In this document: in pieces, positions 1 through 64,000 of the stretch | Numbering within the stretch: the stretch's first letter is position 1 | Layout: every line of letters starts with the position of its first letter | Assembly: GCA_019044685.2 (NCBI GenBank) | Contig: JAGTXX020000017.1 | Span: forward strand, 496,001-560,000 | Length of the DNA stretch: 64,000 nucleotides | Reading direction: 5' to 3' | Source of the DNA: Nannochloris sp. 'desiccata' | Lineage: Eukaryota > Chlorophyta > Trebouxiophyceae > Chlorellales > Chlorellaceae | Notes under the pieces: model-generated | What the model saw: only the letters and a program-made list of their open reading frames with translations | What the model was told of the DNA's origin: nothing | The model's database searches: none | Position numbers and translations under genes: made by a program

Positions 1-1381
1 AACCGAGTGTACTAATAATTGATTGAAGAAATGCATGGTAATGTGTGCACTCTATTGGTGTACAGATATACAAAACATGAAATGATCATAGATATTATTT
101 GATTTCCTTTTTTGTTGTTTTCTTTTTTTAGTTTAGTTTGTCATCGATCCGCAACTTAAAAAATTGGTTTCTCTGTTTTATATCTTACAATTTTCCTTTA
201 AGCGTACCTCCCTTGTTTTCTTGCGTTCCCACATTGGGAGCGAGAGGGTGGTGTATGATTCTTTGATATTTCTTCAGTTTGATGAAAGGGAGATGAAGAC
301 TACGCGAGGATGAAATTTGAATTTTCTTATTTTTCTTCTCCCGTCATGTCCCTTTTACTTTTTTCTTTTTTCTTTCTTTTATATTCATTAATTCTTGGAG
401 AAACAAGTTTCTGCAATTTAGATCTTTACCCCAGAAATCAATCAAGCGTTCTTTAAAAATACATATAACTTTTTCTTTCTTTCTTCTTTTCCCTTCCTTT
501 TCTCATATATATTTCCTCTATGAATCTCGGAGAGCATAGAGGCATGTTACCTTGTCATAAATAGAACTCCAAATCAGAGGTATGCATTGTGTTTTGCAAT
601 GAGCTCATACTCGATTATGTGGCTTCTGTCCAACCTTGAAAAAGTAAAAAAAAATGTAATTATTTAACCGCCGTCAGTTGCAAGATGAAAAAAGGATCAT
701 TAGAAGCTCTCTAAATCCTCCCAGCAGAAACCTTATTTTGATATTTTTTCTTTCTGATCAAGGAGCTGGAGTTGACACCGTCTGTGGCGTTGGGTTAAAT
801 TAAAAGATCCAAACCACTTGGTTTGGAGAGATGTGATATAGATAATCTGGCGGGCTCGTTTTTACGCTGGGGCTATGAAATATATATGTTCTGCTTTACT
901 ATAGAACAGATTTACACAAAGAAGATGATGGAGGTGTTACACCGCTCCACCTGCTGGAGGAATTTGCTTCCGAAGTAAGAACACACTTGGTGAGAAGGCG
1001 GTCGAGGTATGTGGGTGCTGGTCTCATATCTGTGAGATGAGCTCGTGGCCTTGGGGAAGGTAAATTTCTTTGAAGAGATCGAGAAGGATATGCAGCAACA
1101 TACATTATCTGTATTCATGGGTGTGCTTGGACACTGCTTTCCTCTAATGGAGGTGCACTGGAAGGTTGTCGCTGCTACTGCTTTGCATCGAATTTGAAAG
1201 GCGAGCAAAGTCAAGTTTTGACTTGCCAAGACAGTCCTAGGAGGAATTCTCTGCATCAGTCACCTTGAAAGTTTTAACATTAACGCAACCGCTGTAAAAT
1301 AGATCATTTCTTGTAGACTATAGCTCTTTTCAAGAAATTTCTTTGAGATTAAAAGCTCATTTTGTGAATCTGTAATTCACA
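1..1381. other. Intergenic stretch at left edge, no gene recognised
   Basis: T-rich, low-complexity DNA with pyrimidine runs between about 300 and 520. I see no convincing gene. A plus-strand open stretch at about 881-1040 reads a short ankyrin-like phrase (DGGVTPLHLL), but it has no Met and ends at TGA. The overlapping minus-strand frames look like chance. The right end should hold the promoter and leader of the J-domain gene. Confidence 0.6.
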
Positions 1382-3702
1382 ATGGAACTCCAAATTAGGT
1401 GAGTGAAGCTAAAGCTTATCAACTCCTAATGCGATAATATTCATTTCATATAGAGGAGCAGAGATCGCGGGGAAGAGCTTTAATATTAGAAAAAAAAATG
1501 AAGTCAATTATGAACGCTCAATGCCGCCATCTTATTTCAAACTAACCCTCCACCGCTCCGAAGCAAAATTTATTTTTTTACAGGGACAGTCACAATGAAA
1601 TAGCTTTACGTAATGAAGAAATCAATCGTCAAAGACTGCAATCTAGCAGAGCTTCGGCAGGTGGCCCTCTCAAAGTCACCGACCCCACTGCCTTTGCTGC
1701 TCTGATGGCCGATATGAAGCTCAAAGCCGAGCAACAGAAGAAATTAGAAGACGACCGTGAAGCGGAACGTGCGAAGCGAGAGGGAGCAAGCTATAAAACA
1801 CCTGAAGAACGCGCGAAAGAATCAAAAGATTCTAAAGCACAATTTCGTGCAGGAGAAGAAGCTCGCTCTGTTGATGATGAAAAATTTGATCCAAAAAAGG
1901 ACTATTACGTTATTTTAGGGGTAGATAGAGCTGCCTCTGCAGCTGAAATACGTCAAAAGTATAAAAGACTGGCTCTTCTCTACCATCCTGATAAACACAA
2001 GTCAGAAACTCCAGAAGAGCAAGCAGCAGTTGAAGCGTCTTTTCGAGAAGTCGCTGCTGCCTTTGATATCTTAGTAGATGAAGAACAGCGTGCGCTGTAC
2101 GACAAATGTAGAGACTATATGGATGCAAACCCGGGGAAAGGGTTGCCTCCATTGAGCCCAGAGGAAGCAGCAAAGATGGCGAGCGGGGCTTCGGAGCTCA
2201 GAAAAATGAGAAGAATGGGCCCCAAACTAGCGAAACACAGCTCTTTGAACCGAGATGTTGAAATTTCTCTACCGAAATTAAATTTCGGATGTACCCGTGC
2301 AGTTGCTGTGGAACGTAGGCGTGTAGATTATTCAGGAAAAGAGCATTTGAGTACCAAAACTTTCCATTTGGTGATCCGAAAGGGCTCTCGAGAAGGGGAT
2401 AAATTAACCTTTTCTGATGAAGGTGACGAGACAGTCGATACCCATCCAGGAGATTTAATATTTACATTGAGGGCAAAACCACACCCTGTATTTCGTCGTA
2501 AAGGGGAGAAAGATCTAGAAATTTTCGCTGCTGCTGTGCCTGCTGAGGATATCATTTATGCTGCGGAAATAGAAACGCTGAGTGGAGGAAAACGAGTTGT
2601 GTTGGTGCCTGCGCTGCGTGCTGCGCTTGAAAATAATGGCATGGGTGGGATTTGGCATACGGTATTACCTAAGCTAGGGTTGTTTGATGGCAAGGAGCCT
2701 TGGGATGCGCCTTTAGGCGACCTTTATGTCCAGCTTCGCTACCCAGCGGTGATTTTAAAAGACAAGATAATCACTACAAATTTGAAACCTGGCCCTGTGT
2801 ACTTGCTAGGATCATCAAATGAAGTAGTTCCTGCATCATTAGTTGCAGGCATAGTAGCACCAGGGCTTAAACATAAGCTAGAAGCGCTGGAAATGATGAA
2901 TGATTATAGAAAATCTGAACCTTTTTGTGGCGCCAGCAGAGGAGGACTTTGGGGGGGAGTAGTGTGTATTAATTTTAAATTTTCTGATTCTACGAGTGAG
3001 AAGAGTTCTAGCCAAAGTGAATTATCCGCTGCTTCTAAAGCAATGCTTACTGTGCTAAAACATCAGGGGCCAGGCCTAATTTCAACTGCAGCTACAACAA
3101 TAATTACTGGCAGTGGCGACAAGTGCAAAGATGGAGAGTCTTCTAGCTGCATTGTCTTAGAAGATACTGCCTGGGCTGCTTTACACAATGCAGAGGTTAT
3201 CATTTTAGACCTATGTGTTCCTACTAAAGGCAGCTCTTCTTCAGAAGGAGAAGCTCAAAACAAGGAAGAATGCATTGCGGGTGCTCATTGGTGCTTGGAA
3301 AATACAGGCATCCTTCATGCTTTGTGGGAGAGACACTGGATTGGAGTGCCTATCATCGCTATTGGAGATAGTTGTTCATTATTGGGTACGTTTGGAAATG
3401 AAAGAAAGTACCATTCTGTATTGCCTTGGTATGCTGTGCGTGCTGGTGGTAGCACAGCGGGATGGCAAAATGTGTGCCTTGCTGCAGCAAGCGCCAAAAT
3501 AACGGCAGTAGGGGTTCTAGAAACTAGCGCATATGTAGTGAATGGTGTACATGGAGTAGCAGAGTTGCTGGTGGCGCCATGTAAAGAGGCTTTGGTGGCC
3601 CGTGCTGGCTGGGAAGGGCCTGAAGGAGCAGTGGCGGCGGTGATTGAAGAGGCGGAACATGATTTTGGCTATTTTGCAGCATTTTGCAGCAACGCTAGTT
3701 AA
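1382..3702 (+). CDS. J-domain co-chaperone with a degenerate peptidase-S51-like C-terminal domain
   Basis: Exons by my reading are 1382-1398 and 1584-3702 (711 aa). The first exon is 17 nt: ATG GAA CTC CAA ATT AG, then a GTGAGT donor. The acceptor TTTTTTTACAG at 1583 restores an Arg codon and continues in frame, and an in-frame TAA lies just upstream of the ATG. The J domain spans about residues 112-185 and has the HPD triad (YHPDKHK). It is followed by a DnaJ type-II C-terminal substrate-binding region with no zinc-finger cysteines. The last roughly 300 residues are unusual for J-proteins. They contain GVPIIAIGDSCSLLG and AVGVLETSAYVVNGVHG, which recall the nucleophile elbow and following strand of cyanophycinase/S51 peptidases, with the catalytic Ser context altered. 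Hsp70 partnership follows from the J domain; the role of the tail is unknown. Confidence 0.82.
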
Positions 3703-4324
3703 TTTACATAACTTTCTTTCCATTTTATTTTGTGTAAGAGTGGTAGGATTCGAAGCGTGCCACGGTGGCAGATATAAAATAGAAAGAGGTGGGCTGCAAA
3801 TGAAAAAAACCCGAAAGGAGCAGGGCTTGGCTTGGCTTGGCAGGGGGTCCTTGGGAGATTTTGGTTGCGTTTATGGATAGCAACGCACATTTGCGCTGGT
3901 TCAGTCGATGTATGTACATCCATAGATGTGAGAACAGCTCCACGAGGCTCAAAGATCTGAACTTTCTGCGAAGGATCAAGTGATGAAATATTTACAGATC
4001 AACGGGTAATCACAAATTTAAAGCAGATCCGTATGCATCGCAGCGATCTTGATAATTGCCTATGCTATTTAAATTTAATAATAAAAGAGTTACATTGCTT
4101 TCAAGCCTTCGACTGCTTCGGAAGTTTTATTTTTTTCTTTTGGCACATGAAAATCTCCGCACCTGAAAACCACTAACACACAGGCGACAAACCATTATCA
4201 GTTTAAAATTATAAACTTTGCTAAGCAAGAACTATTCGTTTTAGCAAGCGCGAGTAGCCTTTGAAGCTATTCAACAGCCTTAAACATCTTTTTACTTTTG
4301 AATTTAATTGTTCAGAAACTAAAA
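3703..4324. other. Intergenic, same-strand genes
   Basis: 3' region of the J-domain gene and promoter of the next gene. A short tandem GGCTTGGCTTGGCTTGG lies near 3826-3842. I see no gene here. Confidence 0.6.
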
Positions 4325-5895
4325 ATGAACTTTCCTGAGCTTGAGCACCACACATTACTCAAGGGTCTCACTCCTCCGCCAGAATACTTTAGGCGTCCTC
4401 AGCCCTTGTATTCCCTGAAGTGGTATGCTGATGTGCGAGATGGAAAATTGGAGTTTGAGCCGATCGAGCCTGTTCAGCTCTTAGTTATCGACAACAGTTT
4501 GTATGAGATCTTGGGCGGAGTAAGAGAAAGTGAGCAGGTGGAACAAGCTAATGCAAACACAGGTAATTCAAACCTTCAACGAAAATTCAAAATTCTCGAT
4601 CGCAGATTTAAAATCTCAGCTTCTTTTTCGCAAGCTTCCACCTTTTCAACCATCTCACCGTCCTTTAATAATTATTTTGCAGAGGCTGACACCAAGATTG
4701 ACGACGCTCCTGCTAAAAAACAATCCAAAACTCTTCGCTTTGATCCTGTTTTTGAGGTAAGGAAATCTTGCATCAAGTGCAACATCTTTTTCATTTTCCT
4801 CGTGTATCTTCAATTTAAACATTTTTCAAGCTCCGTCAATCATCCCAACTCGCCGTGGCCGCTGAGTTCTTCCCACCATCCTACCAACTACTTTCTCTCA
4901 CACCCGTCGTCTTTCTTCTTCTTCTTTCCTTGCAGGTTCGCACCTATGACGTTGCTGGAGCTCCCACTGACGTCCACAACAATTTGTCTACTTTCAGAAA
5001 CAATCCCACCTTGGGAGAGTTGCCTGGCAGAGATCTTAACCCTCGCAGCAGCGTCAGCAATATCTATGCTAGCTTTGCCGCGAAAAAGAAAAAGGAAGAA
5101 GAAGCAAAGGCCGCTGCTGCTGCGTTTTTTAGAGATGTTTACCCCACATTTGAGAAGATGCCTCTTGTTTCTGATGTATCTACCCCTCCTGCCGTTATTT
5201 CCTTTGATAAAGAGAATGCTGTGGTGCCTGATACCCCTCTTCGGTTGAAGAAGCGTGTGAAGCGCCGCACCATGGTCGACCGTTTTCGTCAAGTAAACTC
5301 AAACAACAATCGTGGTCTTACTGCTGGATTGAATGCAACCAATATTGTTGCTCCTGCTAATAGTAGTACTTATATTACACCTGCTGTCATAAAATCCCTT
5401 GATTTCAGTGCTTTTTCTGTACTTGATAGTAAGAACTTGGCTGCTGCCGCTTCGGCAACGACTGCTCCCAAGCGCCTTTCTGGAATGAAACGAGGCACTG
5501 CTGAAGAGCCTACGGGCGCTTCTGCTGCTAAACGTGTCTGTACTAGGGATGTAGGCTTCAGTTTTAGTATCTCTTCTACCACTCCTGCCGATGAAGATAC
5601 TTTTATTGCTATGGAAATCGGTGAAGAAGAAAACGTCCTGCTTGGCCCTGCACCCGCCACCTCTACTGCTGCCAAGAATCATAGCCCTGCACCTCGCAAG
5701 GCTACTTCTAGAAAAAATACCCGTGCACCCACGAAGACAAACACCAGTCCTTCCCAGCCTGCATCCAACAAGAAAGTAGGCAAGCCTGCAGTTAAAAAGA
5801 TCGCCCAGGGTGCAGCAACGAGCCCAGTCAAGAGCGCTCCCAGCGCGTGGTCTGGCCGCCTGCGCACTCGCAAGGCTGCTGTGGTCAAGGGTTAA
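4325..5895 (+). CDS. Basic low-complexity nuclear protein with a KEN-box degron (candidate mitotic regulator)
   Basis: Exons are 4325-4562, 4683-4756 and 4936-5895 (423 aa). Both introns have GTAAT/GTAAG donors and TGCAG acceptors, and the phases fit. The N-terminal 100 residues are the most ordered part (SLKWYADVRDGKLEFEP; FDPVFEVRTYDVAG across the second junction) but I do not recognise a family. The rest is disordered, rich in Ala/Thr/Lys/Pro, with basic clusters such as LKKRVKRR that could be nuclear signals. Residues about 195-202 read DKENAVVP, matching the APC/C KEN-box form KENxxxP, followed by DTPLR, a possible CDK site. This layout of a small folded region, a KEN box and a basic disordered tail is seen in securin- or sororin-like regulators, but homology to either is not shown. 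Confidence 0.75.
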
Positions 5896-6614
5896 GTTTG
5901 TATGCCTTTGTTTATGCATCCATTGAATTAAATTCTAAATTCTGAGTATGTATCTCGAATTTATTTGATGACCAAACTTGCTCAAATCATCTTGTCCATG
6001 CCTGAAGGTTTCAAAGCGCGGCATATGTACAGCTGCCTTACCACACTACCCACTTTTATGTTTGCGCTTTTATTGTTCTCCTTTAATTCCATTGCTTCTA
6101 GTCCACCTTTTCCTGATTTCTTTTTTGCTTGTTCTTGTGTTGATTATTTAAGATTTCTCTGTTTAACAATAATATTACATAACCACGTATAAAGAACCTC
6201 ACGTACCGTCAGAATTCCAATACACCATTTTTTTTAAGGCGTCAAGTGTCTTGTCGGAGAAGCCTACCAGCTTCGTTACTAGTGCAGATACAACAGCATC
6301 TGTACACGTGACCAAGATGATCCAGCAAAGCACTCCTCGGGGTGAAAAATGCCATTGCTATATGATGTCTACGTGGATGACGGGAACCTCTATGGTGGCT
6401 ACGCTGGAGAAGAGGTGCAATTGAAATTGTGGAGGCTGGCATATAATTGCTTCCGCCAAGTAATAATATATTTTGCTTTGATGTTTTACATTTCTGTTGT
6501 TGTCAAGAACAATACTGTATATATTGATATTCCAATTTTAAAGACAGTGATATGAATGTACCTACCCAGCCCAAATATCAGCCTTCAGGCTTCACCCTCC
6601 ATCGCCTGACCTCC
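5896..6614. other. Convergent 3' intergenic region with a possible gene scrap
   Basis: It lies between two converging genes. A plus-strand stretch from 6349 begins MPLLYDVYVDDGNLYGGY and looks mildly coding, but no donor, acceptor or upstream exon could be fitted. I treat it as a relic or chance. Otherwise the DNA is AT-rich and featureless. Confidence 0.5.
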
Positions 6615-8732
6615 TCACTCCGCCTTCTTGCTTGGCGACATTGACACCGATGACGGCAATAGACTCTTTAAAGCCGCCTCGTACGCCTCTCTTTCCAGCC
6701 GTAAAAGCCGGCACGGCGGCACTGCAACAGCACTAAAGTCAGGTACGTAATCTTTCCGGGTCAATGCGCTATTTCCCAGCACAGACCATGGCCCTAATTC
6801 GAAACAAAACTCTTCGGAGCTGGTTTGCACGCGCACTTTACCTTGAAGAATTAAGGTAAAGTGATGGCTACGCTCTGCTCGGCGGTACAGCTGCAATTTA
6901 AGCTCATTATCTCGTTTTTTCACGGTAGATACACTACTCAAGGTAGCACCTGCAGGTCCAGCGGCTGCCTCCATTGCCACTGCCCCCTGGTCACCGTCAA
7001 TTTCATCTCCTGCACTTGCCCATTCTAGGACCTCCCCAGTTCTGATGAACTTCTCCAGCGCTCCGGCAGCAGTAGCCAACAGAGCAACTTCCTCCACTTT
7101 CAACGCCATAAATGCGGCGACCGCTGAAACTTCAGGCACCTCCAGCCCTGGTTTCCCTGATCTGGCCCTCCTCTCAAACATTTGTAAGAACGCATCCATG
7201 TCAGTTCTCCTTTGGGTCAACGACCGTGGCACTCTCGCGTTCACATCTTCCCACAAATCACTTTCGTCTACAATCTCTGATTTGATGAGCTCTTCGAGGA
7301 CATCCTCTAAAGTGACGATACCTATGTAATTGTTTTCGACTGCACTGAGGCGGACTATGGTGCCTGCAGAAGAAGATGGGGGCTTAGAAGGTACGTCTTT
7401 TAGCTCTACCTCCGTGGGTCCTGATGGCAATGCTACCACATCTTTTATTTTGTTTGATATTTTAGAAAAAGCGCCACCTCCATGCGTAGAGGTGTCTTTG
7501 CTGCCTAATGCTATCGATTCTGAATCCCCATTGCCGCTCGGGTGTGCGTACACGAGCATTAAATGTTCACCTGACGCTAAGAACTGCTGGAGTAAACGGT
7601 CAAGCTTAGTATCTTCGCTTACGCGGCCACGATGCGGTTGTCTGAAAGAAAGCACGGTGCTGATTTCAATCTCATCATTGGGGTCCACCAGGATCAAATC
7701 TTTGCTATACAGGAGACCAACGACATGATGCCTTTGACCCCGGTATACGGGGATCCTGGTGTATCCACTCTTGTAAATCTGCATCATCAGCGTAAACGTC
7801 AAACGTTGACTAGCTTCCAGCATAAAACAGAGCTCCAGCTGCGTCATTATGTCCCGCGCACACTTGTCCTTGTACTCTAGTGCACCGAGGAGGAGACGGT
7901 GGTCAGAAGCTGTTAAGCCGCTTTCTGCTTGGGCATCTGGATCTGTTGTATGCAATTCCCTGTACTTATTCGTAAAAACAAACAAACAAAAAAGGGTAAA
8001 TATGTGGTTGTGAGGGTTCTCTTGCTATCAAGGTAAAAAAAGAAAATGTAGTATCATACAGGAAAGGACGCCATTTTGAATTTTAATGTTTGAAAATCAA
8101 TCAACGGCTTTGACTTACAAAAGATGCTTAATTTCTTCTAGACTGTACACATTTCCAATATCCCGCCCTAATGCTTTGTTTAAAATCCATGCAATAGGAA
8201 ATGTGATTGGGAGAAAGATTACTAAGAAGAATTTTACAATCCAAAGAGCGCGGGCACCGATGAAAAGACCATGCCGGGCACAAACAGCTTGAGGGACGAT
8301 CTCTCCAAAGATCAGAACTAAAAATACGGAAGATAGGAGACCTACAATACCCGAAGTGAGGTCTGCAAGCAAGATAGAGACGCCGCTATTCACCAATGTG
8401 TTGCCAAGAAGCAAGGTGCAGAGAAGGAGATTGCCCTTGCGTCGTACAGGGATGATTTTTTTGGCGCATTTTTGCTCGCTTGGGGTCCCTGCGCGTTCAA
8501 GGACCTGAAGGGTTACAAGGTCTAGACTGAGAAGGCCCAAGGTCAACCCAGAGAATAGCGCTGAGAAGGTTATGAGGATTGGTGCCAAGGAGATGGAAAC
8601 AGCGAGAGGGATCCCGCTCCCTCCGGATGATTCGACCGTGTATCCTGATGTTTCAAGGCAATCTTGCACACATGTTGATGTTAGAGACGCCGCACAGGAG
8701 TTTAAGCAGAGAGAAAGTGCTTCATCTGCCAT
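6615..8732 (-). CDS. CNNM: CNNM/CorC-type magnesium transporter (DUF21 + CBS pair + CNBH domain)
   Basis: Exons are 8732-8119 and 7959-6615 (652 aa). The intron has donor GTAAGT and acceptor GTACAG, rejoining KHLL to ELHTTD as in the family's bridging helix. The N-terminal DUF21 region has four hydrophobic segments, including FSALFSGLTLGLLSLD and LVLIFGEIVPQAVCARHG, whose GEIxPQ motif is the family hallmark. Two CBS motifs follow: ARDIMTQLE...YTRIPVYRG and NNYIGIVTLEDVLEELI. A C-terminal cyclic-nucleotide-binding-like domain (FTLILQGKVRVQTS) places it with eukaryotic CNNMs rather than bacterial CorC. The expected role is Mg2+ homeostasis at the plasma or an internal membrane. The long loop between the CBS motifs is poorly conserved and serine-rich. 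Confidence 0.92.
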
Positions 8733-9355
8733 TTGAAATTATTTTAGAACCCCAAAATCTATTATTTATTGTGCTACAGATTTCATAAATGTTATCCGAA
8801 TCTAATAAACAAAAACGCCAATTTGTATCATTAAAAAATACAAACGGTATATTTAAGCTGGAGTGCCGAACGAGGAACCGAACTAAAAGGCATTCTTCCA
8901 CAAAGTTAAAACCCTTAGGGTTCAACCTAACGGTTACCCAAATCATTGAATGAAAATGAATAATTATATTAATAAATAATTGCCTCTGGCAGACCAAGCC
9001 CTAGCAGGCCAGTGGCCTTTGATCAGTTTCTTCTGCTAAAGATTTCCTTTTTCTGTGATTTATCTATTCATCACTCGGAAATGATCTCTTCTAGCCTTCT
9101 CCCTCCCGCTTCGCCGGTCACCGACACCTCTCGGCAAGCTGCCCTCCCTCACCGCACTGGTGACTGATCCTGGCTCCTCCCATAATCATTTACAAGGTAC
9201 GATTCTAAAAAATCAGTTAATTTACAGAAATTAAAGGCTAAATTTGTTATGTATTAGATAAGATAATTTAACAGTCAAATTGTAACAAAAGACATCGTCG
9301 TCGTCATATCATAATTTTTAAAATTTTATACTTACTACTATACAGAGGAGCCTTC
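8733..9355. other. Upstream region of the CNNM gene and 3' end of the next minus-strand gene
   Basis: No gene recognised. A GC-richer block at about 9080-9195 ends in a donor-like TTACAAG|GTACGA on the plus strand, so it could be an exon of a non-coding transcript. Nothing else supports that. Confidence 0.5.
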
Positions 9356-10510
9356 TCAGGCCTTTAAAGCTGGAGATTCATTCATTTCTGAGCCATCGCC
9401 AGCTCCATCATTCTCATTAACCTTCTTTATTGTCACTTCGGCAGCCGCAGCAGGAGCAGCAGTTGGCTCAGGCTCATTATTCGTTTCGGCATTTTTCGTC
9501 AAATTATTCATCATACCGTCAACAGGACTTCCACCGCTTCCTTCCTGTATTTCTCGTAGTTGATGCACTAGAAGGTCTAATCTTTCTTTATAACGTAGAT
9601 TATCGTCTTCTAATTCAGCTATATATGCATCTTGCTGAGCTACTCTATCTCTTAATCGTTGAATTATCCTTGCATGAACACCACTACCACCAAATCCGTT
9701 TCCTGCGAAGGTCGATCCAGCAGGCCTACGTAATAGCCTAGCACGTCTTCCATGCTCATGAGCAGCATCTTCATTGCCAGTACCGTCATGATCATCGTCT
9801 TCAGAGCCTGAGAGAGAATGGCTGTCCATCTCACCATCGTTCTCATCTTCATCTTCCGTCCAGCTACTTGGCGCGGGGGTATCATTATAAAGAACTAATC
9901 CATCATTTGTAGCAAAGAAATCCAGACCTGCATGTAATCCCTCAGCTTCTAATTTATCTGCAGCTCCATTTTGGTTGGCTGCGAGTGTAGGCGTGGCCAA
10001 GGGGTTAGCAAGCTCAGCGCCCGGGAAGCGGGCAGGAGTGGGAGCTGCAGGGGGAGCTAAGAAACGACCTGTGGGAGATAACCAAGGAAGCTTGGGCTTG
10101 TTATTATCTCTATAAATATTGTCAATGTTATCATTGGAAAGATAGTGGGGAAAGTAAGGAGGAGGAGGAGGAGGTTTTGTGATAATAGACGCAGGAGAAG
10201 AACCTGAAAACGCACCACGCTGTTGATTAGTGTTGTTGCCATAATGTCTACGAGTGCGCTTGCGGTTCTCTCTTTGCAAGTCTTGCAAAGAAGGAACTGA
10301 TCCGAAGAATCCTAACTCAGTTTGGCCGCCGCGTTTACCACTGCTGCGACGTTTGAAATTTTTCTGCTGCTGGGGAGGGATTCGATGCTTGTTATTGTTA
10401 GACTTGTGCTGACTTTTTCTACGCCATTGTTGCTGGTTGTTACGTGGAGATTTTCTTTGGCGCTGCGGCTGGCCATTTTCAGGCGCTTGGAACGCAGGAG
10501 GGCCGTCCAT
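9356..10510 (-). CDS. Arg/Gln/Asn-rich protein with a C-terminal coiled coil, unrecognised
   Basis: A single-exon ORF of 384 aa beginning MDGPPAFQAPENG. Residues 15-60 are basic and Q/N-rich (RRKSQHKSNNNKHR), resembling nucleic-acid-binding tails. A proline run follows at about 113, then an acidic stretch (WTEDEDENDGEMDSHS). The only ordered-looking part is a coiled coil near residue 280-325 (RIIQRLRDRVAQQDAYIAEL, then DNLRYKERLDLLVHQLREIQ). This could dimerise. I do not recognise the family. It is divergently paired with the metalloprotease gene across about 240 bp. Confidence 0.7.
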   Translation of the reverse strand: MDGPPAFQAPENGQPQRQRKSPRNNQQQWRRKSQHKSNNNKHRIPPQQQKNFKRRSSGKRGGQTELGFFGSVPSLQDLQRENRKRTRRHYGNNTNQQRGAFSGSSPASIITKPPPPPPYFPHYLSNDNIDNIYRDNNKPKLPWLSPTGRFLAPPAAPTPARFPGAELANPLATPTLAANQNGAADKLEAEGLHAGLDFFATNDGLVLYNDTPAPSSWTEDEDENDGEMDSHSLSGSEDDDHDGTGNEDAAHEHGRRARLLRRPAGSTFAGNGFGGSGVHARIIQRLRDRVAQQDAYIAELEDDNLRYKERLDLLVHQLREIQEGSGGSPVDGMMNNLTKNAETNNEPEPTAAPAAAAEVTIKKVNENDGAGDGSEMNESPALKA

Positions 10511-10749
10511 TAGTTCAAATCTAGGAATTAGAATCTCTTGAATTTTAAGTCATATTAAAGAAGAGAGGCGTCCAGTAGCCTTTAAAATGTTTTACCGATT
10601 ATTAAAAATTTTGTTAATGAAGAGAGCAAGCGCTGGCAGGCTCTTGTGTACAAGTGGTGAGAATTTCTTCGTTCAAATTTTTTTGAACAAAATATCTCAG
10701 TACTGAGCATTTTTTAATTATTGAATAATTAAATAGAAACTCTAAGAGC
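10511..10749. promoter_or_regulatory. Divergent promoter region between coiled-coil protein and metalloprotease genes
   Basis: About 240 bp separate two ATGs that face away from each other, so both promoters must lie here or overlap. No specific motif is claimed. Confidence 0.5.
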
Positions 10750-11867
10750 ATGATTATACATGCGCAAAAGCTCCCGATTGTGAACTTTCATCGGTCAATC
10801 TCCCCAAAATTACCAGATCACAAGCCTAGCCTTCGTCGTGCACATAGCAATTTTAACACCCATTCTGCATCTACAGACGACAATGAAATCTCAATTTTCA
10901 GTAGGAGGTACGATCTTGCAATATATATCTCAGAATTGATAGGATCAATGATCTTTCATTTGTCCATCGCCGTCGCCAATCTTTTACCCTTCTTTTTTCT
11001 TCCCTCTACAGAACCATGCTTCACGCAGCAGTTTCTCTAATCCCACTGTTATCAATCAACGGTATTATCCCACCTCCAACAGAAGCTTCGCAGCTTTATC
11101 GTGTTGACATCCCTGCTGGAGATGAAGTCCCACCTTCTATTCGGAAATATTTCACAGAGGGGGTAGCTCTTATTGCAGCCCAAATAGGCGCTGATTTCAA
11201 ATCTAGACTTGCTATCTATAGCTATACGCCAAATTTGCCATCAGGAATTCCTGGCGACCCGGCAAAGGACTTTCAAAGCGATAAAACACGTGGTAGTGGC
11301 GTTTTTTGTGGAAGATTTCAGCCTGTTTTAACGCCTGGTAGCCTTCCGTATGCCTTTTGTCCTCTACCTGGAGTAATACCCCTTGACCCCGCAACACGAG
11401 ATTGTTGTCGCCATTTCGCTTTCGCTGTTCCCTACGCCAAATTTGGCCTTGCAATAGAGGACAGAGTAACTACTATCGTAGTTTCACCTAGATTGTTGCT
11501 GTTGCCGCCGGAACGGTGGCAAGCGATTCTAGCTCACGAATTAGGCCATGCAGTTGATTTCTATTTATTTGGAAAACGATACAGGCTTACAAACAGCCAA
11601 AATGGCATTGATTCCGCTGAGTTAAAAGAGCAGCTGCTGTTGATAGATGGAGGGCAAGAGGATCCTGAGGTGAGGGCAGACGCCTTGGGGGAGCTGCTGG
11701 TTTTGAAGCCTAGAGAACAGAATTTATGCTATGATCCGGATTTAAAGCTGCAGACGTTAGTGGAAGCTTCTGTAAAGTGTAGTGGGGACGGAGGCGAAGG
11801 GTCTAAAGAGCTTATGAGGCATTATAGCCATCCTCCTTTGGCTGGAGCAGCGGCGATTAGGATTTGA
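10750..11867 (+). CDS. HExxH zinc metalloprotease with a putative Tat-type thylakoid-lumen targeting signal
   Basis: Exons are 10750-10907 and 11012-11867 (337 aa). The 104-nt intron (donor GTACGA, acceptor CTCTACAG) splits an Arg codon. The start is the first Met after an in-frame TAA. Residues 1-50 are basic and Ser/Asn-rich with few acids, like a transit peptide. Then SRRTML, a hydrophobic run (AAVSLIPLLSINGII) and PTEASQ form a Tat-like signal. The second Arg of the RR pair exists only after splicing. The catalytic motif AHELGHAVDF (HELGH at residues 228-232) follows a predicted helix. Four or more cysteines lie upstream. I infer chloroplast import and lumenal location, but have no family match beyond a generic gluzincin. 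The substrate is unknown. Confidence 0.72.
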
Positions 11868-12605
11868 AATTTTTGAAGCTGGATCCTGGTTGTTTTGGCT
11901 TACCTGTATCACTGTATGCTTTATAGTTAATAACTTTTAAAGCGTGCCGCATTATCTAGAACCCCTAAAATAGAAAATGCTCGAGGTGAATTTTGCCTCT
12001 ATCGAGGCATCCAAGTCAGTGCCTCGAAAATACATCTCAGGAAGTCGAGACAGGTTTCATCGAGGCTCGATTTCAAGCTTTGTTTCCGTCTTCTTAAACC
12101 TTCTAAAGTTATGTTAACTCGTGTATTACTTTAAATTGAACCTTGAGACGCTATTTAACCTCCAAAGAAAGGAAGCAAAGCGAACACTCTTCGCCTCCTC
12201 CGTGCACCAGTGGTCACCCGAGGCCATTTCTAGCTGCTTAGGTGTGATCAGCGCCCATCATTATATGCACTGAGCTCTACTATTATATTCCAAAGCAACG
12301 CAGACCGCACCAGTTCCCTCTAGACTCGCTTTTTTAAACCTTGCCTTTTTTGCTCTTATTTCTCTCCTATATCGCAGCCTCGTTGAGCCTACACTCTACT
12401 ACTTGCTCTATATTTAGCGTATATTACCTTACTTAGAGGTAAGATACACGTTTAACCCGGCGGCGCCCCTTTATTGCATAGCTTTGAGCCCTACACACTT
12501 TGTTCTGCCAAAATGAAATTCAACCACTCCGTTCACCTCTTTTTCTTCATTTTTGCTCTATAGCTAGCTAAAATTTAGCATTCCTCTCAGACCTTTTATG
12601 CTAAG
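11868..12605. other. Intergenic, leader region of the RAP-domain gene
   Basis: Pyrimidine-rich toward 12600, which suggests a long 5' leader. A stretch near 11980-12070 repeats GAGGC/CGAGG words that could pair locally. No ORF of note. Confidence 0.55.
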
Positions 12606-15600
12606 ATGTCTGGACATCAGGCTAATAATACTAATGCCAATACTTCTAAGTCACCGAGGGCTCCTCGCTACGTGAACGGCTCCTCTGGCAGCGGTTCTGG
12701 TGCTCCCAAAAATGGCTCCGAGTCTGCTCCACCCAAGGTGGCTCCTTTCAAAGTAGCCCCTAGTAAACGAGCTCCTTTGATTGCTAATATCGGTGGAACT
12801 ACAAGGTACCATGGAGAGCCACCGTCCTCTCCTCATGGGCAGTCTGCTCCAAAGAGAACTCGCTTTAGCTCGTAAGGAATTGAAAAATAAATTTACTTCG
12901 CCTGCTGTTAATGTTACCTGCCTCGTGTCTAGTAATTTCTATAAGCTTCCTCATTTCCTTCCCCCTTTATGCAGCAGTGAAGAAGAGCAACGCTCTCTTC
13001 AGAAGCAGGAAGCTGATCAGCAACAGCAGCAGCAACAGCCTCTCCCACCACCACCTCCGGAGCCAGCACCTGCGGCACCACAACCAGCAGCCCCTTCTAC
13101 TCTAGAAAGCCCTTATAATGCTGGTCATTGGCCTCATCCTTCTCAACACTACCCTGGGTATCATTGGATGCCTATGCCTGATCACGTCCAGCAGCAGCAA
13201 CATCAGGGTGCACCAGCACCTCCAAACGGCCCTACAGGAGGGTACTACTCCTACCCTCCACCGCCCTGGGGTGGACCTCCAGCACATGTAATGACCCCAC
13301 CTGTGCATCCCAACCCTACTGCTAGTCACCATGTGCTTCCGCCTCCTGCTCCACAGCAGGCAGCACCCACAACCACAGCAGGTAAGACGCAGCCAGCGTC
13401 AACTTTTTTATTGACCATTTTTTTTGCCTTGTCCAAAAATAATTCTTGGCCTCAAGAACAAATTTTCGCTTTCTCCAATGTCGTGTTTCATTTTTGGGAT
13501 TATTTCTGATTTATTATGAACAAATTCGTCTCTCTCTCTTTTTTTTTGCTTTTTTTGTCCCGACCTCCTGCTGTATTCTAATGCCTTGAGCAACTTGAGC
13601 TCTGATTTTTTGCACTAGATTGTCTTTCAAATTTAGCGGGTACAGCCTGTACTTCTTCCAGTCGATTGGCAAATTGGAAGCCCACTACAACCCTGATCAC
13701 ATTGTTCCTATGGCTTCATCGTTCTCCCACTCCAGTCCAATATCGTCGTTCTATAATCTTAGGCGCCAAAATCTCCCCTAAATTCGTTTGGCTTTTTGTC
13801 ACAAATTTTTTTATTAAATGCTCACCCGCCCTGACCTTCAACTTTTATTTATTTTGTATATTATTTGTTACATTTGCAGGTCAGCCTCCTCCCCCTGCAT
13901 ATACGCAATATCCTCCAGCTGCTGCACAACCTCCTTCTCATCCTCCACCTCCTCAACAAGCTCAGCAGCAGCCCCCGCCGCCGCCTCCTCCCCCGTCGTA
14001 TGGAGCATGGCCGCCTCAGCAGCAGCAGCAACCCCCTCCTCCTCCTTCCTGGCCACCTCATACGATGCCACCCTATAACAGACCTCCTATGCCTTACCCA
14101 CCTCATTTCCACGCTCAAGCTATGGGTCCAAGACCTCCTTACCCACCCCCTCCTGGCAACAACTACCAAGGCGGTGGTGGTGGTGGCAGTGGGTTGCTGC
14201 CCAGTGGTCAGCAGCAGCAGCACCAGGGCCACCACGGTCGCCCTCCTATGGACTCTGCTAAGTTCCGCGCCATCAACATCAACAAACGTATGACCCAGGC
14301 AAACACAGCAAAAGAAATCTTGGACATAATCCAATACGAAATTGATCATTTCGATACAGTTGCGCTTGCTACAGCTGTTCACCGTTTGGGGTCTTTACGT
14401 GGGGCACCCAACTTACACGAGCAGATCACCCAAAGCCCTGAGTTTTATAAACTTATGCAGGCTATAAAAACTAGGCATGGCGAACAAAATATCAGGAATA
14501 TAGCAAACATCCTGTGGGGCGTTGCTAAAATGAGTTATTTACCATCAAGTGATGTCATGGAAGCTCTGTGCAGCGAGATTCCATTAAAGGTAGATAATGG
14601 AGTCGCTCAAAATGTTTCTAATACTCTCTGGGCGTTATCTGCGTTGGCGTATAGACCTAAAGATGAGGTTTTGAATGCTTTAGCCAAAGCTGTGTGGGAT
14701 ATGAGAAAACAATTCACGTCTCAGCACATTTCGAACGTTGTCCTGGCCTTTGCGAAGCTCGAATTTGCCATAGAGCCATCTGTTTTGGAAGCGTTAGGGC
14801 AAGAAGCGTTGGAAAAGCTGCCTACGTTCACCGCACAAGCTTTAAGTAATACTTTATGGGGCTTAAGTAAACTTGGAATTGCCGATGGGGAACTTTTTAA
14901 AGCGGTTGGAGAAGCGGCTCGTGCTAATTTACAGAATTTCAATGCACAGAATCTATCAAATACTATCTACGCATATGGAAATTTAGGGATTAGTCCCGGA
15001 AAAGAGGTTTTAGAAGAGTTTGCTGCTGTGGCTGCGCATAAAATACCTGAGTTCACACCTCAGAATTTGGTGAGATTTTTGCTTCTTCTCTTTCTTTTTT
15101 TCTTTTTCTTGCTTTCTTGCTAGTGGGGGTGGTTCCACCATTTTTATTTCATTTTCAACTACATTTCACCCTCCCTTTCTGCAATTGATACTTTTCTGCA
15201 GAGTAACGTCGCTTGGGCCTTTGCCAAGCTCGGTGAATGGGATCCAGCCTTATTTTCTTCCATGGCGTGGAAAGCTGCTCAAACGATGCATGCCTTTACC
15301 CCTCAGTCAATTGCGAATTTCCTATGGGCCTACGCTACTTTGGACAAACCACCTGATGCTGCATTCTTACGTGCTGCTGCTGCGCGTGCTGTGGGTCAAT
15401 TGGATCAATGGGCTCCTCAGAATTTGAGTAATGCTGCCTGGAGTTTGGCCGTGCTGAGGGAAGAAGACGTGGTTATTAACGTTATGCCGGTAAGAAATCT
15501 GGAAAGAATCAACTAATATCGAGAGCTTTATTAGCTCGATCGATAGATTCATAGAAGTAATGCTACTATTAAACGCAGCTGATAACATTGGCAGGGCGTG

Positions 15601-17274
15601 TAATTGTATCTCTAATATATTAATTAATCTTTTAATTATCCCCCATTTCATCTTCTTTGCAGAGTTTGCTGTCGGCCATTGCAAACGAGATTCATTGCAG
15701 GCTTTCTGATCCTTCCCAAGAGAAAGAATTCAGCAGACAACATCTCGTCAACTACTTCTGGGCTCTTGCCACTGTAGAGTACAACCCTGGTGATGCTGCT
15801 GTGCGTGCTGTGGTCAATGCATTGACCACTCGAGTTAGTCTCTGTAACGCGCAAGAGCTGGCAAATGCTGTTTGGTCGTGTAGCAAGCTGAAGTTCTACG
15901 ATGATAAGTTCTTAGATGTGTTCGCAGAGGAGTCTGTGAATAGGATTGATGAGTTTAGTGGGCAAAATATGGTAAGATTACTCAACTTCATCTTAATTAT
16001 GTAGTTCCTTGATTCCGAAAAAAAAAATACGACCCCATGGGCGACCTTTCCTCGGCTTCTCTCAACTTTTTGCCAAAAAAAACTTCGTTCAAGTAACGCG
16101 TTTCTAATCTTTTCCCTCTCGATATCCCTTCTTGCTTTCTTTAGGCTATGCTTGTGAGCGGGTACGCTAAACTAGCTCATTATCATGCCGACTTGATGGT
16201 CTCTGTCGCCACCAGCGTTGTAGAACAGCTGTCAGATCTAAGTGACCTTCATCTGACAAATCTCTTGTACTCATACGCTATTCTCAACGTGGATGCCTCG
16301 GCAATGTTTTCTTCTGTAGTCAAAGAGCTGAAAACACGCTTAGCAGCTGCACCAGAGTTGACAGGTCAGCAGTTAGTGTTGCAGTTGTGGAGTTGTGCTG
16401 TCACCGATGTTTTAGATCGTGATTTGTGGGACGCACTTATGGGTCAAATAAACCCTGAAGAGTTAGGGCCAGAGTCTCTTAGTCAAGTATTCCAGTCTCT
16501 AATGCTATGTATCGCTAGATACTCTCAAAAAGAGTGGCCAATTGAAAAGACCATGCTTGAAGAAAGTGAGAAAGCATGGAGAAGTCAGGTCTCTGAAATT
16601 AAAACTTCGTTGTTTCATAGAGAAGTATCTAGAACATTGAATGCTATGAAGATTACGCATACTTTGGAGCATCTCACTGACGATGGACTCTTCTCTGGTA
16701 CGTTTTTAATTACGCTTTTTAATTTATGGCTTAAAATTAATTCAAAATCTCCGTCTCCAATGGTGTCCGCTCTCCAATCCCAATTGCACCATTCTCTCAA
16801 ACCCTCGCTCTCTCTCTCTCTCATTTTAAACTCATTTTCTCTTTGAGACGCTAACCTATTCTGTCTATCTCTATAACCCCTCTTTTATTTGCAGTTGATT
16901 TATGTATCCCTGAAGATCGTATTGCCATTGAAGTAGATGGCCCCCACCATTTTACTAGAAACTCACTCCGTCCAATGGCAGATATGTTCACACGTACCTG
17001 TTTACTCGAAGCACGTAACTATAAAGTGGTCTCAGTACCATTCTTTGCTTGGGAAGGTGTGGAAGAAGGTGGAAGGAGGTCCTTTTTGTTGAATTTGTTG
17101 AACAAAGCAAGAGCTGGGGATTCTCAGCACCCGACAAAAGATGATCAAGGGAAAGGAAGGCGAGGAGGTGCTGGAGGGAATGGAATGAGAGAAGAGAAAT
17201 CTGCTGATGCTCCAGAGGTGCTTCCGATGCAGATGCCCCAGCAGCAGCCTGCGGTCGGCAAAGAGCAACAATAA
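12606..17274 (+). CDS. RAP-domain, heptatricopeptide-like organelle RNA-binding protein
   Basis: Seven exons by my reading: 12606-12871, 12975-13381, 13880-15069, 15202-15489, 15663-15971, 16145-16697 and 16895-17274 (1130 aa). All phases fit. The N-terminal third is Pro/Gln/Gly-rich and disordered. From about residue 400 there are helical repeats carrying NxxWAxxKL-type words (NTLWALSAL, NVVLAFAKL, NTLWGLSKL, NTIYAYGNL, NVAWAFAKL, NAAWSLAVL, NAVWSCSKL), typical of OPR/heptatricopeptide RNA-binding proteins. A RAP domain follows at about residues 1005-1062 (IAIEVDGPHHF...), the endonuclease-like fold often found at the end of such proteins. Expected role: maturation or translation of a plastid or mitochondrial transcript. 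Exon 2 has a tandem GCAGCAG acceptor. Confidence 0.9.
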
Positions 17275-17681
17275 TAGAATAGAAAATTAGTAGAGAAATA
17301 AATCTTTCAGTTGATTAATTTTAAGTCTGTAGAGTGCATTCATTATAGTAGCAATCTTTCTATATATATATTCCCCTTCCATTTTGATGAGAGCATAAGT
17401 AAATCCTATTGGGTCAAGCTACCTCGAGGAGTGGTGGCTTCAATTTTTCTTTTGTTGTTTCTTTCTTTTCACTCTTTCTTTTTCGTTGTTAGTATTGTAA
17501 TCGGTTGTGGCCCATCACCATACTTCTCTGACAATGATATGACCATCCTTTAGTTTTAATTTTAAAACACAAAGAGCAGTCAATAGCACGCACGCACACA
17601 AAAGCAATAATAAAGAAGTCAACGAATCAAAAGAGAGAGAGAGAGAGTAATAAAAATCTAATTATTATTACGTATTTAACT
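17275..17681. repeat. Convergent 3' region with a (GA)n microsatellite
   Basis: It lies between the RAP gene and Rab18 3' ends. A GA dinucleotide run at about 17630-17648 is the only repeat. A (TATA)-rich tract sits near 17360. No gene. Confidence 0.7.
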
Positions 17682-18594
<913 letters not shown>

Positions 18595-18938
18595 GTTTGA
18601 AGTAATTTGAGTTGTATATGGTCAGCATGCAACACTACCCAATAGTATGAATTCGGGATTGCTGTGCTATATGGCTTGAAAAAACTCTCTATTTGAATCC
18701 TTCTGCCCCATCTTCTTCCTACCTTCTTTCCTTTTTCAAAAAGTTTTTGGGTTGACTCTCAGGGCTCTGGCGTTTCTAATATTTTTGAGTAGTTGGCTGA
18801 TTCTGGGATCGTCTAACTCGTTTGTATCCATCATTAACTCTATATACACAACTAAATAAGAGTATCCCTTGAATCCGTTGACATTTACCTATAGATTTGT
18901 TGGTCAAGCATTGATATGATCTTTTGAGTAAGAACAGG
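18595..18938. promoter_or_regulatory. Divergent promoter region, Rab18 / SAM-domain gene
   Basis: 344 bp separate the two start codons. No TATA box can be assigned with confidence. Confidence 0.5.
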
Positions 18939-21122
18939 ATGAAATTCAAGTTTGCGCACAAGGTAGGCCCTCAAACTATTAGAATCTTAAAACACTTAAT
19001 ACACTAATAGTCCAAACTAATCCCGTCATCGCTTTTATAGATCTCTAATGACACAGACTTATTACCCAAACCGGCGACCCGTGAGGAAAATCCAACGAAA
19101 CCACCTCTATCCGAAGACAATGTCAGCACATTAGCCTCCGTTGAAGAAGCTAAAGCTAATTTGTCTTCTTCGTTAAAAGATGACGCGCTGAAACCTTCAT
19201 TGTCTCCTTCCCCCGGCACCAAGCCTAAAAAGTCAAGGCCTCGTCCCGTCCGGCCAAGACCTGAAGATCGCTTGGCAGCTCTCGTTTCCAAACATCCAAT
19301 GACCTGGTCTTGTAAAGATGTGGGTGATTGGCTTGAATGCCTGGCTTTTGGGAAATACAGGAAAGCGTTCGTTCACCACGCAGTTACCGGCTCCCTTCTT
19401 CCTAAACTGACTGATTCTACGATCAAACAAGAGCTTGGAGTGACGAGTCTTGGACATAGAGAAATGATTCTGAGATCAATAAACGGTTTATTTGAGTGCT
19501 GGGCAAAGGAAGGAGAGAAAGAGGAAGCAATCAGCCCCCAGAATACCTCCTCCGCCTCTCCATGGACAACTCCTAAATCAGCTGCACAGCTTCAAGCTCA
19601 GTCCCCAGTTATTACTATTCCTGGAACTGAAATTATTAAAGCACAAGAACACCGTTCCCGCTTAGCGCATGATTTAGCAAAGGCAGAAACTAGAGCTGCA
19701 CAGCGCCGTGCAGCCGCCGACCAGGCCACCCGCAACGCTGACCTCGCTGACAAAGAGGTAGAGCGTTTGAACGCTGCCCTTAAGGAAGCAGAAATTGGAG
19801 CACGCAGTGGCATGTTTGGCATGGCATCCAAGGGAGCAGGAGGAAAGAACCTGCAATCGCCGATTAAGAAGAAAGAAATGCCTGGCATTGAAGAGACGAA
19901 GTTTATGGATAGGTTGCAAGCAGACATGCAAGCGAGAGAAAAGAAGGCAAAACTAGCAGCTAGAAAATTCAGGAGAGATGGAAGTAAACAGGTGATAGGA
20001 GCGGCCTCACCTGGAGGTGCTGCATCAGCTGGAGAGGCAGGTTCCGCCGATGATTCTGACGGCGGCTTTAAATCGTGTATCGGGTTTCTACAAGGTATCT
20101 GTGCTGAAAAAGATCCTAGTTTTACTGAGTTTCTTCAGATACCAAATGAAAATGATAAAGAAGGCACAATGAAGCTTGTTGCAAAGCTGGATGATCTCGT
20201 TGGGCGCCTTGCAGGGGAGCTTGGTATCGATGACAAGGACGTTGACATTGTTAAAAAAGCACCAGGCCCTAAGAAAAAAGCGCAGAAACTTACTGTAGCT
20301 GTGAAGAAAGCAATCTTTATGCAGCGATTGGAGCAAGATCTCTCTGCGCGCGAGCAACGCAATAAAGAGCTCAGGCAACAATTAAGAAATGAGCGTGCAG
20401 CTGCAGCAAAGGCTGCTGAGAAAAAGGACGTGATAGAGGCAAATGAAGTCTTTGCAGAGCTTGGTTGGCCTGTTGAAGCAATGCAGGATGGCAGTACTAC
20501 TGAAAATGATCTTTTGGGAGCTTTACTCAAGAGAGCAAGGGCAGCGCAGGTTGCACGACAGGACAAAAAGGTAGTTGATTGGGAACTCCACAGAGAAGAT
20601 GGATTGCTTGCTCTTATTGGCGAGGTCGCTAACAACAGCTCTACACCAGCACCAACATCTCTGCCACCAACAGTTGCAGCCGAAAGCACCGATTTCTCTG
20701 CTTTGTCTTCTTCAACTGCTACAAAAACAACCATGCCTGCATCTGGTCCTCCTGTCTTACAAGAGACTGTCAACCTTCTTTCACAGTGTCGTGAGGATGA
20801 GCTTGACCGACTTGAAGCTTTAAAAGGCTCCAAAAAGCTCCTTTCCACTTATCGTGCCCTGAGAGCTCAAGAGTTCCTTCGAACTAACCGTGAAAAATTG
20901 GAGGCAAAAGTTGCCAAGGCAGCAGATCAAGAATCTCAACGCCCTGCACGTAAAATACTGCCTAAAGAAGCTGAAGAAGCATTTTTACAAAGACTGAATG
21001 AGGATGCTGCTCGTCGAGCAAAAAACAGAGAGGAGCTTCAATCAAAAGCTCGGGAGGAAGAAAAGCAAAAGACGGTGCCAGTTGCAATCAAAGGCAAAGC
21101 CGCTCCCACTGTCAACAAGTAG
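18939..21122 (+). CDS. SAM-domain coiled-coil protein with three FxxRLxxD repeats
   Basis: Exons are 18939-18962 (8 codons, MKFKFAHK, donor GTAGGC) and 19041-21122 (701 aa). The small first exon is inferred from the in-frame stop immediately before the acceptor TTTTATAG and the perfect phase-0 fit. A SAM domain occupies about residues 93-160 (MTWSCKDVGDWLECLAFGKY ... LGHREMILRSI). The rest is Ala/Lys/Glu-rich coiled coil. A short motif occurs three times: KFMDRLQADMQAREKKAK, AIFMQRLEQDLSAREQRN and EAFLQRLNEDAARRAKN. Similar FxxRLxxD words are scattered in flagellar and cytoskeletal proteins of protists, so a cytoskeletal or ciliary scaffold is possible. I do not recognise an orthologue. Confidence 0.8.
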
Positions 21123-21672
21123 CACCCTTTTCATTCTTATTATTATTATTACATGGAAGCAAGAAGATATGAAGACAAAACACAGAAGTTAATTCGACAC
21201 ACTGTGAGTTTCCTCTTATCTTCCTATGGTTTTTTCTAGCGGGAAAATAGTACAGAGAGACCGAGAACTGATTTTAGGATACAGCGAGATATAAACACAA
21301 ACACAAGTTGTTGGTTAGATTAGTAAAATTGAGTGTAAAAATAGCCAGGAAGGGACAAAGAAGAGCCCTTACTCTTTGCCAATGATACAAATCGGGGGAC
21401 GGCAGCAGCAGCGTGTGGTACACTGTTCCTATGTTTTGTTAGTATGATAGGTAGATAGGTAGATATATATTGTATATAGCGGTGGTAATAGTAAAACTCA
21501 TAAGAGTATATATTTTTGTGTAAATAGAGAGAGAAAAGAAGAGGAAAATTCGTGTTTATTTGAAAAGGGATGACTGGGGCGACAGAGAGAATGAGAATAA
21601 AGAAGAAGAAGAAAAAATATTGTTGCCCTTGACTATCCCTTTTAGACGGTGCTTCAACTTTTTTTTTTATAT
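21123..21672. other. Convergent 3' intergenic region
   Basis: AT-rich 3' flank of two converging genes, with short tandem TATTATTATTATT and GATAGGTAGATAGGTAGAT tracts. No gene. Confidence 0.6.
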
Positions 21673-23890
21673 TCAAGAGACAGTAGCAGCTTCAGGCTGA
21701 GATTGCATCTGTTCTTCTTGCTTTCCACTCTCTTCGGATACAGGCTCAACCACAGTATTAGGCTCGCCCAGCTCATTCAGCATCTTTTCGAAAGAACCAT
21801 CTCCGTGGCAGAGGATAGCTTTTGGGGCACCGTCGTTATCGACATGAAGAATAACACCCTCTACTTCGGGTTCAGGAGCCTGTATCAGAATAATAATAAT
21901 AATAATAATAAATGGAGGAATGAAATGGGCATTAAGTATTGGATGCGAATAATGTGATTTTTCGTTGATAAAGAAAGCAACAACAACAACCAAAAAGTGG
22001 TCGACAAATCGTTAGTTAGAAACGTACATGGTATGAGGCTTCCAATAGCAAAACTTCCAGAATTGACCTCAATCCACGTGCCCCCACCCCTTTAGACCAC
22101 GCTTTCTTTGCAATAGACTCAATTCCAGCGTCACTCGCATGGAATTTGGCTCCACTTGCAGCAAAAATAGCAGAATATTGTTTCAATAATGCACTTTTTG
22201 GTTCCGTCAGCACATGACACAATTCATCTTCGGTCAAAGCGCCTAAAGTACAGATAACAGGGAATCTTCCGACGAACTCAGGGATTAATCCATACTGTAC
22301 AAGATCATTCTGTTCAGTTTGACGAAGTGCAGCTCCTTGAGCTTGTACTGCTGCCAGTTGAGGAGCTCCTCCGGAAGTGTGCCGGGATCGAACAGGATTG
22401 CCAAATCCGATTGATGCAGCAGCAAGGCGTTCAGAGATTTGTCTATCCAGCCCTACAAACGCCCCTCCACAGATAAACAAAATATGTGACGTATCGATAG
22501 AGATAAATTCCCCACGTGGATTCTTCCTTCCTCCTTTTTCGGGAACATTCACCACGGTCCCCTCCAGCATTCTCAACAATGCCTGCTGGACACCTTCACC
22601 ACTGACATCTCTGGTGATGCTTAAACTCTCAGAACGACGTGTAATTTTATCAATCTCATCAATGTAGACGATACCTTGTTGTGTGGCAGCGACGTCGTAG
22701 CCAGAAGCTTGATATAATTTCCACAAAACGCTTTCTACATCTTCACCGACATAGCCCGCTTGAGTCAGTGTCGTTGCATCAGCCATCGTAAAAGGAACAT
22801 TCACCAATCGAGCGAGTGTTTTCGCAAGTAGGGTTTTACCGCAGCCTGTAGGTCCTAAAACCAGGACGTTGGATTTTTCGATTTCCACGTCGGCATGGGG
22901 AGAAGGGGTCGGTGGGAGAGCAAAAGACGTGGTGGAATCCGTATTAGAGGAGTCAACATGGGATTTAGGATCACTTTCACCGTTCGTAGAGGACAGAATA
23001 TGTCCACTACGATGATCTGAAGCTGCTGCTGCTTCAGCCATGGCTTCGGCGTACGATTTCACAGCAGCGGCAGCAGCCGAGTCGGTTCTAGCCAGCATAC
23101 TCAGTTGGAGGTAGCGTTCAGCGTCCCCAGGAAGGACATGTCCTGAAGGGGGTAAGTAACTGGGGGGGTGCGGACCGTGACCACCATGGGTCATAGAAGG
23201 AGTAGAAGAAGACGAAGACGAACCAGGGGTACCACCGCCAGCAGCTCCGGGGATTGGGGCGTTGGGATTTGCAGCTGCAGCAGCAAGCATAGCGACTCTT
23301 TGCCTCTCAAGATCGTGTGAAACACGTTTGTAGTGGTTATGGACACCAACTGAAAGGATTTTCTTGGCGTGAGCTTGGCCTACTACATGTTGATCGAGTA
23401 AGCCGACCATTTCTCGAGGGGTTGGGATCTTGTCAATGCCCCAGCCAGACCCGGAAGAGGTGGTATTATCAGGGGCACGTCCTCCAAAGTTAGGAATAGC
23501 GCTTTGAGGGCCAGCAGAAGAGGTAGGAGCAGGCTGTGCTGTGGGGTATTGGACAACTTGGCCTCGTTTGGTTGCCGGTTCAGCTGCTGCATACTCGCCA
23601 GCACCAGGAGAGGCAGAGATTATCGACCGTACTTGCACGGGTATAGCTGTTATCTGTAGAGGGTAGTATCGATATTGAAAGTTTAATGAGAACTATGAGT
23701 AAGGAGCTGTTGAAAACGAGGTTCGATGAAGTCCAGTTTCAAAAATCAATTGAACCTCTCTTCAAATATAATCACCTCAGATCAGAGAAATGGCAGCAGT
23801 ACATACCTGTGGCTGGCATAGCCGCTCGACACCTTTTCTATGACTGATCAATTGATTGAGGCGAATTGCCACTCGGGTGGAAGCCCTCAT
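21673..23890 (-). CDS. CLPX: Mitochondrial ClpX AAA+ unfoldase, zinc-binding domain absent
   Basis: Exons are 23890-23807, 23653-22028 and 21879-21673 (638 aa), all phase 0. Exon 1 (28 codons) is an Arg-rich, acid-poor amphipathic presequence ([19 protein letters not shown]), indicating mitochondrial import. The AAA+ core is complete: [17 protein letters not shown], Walker [23 protein letters not shown], Walker [10 protein letters not shown], sensor-2 region GARGLRSI. The IGFG loop ([10 protein letters not shown]) that docks on ClpP is present, so a ClpP partner is expected. The N-terminal C4 zinc domain of bacterial ClpX is missing. A long Ala/Gly/Ser insertion of about 130 residues separates the N-terminal helix from Walker A. 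Confidence 0.95.
21895..21912. repeat. (AAT)n microsatellite in ClpX intron 2
   Basis: A run of AAT trinucleotides within the 148-nt intron, just upstream of its acceptor in the sense of the gene. It lengthens the pyrimidine-poor part of the 3' splice region. A second tract of CAA repeats lies at about 21978-21992 in the same intron. Confidence 0.85.
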
Positions 23891-25286
23891 ATTACTCTAA
23901 AGCAGGATTTTACAAATATTTTGACACCTTTTTAAAATACTAAGCTCCTGCGCCACGCTTTCTACAAGCAGGTGCTGAACTTGGTTTGATATAGACCTGC
24001 GCATCAAGCAACCCCAGCATTTAAGGTTCCTCGCGGGTCCAGTGCCAATTTTGGGGCACCACTTCAAGTTGGGCGCGCCAAATTTTTCGATTGCTCAGCA
24101 ATTTGCTGGCTTTAGAGGAGAAAATAAAACTATGCAAGAATCGAAAATTGGCATTATTCAGTTGCTCTGCGCAGTTGGGGGTAAAACATCTTCTCAAAGG
24201 AACAATTTTCTGGCGCTCTATCTGAAGCTGTTTGAGATCCGCCCTGAGGATCGGAGACTGATCACGTTGTTTTTCCCAGCTTGACGATTGAAAACATATG
24301 TATCCACAGCGATGGTACATTCATGAGTTCAGAAGCGAGGACTGGAGTCCTCTGTTCATAGTGAAGCGGCATTTCTTCACGTGCCTTTAGCATCCCCGCC
24401 GCCTGAAACGGCCTCACTCAGGGGCAGCTATCTCCTGACCTGCCATGCCTCACTCAGGGGCAGCGGGTGACGCATGTTGGGCAGCTCGGCTACGGACAAT
24501 AAAGGCATCGTTCTCTGCAGCGTGGGCGGGCCCTTGCTGGCAGGGCCACCTTGCCTTGCTTTGGCGCCGGCACTCTTTGAAAAACTTTTTTTTTTTTTTT
24601 TTCGTATAAGGCACAAGGGATCACTTGATAACACATAGAGGTCGGGGCTAATATGCCGCGCCATGTAGTCCCTGATCCACCCATCGGCACTTTTCCCACG
24701 GGTACTCGTGTAGAAGATGGCTTTTTGCCCGAGTATTTTAATACGCTCCAGCATTCGTCAGTAAAGTAGATAATGAAGAAAACTCGGCGAGGAACACATT
24801 ATTGCCTCTGGCCACCAGGGCGTATAAAATGCCTCGCTGGGGCATCGCTTTAAAATTTTATTGATGGTGTGATATGGGTCTTGTGAAGAATTTTATAAAC
24901 AAACAATCAAAGACGAAGGTGGCGGAGTCTGATTTAAGCAGCAAGGTCCCTGAGTTGGGGGTAGAGTTTCGTGTTGGTCACTGGAGGAGGGGTCAATTGG
25001 GGCTACTGGGTCATTTTTGTTGAGGAGTAGTGCTTTCAATCGAAGGTTGGTTGTTTTGAGCTTGCGTTGGTGCATACTGAGGTTTTTAAGGGGATTTGTG
25101 CTACTTATGCCAGCTTGGACCCAGGAGCTGGCCTGGGGAAGGTTGACTGGATCAAGGGATGTAGTGTTTTGAGGTACTTTAAGGTATGTAGGGTCACCTC
25201 CTGCTTTCCAGTTGTGGTCAAAGTTGAACAAACAAATAAAGGTACAAAGTTTGCTTAATTTGAATCTCTTCAACATTTTTGAAAAG
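23891..25286. other. Large divergent gap between ClpX and the MYND gene
   Basis: It should contain both promoters. A GC-rich patch at 24380-24560 carries a 17-bp direct repeat (GCCTCACTCAGGGGCAG at 24411-24427 and 24447-24463). An approximately 18-nt T run follows near 24587. Open stretches at 24021-24320 (minus) and 24893-25276 (minus) have no recognisable content and no matching splice sites. I see no supported gene. Confidence 0.5.
24411..24463. repeat. Direct repeat pair, 17 bp
   Basis: Two identical copies of GCCTCACTCAGGGGCAG are separated by 19 nt (period 36). No array beyond two copies, so not a CRISPR or satellite. Confidence 0.8.
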
Positions 25287-27382
25287 ATGGATGACTTTGG
25301 GTCGTTGCTCCAAACTGCGCTCCAAAATAGCGGATTGCCCTATCTAAGTATCCGATCTATGCAAAATCCACAGTGGCCGCTTAATTTTGAAAGGCTTTGT
25401 GGAACGTATAACGACCCTGAACTAGAGTATGATGGCGAGAGTGGAAACATTTCTGCAGAGGTATCCACCCTGAGTATGCACGGCGGAGCTATAGCATACA
25501 CCTGCAAAGATGGAGCGAAAGTCTATAAAGCAACTCTGAAAGCCCTAGAGGGACATGGATATTATGATAGCAAGAAGGCCGTGGAGTGTGCCAAAGCGGC
25601 ATTGGCGGTGAGTTTTATTTTCGAGTCCCTATGAAACCGATGAAAATTTGCTTTTTCTTCAACTTCATTTCAATTTTCAAAATTTGTCGTATTTGTACAT
25701 CTTATATTTCAACTACTATGTGTCTGGACAGATTCATCCTGTGTGCCCTGAAGCCTACAATGTCCTCGCCATCCATGACGCTAGCAACTATGAAGAAGCG
25801 CTCGAGTACTTTAAAAAAGCCGTGGAGCAAGGAACCCTTATCAAAGATAAAGACGACTTGAAGGAAGCGCTAGAAAGCAAGGATTTATTCAGTATTCCTC
25901 CCACGAGCTTACCACCGTGGCCTCTTTGGTGTCGGCAACACCTTGAGGAAAATGGGAAAATTTAAAGAGGCGCTGGTGTACTACGAAAAACTTGCTGTGT
26001 TGGATCAAAATCCAGGTTCTTCCAGTATGAGTTATATGAACTACAATGCACATCTTCCTGAGCTGTGGTTGCGCGTCTATGGACCTCAGGAGTGTTTAAA
26101 AAGAGCCCTCAAGTACAAGAACAAGGACTGCATTGAGTACCACAGTTGCCAGATCCCTTGGTATGCGAACCTTACCTTGGCCCTATTTGCCGCCGATCAC
26201 GTCACCACCTACGATTTTCCAGAAGCCAAACCCCGCCCTGCTAACCCTGACTTTACAAAAGAGGCAGTACAAAGCCGGATGGCTCCGCTCTATCTCCTTC
26301 GGAATCACCCACTCGTCTGTGAGCTACTCACAGGCATGCGCCGTATGCCTGGAGGGAGAATTCCTACAAATTTCCCTGGATCTGAAAGTCTTCTTCAGGC
26401 AGCTGTATACGCTACAAGCTGTCTAGATCTGTGGGAACAGACTCCCGGCGCCTTAGAATATCTTCGTAAGATGACCAACACCCAAATTTTAGGTGATAAA
26501 ATGGCCAAAGGAGTCGACATGACTAACCCCATTATTGAAGTAGCCCCTCTATTAAAGCTAATTGATGATGGAATCTTCCCGAATGCGCTGCATATTGGAG
26601 AAGAGGCTTCTCATGAGCCTCTTTTGCACATGGCCATTTTTCAACGACCAGGCGCTGACATTATAATAGAGAAATTAATCGCTGCAGGGGCAAATGTGAA
26701 GATACAAGTAGGTCCAGGACTGACTGCCTTGCATAAAGCATGTTATTATGCATGTGGGCGAGCTGTCATTCGCTCGCTGGTGAACGCTGGTTTAAGTCCC
26801 TTGCTCCGAAGCCCGGCCGGGGTGGTGTTAAGGAAACCAATCATGATGGCTGCTGAGCAAGGTAATTGGGAAGAGCTTGATGAGTGTTTGAACCTATTAC
26901 GAACGGGAAACTCTGAAGACCTACACAAATCTATTTTGTACGTTATAACTTCCTCGAGCTGCATAGAATGCGTTGGAGGGGGGGCCAAATGCGGCCGCTG
27001 CGCCAACGGAGATAAGAAGCACGGGCCCAACGTGAGCTACACCAAAATGGTGGATATAATCGTTGAACGAGGTTGTAGATTAGATGAAATTGAACTTGAA
27101 GGGGTGAAAAGTGGGATCGGGAAGCGACCAGGGCCACTTGACGATCTCGGCAAGTACATTTACAAAAAGTTTAAAAATTTGGTAAAGACGGAAGGTGTAC
27201 CTGGATGTGCCTTTGTAGGGTACGGTAATGGGGGCAAAGAGGGAAGTGTTTCATTGAAACTGTGTCTTGGTTGCCGGAGCGTACGGTATTGTTGTAAAGA
27301 ATGCCAGTTGGCGGATTGGAAGGCGCACAAGGTAGCGTGCAAAAAGGCGGCAGGAGGCGGCAAATCCAGCAAGAAGAAATGA
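25287..27382 (+). CDS. TPR/ankyrin/MYND-finger protein with an apparent +1 frameshift
   Basis: Exon 1 is 25287-25607 and exon 2 is 25732-27382, with donor GTGAGT, acceptor GGACAG and phase 0. Exon 2 opens in one frame (HPVCPEAYNVLAIHDASN, a TPR-like segment) and must move to the +1 frame near 25898-25902. There a CCTCCC run gives one base too many for the sequence to continue as RAYHRGLFGVGNTLRKMGKF. After the shift come EEALVYYEKL-type TPR text, an ankyrin pair (GLTALHKACYYACGRAVIRS) and a C-terminal MYND zinc finger (CLGCRSVRYCCKECQLADW...C). The product may act in protein interaction or methyl-lysine pathways. The shift is either a sequence error, a real mutation (pseudogene) or recoding. 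All domains are otherwise intact. Confidence 0.75.
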
Positions 27383-28785
27383 TTTTTTTACTCGTGGCTT
27401 TTGATCAATTAATCAAATTGTAACTTGACAATAGACAATTTACTAGTGGGCAATATACAGAACAACAGGTACGAGCAATCAACTTGAGGGTGGGGTGGGG
27501 GGAAGAATAACAAAAGCGGGTGGGTCGGAGCTGCAGCCCCGTCCATTTTTATTACATCGATTCAAAAGCCAACCACTCCTTCAGCCTTATCAAAAACAGC
27601 AGGCTGGCATTCTTCATCTGTGCAAGTAATTCCAGGAAGCTGCAATAGGAATAATAATAAAATTCGCCAGAAATTTCAGAAACCAGAAAATTTCGCCAGC
27701 AAAAACCTGGGACTCCGGGAAAATCGCCACTTCTGGGTTTTGTCGCCAAGAATTTTATTGGCAAATCCTTGAAAAACCCACTCCGCAGCAACATCTTGCA
27801 TTTTTTTGTATATTGCATATCTGTAAGATGCCGAAAGGGCGCCTGATCTGTCCAATCAATGGCTCAGCAAGATATATTTTTTAAATGCATGCTTCATGAG
27901 ATGTTACGCCAACCTGCTGAGGACGCAGTGAGGCAAGCATGAATTTTCAATGGGCTGGATGTGTTACCAAGGTGCGTGTTCCTCACCTATCAATCGGCAT
28001 AGGGCGGGTTTTTTTCCTTCCCATCAGCACATGCTGGCCGCCGTCTAATACCTTTACTTTGCTGGCTCCTTGTTTTTGATACTTCCCCCCATGCGTTAAA
28101 CAGTTTTTTTTAATAATGTTCAGTTCACGAGCTAACAAATCCATATGCAATCCTCAAGAACGCTTTTCTTTAATTTCTATGCAATCTCTCTTGATTGCTT
28201 CTTTTCACGCTGTTCTCTCTTTATCTCCTGGTCGATGATTGTTACTTTTTGTTACACACACTGAGGGTCCTTCGACAGATCCTTTCATGAAGCACAAAAC
28301 TAGCGGATTTCTATGAGACCAGTGACTCTATGCTACTAGAGAGAGCAGTTCCTTTTTATTTATTTAAATAAGACCTATGATGATTCTATTACAGTGCATA
28401 GTTCAACCGAGCTTACTAGGCGTTGCGGAAAAACTTGCTTAATTGTCTTTCGCTCCTATCTGAGGTCTTGCCTTTCCTTTAGTTATTGATCCTAAACCTT
28501 CTGTTTATTAGTAATAGTATATGGGATATTATTTGTGGGCTAGAGATGCTTTGAGTATGACAAGCATATAGCAGACTAAGGATGGCGCCGTAAAAAGTGC
28601 TGCCTTCTGAAGATATTTTTTTTACTAACTCGCTGAAGCCTTCCCTTATATCCCCTTTATTTCCCTATTTGCCGCACTTTTTAGCGTTCTTACGCCTCTG
28701 TTTGTTCTATTTCTTGTTTAAAAGCATCTGCTCTGACGCTAATCCGTCTTTCTTTTTCTTTTCTTTGCAGGCTGCCGCCACACGA
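27383..28785. other. Large gap with one possible small minus-strand gene
   Basis: Apart from the small candidate at 27552-28000, the region is AT- and pyrimidine-rich. An acceptor TTTTCTTTGCAG at 28770 just upstream of the TraB start implies a 5'-leader intron whose donor I cannot fix. Confidence 0.5.
27552..28000 (-). CDS. Possible small three-exon protein, unrecognised
   Basis: A model that fits is exons 28000-27987 (MPID plus two bases, donor GTGAGG), 27847-27731 and 27639-27552. It yields 72 aa in frame with a TAA stop followed at once by a TAATAAAA-like signal. The middle exon (SASYRYAIYKKMQDVAAEWV) looks coding. The second donor (GTGGCG) is weak, and the last exon reads plausibly in a second frame as well (ITCTDEECQPAVFDKAEG), so the splice choice is uncertain. 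No family recognised. Confidence 0.25.
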
Positions 28786-30093
28786 ATGCAGCAGTGTTTC
28801 CGCTGCTGTTCTGGTCGCTTACTGTCGCTAAATAGAAGTAGAAATACCTTAGCACACCAACGCCATACACGAGTTCATTCATCTTCTTTCTCGTCTTCTT
28901 CAAACTTCCCTCTCTCGAAAGAGGAGGAGGTAGAACAGATCAGCGACAGCATCAAAGGCGATGATGCCTCCATAGATGTAGTAGATGTTGCCTATGGGGC
29001 TACTCCAGACTTAATTCTACCTCCCCCAGAAGGTGGTGCTGATATATATATCTTTGGAGTGATGCACGCTGACCCAGAAGGCTGGGAAACAGGAGAGTTT
29101 ATCCTTAAAAACAAACCACACACGGTGGTCGTAGAAACTGCTCTGAACCCCGCCCATGGGTCTGCAACAGGAAATGTAGCATCAGTTCAAGAATGTTTAA
29201 TGATTACGAATAGCGCGTACGGGATGGTGGATGCACGTACCCGTGCGTTAGCTCACATTGGAGTACAGCTTGCCGACGTGCAAAACCCGATTGAAAGTGA
29301 TCTTTGGAAAGAAATCTGTCGCTCACCTATGTTTTTTAGTGAACATCTAGCGTATGCCGCTGCGTTCGCCGTAGGTGCTCAATTAATCCACGGAGACAGA
29401 CCAAAATTAGTAACCTATCAAAGGATGTTATGGCAACCCAGTATTGTTGATTTAGATTACGCTTTTGGTCTGCAAAGTGCTCTTAATTATCACGATCTCG
29501 TTGCGCATATGAGACCGCCGACACAAGATCCCGCTGCCACTGGCATGACAGAGCAAATTTTAATAGGAGAACGGGATGCTGTATTACTTCAATCTTTGTA
29601 TACTGCAAGTTTGGAAGCAGGAGCAGGTGCTGCAGTGGTCGGGGTAGTAGGTTCTTCTCATTTAGGCGGCATGCGTCGGCTGTGGGCGACTGACGGGTGG
29701 CGGGAGGTCATCGCTTCCGGAGCCCTGGAGCTACCTAAACACTGTGGACAAGGTGAATCTCCAGAACAAATAGGTGTACGAAGGGCACTATTTGACGGGG
29801 TTATACGTCTCACATGCCGTATTGATGTGACAAATGATATTTACGAAACTCTTGGACCGCCCCCAGAAGAAAGTTTTGGCGTGTACGATCTAACACATGA
29901 ATTGTACGGGAGTAGCAGGATGTTATTGGCTACATTGGGCAAAGAACAGTTGGAGGAAGTGTGTCAAGGGTGGCGATGTGATATGTGGGAGGTGTTGACT
30001 CCTTTACGGGAAATCAGACCGGTGAATGGGGGGAGAGGGTATGAGGAAGAGCTTGTAATGCAATTACGCCAGCTCAATTATGAAATAACATAA
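28786..30093 (+). CDS. TraB/PrgY-domain protein, probably mitochondrial
   Basis: 435 aa from the ATG at 28786, which is preceded by a splice acceptor (TTTTCTTTGCAG), so an intron lies in the leader. The N terminus is rich in Arg, Ser and Cys with no acids (MQQCFRCCSGRLLSLNRSRN), a likely mitochondrial presequence. TraB motifs are present: IYIFGVMHADPEGWETGEF, then PHTVVVETALNPAHG (the conserved Glu), and VVGVVGSSHLGGMRRLW near the end of the domain (GxxHxxG). TraB proteins resemble TIKI-like metal-dependent hydrolases, and the plant homologues act at mitochondrial and ER contact sites. Which role applies here cannot be told. The C-terminal 90 residues are specific to this protein. Confidence 0.8.
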   Translation: MQQCFRCCSGRLLSLNRSRNTLAHQRHTRVHSSSFSSSSNFPLSKEEEVEQISDSIKGDDASIDVVDVAYGATPDLILPPPEGGADIYIFGVMHADPEGWETGEFILKNKPHTVVVETALNPAHGSATGNVASVQECLMITNSAYGMVDARTRALAHIGVQLADVQNPIESDLWKEICRSPMFFSEHLAYAAAFAVGAQLIHGDRPKLVTYQRMLWQPSIVDLDYAFGLQSALNYHDLVAHMRPPTQDPAATGMTEQILIGERDAVLLQSLYTASLEAGAGAAVVGVVGSSHLGGMRRLWATDGWREVIASGALELPKHCGQGESPEQIGVRRALFDGVIRLTCRIDVTNDIYETLGPPPEESFGVYDLTHELYGSSRMLLATLGKEQLEEVCQGWRCDMWEVLTPLREIRPVNGGRGYEEELVMQLRQLNYEIT

Positions 30094-30385
30094 GAAAGAC
30101 ACTGATTTCTTACTTATCAATCAAGGTGTTTAAAAATCGTAGTAATACTTCTTTTAATTTGTATAATTTCAGAGTATTTTTAGCAAAATTCTCCTGGGCT
30201 TATTTATTTTTCTGTCGATAATTTTCTCTGTTTTTGTTTCATTTCAATGTTGGATCCTTTTTGACAATTATTAGTAATGTGAATACTTGGTACTAGACTG
30301 AGAATATACAGTAACAGGGATAAAGAGTACAAAAAATGCCTTCTAGGCTAATCAACAGCGTTGCAAAGAACAAAGTAAAAAAACA

Positions 30386-31016
30386 TTAAGCTGCTGTATG
30401 AAGCACTGTGGCTGCAGCTTCTCTCGCACATGTTGAATATGCATTTACTGCTGATTCACAAACTGTAGGATTTTCGCTGTTCAGTTTATAGCACTGCAAA
30501 CAGGCAGCTGCCTCCGACTGACACGGCCGTGCTCTACTTGGCTGGCTGTATTCTTTTTTGATTATCTCTTCAGCCAGCTGATCAATCTGCTCAAGCTCTT
30601 CATCTTCACGAGCTAGAAGCAGATCTCCTACACGATGACTACGTTCTAAAGCTCTTCGTAAGAGCTCACTACGGCGAATTGTCATTGCAACATCTTGATC
30701 AACTTGAGAGGGCGGCGCGTGTGATCTCATTGCTTGAGCTTCGCTACCTCTACCTCCACCATCTCCACGTCCAGATGATGATGATCGCGGGTCTTTCCGT
30801 GAGACCGGGGTTCCTGATAGCTGGCCTACTAATTCAGGTGTTATCTGCAAGGAAGAAAACACAGCGTTTGAGTTTTAAGAAGAAAAATGGGGCGGTGGAC
30901 AAGGGAGATCTTGCAACTAGAATACAGATTCCAGTAAAACCTAAACCAATGCTTACCCTGACCCCAGAAAACACTGCTTCATCAACATCCCGGTGTTTAC
31001 TACCACCTTGGCCCAT
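30386..31016 (-). CDS. MIC19: Mic19/CHCHD3-like MICOS subunit with N-myristoylation site
   Basis: Exons are 31016-30957 (20 codons) and 30844-30386 (172 aa). The N terminus MGQGGSKHRD has Gly2 and Ser6, fitting N-myristoylation as in Mic19. Splicing creates SGVRITPELVGQL, matching the short amphipathic GIRLSxxVxxxL element of Mic19/CHCHD proteins. The middle is Arg/Glu helical. The C terminus holds a CHCH domain with twin CX9C: PCQSEAAACLQC and CESAVNAYSTC, the substrate form of the Mia40/Erv pathway. The protein should be in the intermembrane space and link MICOS to the outer membrane. Mic25 is the only close alternative. Confidence 0.85.
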
Positions 31017-31922
31017 TTTATCCTGCTCTAAACCTTCTCCAGCGATGGAATGATCACACCCCGTAACCAAAAGCAAGGTTGATGGGGTATTTGCTGCCTT
31101 CTTAAGAGTAGTTATGATGCTGTGCAGAGTTTAATATGTGGTAATACCCATCAATCGCTTTAATGTTTACATGGGGAGCCAATGACAGAGAAGTATCGTT
31201 CGCGAATCGACCCTGGAATTCAGATCTATTTCACGCATTTGCGCTATAACCGCTGAGTTTTTATCAGGGTTATCACATTTCAACTTACGACCCTGACCCA
31301 CTGAATCGTTTGCTAAGAGTCAAGCAGCGGAGGCCCTGGCTTCGAGATTGCCCAAGGCTAATTTAGGACTTATAAAGGTGAGTGTCGTGGGAAAGACTTG
31401 AAGGGTGCGGGCGTGGTGATCATAGAAGGTTATTTGCTTTGCGGATATACTGCGCGGTTGCTGGAGCACTGCAGAGAACCCTGGAGGGTGTTGAGGGGAA
31501 TTCTGGAGCGATTTTCAAAGACCCAGCAACCTGAATCTCTCCTCCCTGGCGAAGTGCCACTGCCATTGCTCAGCCGGATCAACCTAGATATAGTCCAAAG
31601 AGTTAGTTGCAGTGCACGGCTGCCGCGGAGAGTTGCGAGAGAGCCCCAAGCTCGAATGCCTCGAATAATCCAAACTGCTTGACAGACTACTTCAGGGCCT
31701 ATTAAACATAGTTTGGATGCCTTGCTTCTATGGAACAGATGCTGGGGGTTGACTACTGTTCTTTTACTGGAACAATCTTCTGTTTGGGAAGGGAAATTTA
31801 GGTGATTATTATACCCCTTCAGACACTTTTTCTAACCTTTGCTACTCTTCTCTACCCATTATGCAGTCCTAAATCCGTTTCCAGGAGTTGGAGGATCATA
31901 AGTGCAGTGATCACTGGTTCTC
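31017..31922. other. Divergent gap; likely leader exon and intron of the phosphatase gene
   Basis: A donor AAAG|GTGAGTG at 31377 and an acceptor ACCCATTATGCAG at 31866 would define a 490-nt intron in the 5' leader of the downstream gene. The block at 31270-31690 is GC-richer and open in places (for example SLLPGEVPLPLLSRINLDIV), but no frame continues through splice sites. I therefore do not call a coding gene. Confidence 0.5.
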
Positions 31923-33176
31923 ATGGCCCAAGCCTGTGTTTTATCGTCTGTCCAGCGCAAGATGGAGGGTACCACGGAGCAACAACAGCAGCAATGCATG
32001 CTCACTCCTACACAGCCCACCAGTCCAAATCCTAGCTTCATTACATCAAGCGTACGCAAAGAAAAACGCAAAGAACCTAGAGATGCAGAGGCTGCTCCTT
32101 TGGAAAAACGAGTCCGTGCTGAAGCGGCTCCACCACTTCCCGTTGACGTTCCAGAAGAAGACGAAGCCGCAGCAGTAGAAGAACCATGCCCTAATGGCGG
32201 AGCGGGGGGGTCTTCAGATGGACAGGGCATTTTATTCTCTCCTTCTTTCCACCTTATAGATAAAGAAGGCGCCGAGGCTGTAGCCCCATCACGGCCGTCA
32301 ACTCCTCCTGGTGATAACGCTTCGACAGATGCTTCGACTGGAACCTCTGCGTCTTTAGACCAAGGAGAATCTTCAGATCAGGCAGCAGCAGCAACAGCAG
32401 CAGCAGCGGTTCATATACCTACCTCCCCTGGTGGCACAATGTCGGTGGCCGCACCTGCACCCGTAGCAGTTGAGGAGGAAGGAGATGAAGAAGAATGGGA
32501 ATTTGATCCCTTTTTATTCATCAAACGTCTCCCAGCGTTGGAACAGTGCATCAACGCTCCTCGCACCTCCTTCTTACTCCCTCGCCAAACCCGCCGTAGC
32601 AAACGCAAAACATTGGTCCTTGATCTCGATGAGACACTTGTCCATTCCACTTTAGATGGAGATTGCACCCCAGATTTCACTTTCGCAGTGCAAATGGGCC
32701 CTGCTCGGCATATGGTTGCTGTCCGCATGCGTCCTCACCTCCACACCTTCCTCAACCGAGTGGCGGAACTTTTTGAGGTCGTCGTTTTTACAGCCAGTCA
32801 GCAAATCTATGCAGAGCAGCTCTTGGATATTATCGATCCTGGACAGAAGTGTATTAAACACAGAGTCTACCGTGATTCGTGTGTTTTGTGGGAGGGCAAT
32901 TATCTAAAAGATTTAACTGTTCTTGGACGGGATCTATCTCACACGCTCATCGTAGACAACTCTCCTCAAGCATTCGGATTTCAATTGGCAAACGGAGTCC
33001 CGATTGAATCCTGGTACGATGATGATGAAGATACAGAATTGTTGAAGCTGATTCCCTTTTTGGAGCAAGTTGCAGCAGCAACTGATGTCAGACCGCATAT
33101 TGAGCAGACATTCAGATTACGGGAGCTTGTGGATGCAGCGCCATTGCCGACAATAATATCACCAGGAGAAAAGTAA
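31923..33176 (+). CDS. CTD small-phosphatase-like (FCP1/SCP, NIF domain) protein phosphatase
   Basis: A single coding exon of 417 aa; an in-frame TAA lies upstream of the ATG. The first roughly 200 residues are disordered and Ala/Ser/Glu-rich, with basic KEKRKEPRD and an acidic EEEGDEEEWEFD. The catalytic HAD domain follows from residue 230: TLVLDLDETLVHST (DxDxT nucleophile and acid), VVVFTASQQIYAEQLLDIID, and LIVDNSPQAFGFQLANGVPI, ending with WYDDDEDTELLKLIPFLE. This is the order of the SCP/CTDSPL2 family. Known substrates are phosphoserines of RNA polymerase II CTD or SMAD-like regulators, so a nuclear role is likely. Confidence 0.93.
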   Translation: MAQACVLSSVQRKMEGTTEQQQQQCMLTPTQPTSPNPSFITSSVRKEKRKEPRDAEAAPLEKRVRAEAAPPLPVDVPEEDEAAAVEEPCPNGGAGGSSDGQGILFSPSFHLIDKEGAEAVAPSRPSTPPGDNASTDASTGTSASLDQGESSDQAAAATAAAAVHIPTSPGGTMSVAAPAPVAVEEEGDEEEWEFDPFLFIKRLPALEQCINAPRTSFLLPRQTRRSKRKTLVLDLDETLVHSTLDGDCTPDFTFAVQMGPARHMVAVRMRPHLHTFLNRVAELFEVVVFTASQQIYAEQLLDIIDPGQKCIKHRVYRDSCVLWEGNYLKDLTVLGRDLSHTLIVDNSPQAFGFQLANGVPIESWYDDDEDTELLKLIPFLEQVAAATDVRPHIEQTFRLRELVDAAPLPTIISPGEK

Positions 33177-34366
33177 TCAGTACAAATAGAGAAATTCTTT
33201 AGTACAAATTAATAATAACAACACTACCCACTACGCTTTAGAATATTGTCTGTTTGTCGGTCTGTCGAATAATAATTACTACGTATAGAGTGAAAAATAC
33301 ATACCTAGTTCGAAATTTTTTTGAGTCCAAGCGTTAAGCAAGATTCCCCCTCCCCCCGTTTTACGATTATACCTTAGAACCTTACCTCCCTATTCCATTT
33401 GCCTCTTAGTTTCAAACCTACCTTTGCCCCTGTTTATCTTTTCAGTTACTCTTAGTAATTCTACAAATTCAAAACCTTTATACCTCGATGTGCGTTTTGC
33501 TCTTTTGGAACCCAGCAGGAAGATTTTGCAGGGATTTTGAGTTATGATTACCAAAAGCTCAGCAATGATTACCAAAAAAAAACCTAAAAAAATCCTCTTA
33601 TTTTTGAATTTCTGTGGAGCTTTCAAGCTAGCTCTGCCGATAATCGATTTAGACTTACCCTCGAGTGTGCTGTCTTTTTTGTTTATCTTAAATCCCTCCT
33701 CTGCTCCCCTCTGCTCTGCAGCTGTTTCCCATGCATTTTTTCCAGTATTGATTGCACAGCGCAGCGGCCATGGCACCATCTTTTTATACCCTTGAACTCT
33801 CTCCCCAGGCTTCCTTCTTTCCGCGTTGCAAGTCTTTCTTTACGCACGGCTCTTAAGGAACAACGCTTTTAACTGACTCTCCTTTTGACAATCTTGACTA
33901 ATCTTTTCTTTTCTTTTTTCCCTATCTCACGCCCTCCTTGTTCCTATCTTTCTTCCTATCCAATTGTACAATTTCGACAATGCATATGCTTATCCATCAT
34001 GAACACCATATAACAGTAGTAATAAAGAAGTTGATGATTACAAATAGTAGAATCTGGAGATGGAATAGAATCAAAAAAACAGAAAGGAAAAACAGAAAAA
34101 TTTGACGCGACAACAGGAAAAAAAGAAAGGGGGAATTAGGATAAAAACTGATTAATAGCAAATGAATCAAGCGGATGGCTCTATGAGGGCAAAGGTCAAG
34201 GAAACTACGCCAGACGCTTGTCTAATTTCTCATGCATTAAAAAGGGTTTTAATATTATCTCCAGAAGCTCGGCCGCTCTATATGGCATTTCATGACCGTT
34301 TTCCTGGAGGTCGTCTTTTGCAACTTCAGTTATTATTTTTAAACCCTTCATTCTAAAATTCTATTT
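33177..34366. other. Convergent gap, pyrimidine-rich
   Basis: 3' ends of the phosphatase and nuclease genes converge here. Apart from the candidate exon at 33659-33779, only AT-rich and CT-rich sequence is seen. Confidence 0.55.
33659..33779 (-). CDS. Possible first exon of a small gene
   Basis: ATG at 33779 opens 40 codons (begins MVPWPLRCAINTGKNAWETA, ends KKDSTLE), followed immediately by a perfect donor G|GTAAGT. The composition looks coding. I could not choose a convincing downstream exon: acceptors near 33516 or 33435 give only short tails. It could be a small organellar protein or a false hit. Confidence 0.3.
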
Positions 34367-35467
34367 CTACAAAGACTCATCACCAGTACCATCACTATGA
34401 TCAGGCATACCACCACTATCCATACTCGCTATATACCCTCTCAAAGTCTTTTCATAATTCGCAGCTGCTTCATGATCACCTTCTTCCTTTGCCGTCGCCG
34501 CTGCAACCGAGAGCTTCATGAAAACATGGTCTCTTATTCTTGCTGCAGCAGCGTAATCTTCTTCTGCTATAGCTAGTTTCAACTCCATTTTCAGTAATTT
34601 TAACGGCTCAGGATCTGATCGGCGTACTGTCGTCATTAATGTTGCGACATCCAGCTTTTTCCGGCCAGATTGTTGATCAGGGTTACCACCACTCAGCAAA
34701 GCCCCTTGATATTCGTCTCCTTCACGATGAGCTTTTAGTTCTCTATTGACATGAGCCATTTGCCACTGTGCATTCTCCTTCAACTCATCTAACGGGGCGG
34801 AGACTGCTGCCCATACTTTTTCGTGGATATAAATGGGAGCTCCGTGCTTCAAGGCTAGAAAAACGGCGTCGGATGGCCGACAATCTACATCCCAACTAAT
34901 TTCTTCACTTGTACTATCTCCAAAGAAGATTCTACCGATGAACGTCGATTCCGCTAGATCTGTTATAGCGACACGTACTATTGTCCAGTCTTTTTGAGAA
35001 ACGGTTCGAGCTTGCTCTAAAACACGACATAATAAATCCACAGTGAGCGGCCTGATCTCGAGGCGTCCTTGCAACAACAAAACTATGGCTTGGAAAGTGT
35101 CCCCGCCAATGGCTATAACGAGTCCATCCCCGTCATCGATAATTTCTCCAGTTTCATCCTCTTTCTGGAAGAGCATGACACCTGTCATTAGCTGGTCGTG
35201 GCCTTGCAGGAGTTGCAAGTTGGCTCGGTGGTAGTCGTCGGCTTTGAAAGGAAATGGATCGTAGTGGGCGTCTGCTCGGGTTCTGTGGAGCCTAGAGGGG
35301 GTGCAAAAGCCCTTAAGAAAATATTTCCGAAAGTTTGATGACGGGTGCGGTAAGGTTAGAGACCTGCAGTGAGCAAAGTGGTGCGGGCTTGACATTTCTC
35401 TATTATGAGAATGTGCCACTGTCGAACAGATGATGCACCTGCTCGGTGCGCTTATATGTGTCTTCAT
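34367..35467 (-). CDS. Bifunctional nuclease (DUF151) with a UVR motif, plant BBD type
   Basis: A single exon of 366 aa. The N terminal 65 residues are His/Ser/Arg-rich and acid-poor, with no hydrophobic signal peptide, suggesting an organelle transit peptide. The BFN/DUF151 domain covers about residues 90-235 (VIAIGGDTFQAIVLLLQG; VDCRPSDAVFLALKHGAPIY). A C-terminal UVR motif follows (PLKLLKMELKLAIAEEDY, AAAARIRDHVF), which mediates UvrB/C-like protein contacts. This order, BFN then UVR, is that of plant bifunctional nuclease in basal defense (BBD) proteins. Reported plant enzymes have DNase and RNase activity; the physiological substrate is unclear. Confidence 0.9.
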   Translation of the reverse strand: MKTHISAPSRCIICSTVAHSHNREMSSPHHFAHCRSLTLPHPSSNFRKYFLKGFCTPSRLHRTRADAHYDPFPFKADDYHRANLQLLQGHDQLMTGVMLFQKEDETGEIIDDGDGLVIAIGGDTFQAIVLLLQGRLEIRPLTVDLLCRVLEQARTVSQKDWTIVRVAITDLAESTFIGRIFFGDSTSEEISWDVDCRPSDAVFLALKHGAPIYIHEKVWAAVSAPLDELKENAQWQMAHVNRELKAHREGDEYQGALLSGGNPDQQSGRKKLDVATLMTTVRRSDPEPLKLLKMELKLAIAEEDYAAAARIRDHVFMKLSVAAATAKEEGDHEAAANYEKTLRGYIASMDSGGMPDHSDGTGDESL

Positions 35468-35902
35468 AAATTACAATTGTTAAAAACAGATTTAATTGGG
35501 GAAACTATGGATATCCAACAAAATTTAATAATAGTTGAACTTTCAAAGTGAAAGTTTCAAAAGAGTTCAGCCCTCACCTCTCCCGGTGTCATTTAATTTA
35601 ATTGCTTTTGCAATAAAACACTATTTTAAAATATATTAAACACTGCATAAGACCTTGGCGAAGTTTTACCGCCTCCAAAGAGATCGATTCTAGAAGTATC
35701 AATTAATTAGCTTTAGACTTTGAGCCAAACGCTTAGCTCTGACTCTTGGTGCAAAAGTAGGTTTGTTATTATGTTCTCTTTGCCCCTGTAACCTCCGAGG
35801 GGAGTTCCTGAAAGCCAATCTGCACCCCCAAGTCTGGGCCCCGCAGGTTCATGAGACCCACCGCTGTCTTTAACTCTACATTTTACTTTCGCAGAGGACA
35901 CG
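35468..35902. other. Upstream region of the nuclease gene
   Basis: No gene. An acceptor-like TTTTACTTTCGCAG at 35894 precedes the ATG of the broken gene that follows. Confidence 0.5.
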
Positions 35903-36499
35903 ATGCTGAGAACTTCGCGTTCGATTGGAAAGCTTATAGCCCAGCGCACCAGTTGAATGACCACAGTTAGCAATGCCATAACAGAACCTGTGACAATGGC
36001 GGCACTTCAATTCATGGCTGACGTGGTTGAGTCAAATACGGAGGAGCGACATAGGATGGACGACAAGTTCAATGGGGCCCTTCAGAATTCTCAAGCTCGC
36101 TGGACAGCTTGAAAGAAAGTTTCTCAAGGGTCCCATTGAACTTGTCGTCCATCCTATGTCGCTCCTCCGTATTTGACTCAACCACGTCAGCCATGAATTG
36201 AAGTGCCGCCATTGTCACAGGCTCTGTTGGGGCATTGCTAACTGTGGTTTTCAAGCTCGCAGAGCAGCTTGAGAACTGACTTCTCAAGCTTGAAGGACTC
36301 GCAGAACAGCTTGAAAGCTGAAATCTATTCTTTTGATAAGAAAGTCACAAGCATTATCGCAATTTCTTCTTTCATCGCTTCGTTAATTACATTAGCTGGA
36401 GTTACGATTAGGGCTGGTCTCCCTAATGCATTTACTGCACCGGTCGTAGCTAAAACCGTGGAAGAGGTGGCCTCAACTCCGTGGTATCATTTTTGGTAA
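35903..36499 (+). pseudogene. Broken mitochondrial-type coiled-coil/membrane-anchor gene rearranged by an inverted duplication
   Basis: The ATG at 35903 starts a presequence-like peptide (MLRTSRSIGKLIAQRTS) that hits TGA, then continues in the same frame as MTTVSNAITEPVTMAALQFM ... EERHRMDDKFNG until a second stop. A segment of it (from TVSNA to DKFNG) recurs in opposite orientation at 36126-36248. Beyond that, from about 36250 and in the original plus-strand frame, the sequence resumes as heptad-like text (SSLRTDFSSLKDSQNSLKAE), a probable membrane helix (IIAISSFIASLITLAGVTI) and a stop at 36499. The pattern of presequence, coiled coil and C-terminal membrane anchor recalls CCDC90/DUF1640-type inner-membrane proteins, but that is a guess. 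As it stands no full-length product can be read. Confidence 0.55.
35960..36248. repeat. Long inverted repeat, 123-bp arms, 43-bp spacer
   Basis: The left arm 35960-36082 and right arm 36126-36248 are reverse complements with about four mismatches (for example ATA versus CCA in the outer part, and a G:T pair near the spacer). A transcript from either strand could fold into a long near-perfect hairpin. The spacer holds heptad-coding sequence of the same gene. High identity implies a recent event. Confidence 0.93.
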
Positions 36500-37421
36500 T
36501 TTCTTTGTTTAGGTTTGGTCTTATTTCGCCAACTAGATACCTTAGTTTTTGATGAGAATGTATGTACCCATTTAAATTTGTTCTTTTGCAACATTCTTTC
36601 GAACCCGAGATAAATCAGCATCAAAAGATGCAGACGCACACTCCGTATGTAACTAAAGCGTTAAGTGTAGTAATTCACAAGGTTTGTTTCTTTCATTCTT
36701 TAGACCGGAAGCTAGACTTATTTATTTTGGGAATTAGCCGGTGCTCGAGCACCGGGAGGATCAGAAAAATCAATCAAAGTCAGAAAAATGGGGGCTCACC
36801 TGCAACAAGAGCGTGATAGCAGCCAGAGGTGTTAGTATTGTGCTAGATGTTACGTCCAGCTTCGGTCCAATAGAGCGAGGTTGAGTAGAGGAGCAGCCCT
36901 AAAAGTCCAAGAGGGCTGAGAGGGACGGCGGTCGCTCTTTCTTTCTGCAGAAGAATTGGGAAATAGGAACGAAAACCCCCCAGTCCCAAGCGCACAAAAG
37001 AAAAAATATAAAAATAGAGAAAGCAGGTGTAGAAGGGGGTCCTTTTTAGTTTGTAATAAAGTACCACCTGTCAATTTCATAAATTAATCAAGCAACAAGC
37101 CATCCGGTACATTGCGGTCGAACGCAACAATAAAAACAAAAAACAGTAATTAAAATACATGTATCCTCTTATTTACAGTCATCACCATTATTTACAGATA
37201 TTGGTCTTCTACAGGGATGTGGGTAATGGTTTGTTTTAGTGGGCCTTCAATACTGATAGTAAGGCTGACTCTCACAAAATAATAATAAAACCTTAAGCTT
37301 GATCAATCCACGTTGGAGCGTATATCTTCTGCTTTAGGAACAATTTTGCCCTTGCGTATATTTTTGGTAATTAACGCATGATCATGCATATTCTTGATCA
37401 ACACTAGTTTCAGATCAAAAC
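36500..37421. other. Intergenic with an 18-bp perfect palindrome
   Basis: AT-rich, no gene recognised. CCGGTGCTCGAGCACCGG at 36738-36755 is a perfect palindrome. A TTTCAG acceptor at about 37411 just before the SNAPC3 ATG may end a leader intron. Confidence 0.6.
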
Positions 37422-39026
37422 ATGCAAAATCATCGCCCAACAGCGACAGTAGAGCCTCCTTTTCTAAGGAACGCTGCCACTCAAGCGTTTAGAATAGCTG
37501 ATGTTAAATTAGAAGCGCGTAATTTCCTAGATGACCTTGAAAAGCTCCTCACAGAGGTATCTACCGCTGCCCCCGTCCCGGCATTGGATGCTTCAGACCT
37601 TCGCCTTAAAACGTTAGAAGAAGCTATACAAATTGCCACTGCTGCACCAGTGGAAGATGAAGCTATTTCCAGTGACTCAGATCAAGTTGGTCCGTCAAAT
37701 CTAGCTCCAATAAATACATTACCGCCATCTTCGCAACAACGGCAGCAACTCCGGCACTTACTAGGCGAAGCAGAACCACAAGAACAAGTAGACATGCTTG
37801 CTACTGCTTTAGAGCCAATAACAGAAGCAGCACAACGAGAATCTTTATCTTCTGCTCATCCTGTAGCCGTATCAGGAGAATTAACAAAGCGTCAAATAGA
37901 AAAACAGCAAACAATAGATGCTTACAACTCTGCAATTGCCGCTGCAAAATTAAGATATGAAGAAGAACGAGGTTCTGCTGCTCAACACCTCCATACCTTA
38001 CACGCATACCCATTAGAAGGCAGTGATAAACTAGGACGTAGATCATTTGCAAGCGTAAAACCTCTTGAAACTGCAGAAGTAGTAATTGAAGCTCCAGTAG
38101 TAGAAAGGCGAAGAGACAGCCGACGGGGTGTTGCCGCTACTGCGGCTACCACTGCGCCCGCAGCTGCTGCTGTGCCTGCTGGGGAAGTGGTAGTACGTGT
38201 CGCTGTTCATCTACCCCAAGCTCCGGCATATGTCAGTGAAGAATGGCTCGTTCTAGGTTCCCAAAATCTAACAGAGCTACGTGACTCTCTTTACTGTTTA
38301 ACCGAAACAAATATTGGAAATGTAGAGAGAGATGAAAATATGCGGTGCCCCTCGACCGCTCCTTTGAGCCTCAGCCAACAGCCATCATATTTCTACATCG
38401 AAGGCAGCTTTTTCATAGATACTCGCAACAATAACAATGTCACTACCAATACCAGCGATGCTAGTGATCTTTCGGAAGGAATAAGAAAATATTTAAAACA
38501 TATCAATGTCAGAGCGCCACCGCACCCGGTCCCTGGCCCGTCCGCTCGCCCTTTAGGGCCATTTACAACCGACTATTCCGTTGCTTCCATGCAAGATCGT
38601 GTATTTGAAGACCTGTGGGTGCGGTTAGGGGTCGGTGCTGCAGGTTTGTTTTGTCATCAAGGTGGCTGTGAGCACCTTTTTGTCTTTGTCGATGTGCGCA
38701 CCCATGATCCAGCCATAGACCCCCCATTGATAGCCCAATATCCTTATAAAATAGCTGATCCTGGTGCAAATCTTCGCCGGAAGCGGGATTGTGAAGCATG
38801 TGGTCTTAGATTCGCGCGCAAAGTAACGTATGACGATAAATCTGCACCACACACGCCGTACTTTTGGTGTGAAGAGTGTTATGCAGCGATGCATTATGAT
38901 GACAACGGATCGGCTTTGTATACAGATTTTAGAGTGTTTCCATATGAGGCAGATTATAATCCATTGATTCTGCATGAGAAGAGCACGGCAGGAGGTCCCG
39001 CTGCTGCTGTGCTGAGGAAAGATTAG
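37422..39026 (+). CDS. SNAPC3: snRNA-activating protein complex subunit 3 (SNAP50)
   Basis: A single coding exon of 534 aa. The N-terminal half is acidic and Ala/Gln-rich with a long helix (RQIEKQQTIDAYNSAIAAAK). The C-terminal half has the conserved SNAPC3 core in order: NLTELRDSLYCLTE, PSYFYIEGSFFIDTR, TTDYSVASMQDRVFEDLWVR, LFCHQGGCEHLFVFVDVR, then a zinc-binding segment with CEACGLRFARKVT and FWCEECYAAMHYDDNG. SNAPc binds the proximal sequence element of snRNA promoters and recruits Pol II or Pol III. This is a basal factor expected in most eukaryotes. The neighbouring heme-oxygenase-like gene follows on the same strand after about 160 bp. Confidence 0.92.
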   Translation: MQNHRPTATVEPPFLRNAATQAFRIADVKLEARNFLDDLEKLLTEVSTAAPVPALDASDLRLKTLEEAIQIATAAPVEDEAISSDSDQVGPSNLAPINTLPPSSQQRQQLRHLLGEAEPQEQVDMLATALEPITEAAQRESLSSAHPVAVSGELTKRQIEKQQTIDAYNSAIAAAKLRYEEERGSAAQHLHTLHAYPLEGSDKLGRRSFASVKPLETAEVVIEAPVVERRRDSRRGVAATAATTAPAAAAVPAGEVVVRVAVHLPQAPAYVSEEWLVLGSQNLTELRDSLYCLTETNIGNVERDENMRCPSTAPLSLSQQPSYFYIEGSFFIDTRNNNNVTTNTSDASDLSEGIRKYLKHINVRAPPHPVPGPSARPLGPFTTDYSVASMQDRVFEDLWVRLGVGAAGLFCHQGGCEHLFVFVDVRTHDPAIDPPLIAQYPYKIADPGANLRRKRDCEACGLRFARKVTYDDKSAPHTPYFWCEECYAAMHYDDNGSALYTDFRVFPYEADYNPLILHEKSTAGGPAAAVLRKD

Positions 39027-39188
39027 AGAGTCGGTGCCAACGCCAGTGCTTAAATCTTAGGTATTTATTTCTTTGGCTGTATTATTTTGTATGTTTAAAA
39101 AATGAATAAAAGTGTTATCTAGTTTATCTTTAACGGGTTTTTGTACAAAGAGAGTTGTCATCTCTGCGAGATTGATCGGTTAAATAAG

Positions 39189-40375
39189 ATGCATGTCTTC
39201 ATTGTATCCGCAGCAGGCAAAGGTTTCGGGGCTGGAACGCCTGTCCCGGCCAATAAAAGCAATAAACAACAGAAATCTAAGAGTTCTTACAGAAAGCAGG
39301 TAAGAATCTGCAATTACAAATTTAGTTTATTCTAGGCAATTGTCGACGTCAGTGCCGCTCTTTGTTCTTTATCTAAGTTTGCTCCTTATTGGCTGATGCT
39401 AAACACTTGATGCATACATTACCATATTTACAGGATGTAGATAAAGCTGTTAATTTAATTCAGCAACGAGGCCCTAAGAAAAGCGGGACCGCCACCACCG
39501 ACAGTGGCGGTCGGGTAGATTTTGTCCAAGTCCAAAATTGGGGCAGTGGAAACCCAAAAGATCTAGGAAATCTCGAGGTAGCAGAACCAGTACAGAGCTA
39601 CGTCTCTGGAGATTCGTTTTATGAGTTTATAGCGAGACAATTGCAGGCTTTGCAAGCTGAAGGAGCGCTAGAGGTGGCACGACCAGCTGGAACCCCGCCA
39701 CCCCCGCCGTTTAGTGAATGGCTATTTTCTGAAGCACATTATGTACAGTACCTGGTAGATCAGTGCAGTGTTCATAGTGCTTTAGAAGAGTCTCTTCAGA
39801 AAGCTATTCAAAGCGCACAGCAATTTTGTATTGGTGGTGCTGGCGGCGGCGGCGACAACATTGTTGAAAAATGCAATTTGTTAGGCTTAAATCGGGAACT
39901 CGCTCGTAGCAAAGCTCTTTCACAAGATCTTGAGAATATAAAAGCTAGTAGCACCAGTGATACGGCAGCACAGCGCGTGCTTCCTTCTGACCCGTCGCCA
40001 AACGCTGCTGCGTATGTTCAGCTATTACGACAACTCGCTGTACAGTGTGAGAGAGCTGAAAATATAGAAGAGCTGCATACGTCTCTTCTCAAGCTTTCAG
40101 CTCATCTTTTTGTTACATTGCTGACATTGCTCACTTCAGGGAATCGTATCGGCGCCACTGCTGCAGAGAAATTAGATTTATTCTCAAAGAATGCTGTGCA
40201 AACGTTCAAAGACTACCCCAATACAGATGTATCTCCGTTAAAATTATTTCGTACAGCTGTTGATGAGCTAGGGCCGGTGTTAAATCCCATTCAACAGGAT
40301 ATTTTCCTGGACGAGCTGCCATCGGCGATGAGACGAACTGGAGTGCTTTTAGAAGCCTTGGCTCGGGATAAATGA
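39189..40375 (+). CDS. Heme-oxygenase-like plastid protein, probably non-catalytic
   Basis: Exons are 39189-39299 and 39434-40375 (350 aa), phase 0. The N terminus is basic and Ser/Lys/Gln-rich (ANKSNKQQKSKSSYRKQ), fitting a transit peptide. The core resembles plant heme oxygenases in order: a first helix (SFYEFIARQLQAL), FSEWLFSEAHYVQYLVDQCS then VHSALEESL, LLGLNRELARSKALSQDLENI, SPNAAAYVQLLRQLA, LSAHLFVTLLTLLTSGNRIG and a terminal helix. In the first helix the heme-ligand His of active enzymes appears to be Gln (RQLQ in place of RLHT). That resembles plant HO2-type proteins, which bind porphyrin but do not cleave heme. The family match is by pattern only, and the missing His needs an alignment. 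Confidence 0.55.
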
Positions 40376-40613
40376 TTCTTTTAATGAATTACATGTCAAT
40401 GTAAGAGAAAGCGTGAAGCAGACCTTGAGAACATTGAGTAGGAATACTAGCTGATAGAGTGTGAGAAGAGGGGGTCTTTTGTGGGGTCCACTTCTTCTTC
40501 TTTTTGCAAATTCCGAAGACTGTGGTGGCCGCAGAAAATCAAGAACTTAAGGTATCTTTCCTTCTTAAGAGTTATTCTATATTTATATATTTGGGAAGAT
40601 CTAGTTGATCGCC

Positions 40614-41707
40614 ATGAAGATCGTTGATAAAATTAACGAGAAGATCGCTGCTGGCGAGACATTTTACAGTTTTGAGTACTTCCCTCCCAAGACAGATGAG
40701 GGCGTGAAGAACTTGCAAGACCGCCAAGCGCGCATGGCTGCATTGGGACCTACTTTCTGTGATATCACATGGGGAGCAGGTGGCTCCACTGCTGACCTGA
40801 CCTTGACAATTGCTACAGACATGCAGAACAAGGCAAGTTGGATGCAAAGTTGAGGCTAGAAATTATAGCTCCATTTATTCCTCCTTTTGTATCAATCATC
40901 TCATTCTAACTGTTCTAGACCCAATTTTGCGAACCTTTTACGCAGGTAGGAGTTGAAACTATGATGCATTTAACCTGTACCAACATGCCCGTCGAAAAAC
41001 TAGAGGCAGCTTTACAACAATGCAAAGAAGCAGGCATCACAAACATCCTTGCTCTCCGTGGTGACCCTCCCCATGGTGAGGAACACTTTACTCAAGTTGA
41101 AGGCGGATTTTCCAGCGCTCTGGATTTGGTCAAATACATTCGTGAGCATCACGGTGATCATTTTGGAATTTGTGTTAGTGGCTACCCAGAAGCGCATCCA
41201 GAGAAGATTGTGGACGATGCCGAAGAAATGAAAAAGAACTACTGGGCAGATATTGATTACCTTAAACAGAAAATCGATGCAGGTGCAGATTTTATTATTA
41301 CACAACTTTTCTACGACGTTGATGTCTATGTACAATTTGTCAAAGATTGCAGATCTGTTGGTATCACTGTGCCTATTTTGCCAGGTATTATGCCTCTTAT
41401 GAATTATAACGGGTTTAAACGTATGACTTCTTTCTGCAAAACACGTGTTCCTCAACACATTACTGATGTCTTGGAAACGATTAAGGATAGTGATGAGGCC
41501 ATCAAGGCATACGGCATTTCTTTGGGCACGTTGATGTGTGAACGGTTATTGGCAGCTGGTGCCCCTGGATTGCATATGTATACATTAAATTTGGATAAAA
41601 GTGCAGTGGCAATTTTGAGGCATGTGAAGTTAATTCCTGCTGCTGCTCCTGCTCCTGTTCTTGAAGACAAGGAAGCCATTGCCATTGCAAACGGTGCTGC
41701 CAACTAA
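40614..41707 (+). CDS. MTHFR: Methylenetetrahydrofolate reductase, catalytic domain only
   Basis: Exons are 40614-40832 and 40946-41707 (326 aa). The donor is AAG|GCAAGT, a GC-AG intron; splicing joins TDMQNK to [11 protein letters not shown]. The eight-stranded barrel domain is complete: [11 protein letters not shown] (catalytic Glu), [55 protein letters not shown] and [12 protein letters not shown]. It reduces 5,10-methylene-THF to 5-methyl-THF for methionine synthesis. Eukaryotic MTHFRs normally add about 270 residues of SAM-binding regulatory domain. Here the protein stops after a short Ala/Pro tail, and only about 200 bp remain before the next gene. The start MKIVDKI matches plant MTHFR starts (MKVVEKI), so the N terminus is probably complete. 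Confidence 0.93.
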
Positions 41708-41915
41708 CTGAGTTTATTCTCTCTTTCTTATTGCATCTTTAGGGGAAATGAGGAGAAGAGCTAGAGAGGCGTAAATAATAATTGAAGTTCAGATTGCTGA
41801 TATATAATTTCTTTTGGGTATTTGATTTTTTCCTTTTTATGTGTAGAACATGAAATGTTGCAATTGCAAAACAATATTGACGGTGAAACTTTCAACTGGA
41901 AAAAATAAAATCTGG

Positions 41916-43266
41916 TTAATCAGCATACCCAAGGATTTTATCTTTAATCAATTTACCAAATCCAAACACTAAGAATCTATCCTCTCCAGTCAACTGTTTC
42001 AACGTCTCATCCGATAAAGCGTATTGCTTATTCGAGGGATCTTGTAGATTTCGTTGTTTGATATACGCCCATACTTTCTTTGTAATTTCCGGACGGGAAG
42101 CAGTCTCACTTCCCATCCATGCGGCCAAATCTGGAGCTAATTTGACAGGCTTTGTAAATCCATTCGGTTTTGCCGGTGCGCCATTTTTATTTACCCCACG
42201 GGTTGAGGATCCAGCAGGTTTTTTAGGGTTTCTAGGAGCTGGTACTACCTTTTTCTTTCTTGCTGCTTTAGGTTTCTCATGACCAACATCGCTGCCTTCA
42301 TCGTCTTCGCTCTCATCTTCACTTTCAGAGACATCTGCAGTGAACACATGTTTCGATAGATGTTTCTGCATGCTAAACATCGTCACACTCTTACCAGGAA
42401 AAATAGTCTTTAATTTGTCATCGAGAAGGATTTGTCGCCGATCTTTAGGGTTCTGTAAGTCGTTTGCTTTGATATATTCCCAGAGTTTTTTGACGACCTG
42501 CGTACGTGGACATCGTTCCATACCCAAGAACGTGGACATAGCTTCTGAAAGGATGTCGCCAAAACGAGAAGCGCCACCACCACCACCTCGAGATCGTTTA
42601 CGGGAACCGGTCGCCTTCTCTTCTTCCTCCTCATCGCTTTCTTCTTCCTCTTCATCGGCATTTCGATTATCTGCTTGAGCTTGCAAATACTTTTCTATCT
42701 CGCCTCGGATAAGAGCTTTCTTTGAAGACAGTTCTGCACCGAATTCAGTTTCCAATTGCCGACGTAACATTTTTTCTGCAAAAGATAATATAATTTTATG
42801 GAGGGGCAAAAGAAACTTTGTAAGAAATTTGATGAACTTGTCAGCATCTACAATATTATTAGCTTCCAAACTGATAAAGAGACACCATCTCACCAGTAGT
42901 TACACCCAAATCGACAGTTTTCAACACTTCACCCAGGCGAGCGACGAGGACATCATCAGATTGGGGTCCTTTAGCGCTTGGAGCGGCCTCCTGCGCAGGC
43001 TCAGCGGATGCTTCTGGAGCTGTTGCTGGTTCACTATGAGATGCTTCAGGCGCAGGTTGTGCCTCCTTCTTCTTAGGCTCCTCGGAAACCTCAGGTGCCA
43101 TCTTCTCTGGCTCGATGGGATTCTCCACCGGAGCTTCAGCAACAGGTTCCGCTGGCTTTTCTACCTGAGGAATGACAACATCAGGTGCATTAAGAACAAC
43201 TGAAGCGACTTCTTGGGCTGCACGAGCCTCGCTTGGTGGCACTTGGTCAACATTCAATTGGTTCAT
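41916..43266 (-). CDS. DEK-C / tandem SWIB-domain chromatin protein
   Basis: Exons are 43266-42894 and 42775-41916 (410 aa). The intron splits a Glu codon. The first 95 residues are Pro/Ala/Glu-rich. A DEK-C domain follows (VARLGEVLKTVDLGVTTG, then MLRRQLETEFGAELSSKK), straddling the intron. An acidic patch and KRSRGGGG follow, then SWIB/MDM2 domain 1 (RTQVVKKLWEYIKANDLQNP) and SWIB domain 2 (RPEITKKVWAYIKQRNLQDP), separated by a Lys/Pro-rich linker. This domain order is typical of plant and algal SWIB proteins tied to SWI/SNF complexes or rDNA transcription (UAF30-like). A 71-codon upstream ORF (43495-43280) may lie in the leader. Confidence 0.9.
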
Positions 43267-43698
43267 CTTCGCCTTGTGATTAGACACGTATCAAGTACCT
43301 GTGGCTTCTGGCGGTTTCTTGTAATTTAGATCGGCTTTGCAAGATATCGAAGTGCTCTTGAAGAACCCGAGAGAGGCCTCGAATCATTAATTTTCGATGG
43401 CGCAGCATGATGGGTTCGCAGCACGACTCGTCGGTGTGCGGCGATGTCCGACGGGAATTTTGATTTTCTAACTTCAAATCTTCGCAATATCCCATTAATT
43501 TTATTATAGAACTTGTAATTATACTAAGATAAGTTGTTGTAGCGCTGCGGTGGGCGTTTACTCAGCGATTTCTTGGTAAATCTCGGCAAATCTGGTGGAT
43601 CTGAATCTCAATTTTGATTTCAGATTCGGTCACTACTCGTTGAATTTCGCATCATTTCCAACCGTATATTTTTATATTGACTTATAAAATCAACTTTG
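43267..43698. promoter_or_regulatory. Divergent promoter region, SWIB gene / transcription-factor-like gene
   Basis: 432 bp between starts. It includes a minus-strand upstream ORF (MGYCEDLKLENQNSRR..., 43495-43280) ending 13 nt before the SWIB start. If transcribed, that ORF would limit translation of the main frame. Confidence 0.45.
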
Positions 43699-45668
43699 AT
43701 GGCTCCTAGCGCATCTTCACCATGCCCTCAAGGCCCTGCTTGCCCCATCAGAACGACCGAATCTACGAGTCTTCAAGAGGCGTCAGGAATGGACGTTGCT
43801 GAGATCAGAGCCTACAAACTTGGCAAAAAGAGATGGTCGTATAACCAGGTTGGTCTTGTGGTGTGCGAAGAAGGCACAGCCAGGCAGCTTACTGTGAAGC
43901 AGGCTGTCCACCTTGGCGTCGCACCCGACTCAAATAAATGTGGTGTTACCTTCGAGGTTCAGCTGGCCAATGATGAAAAGCTCACTTTGGATGCATACCT
44001 AGTATACGACTCTGTTAAGGCTTTGGGTGAAGGAACTGAGAAAGAACATGAATGGTAAGCAACTTTTGACTATCCTTTTCCCAAAGTAGAAATATTCGGA
44101 TTATTTTAACTTTGGCTTTCGGTGCCCTCTAATACCAAAAGAATCACGTATTTCTCTTTTCTCTTTTCTTATGCAGGACTCTTGTAGACCGTTGTGCATG
44201 CCAGCGTGGCTGTCAAGGACCTGTTCTCCGCGCCATTCAGCGCTTTGGCAAGCTTGGAAAACGCTCTTGGGGTGGATCTCCTTCTCCCGATGTCACCGAT
44301 CGCACAAACCACAACATGAAGGACATGCGCTACATGTACCTCTCCTTTGATGAAGCTGGCACACACGTTGCTTGCAGGTCTTTCCGCCTTGTTGCTGCTA
44401 TCTACGACGAAAACAGAACCAAATTGTTAGGCACCGCCGTGTCTCCTCCCGTTCGCGTCTTGGCAAACAACGATGTTCCCACTGGTGCAGCACATTTGCA
44501 GCTTATGGTAACCTTGCCTGTTACGTGGGAAGGATGGAAATCTGCTATTAATCCTATTGAGATTTCCTACGCTCAGCGTTTCGCTGCTGCCGTGATTTCT
44601 CCTTCTCCAACCAAGACCACCCCTCGTCGCAAGGCTGCAGCAAAGGCTGTTTATGAATCTGAAGGCGAGGATTCTCCCTCTTCTGATGATGGCCACGCAG
44701 CAAATACCCCTCTTTGCATGTCTTCTGGCACAGCTGCAGACCATTACCAAACCGGACGCGCTCCTTACCATCAAGAACAGGACGCCGCTCCGTCTCCATC
44801 TCCCATCTGCTTCTCCACTGGAAACTCTCCGTCCTCTTTACTGGTAGAAGCTACCATGGGTAGAATGACACCTGCTTTGGAGATTGTCTCGCACCTTACA
44901 CAGCCTCACTCTCTCCGAGCTGAAGGCTCTTTATCGGCATGGTTGGAAGAGGAATCGAAAGCAGCAGCTGCAGGGGCAGCGCATCCCACAAATCAGACCA
45001 GGCAACCTTACATTGTTGCAGGGTCACAGCGTCATATTTCCAAGCATCAAAAAGTGGGTATTGATGCTGATGCTCCTCTACCTCACTGCCCTGATTATGA
45101 GCCTCACTTCCCTGTTTTGCTCGGTACTTCCTTTGGTCCCCAACAAAACCACCAACAGCAGCAGCAACAGCAGCAGCAGCAGTACCACTACAAAGGTCAT
45201 CAGGCGGCTGAACACCACAACGCTGGAGCTGCACCAAACCACGCCATTGACGACCCTGTAGCTGCCTTTGTTGAGCTTATGATGATGCAAACCCAACAGC
45301 AGCATTCTGAACCACCAGTAATTGAGCTCCCCGCACTCAGCCACCAAGAACAGCACCCAGCAGCGTTGACACCGACCGCAGCGCAAGTAGCACTGCACCA
45401 GCTTGAAAAGCTCGTAGGTATCACTGGATTCGGCAGAGCAACCACCCCTAGTCCTATGCTTCCCATGTATGTGCCAGAAGCTACTGCCTCTGTTGCTACG
45501 CCAACTCCTTCAGCTTTGGATGATCTGTTTGCTGGTGTTCATGCTACCTTTGATGCTCTTCAAGAAGCTGCAGCGGTGCACGATGATGCCTCTTTTCCTC
45601 CCAACCTAAAGAGCTCTTTTAACCATCCATCAGCATTTACAGATAACGTTGATGCTACAGTGCGTTAA
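43699..45668 (+). CDS. Putative transcription factor with a beta-sandwich-like N-terminal domain and Q/H-rich tail, unrecognised
   Basis: Exons are 43699-44054 and 44177-45668 (615 aa). The first 280 residues look folded: WSYNQVGLVVCEEGTARQLT, then LDAYLVYDSVKALGEGTEK, a Cys cluster (DRCACQRGCQGPVLRA) and YMYLSFDEAGTHVACRSFRL, leading to GTAVSPPVRVLANNDVP. The last part, strands followed by SPPVRVLAN, is reminiscent of the p53/Rel/Runt immunoglobulin-like DNA-binding fold, but I cannot assign a family. The rest is low complexity with KTTPRRKAAAK (basic), a CAG-encoded Gln run and many His/Gln/Pro, as in activation domains. A nuclear regulator is inferred. Confidence 0.6.
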
Positions 45669-46303
45669 TTGATAAGATCTTAAGCAGCTTTTTCGGTTCT
45701 TTTCTTTCCTCCAAAAATAAAATCTTGTGCTTCAGTTTTTTCTTTTCTACCCCCGCTTTCTAATACTTGGCAGGAAATAATCATTTCGCAGCAGCAGCAG
45801 GAGCAGCAGCAGCAATCATTGCTTTATTTAAATACCATTTGTCATATTAATTTCACATTTCGCAGGCTAAGAATAAAATTTGAAATGCTTGTTCTCTTTT
45901 TTGCTTATTTTTCGTTGCTCCCCTTGAAAAAAAAAAAATATCGTCCTTGGCCTCAATGTTGGTTTGCGGCCTCGTGGACGCGCAGTTCCGATTTAAAATT
46001 CCGACTCCCTTTTTTTAAACTATGCAGCGTCGCTTTGAATTCTTTAGTATGCGAGCAGACCTTTCTTTCCCCTTTTGAAGTACAGTCTTTTTATTTATTT
46101 TCTTCTTCTTTTTTCGTTATTTACCGCCGACGGCAGGCGCAGCAGACCTTGAACTTTGTTGCCTCTGTTCGCCAGGCGTCCTTTTTGCTTGCAAATTGCA
46201 GCATGTGTAGATTATCTCTGTAACCCATTCACTTACATACTCTGGAAACCTTGCTTTCTTACAGACAGAAATTAGAAAGATATACAAATAACAAAAGTGG
46301 GTT
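45669..46303. other. Convergent gap with a CAG/AGC tract
   Basis: AGCAGCAGCAGGAGCAGCAGC lies near 45790-45812. Otherwise T-rich. No gene. Confidence 0.6.
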
Positions 46304-47278
46304 TTAAGCAGCTGCTACTGATGCTGGTGCTGGTCCCTTACCTTCCAACTCTTCTTTCAGCCCCGTAGCTTCTTTGATTACATCTCTCTGTTGCCTTGGT
46401 TGCTGTTGCCTCCACCTCCCTATATTAGCGCCGCCGCGTTGATATCTATTGTTTTGTTGATTAGGGTTATATCGCCAATCAGTCAAGACCACATTTGTTC
46501 TACTAGCATTCATTTGCGTTACTTTAAAGTCTTGTAACTCTCCAATTTTTCGTGTAGTTGCCCGTGTAGCTACACTATTTGGTAAGAAACATACTAAGCC
46601 AGCAACCCCAACAGAATACCCACCAGCTACATTGTTTAAAATTCTTCCCTTTACCGGCTTTCCATCTTGCATTCGGTCTTGTAATTCTTTCCAAACAGCT
46701 CTGACTCTTCTTCTAACTGCTGCTTGTTGTCCACTGACCAACATATCACCTTCGGGGGTCTCTTCATGCTCTAAATACACTTGAACGATGTCTCCAGCGA
46801 GGATCTCCCCCGGTGTTCGTGGAGACCCGTCAGTGCTCGGCATTTGTTCCAAGATACATTCAGGTGTGATGTCTGTAACTGCAATTTTAGCCATTTTAAC
46901 ACCGGTATCTAATGTTATTTTCTTACGGTCGACTTCTAATACGCGTGCTTTGATCATATGACCACCAGAGACCTTCATACTAGAGTTGTGGAGACGGAAA
47001 AGTTCGAGGGCAGAGTCTATTTCAGAAGGAGATGCCTTGTAGGCTGAAGGGTGTAGTTGCACAGGGGTACTAAGTGCTTTTTGTATTTGTGCTTCGTGGG
47101 AGGTCTGTGCAGCTGCTGGCGCTAGTGTTGTTGAAGAAGGTTGTTCGGCTACCGCCGTTGCCTCTAAAGCCGTCTGCTGCAAAGATGATGTTGAAAGAGA
47201 AGCTGCCCAGCCTGAACGCAGGGAAATTAGCAGTTCTGGACATGATCTTCTTGCTAAGGATTGCGCTGAACCAAGCAT
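46304..47278 (-). CDS. S1-domain protein, probable nucleus-encoded mitochondrial Rps1
   Basis: A single exon of 324 aa. The N terminus MLGSAQSLARRSCPELLI is Arg/Ser-rich, a mitochondrial-type presequence. A first S1-like segment runs from about residue 95 (IKARVLEVDRKKITLDTGVK) and a second from about 205 (VKGRILNNVAGGYSVGVAGL). GGYSVGVAGLVCFLPNSVA and the following VTQMNASRTNVVLTD match the IxNxVxGGYxVxIxGxxAFLPxS ... MNxxRxNIVVS wording of mitochondrial Rps1. In many plants and protists this gene is in the mitochondrial DNA, so this would be a transferred copy. It is divergent from TAF7 across 237 bp. Confidence 0.78.
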   Translation of the reverse strand: MLGSAQSLARRSCPELLISLRSGWAASLSTSSLQQTALEATAVAEQPSSTTLAPAAAQTSHEAQIQKALSTPVQLHPSAYKASPSEIDSALELFRLHNSSMKVSGGHMIKARVLEVDRKKITLDTGVKMAKIAVTDITPECILEQMPSTDGSPRTPGEILAGDIVQVYLEHEETPEGDMLVSGQQAAVRRRVRAVWKELQDRMQDGKPVKGRILNNVAGGYSVGVAGLVCFLPNSVATRATTRKIGELQDFKVTQMNASRTNVVLTDWRYNPNQQNNRYQRGGANIGRWRQQQPRQQRDVIKEATGLKEELEGKGPAPASVAAA

Positions 47279-47515
47279 CGTATCTTTAATTATTCAATGA
47301 TTAAGTAACTTCAAATGATTGGAAAAATTAAAGGTGTTTGTGACTCAGAATGGCTTGATCCTGCAGGTTAATGTTCATCATACAACAATACAAATTGATA
47401 ATACGCGTGGGCGTTTATTCGCCTTCTATTAGGAGCTTGATTGACCCAGACAAATGTTCAATCTATTTTCCTCGAGCTTGTCGCTGAAAAATAGCATTAA
47501 ATTAATTTTCATGTA
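47279..47515. promoter_or_regulatory. Divergent promoter region, Rps1-like / TAF7
   Basis: 237 bp between start codons of two opposite genes. It must hold both core promoters. Confidence 0.5.
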
Positions 47516-48273
47516 ATGGCAACAAATAAGAAACACAATAGATTCGTGGCAGAGGAGCCTTACATCCTACGTATAAGAGATCCTGAGCTTGCACAACAAA
47601 TTCGATCAACTTTGCAAAATGAAGGAGAAGCAGCAAAAAGAAAACTAGAAATTATATTTGATGGTACGTAAATTTAGTGTAGATCACAATTCTAGTGCGA
47701 TTTGGGCTTCAGTCTTGTTCCCATTACAAACGTCTTGATTTGATCACTTTTTCACCGCCAAGTAATTGTGCAGACAGCAACGTCGCTGGTGTCCTCCGCT
47801 TTGAAGGCACAGACTATCAGCTTACGATACTCAATTTACCCACTATAGCAGAGTGTTACAAGACGTATGATGACGTAAATTTAGTTAAAACTGGCGATAT
47901 AGGCCAAGTTTTAGTAGTTGGCCCGTGCTTGGAAGAAGAATGTAGAGTTGGTGAAATTATAGACGGAGTGACGCCTCCTATGAGAAATGCACGTGAAAGA
48001 GTTTTTAGAAAACCGATAGATGTACCGAAAGGGATGGTAGCTCAGGTGGAAAGCCAGATTCTAGATATCCTAAACGTAAGTTTAGGCGACAATTATAAAC
48101 GTTATTATTATTATCTTGGCTGCCTGCTTTTCGCAGTTAATTTTTTTGTTAAGGATTTATATTTCTGTCTTTTGCAGGGAGGTGCTCCTCAAAACTACAA
48201 ATTTATAGATCACGAGGAGGTATGGCAGATCAATCCAGCAACAGGGAAAGGGTTCTGGGCACCAGCAAAATGA
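47516..48273 (+). CDS. TAF7: TFIID subunit 7
   Basis: Exons are 47516-47663, 47774-48075 and 48178-48273 (181 aa); phases fit. The TAFII55 domain is nearly the whole protein: FVAEEPYILRIRDPELAQQI, GVLRFEGTDYQLTILNLPTI, KTYDDVNLVKTGDIGQVLVV, then GVTPPMRNARERVFRKP, the conserved G(I/V)TxPMxNxRxRRFR signature. The C-terminal Leu-rich extension and acidic tail of animal TAF7 are absent, so this is a minimal form. TAF7 contacts TAF1 and restrains its activity until transcription starts. Confidence 0.93.
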
Positions 48274-48469
48274 GACGAGACTTTTCACCGGAAAAAGAAA
48301 ACTTTGTATCCCTCCTGCTGCGATTTAGGTCAAATATAATGTGTCTACTTACTTACATGAATGAATCGTTTAACAGTCAAGTATGATGAATGAAATTTAC
48401 CAAAATGTAGTTCAAAATTTGGATATACTGGGAATAAAATGGGTTGTGTGTCCTTTTTGTCGCGTCGGG

Positions 48470-48652
48470 TCACTTTGGAACTTGAGCTGGATGGGTGCTC
48501 CTATTTGCGTGCTTCATTTGCTCTCTCTTTTCTTTGTCTGATGCTATTTTGTCGTCCCGTTTCTTCTTCTCGTCTTTCCGCTTGTCTTCAGCTTTTTTCG
48601 CTGCCTTGACTCGATCTCTTGATAGAGAATCAATCACGACACCATGCACCAT
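48470..48652 (-). CDS. Small highly charged helical protein, 60 aa
   Basis: Single ORF MVHGVVIDSLSRDRVKAAKK... with about 40% Lys/Arg/Asp/Glu, predicted as one long helix and followed by a short STHPAQVPK tail. No family recognised. It sits between two plus-strand genes with about 200 bp on its 3' side. Its regular codon structure and good ATG context argue for a gene, but chance cannot be excluded at this length. Confidence 0.4.
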   Translation of the reverse strand: MVHGVVIDSLSRDRVKAAKKAEDKRKDEKKKRDDKIASDKEKREQMKHANRSTHPAQVPK

Positions 48653-48790
48653 TCTCCTTTTGAGGGCTATAAACTGACTTCAAAATCAACTGAAAATGAA
48701 TAAGAGTGCAAGCATGCAACGGTTTTGGCCGCTTTTAAGGAATTTGGAAATATAATTTAAATAGTTTCGCCAGTCGTCTTGAAGTAACAT

Positions 48791-49857
48791 ATGTCCTTAA
48801 TAGACATAAAAATTATTTTTACCAACCTTATAGATACCATGAATATTAATCTGACAATGCGACATGGCTGCGTTTCGGAATACATGCATAATAATCCCAA
48901 GTTGAATCTAAAATGCCATAGCTCTGTATCCTTTAAGCTCTCCTCCCCTAGACAGCTGCTTTCTACTATGTCAAGAATGGATAGATCTAAAACTGGTTTA
49001 AATCACTGGTGGCAGCATAATAGATTTACAATTGCAAGGGCTACTCTAACATCTGAGCTCCCGCCTCCAGAGTCGGACGACAACCAAAAAGAGGAACGGA
49101 ATCCTCTTTTCACTGGCCCTAACCCAACAATCATCCTCGCTGGGTTTTATTTAGAAGAACTCCCTGCTATTCGCCAGCTTTTAGATGCTGCAGGGGGTCA
49201 TAATATCACTCTAGTGCCCTCGATGCCGTGGCTATTAGACCTCCCCTTGCATCGAGCATTAGCGGAAGGGGAGCCTCAATGGGACCAACCAATGCCGCAA
49301 ACGTGGGTACAAGGTGGAGGATGGGGACAAAGAAGAGTCGCTTTATTCAATGACATTGCGTAAGGAAAAATCATTTTGTTAAAGAAAAAAAAAGAAAAAA
49401 TCTCTTGTCTTTTAAAAATTGGGGAGAGCAGAATCTGTCGCCATTGTTCAACCAAGTAATTTTTATCTAAACTTTCTGCAGATCTTTGGCTCAAGGAACT
49501 ATCCTGACGATGTTTGAATCTAGTCCAGTAGGTAAAGTATGCGCCCTTGCCACCACAGAAGATGACATGGAGGCTGATTTGGGTGACGTCTTGGCCAAAG
49601 CAACCGATGCTGCATGTTTAGAAAAAGAGCCAACAATGGACTTTGTAGAATCAATGGAAGCTTTGCCTCCTATAGAAACTGTAATGGGGGATACCGTGCA
49701 GCAATTAAAACGAGATAAAGCTGGAATTTTCGAAGAAAATGATACTGAAAAAGAAGAACTTGGTGGTATGAGTGGGCGTCGAGGTGACGGTGACGGTTTC
49801 AAAAGCATGGATGATGATGTTATTGATAAGATTGCAGCTGAATTCTTAAATAATTGA
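48791..49857 (+). CDS. DUF3783-like protein of unknown function
   Basis: Exons are 48791-49359 and 49482-49857 (314 aa). The intron (GTAAGG donor, TCTGCAG acceptor) restores an Ala codon. The start chosen is the first Met; later Met codons at about residues 17-22 are alternatives. The conserved part begins near residue 110: PTIILAGFYLEELPAIRQLL, then ITLVPSMPWLLDLPLHRALA and FNDIASLAQGTILTMFES. This resembles the short DUF3783 domain found in plants and cyanobacteria. The C terminus is acidic. No catalytic residues are evident. Confidence 0.65.
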
Positions 49858-50287
49858 TTAAATTTTTCCTTTTACAATCTCGTTACTTGTGCATAGTGTA
49901 ATTATATGAATTGCTGAATTGAGAAAAGGGAAGTAGTAGGTACATTTCTAAAAAAAGAAAGGGAAAGGAGAGAAGAAGAATGAAATTTTTTCAAAAAATG
50001 ATTTTTCACTCCCGCTCCCTCTTTCCCCCCTTCTCATTGGAAGATACACGTCAAGAAGGATAGAAAGAGAAGCCTTATTAGGGAATAGAAACAAAATGAG
50101 AGAAGGAACGTCAAAAATTTAATCGAAATGCTGTGTTAGCAGATGCCTAAAGAGAGAAATCCATTGCACGAATGAAACAAAAAGCCAGAGGGAAAAAAAA
50201 AAAAAGGACAAAGCACAGGGTGAGCAAATCTTCTCATTTTTTTTTTTTTAACTAAATTAACCTAAGTATTATTCTTTTTTAATACAC
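49858..50287. other. Convergent 3' region, purine-rich
   Basis: GAAAGG-rich and poly-A/T tracts between the DUF3783-like and SGAT genes. No gene. Confidence 0.6.
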
Positions 50288-51900
50288 CTAAAGAAGGGTC
50301 TCTCTGGTAGGAATAGGCTTTGCTGTCTGTCTCCAGTACTCGGTGGCTTTAGAAATACCGCTGCCAATGGTAATAGGCACTCCAGCATCCTTCAATACCA
50401 TCTCTACACCGCACAAGGCACCCCCCAACATGAGCTCATCCATGTTACCAAGATGTCCAATGCGGAACACCTTACCCTTGACCTTATCTAAACCAATACC
50501 AAGAGATAAGTTATATTTTCCGTAAGCAATATCCACAATCTTTTGTGAATCGATTCCTTCGGGCACTTCAACGACAGTGAGGGAATCTGAATACCAACGA
50601 GGGTCCTTGCAAAGGAGTTTTAAGCCCCAGCCTTCAACTGCTTTACGGGTACCTTCAGCCAAACGATGATGTCTTGCTGCTACAGCTGTCATGCCACCTT
50701 CCTCACGCATCATCTTCAGAGATTCCCGGAGTCCGTATAACATTTGAGTTTCCGGGGTGTAGGGAACATTCCCACTGGGGTTAGTACGGAGCATATCTGC
50801 CCAGTCAAAGTAGCACCGTTTAGAAATTGCAGTTTTGGAGGCTTCAATAGCTTTATCAGAAACGCAGATCACGGCAAGACCAGTAGGAAGAGAAAGAGCC
50901 TTCTGAGAACCGGTGACGGCAACATCAACACGCCACTTGTCGAATTGGAAATCAAGCGCACCGATGGAGGAGACACCATCCACCAAAAGAAGAGCAGGAT
51001 GGGATTTAGAATCCATAGTCTTACGGACTTCACCGATGTCGGAGGTTACTCCGGTGGTAGTTTCATTGTGTACTACACAGACGGCTTTAATTTTCTTTTC
51101 AGTATCTTTGGCGAGGACCTCAGCGAGTTTCTCTTCATCAGCACCATCTCCCCAACGGCAGTCAATGACCTCAACTTCAAGACCCATGCGCTGCATCATG
51201 TCAATCCAGAGGTGAGAGAACATACCATAACGGAAAGTAACAACCTTGTCACCGGGTGAGAGCGTGTTGGTCAAAGCAGACTCCCAGCCACCTGTACCGG
51301 TACCAGGATAGAAGATAGGGGTCCCAGCAGTGGTGTTAAAGATCATCTTGGACTCTTCCAGGGATTTCTTGTAGAAATCAGCAAACCAGGCGTCTCTGTG
51401 GTTTTGTCCACCGACGTGCATTGCGCGGATAACATTCTCATGGATGTTGACAGGGCCTGTAGGAAAGAATGAGGATTGATACGGTTGTTAGAAGGTGTTC
51501 CTAAATTATTTTAATAGATAATAGCTGTGTAAAAAGAATGGAAATCGAGGTTCAACGCAAGACAGAAATCTACTACTACTACCCCAGAGGTTTGCGATCT
51601 GTGGGGTGTGGGGTGTCTGAGCAAGCGAGTTGAGGGTCTAGATTGGATCTTACCTGGCACAAAGAGATGGTTGCGTCCAGCAGGAACGTGGGAGAATGCA
51701 GGGCGTAAGTTGGGTACTTCGGATACAACCTACATTTTTTCAAAGGAGAATTTTAAGGCGATTAGCTAACACATTGGCACTCTAGGCTGGTCTATAAACA
51801 GTGAAAAATCTTCGATTCTCACATCGTCAGCAAAAGCGGGCATAGAGCTCCAAGCACGTTGGAGCAAAGACCTCTTGCGTAATGCTCTTGAGGCCAACAT
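50288..51900 (-). CDS. SGAT: Serine:glyoxylate aminotransferase, mitochondrial form
   Basis: Exons are 51900-51823, 51729-51654 and 51456-50288 (440 aa); phases fit and splicing assembles the family start LFVPGPVNIHENVIRAM. It is a class V PLP aminotransferase: GTGGWESALTNTLSPGD, VHNETTTGVTSDI, LLVDGVSSIGALDFQFDKW and the PLP lysine in VTGSQKALSLPTGLA. LSLGIGLDKVKGKVFRIGHL is diagnostic of plant-type SGAT. It transfers the amino group of serine to glyoxylate, giving hydroxypyruvate and glycine. The N terminus (MLASRALRKRSLLQRAWSSM) is Arg-rich and acid-free, a mitochondrial presequence. The C terminus (PTRETLL) is not a PTS1, whereas the plant enzyme ends in SRI. It is divergent from glycolate dehydrogenase. 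Confidence 0.96.
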
Positions 51901-52155
51901 CTTCTGTTATTAAGCTTTTCTTAAAGGTGACCCGTACTGATGCTTTGCAAATAAGAATAAAGCTGCAGAATAAATCAATTAAATTAGCTGATCTGCACTG
52001 AAATGCGCACGTTCATCAAGTTCACCCATTCACTTTTGGACTCGACTTTCTAAATCGCTCATATGGCATTGTAGGAGGATTTATGAGGTGGTGGGGTAGG
52101 CATTTGAGCTCAAATTTTTATCAGTTCACATATCAATAACCTCTACTAACTGGTC
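51901..52155. promoter_or_regulatory. Divergent 255-bp promoter between SGAT and glycolate dehydrogenase
   Basis: The two ATGs, for consecutive photorespiratory enzymes, are only 255 bp apart and face away from each other. Co-expression from a shared bidirectional promoter is inferred. No known motif is claimed. Confidence 0.6.
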
Positions 52156-55100
52156 ATGAAGCGTCGCGCGGCCTCCCTCCTGGGAGGCAGGCTTCGCGGA
52201 CTGGTGGCATCGGCCGAAGAGAATACTTTGCCTAGCTTGGCTTCAGGGTTCGTTGGGGCCCGTGCGCCAGCTGTCCAGCGCAATTTACCTTCCTCGATGT
52301 CTCAGATCCGGGCAGCAGCTCTCCCTGCACAACAAGTGGCTACCAAACTCCAACCCGATGTGCTTCCTCTCACCCACACGGATGAAGTCGGTGCTATTTC
52401 TATCGTAGAACCTCACGAAAAAGACTTTGTTCCCAAGGAATGGGAGAATGTTGATGGTAGACGCATTGAGGACGGCCGTTATGCAGCATTTATCCAAGAT
52501 GTTTCAAGTGAGTTTTGTGGCCACCGCCATTGATCTTGTCCTGGGCTGATCTGTTCAACTTAAATTAAACCAGATGACCTTTGTTTTCCACTCATTCTAC
52601 TTATTAAAACCATCCAAATCTGTCTATACCCTCTAATTTCTGATCCATAGAGAAATTTACTAACCAATTTTTATTTTCTTCAATCCCCTACAGGCTTCAT
52701 TCCCAAGGCCCGTCAGTTCACTGACCCTGTTCGTACCTTTGCCTACGGAACTGATGCTTCTTTCTACAGACTCAACCCCAAACTGGTCTTGAAAATCACC
52801 AGCGAAGAAGAGATCCAAAAGATTCTCCCTATCGCTGAGAAGCATGGTGTCCCTGTAACCTTCCGTGCCGCTGGCACCTCCCTTTCTGGGCAGGCTCTCA
52901 CCGACTCTGTGCTCTTAAAAATCAGTCACACTGGTAAAAACAACTTCAGAAACTACACTGTCCACGGTGATGGCTCTATGATTACAGTTGAGCCTGGTCT
53001 CATCGGCGGTGAAGTCAACCGCATTCTTGCCAATCACAAGCACAAGCACAACCACCCTGTTCAATACAAAATTGGACCTGACCCTGCTTCTATTGATTCC
53101 TGCATGATTGGTGGCATCGTTAATAACAACTCTTCTGGTATGTGCTGCGGTGTCAGTCAAAATACGTACCACACCTTGAAGGATATTCGTATCGTTCTTG
53201 CAGATGGTAGTATCCTGGACACTGCTGACGAGGGATCACGTGCTGCGTTCCTTAAAAATCATGCGGAGCTTGTCAAAGGTGTGGTTGACCTAGCCAAGAG
53301 GGTTCAAGCTGATAAACAATTAGCTTCTTTGATTCGTCGTAAATTCTCCATCAAGTGCACCACTGGATATTCTTTAAATGCCCTTGTAGACTTCCCTGTT
53401 GACGATCCTATCGAGATTGTGAAGCGTTTGATTATTGGTAGTGAAGGTACTCTTGGTTTCGTCTCTCAAGTGACCTACAACACAGTCCCTGAATGGCCAA
53501 ACAAGGCGTCTGCCTTTGTTCTATTCCCCGACATCATGTCTGCTTGCAAAGCAGCTGCTGTGCTTCGTCACGAAACTGCAGTTGATGCGGTAGAGTTATT
53601 TGATCGTGCTGCATTACGAGAATTCGAAGCTGATGAAAAAATGTCTACTTTAGTGCCAGACATCAAGGGCTGTGGCCCAATGGCGGCGGCTTTGTTGATT
53701 GAATGTCGCGGACAAACTTCTGAAGACTTGCACGCTCGTCTTGGCGAGATCCATTCCACCTTGCGTGCCTCCAATTTCCCGTATGGCCCTGACGTTGGTG
53801 TTGTCAAGGATCTTGATGACTATGCCTTCACCCACAACGATAAAGAAGCAAAGGTTTATTGGGACGCACGCAAAGGCTTAATTCCCATCGTTGGTGGAGC
53901 TCGTGAGGCTGGAACTACCATGCTTTTGGAAGATGTCGCTTGCCCTACTGACCGTCTGGGTGAGATGACTGTAGACTTGATTGAAATGTTCCAGAAGTTT
54001 GAATATCACGATGCATCATGCTTTGGTCACGCTTTGGAAGGAAATTTACACTTGGTCTTTTCTCAAGGATTCCGTACTCCTGAAGAAGTGAAACGATTCC
54101 AAGATATGATGGATGAAATGTGCTACATCGTCGCGGTGAAACACGGTGGTTCTTTGAAAGGTGAGCACGGCACTGGTCGTAACATGGCGCCCTATGTTGA
54201 GATGGAATGGGGTACCAAGGCAACCGAATTAATGTGGGAATTGAAAGGATTATTTGATCCAAGTAACATCCTCAACCCTGGTGTCATCTTAAACAAAGAT
54301 CCTATGGTCCACGTCAAACACTTGAAACCCTCCCCCACGGCGTCTCCTTTGGTAAATCGTTGTATCGAGTGCGGTTTCTGCGAAAGCAACTGTCCTTCCA
54401 AAGATTTGACTATCACTCCTCGTCAGCGTATTGCTGTGTACAAAGAAATTTACCGTCTCAAAGAAATGGAAGCTCGTACCCCTCAACAAGAAGCTCGTCT
54501 CGCTGAAATGTCTGCCATTTATGAATATGACGGTCAAGACACGTGTGCTGCTGACGGGATGTGCCAAGAGAAATGCCCTGTCAAAATTAACACTGGAGAG
54601 TTAATCAAACAAATCCGTAGTGAAGATATGGAAAAGATGCCTCGTGCTTCTGCTGTAGCCGATGCCATTGCCAACAACTTTTCATCAGTCGCCTGGGTAA
54701 TGAATAAAGCCTTGAATGTAGTGTCTGCTGCGCATGCTGTGATTGGAACTACCCCTATTCAAGCGATTTCTACTGCGTTAAATAGAGTATCTAATCATAT
54801 GATCCCTGAATGGAACCCCTACATGCCTAAAGGTGCATCTAAACTGGATTTAAACCCTGCCGCACCTGTCACCGCTACAAATTCTGAAACCCGTAGTATC
54901 CCTCGCAAGGTCGTCTACGCCCCTGCATGCGTTACCCGTATCATGGGACCTTCCCGTGGTGATGATCAGCAAGCCAGTGTCCACGAAAAGTTACTTTCCT
55001 TGTTCAATAAAGCAGGGTACGAGGTCATCTACCCCGAGGGCTTGTCCAACACATGCTGTGGGATGATGTTCAATAGTCGTGGCTTCAAGGATGCTGCTGC

Positions 55101-55626
55101 AAAGAAGGGTACCGAACTTGAGTCTGCTCTTATGAAGGCTTCGGAAGGTGGTAAGTATCCCATTGTTGTGGATACATCCCCATGTTTATCTCAAATCAAG
55201 GCAAGTCTCAGCGACCCCGCTCTTCGGTTTTCTTTATATGAGCCTGTCGAGTTCATTCGCCACTTCTTGGCAGATAAACTCGAGTTCACGAAAGTGAAAG
55301 ATTCTGTAGCTGTCCACGTGCCTTGCTCTTCCAAGAAAATGGGTATTGAAGAATCTTTCCTCAAGGTTGCCTCAATGTGTGCAGAGGAAGTGGTGCCTTC
55401 GAATATTCCATGCTGTGGTATGGCTGGTGATCGTGGAATGAGATACCCCGAGTTAACTGGATCTTCTTTACAACATTTGAATGTGGCCGGGTGCTCCGAT
55501 GGGTACTCTACCTCCCGTACTTGTGAAATGTCTTTGAGTAATCACTCTGGTATTAATTTTAGAGGTCTAGTGTATTTGGTCGACGAAGCCACAAAAGCGA
55601 AAGCATCTGAACAGCAACAACAGTAA
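52156..55626 (+). CDS. GYD1: Mitochondrial glycolate dehydrogenase (D-LDH-type FAD + Fe-S fusion)
   Basis: Exons are 52156-52507 and 52694-55626 (1094 aa, close to the length of the Chlamydomonas enzyme). It begins with MKRRAASLLGGRLRGL, a mitochondrial presequence. The FAD-binding domain (FAD_binding_4) has TFRAAGTSLSGQALTD, IGPDPASIDSCMIGGIVNNN and later GEHGTGRNMAPYVEMEW. Two [4Fe-4S] sites follow: RCIECGFCESNCPSK and DTCAADGMCQEKCPVKI. Then two CCG cysteine-rich domains (CCGMMFNSRGF; PCCGMAGDRGMRYPEL) as in GlcF. Bacterial GlcD and GlcF halves are thus one polypeptide. It oxidises glycolate to glyoxylate, passing electrons to ubiquinone rather than O2. Some homologues prefer D-lactate, so substrate choice is inferred from the SGAT/HPR neighbours. 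Confidence 0.9.
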
Positions 55627-56247
55627 CTTGACTGCGTTCAGTACCATTAGGAAAGATAATAGTAATAATAAAAGAGAAGATCAAGGGGAAAGTTTGCATT
55701 TGTTTGTTTGAAAGTAGGCATTTGAAAACTGCCTCTCTTGTCTTGTTGGTTTATTTCATAGGCGTCTCTCTTTTTTTATCTGGGCGTTGCTTTTTGTGAT
55801 GTTTTTTTTTTATTCTTTCCTCCCCTTTTTCATTTTCCCAATTCTCTTTTTCCAACCTTGGAGAGTTACCTGATTGAATGATTAATTGATTTGATCATTT
55901 CATCCCAACTTTGTACCTTTTCTTTCCGAATAATATTAAATGATTTCAAATTTCAACTCTGTACGGCACCCCCGAATTTTTATCTAAACGAAATCAATCT
56001 TTATTCCTCCTAACGAAGTCCCCTTTTCCTTTCTTTCTTTCCATTTCATAAATTTCACGCAACGATTTACTACTACTAATACTAAGTACTATGAGTATCT
56101 AATTGATTCAAGGACACCTCTGTAAATAAAAATATAATAATTATGATAAAAGTATACTGCTTGTCGAAAAAGGTAAATACCGTCAAGAAAATATATAATT
56201 GGTGGCTATAAAGTGCAAAGTTTTCTACTCTATCTATTGCTGTCTCT
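55627..56247. other. Convergent 3' region
   Basis: T-rich with TTTTTTTTT and CCTTTTTC runs; the 3' ends of glycolate dehydrogenase and the LOV gene converge here. No gene. Confidence 0.6.
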
Positions 56248-57549
56248 CTATTTCTGCTGTCCTTCACCTGCATTTGTTGGCTTAGCTCCAATGGTCCCAG
56301 GTTCTGCACCAGGTCTATATTGATCTGATAATGAACGTCGTAATCCACTCGTAGCAAGAGAGCGTACTGCTACCCGTACTGCCCCTACGGTACCTTTTTG
56401 CTGTAATATTTGCATTCCTGTCGCTTGAGCAGTAATATGATGGGCATTTCCATCAGTTTCATTGCCAATATCATGGCCATTAGTATCAGTTGCCAGGATT
56501 GCATCCTCTCCAGCGCTACTTGATCGACCACCGCTCCGTCCTTCACCTAATTCTAATTGCACCCCACAATAAAATTTGACCTCTCCGCCAGCATCTCTCA
56601 CCGGAGCTATATGTAAACAATTTTGAAATGGAGTTCCGTCTTTTTTATAATTTAAAATAGACACTGTAAACGCTTTTTTTGCAGCTAATCCTTCTCTAAT
56701 TATTCTTCTAGAATCCGGGTTGGTCTCAGGTCCTTGGAGCATCCGACAGTTTCTACCTAATAGCTCTGCACAGCTATACCCTGTTAACTCTAAAAACCCA
56801 GGGCTACAAAATACCATAGGCAGGTCTGGTAATTTGGGGTCGCACATAACAAAGGCGCCTGCAACAGAGCTCAGACCAGATAACAGTGAGGTCGGGATGC
56901 TTTTATCGGCCCCACATGTTTGACGACAGTTCTGTGCTATTAAATCAGCATTATGCATTATGTCTTGGGCCATTTGTTGGGCTTGTGCAAGCTCTTCTTT
57001 GGCCACGGCCTTGACCGCTTCTTCATTTATTTCTCCTGTACCTACAAACTCTGTAACGTCTACTTGAATGCCAATGTAATACTCAACTACACCAGACAAG
57101 CCTTTGATAGGAGCCAAGGTAAATGCGTTCCAGAATGGCTGCCCGTCTTTGCGGAAGTTCAGTAGGAGGACGCTGATTTGTCGTTCCTCTCTCATTGCTT
57201 CCCTAATTTCCATGATGGCTTGCGGGGAAGTGCCGGGACCCTGTTTAATGGATCAATAAGATGTCAGCAAACGAGAATCGCGGGAAAATGGTGAGAATTC
57301 AAGCTACCCTTTGGGAAGGCTTTGCATCAAAAATCTCGAAACAAATTTGCGATCTCTTTCTCTTACCTGCAAGAATCTGCAATTCTTGTTCAAAGTCTCT
57401 GCTGGGGAATAACCCGTCATCCTGAAAAACCCCTCCGAGGCATAGATAATTGGATTATCGGGCTCGCGAGGGTTACTAATTACGAAATTGAGCGAATATT
57501 GCGAGAAAAACGCGTCTAGGGCAGCTGCTTGAGACTGTAGACTAGCCAT
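56248..57549 (-). CDS. Twin-LOV-domain blue-light photoreceptor, no kinase
   Basis: Exons are 57549-57367 and 57240-56248 (391 aa), phase 0; the intron lies inside LOV1 just after its core motif. LOV1 (about residues 12-125) has LNKNCRFLQ with photoactive Cys57, then FRKDGQPFWNAF. LOV2 (about 185-290) has LLGRNCRMLQG with Cys226, then NYKKDGTPFQNCLHIAPV. The flavin-contact Asn and Gln positions look conserved in both (YYIGIQVDVTE; FYCGVQLELGE). No Ser/Thr kinase, F-box or bZIP is present; the tail is disordered. This matches the plant PAS/LOV (twin LOV protein) layout, whose output works through protein partners. It is divergently paired with hydroxypyruvate reductase. Confidence 0.9.
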
Positions 57550-58138
57550 TGTACTAAATAAGTAACCAAAAGTAATACTGTGAACTTGATTTTGTGCCCG
57601 ACAGCATGTATAGCTGGGAGTGCTGTGACACCTGAGCTCCGCCCGAAAAGGGCCAGAAAGAACTTGGACAGGCTTCAAAAACAGATACCCTGATGGGTAT
57701 TTCCTTGATTAACACTGCAGAGTCTTGTTAGACACGGCTGACAAAAAGAAATCAGTTAATTGAAAAAAACTCGAGAAAAGAAGAAAAAAACTGCTCTGTC
57801 CCGTTGCCGCCTTGAGTCGGCCCGCAAGGCTTGTAAATAGATTGACGAGATAGGAACCTCCTGAGGGTGCTTAGTTGTATTGTGAATGAATACCGATATA
57901 AGCTTGATTATCCTAGGATGTATGTGACAGCTTAGAAAAATTGACTTGATGGTTGCCATAACAAATACACAACTCAACTTGCAAAGCAGGGTCTTCCAAG
58001 TGTTGGAGGATTTGGGTGGAGAAACAGAGACGCACAAGAACTCCCATTTAAGCTGATCGAGGCTCCATTGTGTCATCTAATAGTATTTTATTTAGATTTG
58101 CTTGTGCAGACGTGCAGATATATAATAGATAGTTTGGC
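57550..58138. promoter_or_regulatory. Divergent promoter region, twin-LOV / hydroxypyruvate reductase
   Basis: 589 bp between starts. A minus-strand open stretch (57756-58076) appears to be chance. Shared light-responsive control is a hypothesis. Confidence 0.5.
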
Positions 58139-59507
58139 ATGGCACTCAGAAGTGTGCTCTCTCGCATTGCTGGTAGGGCTCTTACACCTGAAGTGAGGAC
58201 CTCTGCTGCTGCCCAAGCTTCAAGATCAATGACTACCAAAGCTAGTGTCAACGGCATTCCCGTCGAGGTGTGCATTTTATATCTAATCTTACAAAATCAC
58301 AACTTCCCGTCTGCCTTGATTGGCTGAATCTGCTCCTGATCAAGCCGTTTTTTAACCAACTTCCTCCTTTATACAGGTGCACAACCCTGACGGCGAACAT
58401 CGCGTCATCGTCACCAAAAATCTCCCTGGCGATCGCTGGCTCAATGTCCTCACCTCCTCTGGATGCCGTGTAGAAATCTGCACTTCTGAACAAACCATCC
58501 TCGATAACGCCACCATCAAGAAACTTCTCGACAAGAAATGCGATGGATTGATTGGCCAGCTCACTGAAGATTGGAGCTCCGAGCTCTTTGAAGCTCTCAA
58601 AGCTGCAGGTGGCAGAGCATACTCAAACTATGCAGTCGGCTACAACAATGTCATCGTGCCCGAGGCCACAAAACGCGGCATACCTGTAGGAAACACCCCT
58701 GGAGTCTTGACAGAAACCACCGCGGAGCTTGCTGCTGCGTTAACTATGGCAGCTGCCCGCCGTGTCGTCGAAGGAGATAACTTTATGCGTGCTAACAAGT
58801 ACAAAGGATGGTTGCCCACCCTCTTTGTCGGAAACTTACTTCAAGGTAAAACTGTCGGTATCGTCGGCGCTGGGCGTATTGGTAGCGCCTATGCACGTAT
58901 GATGGTTGAAGGACATAAAATGGATCTTATCTATTACGACCCATATCCCAACAAGTTCCTGGAAGAGTATATTTCAGACTATGGAAACTTATTAAAATCA
59001 AAAGGCGAGAAACCCGTCACAGCAAGAAGATGCGAAACTGTGGAGGAAGTACTTCGTGAATCTGATGTGGTCAGTCTTCACTGCAATCTTGACGAAAATA
59101 CCAAGCATTTAATTAATAAAGAAAGGTTGAATATGATGAAAAAAGATGCCGTGTTGGTGAATGCTGCCCGAGGACCATGTGTTGACGAGGTTGCTCTTGT
59201 AGCTCATTTAAAAGCAAATCCTGATTTCAGATGTGGTCTTGATGTATTTGAAGACGAACCTTTGATGAAACCTGGTCTTGGTGACTGCCCTAACGCTGTG
59301 GTCGTCCCTCATATTGCCTCTGCTACTCTGTGGACCAGAGCTGGTATGGCGACCTTGGCTGCATGCAACGTAGCTGCTACTTTGAAGGGCTACCCTGCTT
59401 GGACAAAGAACGATGTGTTGCCGTTTGTAGACGGACCGTTTGAGGATATCCCTAAGGCTGCTCCTTCTATTGTCAACGCAAAGGAATTGAACTTGCCCAC
59501 AGTCTAA
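58139..59507 (+). CDS. HPR1: NADH-dependent hydroxypyruvate reductase, mitochondrial form
   Basis: Exons are 58139-58267 and 58377-59507 (419 aa). Exon 1 encodes almost exactly the presequence (MALRSVLSRIAGRALTPEVR...SRSMTTKAS), and exon 2 begins the conserved protein (VHNPDGEHRVIVTKNLPGD). It is a D-2-hydroxyacid dehydrogenase: CDGLIGQLTEDW, GNTPGVLTETTAELAA, NAD-binding GAGRIGSAYARMMVEG, substrate Arg in NAARGPCVDE, Glu in FEDEP and catalytic His in VVPHIASAT. Matches plant peroxisomal HPR1 nearly end to end. The plant C terminus (LGLPVSKL) carries a PTS1; here it is LNLPTV, so the signal is absent. It converts hydroxypyruvate to D-glycerate and oxidises NADH from glycine decarboxylase. Confidence 0.97.
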
Positions 59508-59779
59508 TCAAGAATTTAAATATTTTTCTGTGTTACAAAACCTGAATTGATGCTTTGCTCTTGCTTCTCAATCCTACCGTCTTTGCCAGCTTTATCTTTA
59601 ACTACCCCCTCTTTTTCTTCTCTTGTGTAATTATTAATTCGCTAGTTATAACACAACAAACAAACTATCGTACACGAAAAATTAAGCAAGTAGTAAGCAA
59701 ATAAAAAAAAAACATCAATCAGAGAACAACGCTAGGTCACATGCACCATCAATTCAGTCACCGTAACTACTTAACCATC

Positions 59780-60935
59780 TTACTCCAATGCAGGATTTAC
59801 AATCAGAACAACTTTACCCCTTGCATGCCCTTGTTCCATGTACTTATGAGCCTCTACTACCTCTTCCAATGGCACTTTTCTATCTATGATAGGCTTCAAG
59901 TTCCTGCTCTCCAGCAATGTAGCTACCTCGGCCATCTGTTCTCCATTAGGACTTACTAAAATAACTTTATATTTAGGGCCCAGGCGTAAGGTACCGAACA
60001 TTTTATTCTTTGCAAGGTGGTATAAAACAAACAGTGGAGCCATGCCCACACCACGTTCCTTGATCCACCCACTGTTTAAAACCGTAACCATTGTCCCTGT
60101 CTTTTTCAGCACCTTCATACTTCGAATTTCAACGGAACCTCCGATCAGGTCAATAACAGCATCGAAAGGTTCGTTTTTACAGACTTCTTCAAACTGTTGC
60201 GTGGTATAATCGATCGCCACATCGGCGCCCAGTTCCTTAGTACAAAAATCAATATTGCGGGTAGAGCAGGTGGTTGTCACGTGGAGACCACGTGCTTTTG
60301 CGATTTGAATAGCAACGCTACCTACGCCACCTGCCCCAGCATGGATAAGAAGTCTGTTGCCTGGGGAAAGAGAAGCTGCCTCCAAAGATTGCCAGGCTGT
60401 GAGAGACACAAGCGGTAAAGCGCCAGCGTCTGAGAGGGTAGTGTTGGCAGGGACCACAGCGAGTTGATTTTCTGGTGCGCAAAAGTACTCCGAGTAACAT
60501 CCTTCGCGGCTATACAGCTGGAAGCCTTCAGTGCAGCCAAATACTCGGGTCCCAGGAGGGAACTTGCTGCCCTCGTCGCTTTCAACAACAACGCCGCTCA
60601 AATCGCCTCCAAGAACCTGCAGGAAGGAAATGACGAGTTTCATTTTTACACTCAGTGGTTGTGGAATATTACAGTTTTCTTTCAAAGCATGCCGTGGAAG
60701 GCCGTCCAAGGCTAACCAAGACGACGGGGAACAGATCACTACTTTCATTGGGAAGCTTGACCATGAAGCGAGGCACCTCGCCCTTTCTAGTTTTATAATC
60801 AATAGGATTCACACTTGTCGAAGCGATTTGAACGAGGCAGCGGCCTTGGCCAGGTTTTCGCTCTGGCTTTGGCAGATCATTTCGAACTCGAAGAACTTCA
60901 GGGGGACCAAATTGTTCAAAAATTACACCTTTCAT
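59780..60935 (-). CDS. Zinc-free MDR-family quinone oxidoreductase
   Basis: Exons are 60935-60717 and 60616-59780 (351 aa). The start is MKGVIFEQFGPPEVL, the usual family start; longer upstream frames lack support. The donor is taken as TTG|GTTAGC; a second candidate two codons earlier (GTC|GTCTTG) would give the better-conserved FPVVLGGDLSG but is a poor splice site. Motifs: STSVNPIDYKTRKGEVP, VLGGDLSGVVVE, the nucleotide-binding LIHAGAGGVGSVAIQIAKA and GADVAIDYTT. The zinc-site cysteines of alcohol dehydrogenases are absent. Homologues reduce quinones or reactive enals using NADPH. A role against photooxidative carbonyls is possible but not shown. Confidence 0.88.
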
Positions 60936-61495
60936 TCTGGCTGCTTTCAAATACGAACTATACCTCGTATAATTGATAACAAGATAGGGGCTAGTCAAGG
61001 CTGGCAACGAAATAATGAAATTGTGACACAGTTTGTCTCGGCCGCAGGCTTTCACTTTAAAATTTTGCCACACTCTTTCTCTTTCCAATTAATGGTGCAT
61101 TCTATTTTACAAGGGATGGCGATCTACGCATCATCCACATCGATAAACAATCAACACTACTTATTACTAAGCAAACAAACGAAGAAAAAAAATAAAAGAA
61201 AGGAAAAAAAAAGTCCCGCCAGTCCTAGTGAGTTTCGAATTTTACTTATAAAGAGGACATAGAGAGACAAGGAGAAATGAGACTATCAAATATCAACCAT
61301 AGGGAGTTCAAAGGTCGTTTGTATCATTCGTTTATGCAAGTATACACTAATATTTTATATACTAATATTAATAATATATATTTCTATTCAAATTCACAAC
61401 AGCAACCCTCAGCAACCCTGTCTGTGGTCATAATACAAACTTCTTTGATTTTAAAATTTAATTTTTGATCTTCAAAGAGAGCATTCTACGCTAAT
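60936..61495. other. Intergenic, upstream of the quinone oxidoreductase
   Basis: AT-rich with AATATTAATAATATATAT near 61365. It holds the GOGAT 3' end. No gene. Confidence 0.6.
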
Positions 61496-64000
61496 TTAAG
61501 CTGTAGCATGGCGACCGCTGTTTCTGAGTCCACCACTCTCCTCAAACTCATACACAGGGATTACACCACCTTCAGTACGATCTGTACCTTCAGGATACTT
61601 GGCAGGACGAGAAGTTAAATACTCATTACAGGCAGCAGCTGCTTGTCTACCTTCAGCAATAGCCCAAACAACCAAAGACTGTCCACGACGGCAATCTCCA
61701 GCAGCGAATACACCATCAATAGAAGTCGCAAACTGGCCAAATTCAGCTTTGAAGTTGGAACGAGGATCAAGATCAACACCAAGCGCTTCTGCCAAAGTAG
61801 CCTCAGGGCCTAAGAAACCCATTGCAAGCAACACAAGATCAGCTTCAAGAATGCGCTCACTACCAGGGATTTCCTTAAATTTAGGAGGCCCACCAGCAGG
61901 GAATTCCCACTCCACTGAAACGATCTCAACTCCTTTCAAATTACCGTTACCATCATCAATAAACCGCTTGCTCAAGACCTCATACTCACGAGGGTCCTTT
62001 CCGTACTTGGCAGCAGCTTCCGCATGGCCATAATCTACCTTGAATACACGAGGGTAATATGGCCAAGGATTGTTTGCTCCACGAGTCTCCGGAGGTTGAC
62101 TTAACAACTCCAAATTGACGATGGAGGTCGCACCGTGGCGGAGAGAAGTTCCAATGCAATCAGTGCCAGTATCACCGCCACCGATGACGATAACTTTCTT
62201 CCCTTCAGCAGAGATGTATTTCCCATCAGCAAGGTTGGAATCAAGTAAAGATTTCGTATTAGCATGCAAAAACTCCATTGCAAAGTGAACTCCCTTTAAG
62301 CCACGACCTTCAATAGGCAAGTCGCGAGGCTTTGTTGCACCAGCAGCGAGAACAACTGCATCAGTGGCAGCACGAATAGATTTGATATCTACGCCTTTAC
62401 CAACGTGGGCTTCAGTAACAAAGGTAACTCCTTCCTCAGCCATCAAATTGACACGACGTTGAACAACATCAACTTTATCGGTTTTCATATTAGGCACTCC
62501 GTACATCATTAAGCCACCAGGACGGTCGGAACGTTCATATACAGTGACGGTGTGTCCAGCTTTGTTAAGCTGATCAGCTACAGCCATGCCTGCGGGGCCG
62601 CTTCCGATGACAGCAACACGGCGACCTGTGCGAGACATGGGAGGACGAGGAACAATCCATCCTTCGTCAAAGCCTTTGTCGATGATGGAAACTTCCATTG
62701 TTTTGATAGTGACAGGATTTTGGTTGATACCCAGCACACAAGAACCTTCACAGGGAGCAGGGCAGACACGGCCGGTAAATTCAGGGAAATTATTCGTTTC
62801 CAAAAGACGGTCCAAAGCTTCACGCCACCTTCCTTGCCAGACCAGAGTATTCCACTCGGGAATCAAGTTACCAAGAGGGCAACCAGTGGTCCGGTTAAGG
62901 CAGTAAGGGGTTCCGCAATCCATGCAACGAGCACTTTGTGTGTTGAGTAAATCTGCTTGCTCGGCCTTGGGTAAATGAGCATGCACCTCGCCCCAGTCTT
63001 CCATGCGTTCCTCAACAGGGCGATAGGGCATAGGAGAACGTTCATAAGACACAAATCCACGATTCTTTTGTGCAGTACCATCAGGAAGAACAGTAGGACG
63101 ACCAGCTTCCCAAACAGCGGGCCAACCGCCGACAGGCTGACCCGCAGAGGCGTTGTGCAGTAACTTTGCAAATTCCTTTTGAGCATCAAGCGTGGGTGCG
63201 GAACCGTTCGCAGCGGCTGCAGTGGTAGCAGCTTCAACTGCTCTGCGAGCAGAAGCAAAGGCAGCAGGTGATTTAGGACCAGGTGGTGCCTTCACTACCT
63301 CCATCGCCAACGACTTGAGTTGTTCAAAGGCATCAACATTAAGATTAACACCAGCAAGGAGATCTTCTTCGTCTTTACGTGCAGCAGCAAGTTTCGCAGC
63401 TTCATCCAACGCACGGCGGTATTCATGAGGGAATACTTTGACAAAACTGCGAACAGAACGACCCCAATCAGCAAGAAGTGACGTTGCCAAAGGGGACTTT
63501 GTATACTGAGCGTGTTTTTCGACCAAAGAGTGAAGTAAAGCCAGATCTGCTTCTTCATCAACAGGGAAAAGATCAGAAGATACGTCCACATTGCACAGTT
63601 TACCTAAACGGCTATCAGGATCATACACAAAAGCAAGACCACCACTCATTCCGGCACCGAAATTTTTTCCAGTTTTACCAAGAATGACCGCAGTTCCACC
63701 AGTCATGTATTCCAAAGCATGGTCACCAACACCTTCAACAACAGCCTGTGCACCAGAATTACGTACACAGAACCTTTCTGCAGCAATTCCACTGAAATAC
63801 GCCTCACCTTTGACGGCTCCATAAAGACAGACATTCCCGACAATAACATTCTCTTCAGGTTTAAAAGTAGCGGTCGCGGGTGGGTAGACAGCAAGAACAC
63901 CACCAGAAAGACCTTTACCAACATAATCATTGGCATCACCTTCAAGTCTGATGGTAATACCAGAGCAAACCCAGGCACCCAGGGACTGACCAGCATGGCC
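61496..64000 (-). CDS. GLT1: NADH-type glutamate synthase (GOGAT), C-terminal 834 residues, cut by the window edge
   Basis: Open throughout from the window edge to TAA; no intron is needed. The fragment starts inside the GXGXG domain of the alpha portion ([11 protein letters not shown]...[36 protein letters not shown]). A linker follows, then the beta portion: [20 protein letters not shown] and [14 protein letters not shown] (cysteines for [4Fe-4S] clusters), FAD site [19 protein letters not shown](P)H site [15 protein letters not shown], and [18 protein letters not shown]. Alpha and beta on one chain define the NADH-GOGAT of plants, fungi and algae, as opposed to plastid Fd-GOGAT. It makes glutamate from 2-oxoglutarate and glutamine, so could re-assimilate photorespiratory ammonia. 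Confidence 0.97.

Follow-up and report, generated by a model that had tools for sequence, protein, structure and literature searches.

Linked genes for predicted photorespiratory enzymes in the nuclear genome of the green alga Nannochloris sp. 'desiccata'

Introduction

Clusters of primary-metabolism genes are uncommon in nuclear genomes. In bacteria, the genes for glycolate oxidation are found together in the glc operon, glcDEFGB. The nitrate assimilation cluster of green algae is a nuclear example, in which expression of the genes changes together (Quesada et al., 1993, cited in PMC7826186; PMC12198440). A photorespiration cluster has been reported in Picochlorum (PMC7826186; PMC12198440). 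According to PMC7826186 it was described in Picochlorum SENEW3 by Foflonker et al. (2016), and was recaptured as a conserved neighbourhood across ten green algae by Foflonker and Blaby-Haas (2020); the ten genomes named there do not include N. desiccata.

The locus described here lies in a window of 64,000 nucleotides from the nuclear genome of Nannochloris sp. 'desiccata' (Chlorellaceae). It carries genes for a predicted serine:glyoxylate aminotransferase (SGAT), glycolate dehydrogenase (GDH) and hydroxypyruvate reductase (HPR), and for a LOV photoreceptor. Like the glc operon, it places a predicted glycolate oxidation gene in a gene cluster; unlike that operon, its genes are divergent and spliced, its GDH is a fusion, and its SGAT and HPR are of the plant/algal type. 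With the nitrate cluster it shares the clustering of primary-metabolism genes in a nuclear genome, but the nitrate cluster serves nutrient uptake and includes transporters, whereas the Nannochloris locus is concerned with central C2 recycling and includes a photoreceptor gene. It is closest to the Picochlorum SENEW3 cluster, in which nuclear photorespiration genes of a trebouxiophyte with a small genome likewise lie near one another and are conserved across species (PMC7826186). A preliminary description of this DNA had held that no such cluster was described in a eukaryote, which the Picochlorum report shows to be wrong (PMC7826186; PMC12198440). Since that cluster is already published, nothing is overturned.

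Gene models and surroundings

The four spliced genes span 9220 bp and are arranged as two head-to-head pairs (Table 1). The LOV gene is the only gene found between GDH and HPR. The SGAT and GDH models agree letter for letter with the database proteins P0241 and P0001, whereas HPR and P0121 are alike except for a single residue (259 A/V). SGAT and GDH carry the adjacent locus tags Ndes2526B_g09646 and Ndes2526B_g09647. Codon changes between the copies on contigs C9 and C17 are mostly silent (silent/non-silent: SGAT 5/2, GDH 20/5, HPR 8/1). The strand order rules out an operon with one polycistronic transcript. Bacterial contamination or a transferred operon was likewise ruled out by the spliced genes, their divergent orientation and the closest named matches, which among the matches listed are green algae. 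The extent of the locus, its eukaryotic nature and the position of the LOV gene as sole occupant of the space between the enzymes were all as the preliminary description had them.

Table 1. Features of the locus and related genes located elsewhere in the genome (positions in the window unless a contig, C, is given)
Feature	Position	Strand	Remarks
SGAT, serine:glyoxylate aminotransferase (predicted)	51900-51823, 51729-51654, 51456-50288	-	3 exons, 440 aa; spliced model; PF00266
SGAT/GDH divergent intergenic region	51901..52155		255 bp between start codons; putative shared promoter
GDH, glycolate dehydrogenase (predicted)	52156-52507, 52694-55626	+	2 exons, 1094 aa; spliced model; Pfam
LOV photoreceptor (predicted)	57549-57367, 57240-56248	-	2 exons, 391 aa; spliced model; PAS_9 in two stretches
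LOV/HPR divergent intergenic region	57550..58138		589 bp between start codons
HPR, hydroxypyruvate reductase, HPR1 type (predicted)	58139-58267, 58377-59507	+	2 exons, 419 aa; PF02826/PF00389
Zinc-type quinone oxidoreductase adjoining HPR	59780..60935	-	Pfam, NCBIfam; start codon read; approximate gene extent
NADH-type glutamate synthase (GOGAT), 3' part	61496..64000	-	large and small parts fused; runs past the window to ~C17:96503
GDC-P	C15, two copies		genome search
SHMT	C7, C6, C9:999530		genome search
PGP-type phosphatase matches	C1 (two), C6 (one short)		genome search
GDC-T-type matches	C10, C1		genome search
Second GOGAT, presumed ferredoxin type	C15		genome search

The zinc-type quinone oxidoreductase gene beside HPR has no evident pathway link. 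Beyond HPR, at 2-36 kb, are genes for the NADH-type GOGAT, malate dehydrogenase, and AAT- and AGT-type transaminases; the last two lie 30-32 kb from HPR, with the GOGAT gene in between. A genome search found no GDC-P, GDC-T, SHMT or PGP-type gene near the cluster, all being located elsewhere, and a bigger cluster that includes them is ruled out. The preliminary description had asked whether glycine decarboxylase, SHMT or PGP genes lie just outside the window; for GDC-P, GDC-T, SHMT and PGP the genome search gives a negative answer.

Identities of the encoded proteins

The SGAT protein shows 72% identity over 94% to Chlamydomonas CHLRE_01g005150, and its best solved match is the serine:glyoxylate aminotransferase 6pk1 at 472 bits, the next solved sequence reaching 157 bits. 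It is predicted to be a full-length class V aminotransferase, nearer to plant/algal SGAT (AGT1 type) than to animal AGXT. The HPR protein has the D-2-hydroxyacid dehydrogenase domains PF00389 and PF02826 and 72% identity over 100% to CHLRE_06g295450 (HPR1), which mark it as the probable ortholog of algal HPR1. In the gene list of PMC8320531, CHLRE_01g005150 and CHLRE_06g295450 are SGAT and HPR1, and CHLRE_06g288700 is GDH. None of SGAT, GDH and HPR reached the curated NCBIfam cut-offs, which belong to models designed for bacterial and archaeal proteins.

In the 1094-aa flavoprotein, an FAD-binding half (PF01565 and PF02913; FAD_binding_4 and FAD-oxidase_C) is fused to a 4Fe-4S, cysteine-rich half (PF13183 and PF12838). 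In domains and size it corresponds to the Chlamydomonas-type GDH, a single polypeptide of about 1100 aa, and by homology it is predicted to oxidize glycolate. The alternative that it is a D-lactate or D-2-hydroxyglutarate dehydrogenase, in which case the row of genes would not form a continuous pathway, appears very improbable. Relatives of the flavoprotein are labelled D-lactate dehydrogenase by UniRef and JGI, and its solved relatives, none of them close (best 100 bits), comprise lactate, glycolate-oxidase, D-lactate and D-2-hydroxyglutarate enzymes. The NCBIfam models glcD (169 bits) and YdiJ (152 bits) both fall far under cut-off, and a single full-length gene of the FMN 2-hydroxyacid oxidase type occurs in the genome as well (C5:103925), a possible glycolate oxidizer. 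Against this alternative, however, the flavoprotein shows 66% identity over 99% to CHLRE_06g288700, the GDH of Chlamydomonas in the list of PMC8320531, a Haematococcus relative carries the name glycolate dehydrogenase, and the adjoining genes are predicted to act on glyoxylate and hydroxypyruvate. Contigs C7 and C1 carry shorter FAD-oxidase genes that are better candidates for the D-lactate and D-2-hydroxyglutarate dehydrogenases.

On the reading that the flavoprotein is GDH, it would form glyoxylate; SGAT would convert glyoxylate and serine to glycine and hydroxypyruvate, and HPR would reduce hydroxypyruvate to glycerate. These enzyme names, and the three consecutive reactions, are those first proposed from motifs, and homology supports them.

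All three proteins have basic, acid-poor N-termini and lack a peroxisomal SKL-type end; the N-terminus of SGAT is rich in Ser, Ala and Leu, and the protein ends in TLL. Both features would fit import into mitochondria, as is the case for Chlamydomonas GDH.

The 391-aa protein has two LOV domains, and NCR(F/M)LQ, the photoactive-type LOV signature with the flavin-adduct cysteine, can be read in the translation of each. With phototropin LOV structures as its best structure matches, it is predicted to be a photoactive LOV photoreceptor.

Linkage in other green algae

A scan of viral contig and genome contig collections with GDH gave no match; synteny was accordingly based on locus tags and exactly equal bp sizes of the contigs given in protein match lists, which held the best 120 of about 8,000 matches for each of GDH, HPR and SGAT. 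Contigs >10 kb numbered 46 for GDH, 41 for HPR and 37 for SGAT. Four size coincidences at ≤10 kb (GDH/SGAT 1, HPR/SGAT 3) were excluded as chance, and Coccomyxa and Auxenochlorella were excluded because different strains or assemblies were involved. Since each protein cluster is listed with its longest contig, a difference in contig size says little about whether two genes are separated.

Within these best 120 matches each, at least 16 distinct contigs >10 kb carry two or three of the genes, compared to about 0.02 expected. By pair, the shared contigs among the matches listed were 6 for GDH/HPR, 8 for GDH/SGAT and 4 for HPR/SGAT, with 0.004-0.007 expected per pair, and one contig of 323,881 bp carries all three. 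Ten of the 22 named algae in at least two match lists have a gene pair on a single contig among the matches listed: nine trebouxiophytes and Chlamydomonas. These nine are all of the named trebouxiophytes in at least two lists (9/9, among the matches listed), so that the scattering in close relatives which the preliminary description had said would count against it was not seen in Trebouxiophyceae. The other 12 algae, all outside Trebouxiophyceae, have no pair on a common contig among the matches listed, in some cases owing to fragmented assemblies: Edaphochlamys, Chlamydomonas eustigma, Volvox reticuliferus, Haematococcus, Scenedesmus PABB004, Scenedesmus NREL 46B-D3, Sanguina, Raphidocelis, Monoraphidium, Astrephomene, Bryopsis and Pedinophyceae sp. 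YPF-701.

Locus tags give a closer view. GDH and SGAT are adjacent in C. vulgaris (D9Q98_005775 and D9Q98_005776), as are SGAT and GDH in a EukProt entry (scaffold11.g4003 and g4004). In Micractinium CCAP 211/92 a single tag separates HPR (ABPG77_007856) from GDH (ABPG77_007858), as in Nannochloris. In Myrmecia, GDH and HPR are on contig(s) other than that of SGAT, among the matches listed. The linkage is common to other Chlorellaceae and, more loosely, to other trebouxiophytes; as several genera have two or more of the pathway genes linked, the neighbourhood is conserved.

Chance, inheritance and co-regulation

If the 17 photorespiration genes listed in PMC8320531 were distributed randomly over 9,123 genes, three would fall within four slots with a frequency of 9e-5 by simulation and 1.5e-4 analytically. 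Many pathways might have caught a reader's eye, and multiplication by 200 pathways and by every triple among 12 genes gives about 0.01, which leaves some room for chance adjacency picked out by a pattern-seeking reader. The recurrence of GDH/SGAT/HPR linkage in other genera contradicts that explanation, which we reject as extremely improbable.

Passive inheritance from an ancestral chlorophyte chromosome, through slow rearrangement in small trebouxiophyte genomes and without selection for linkage or functional coupling, is a possible but doubtful explanation. Chlamydomonas chromosome 6 carries GDH (06g288700), SHMT2 (06g293950), AGT1 (06g294650) and HPR1 (06g295450) (Table 2, PMC8320531), and in parallel GDH, HPR, SGAT, one AGT, one AAT and one SHMT (C9:999530) of Nannochloris are all on contig C9. 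The pattern resembles an ancient linkage group, with the SHMT and AGT copies as candidate orthologs. However, Chlamydomonas has SGAT on chromosome 1, which means that in the Nannochloris group this gene either came to lie next to GDH or was specifically kept there, and GDH and HPR, distant by tag on chromosome 6, are far closer in Nannochloris and Micractinium. A photorespiration cluster is also counted among the neighbourhoods conserved across species, and significant Chlamydomonas co-expression is given for 11 neighbourhoods including 'the four' described earlier, although the text concerned does not specify photorespiration as one of the four (PMC7826186).

The locus is a genuine nuclear neighbourhood of the green-algal, glycolate dehydrogenase type of photorespiratory pathway. 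We consider it probable that the neighbourhood is old and that its linkage has been retained through co-regulation, perhaps via shared divergent promoters. Linkage may have been kept since GDH, SGAT and HPR would come on jointly under limiting CO2, SGAT and GDH perhaps being driven from the common 255-bp divergent promoter; a further reason may be that the producer and the consumers of reactive glyoxylate and hydroxypyruvate would in this way be co-inherited and co-dosed. In Chlamydomonas, AAT1, GLYK, GDH, HPR1, SGAT1 and the GDC enzymes are CIA5- and CO2-dependent, while PGP, SHMT and GDC-H are not (PMC8320531). The three clustered genes belong to the dependent set, and PGP and SHMT lie outside the Nannochloris cluster. 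The split is not clean, as low-CO2 induction of PGP genes and GDC-H is also cited (PMC8320531). It also speaks against co-regulation as the explanation that GDC-P and GDC-T, co-regulated in Chlamydomonas, are located elsewhere in Nannochloris; and since Chlamydomonas GDH, HPR and SGAT are co-regulated though dispersed, co-regulation does not require clustering. For Picochlorum, co-expression of some functional clusters during salinity stress is reported (PMC12198440).

Both divergent regions contain the 11-mer ATCAAGTTCAC, a weak candidate for a common element. Compared to random noncoding pairs of the window, the k-mers shared by the two regions gave fractions of 0.014 (9-mers), 0.014 (10-mers) and 0.043 (11-mers), an excess for 9- and 10-mers. 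The 11-mer has 20 matches genome-wide and its reversed pattern 7; once copies are left out, 14 are elsewhere, none within 10 kb of any located pathway gene; the nearest is separated by 12.4 kb from a C1 match of the PGP type. As the motif was chosen after the fact, no promoter element is claimed.

A wider proposal would place the locus at the centre of a photorespiratory neighbourhood of 43 kb (a divergent AAT-AGT pair, NADP-malate dehydrogenase, NADH-GOGAT, HPR, LOV, GDH and SGAT), derived from a linkage group that can also be seen on chromosome 6 of Chlamydomonas and retained by selection for joint low-CO2 control, with the two-LOV photoreceptor, through a divergent promoter common with HPR, making control of the C2 cycle responsive to blue light. 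We regard this as unlikely.

Significance

The Nannochloris locus offers a compact site for tracing the evolution of low-CO2 control of photorespiration. Its combination of predicted glyoxylate-handling steps, recurrent linkage in trebouxiophytes and members of the set co-regulated through CIA5 in Chlamydomonas bears on the question of linkage as against shared transcription factors alone, and the LOV gene gives a concrete hypothesis of how light may enter this control.

Structure and Identity of the Clustered Genes

When exons were joined at GT-AG borders, full-length proteins were obtained for serine:glyoxylate aminotransferase (SGAT), glycolate dehydrogenase (GDH), a two-LOV protein and hydroxypyruvate reductase (HPR), and thus the three photorespiratory genes do stand side by side with a LOV gene between them, as in the preliminary description. 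The GDH model equals a Nannochloris sp. 'desiccata' database protein letter for letter. SGAT and GDH lie head to head with 255 bp between their start codons, LOV and HPR likewise with 589 bp, and GDH and LOV lie tail to tail; the cluster is therefore two divergent pairs and not an operon.

Protein searches upheld the enzyme identities first assigned: SGAT was 72% identical to Chlamydomonas SGAT, GDH 66% over 99% to the gene listed as GDH, and HPR 72% to HPR1 (Chlamydomonas assignments from the available text of PMC8320531). The top solved-structure match of SGAT was 6pk1, a serine:glyoxylate aminotransferase; NCBIfam cut-offs were reached by none of the three. In GDH the FAD and Fe-S parts are fused. 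Since its relatives are variously named glycolate oxidase subunit, glycolate dehydrogenase or D-lactate dehydrogenase, and the genome also encodes, at C5:103925, a full-length 2-hydroxyacid oxidase of the FMN-dependent kind, GDH may not be the sole glycolate oxidiser. The N-termini of SGAT, GDH and HPR are basic and rich in Ser, Ala and Leu (5 R/K vs. 1–3 D/E in the first 30 residues), and their C-termini, TLL, QQQ and PTV, are not of the SKL type. These features are consistent with mitochondrial targeting, as in Chlamydomonas, where GDH oxidizes glycolate in mitochondria (PMC8320531, available text).

Copies in the Assembly

The assembly (G000) has 21.55 Mb in 18 contigs, the window being C17:100438-164437 (minus strand); for strain UTEX 2526, the available text of PMC12636532 gives 9,123 genes and 21.6 Mb. 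The region is present three times, at C17:71246-114150, in its mirror C17:546288-589192, and at C9:1154503-1198903. The C17 copies, whose coordinates add to 660438 for seven matches, are 100% identical over the 10 kb sampled; the first 10 kb, last 10 kb and middle (325–335 kb) of C17 are unmirrored. The C9 copy is 99.0–99.6% identical in the stretches compared, and has a 1493-bp insertion, absent from C17, in the gap between a quinone oxidoreductase and glutamate synthase (GOGAT; window 61258). Between C17 and C9, LOV is identical and SGAT, GDH and HPR differ mostly at silent sites. The triplication reflects either a recent inverted duplication or a second haplotype combined with an artefact of assembly. 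C15 also shows mirrored copies, with GDC-P at 231438 (+) and 1029469 (-) and a second GOGAT at 42767 (-) and 1221459 (+), coordinate sums that differ by 2.9 kb, as if two haplotypes were joined head to head.

Surroundings of the Cluster

Genes on C17 past the right end of the window
Feature	Position	Remarks
NADH-type GOGAT	from 96.5 kb, on into window	past right end
GDP-mannose 4,6-dehydratase and related NAD-dependent epimerase	84414-87304	adjacent, divergent; epimerase probably GDP-fucose synthase
NADP-malate dehydrogenase	82.6 kb	past right end
ETF-domain gene	78 kb	past right end
AGT, animal/cyanobacterial AGXT type	73.3-74.7 kb	divergent from AAT; assigned by family only
AAT, alanine/glutamate:glyoxylate-type aminotransferase	71.2-72.5 kb	divergent from AGT; assigned by family only
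Mitochondrial-type malate dehydrogenase	69.4 kb	beyond AAT

HPR lies 30.2 kb from the end of AGT and 32.5 kb from that of AAT; AAT to SGAT spans ~43 kb. A single close paralogue of AAT, 53% identical, is on C6. A check for GDC, SHMT or PGP, further photorespiration genes, just outside the window had been proposed; the genes located for GDC-P, GDC-T (by type), SHMT and PGP (by type) were all elsewhere in G000, none beside the cluster, as was a second GOGAT. One SHMT (C9:999530) shares the contig of the C9 cluster copy, ~154 kb from AAT. Going by gene numbers in the available text of PMC8320531, Chlamydomonas chromosome 6 holds GDH, SHMT2, AGT1 and HPR1, which together with the C9 linkage may point to an ancient linkage group, should the SHMT and AGT copies be orthologous. 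A methylenetetrahydrofolate reductase exon (one-carbon metabolism) occurs at window 40919-41704, ~9 kb from SGAT. At C7:492360-497585 an SHMT match lies ~3.3 kb from an FAD-oxidase match (D-lactate or D-2-hydroxyglutarate dehydrogenase type), perhaps another small neighborhood of related metabolism.

With 17 Chlamydomonas photorespiration genes (PMC8320531, Table 2, as available) scattered randomly among 9,123 genes, a count that includes duplicated contigs, three fell within four slots in 9e-5 of simulations (analytic 1.5e-4). Five within 20 slots occurred in 0 of 100,000 (analytic 7e-7, same gene count), a post hoc figure because AAT and AGT are assigned only by family.

Linkage in Other Algae

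The best 120 of ~8,000 matches each to GDH, HPR and SGAT included 107, 110 and 111 with a contig, and 46, 41 and 37 contigs >10 kb; a shared contig was scored by exactly equal size in bp, and four coincidences at ≤10 kb were excluded. Within these best 120, GDH and HPR shared 6 contigs, GDH and SGAT 8, and HPR and SGAT 4, with at least one pair on 16 distinct contigs (expected, 0.004–0.007 per pair). One, of 1,925,892 bp, carries the N. desiccata protein clusters, and another, of 9,023,763 bp, is chromosome 6 of Chlamydomonas, on which the tags of GDH and HPR are widely separated. Eight of the 16 measure 13–324 kb, so that linkage on them is moderately tight or tighter; all three genes sit on the contig of 323,881 bp.

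At least one pair shared a contig in 10 of the 22 named algae occurring in at least two of the best-120 lists: Chlamydomonas reinhardtii, N. desiccata, Micractinium CCAP 211/92, M. conductrix, Chlorella vulgaris, C. sorokiniana, Elliptochloris, Symbiochloris, Apatococcus and Myrmecia. All but the first are Trebouxiophyceae, as confirmed for the genera other than Chlorella. GDH and SGAT tags are consecutive in C. vulgaris, and HPR and GDH are one tag apart in Micractinium CCAP 211/92. The pairs in C. sorokiniana, Apatococcus and Myrmecia say little, since the contigs are 4–6 Mb; in Myrmecia, SGAT is on a different contig from GDH and HPR. The other 12 had no pair on a shared contig within the same lists, and nine to eleven of them are Chlorophyceae or Ulvophyceae: Sanguina, Raphidocelis, Monoraphidium, Edaphochlamys and Astrephomene by look-up, and presumably Volvox, Haematococcus, two Scenedesmus, C. 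eustigma and Bryopsis. One of the 12 is a pedinophyte with SGAT, GDH and HPR on three different contigs. Fragmented assemblies may account for some separations.

Picochlorum is closely akin to Nannochloris. The two are in the same class (NCBI), and a photorespiration cluster in Picochlorum SENEW3 is restated in the available text of PMC12198440. Photorespiration is also among five earlier-reported functional clusters recaptured by PMC7826186, which credits Foflonker et al. (2016) on Picochlorum; its available text gives significant Chlamydomonas co-expression for 11 neighborhoods, including “the four” previously described, which it does not name. The initial remark that no described photorespiration cluster was known in a eukaryote is thus superseded, and the Nannochloris locus adds to a type already reported. 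Going by the descriptions in print, both are photorespiration clusters, possibly the same one in another genus. The available texts on green-algal clusters make no mention of a LOV gene flanked by GDH and HPR, of an AAT/AGT pair nearby, or of the parallel with Chlamydomonas chromosome 6.

Regulation

The 255-bp divergent spacer makes it plausible that SGAT and GDH are driven from a shared promoter. The two divergent regions have an 11-mer in common, present a single time in each and absent from the rest of the window, but the fraction of random noncoding pairs from the window that shared as much was 0.043 for 11-mers and 0.014 for 9- and 10-mers. Up to 14 further genomic sites exist, none within 10 kb of located pathway genes.

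In Chlamydomonas, according to the available text of PMC8320531, AAT1, GLYK, GDH, HPR1, SGAT1 and the GDC enzymes depend on the regulator CIA5 and on CO2, and PGP, SHMT and GDC-H do not; other work cited there has low CO2 inducing PGP and GDC-H too, and light intensity affecting AAT1, GDH and HPR1. The clustered GDH, SGAT and HPR all come from this co-regulated set, as perhaps does the more distant AAT. The best supported mechanism is that joint control of pathway genes would have led to retention of their linkage. Since the Chlamydomonas genes are co-regulated without clustering, clustering would be at most an aid to co-regulation.
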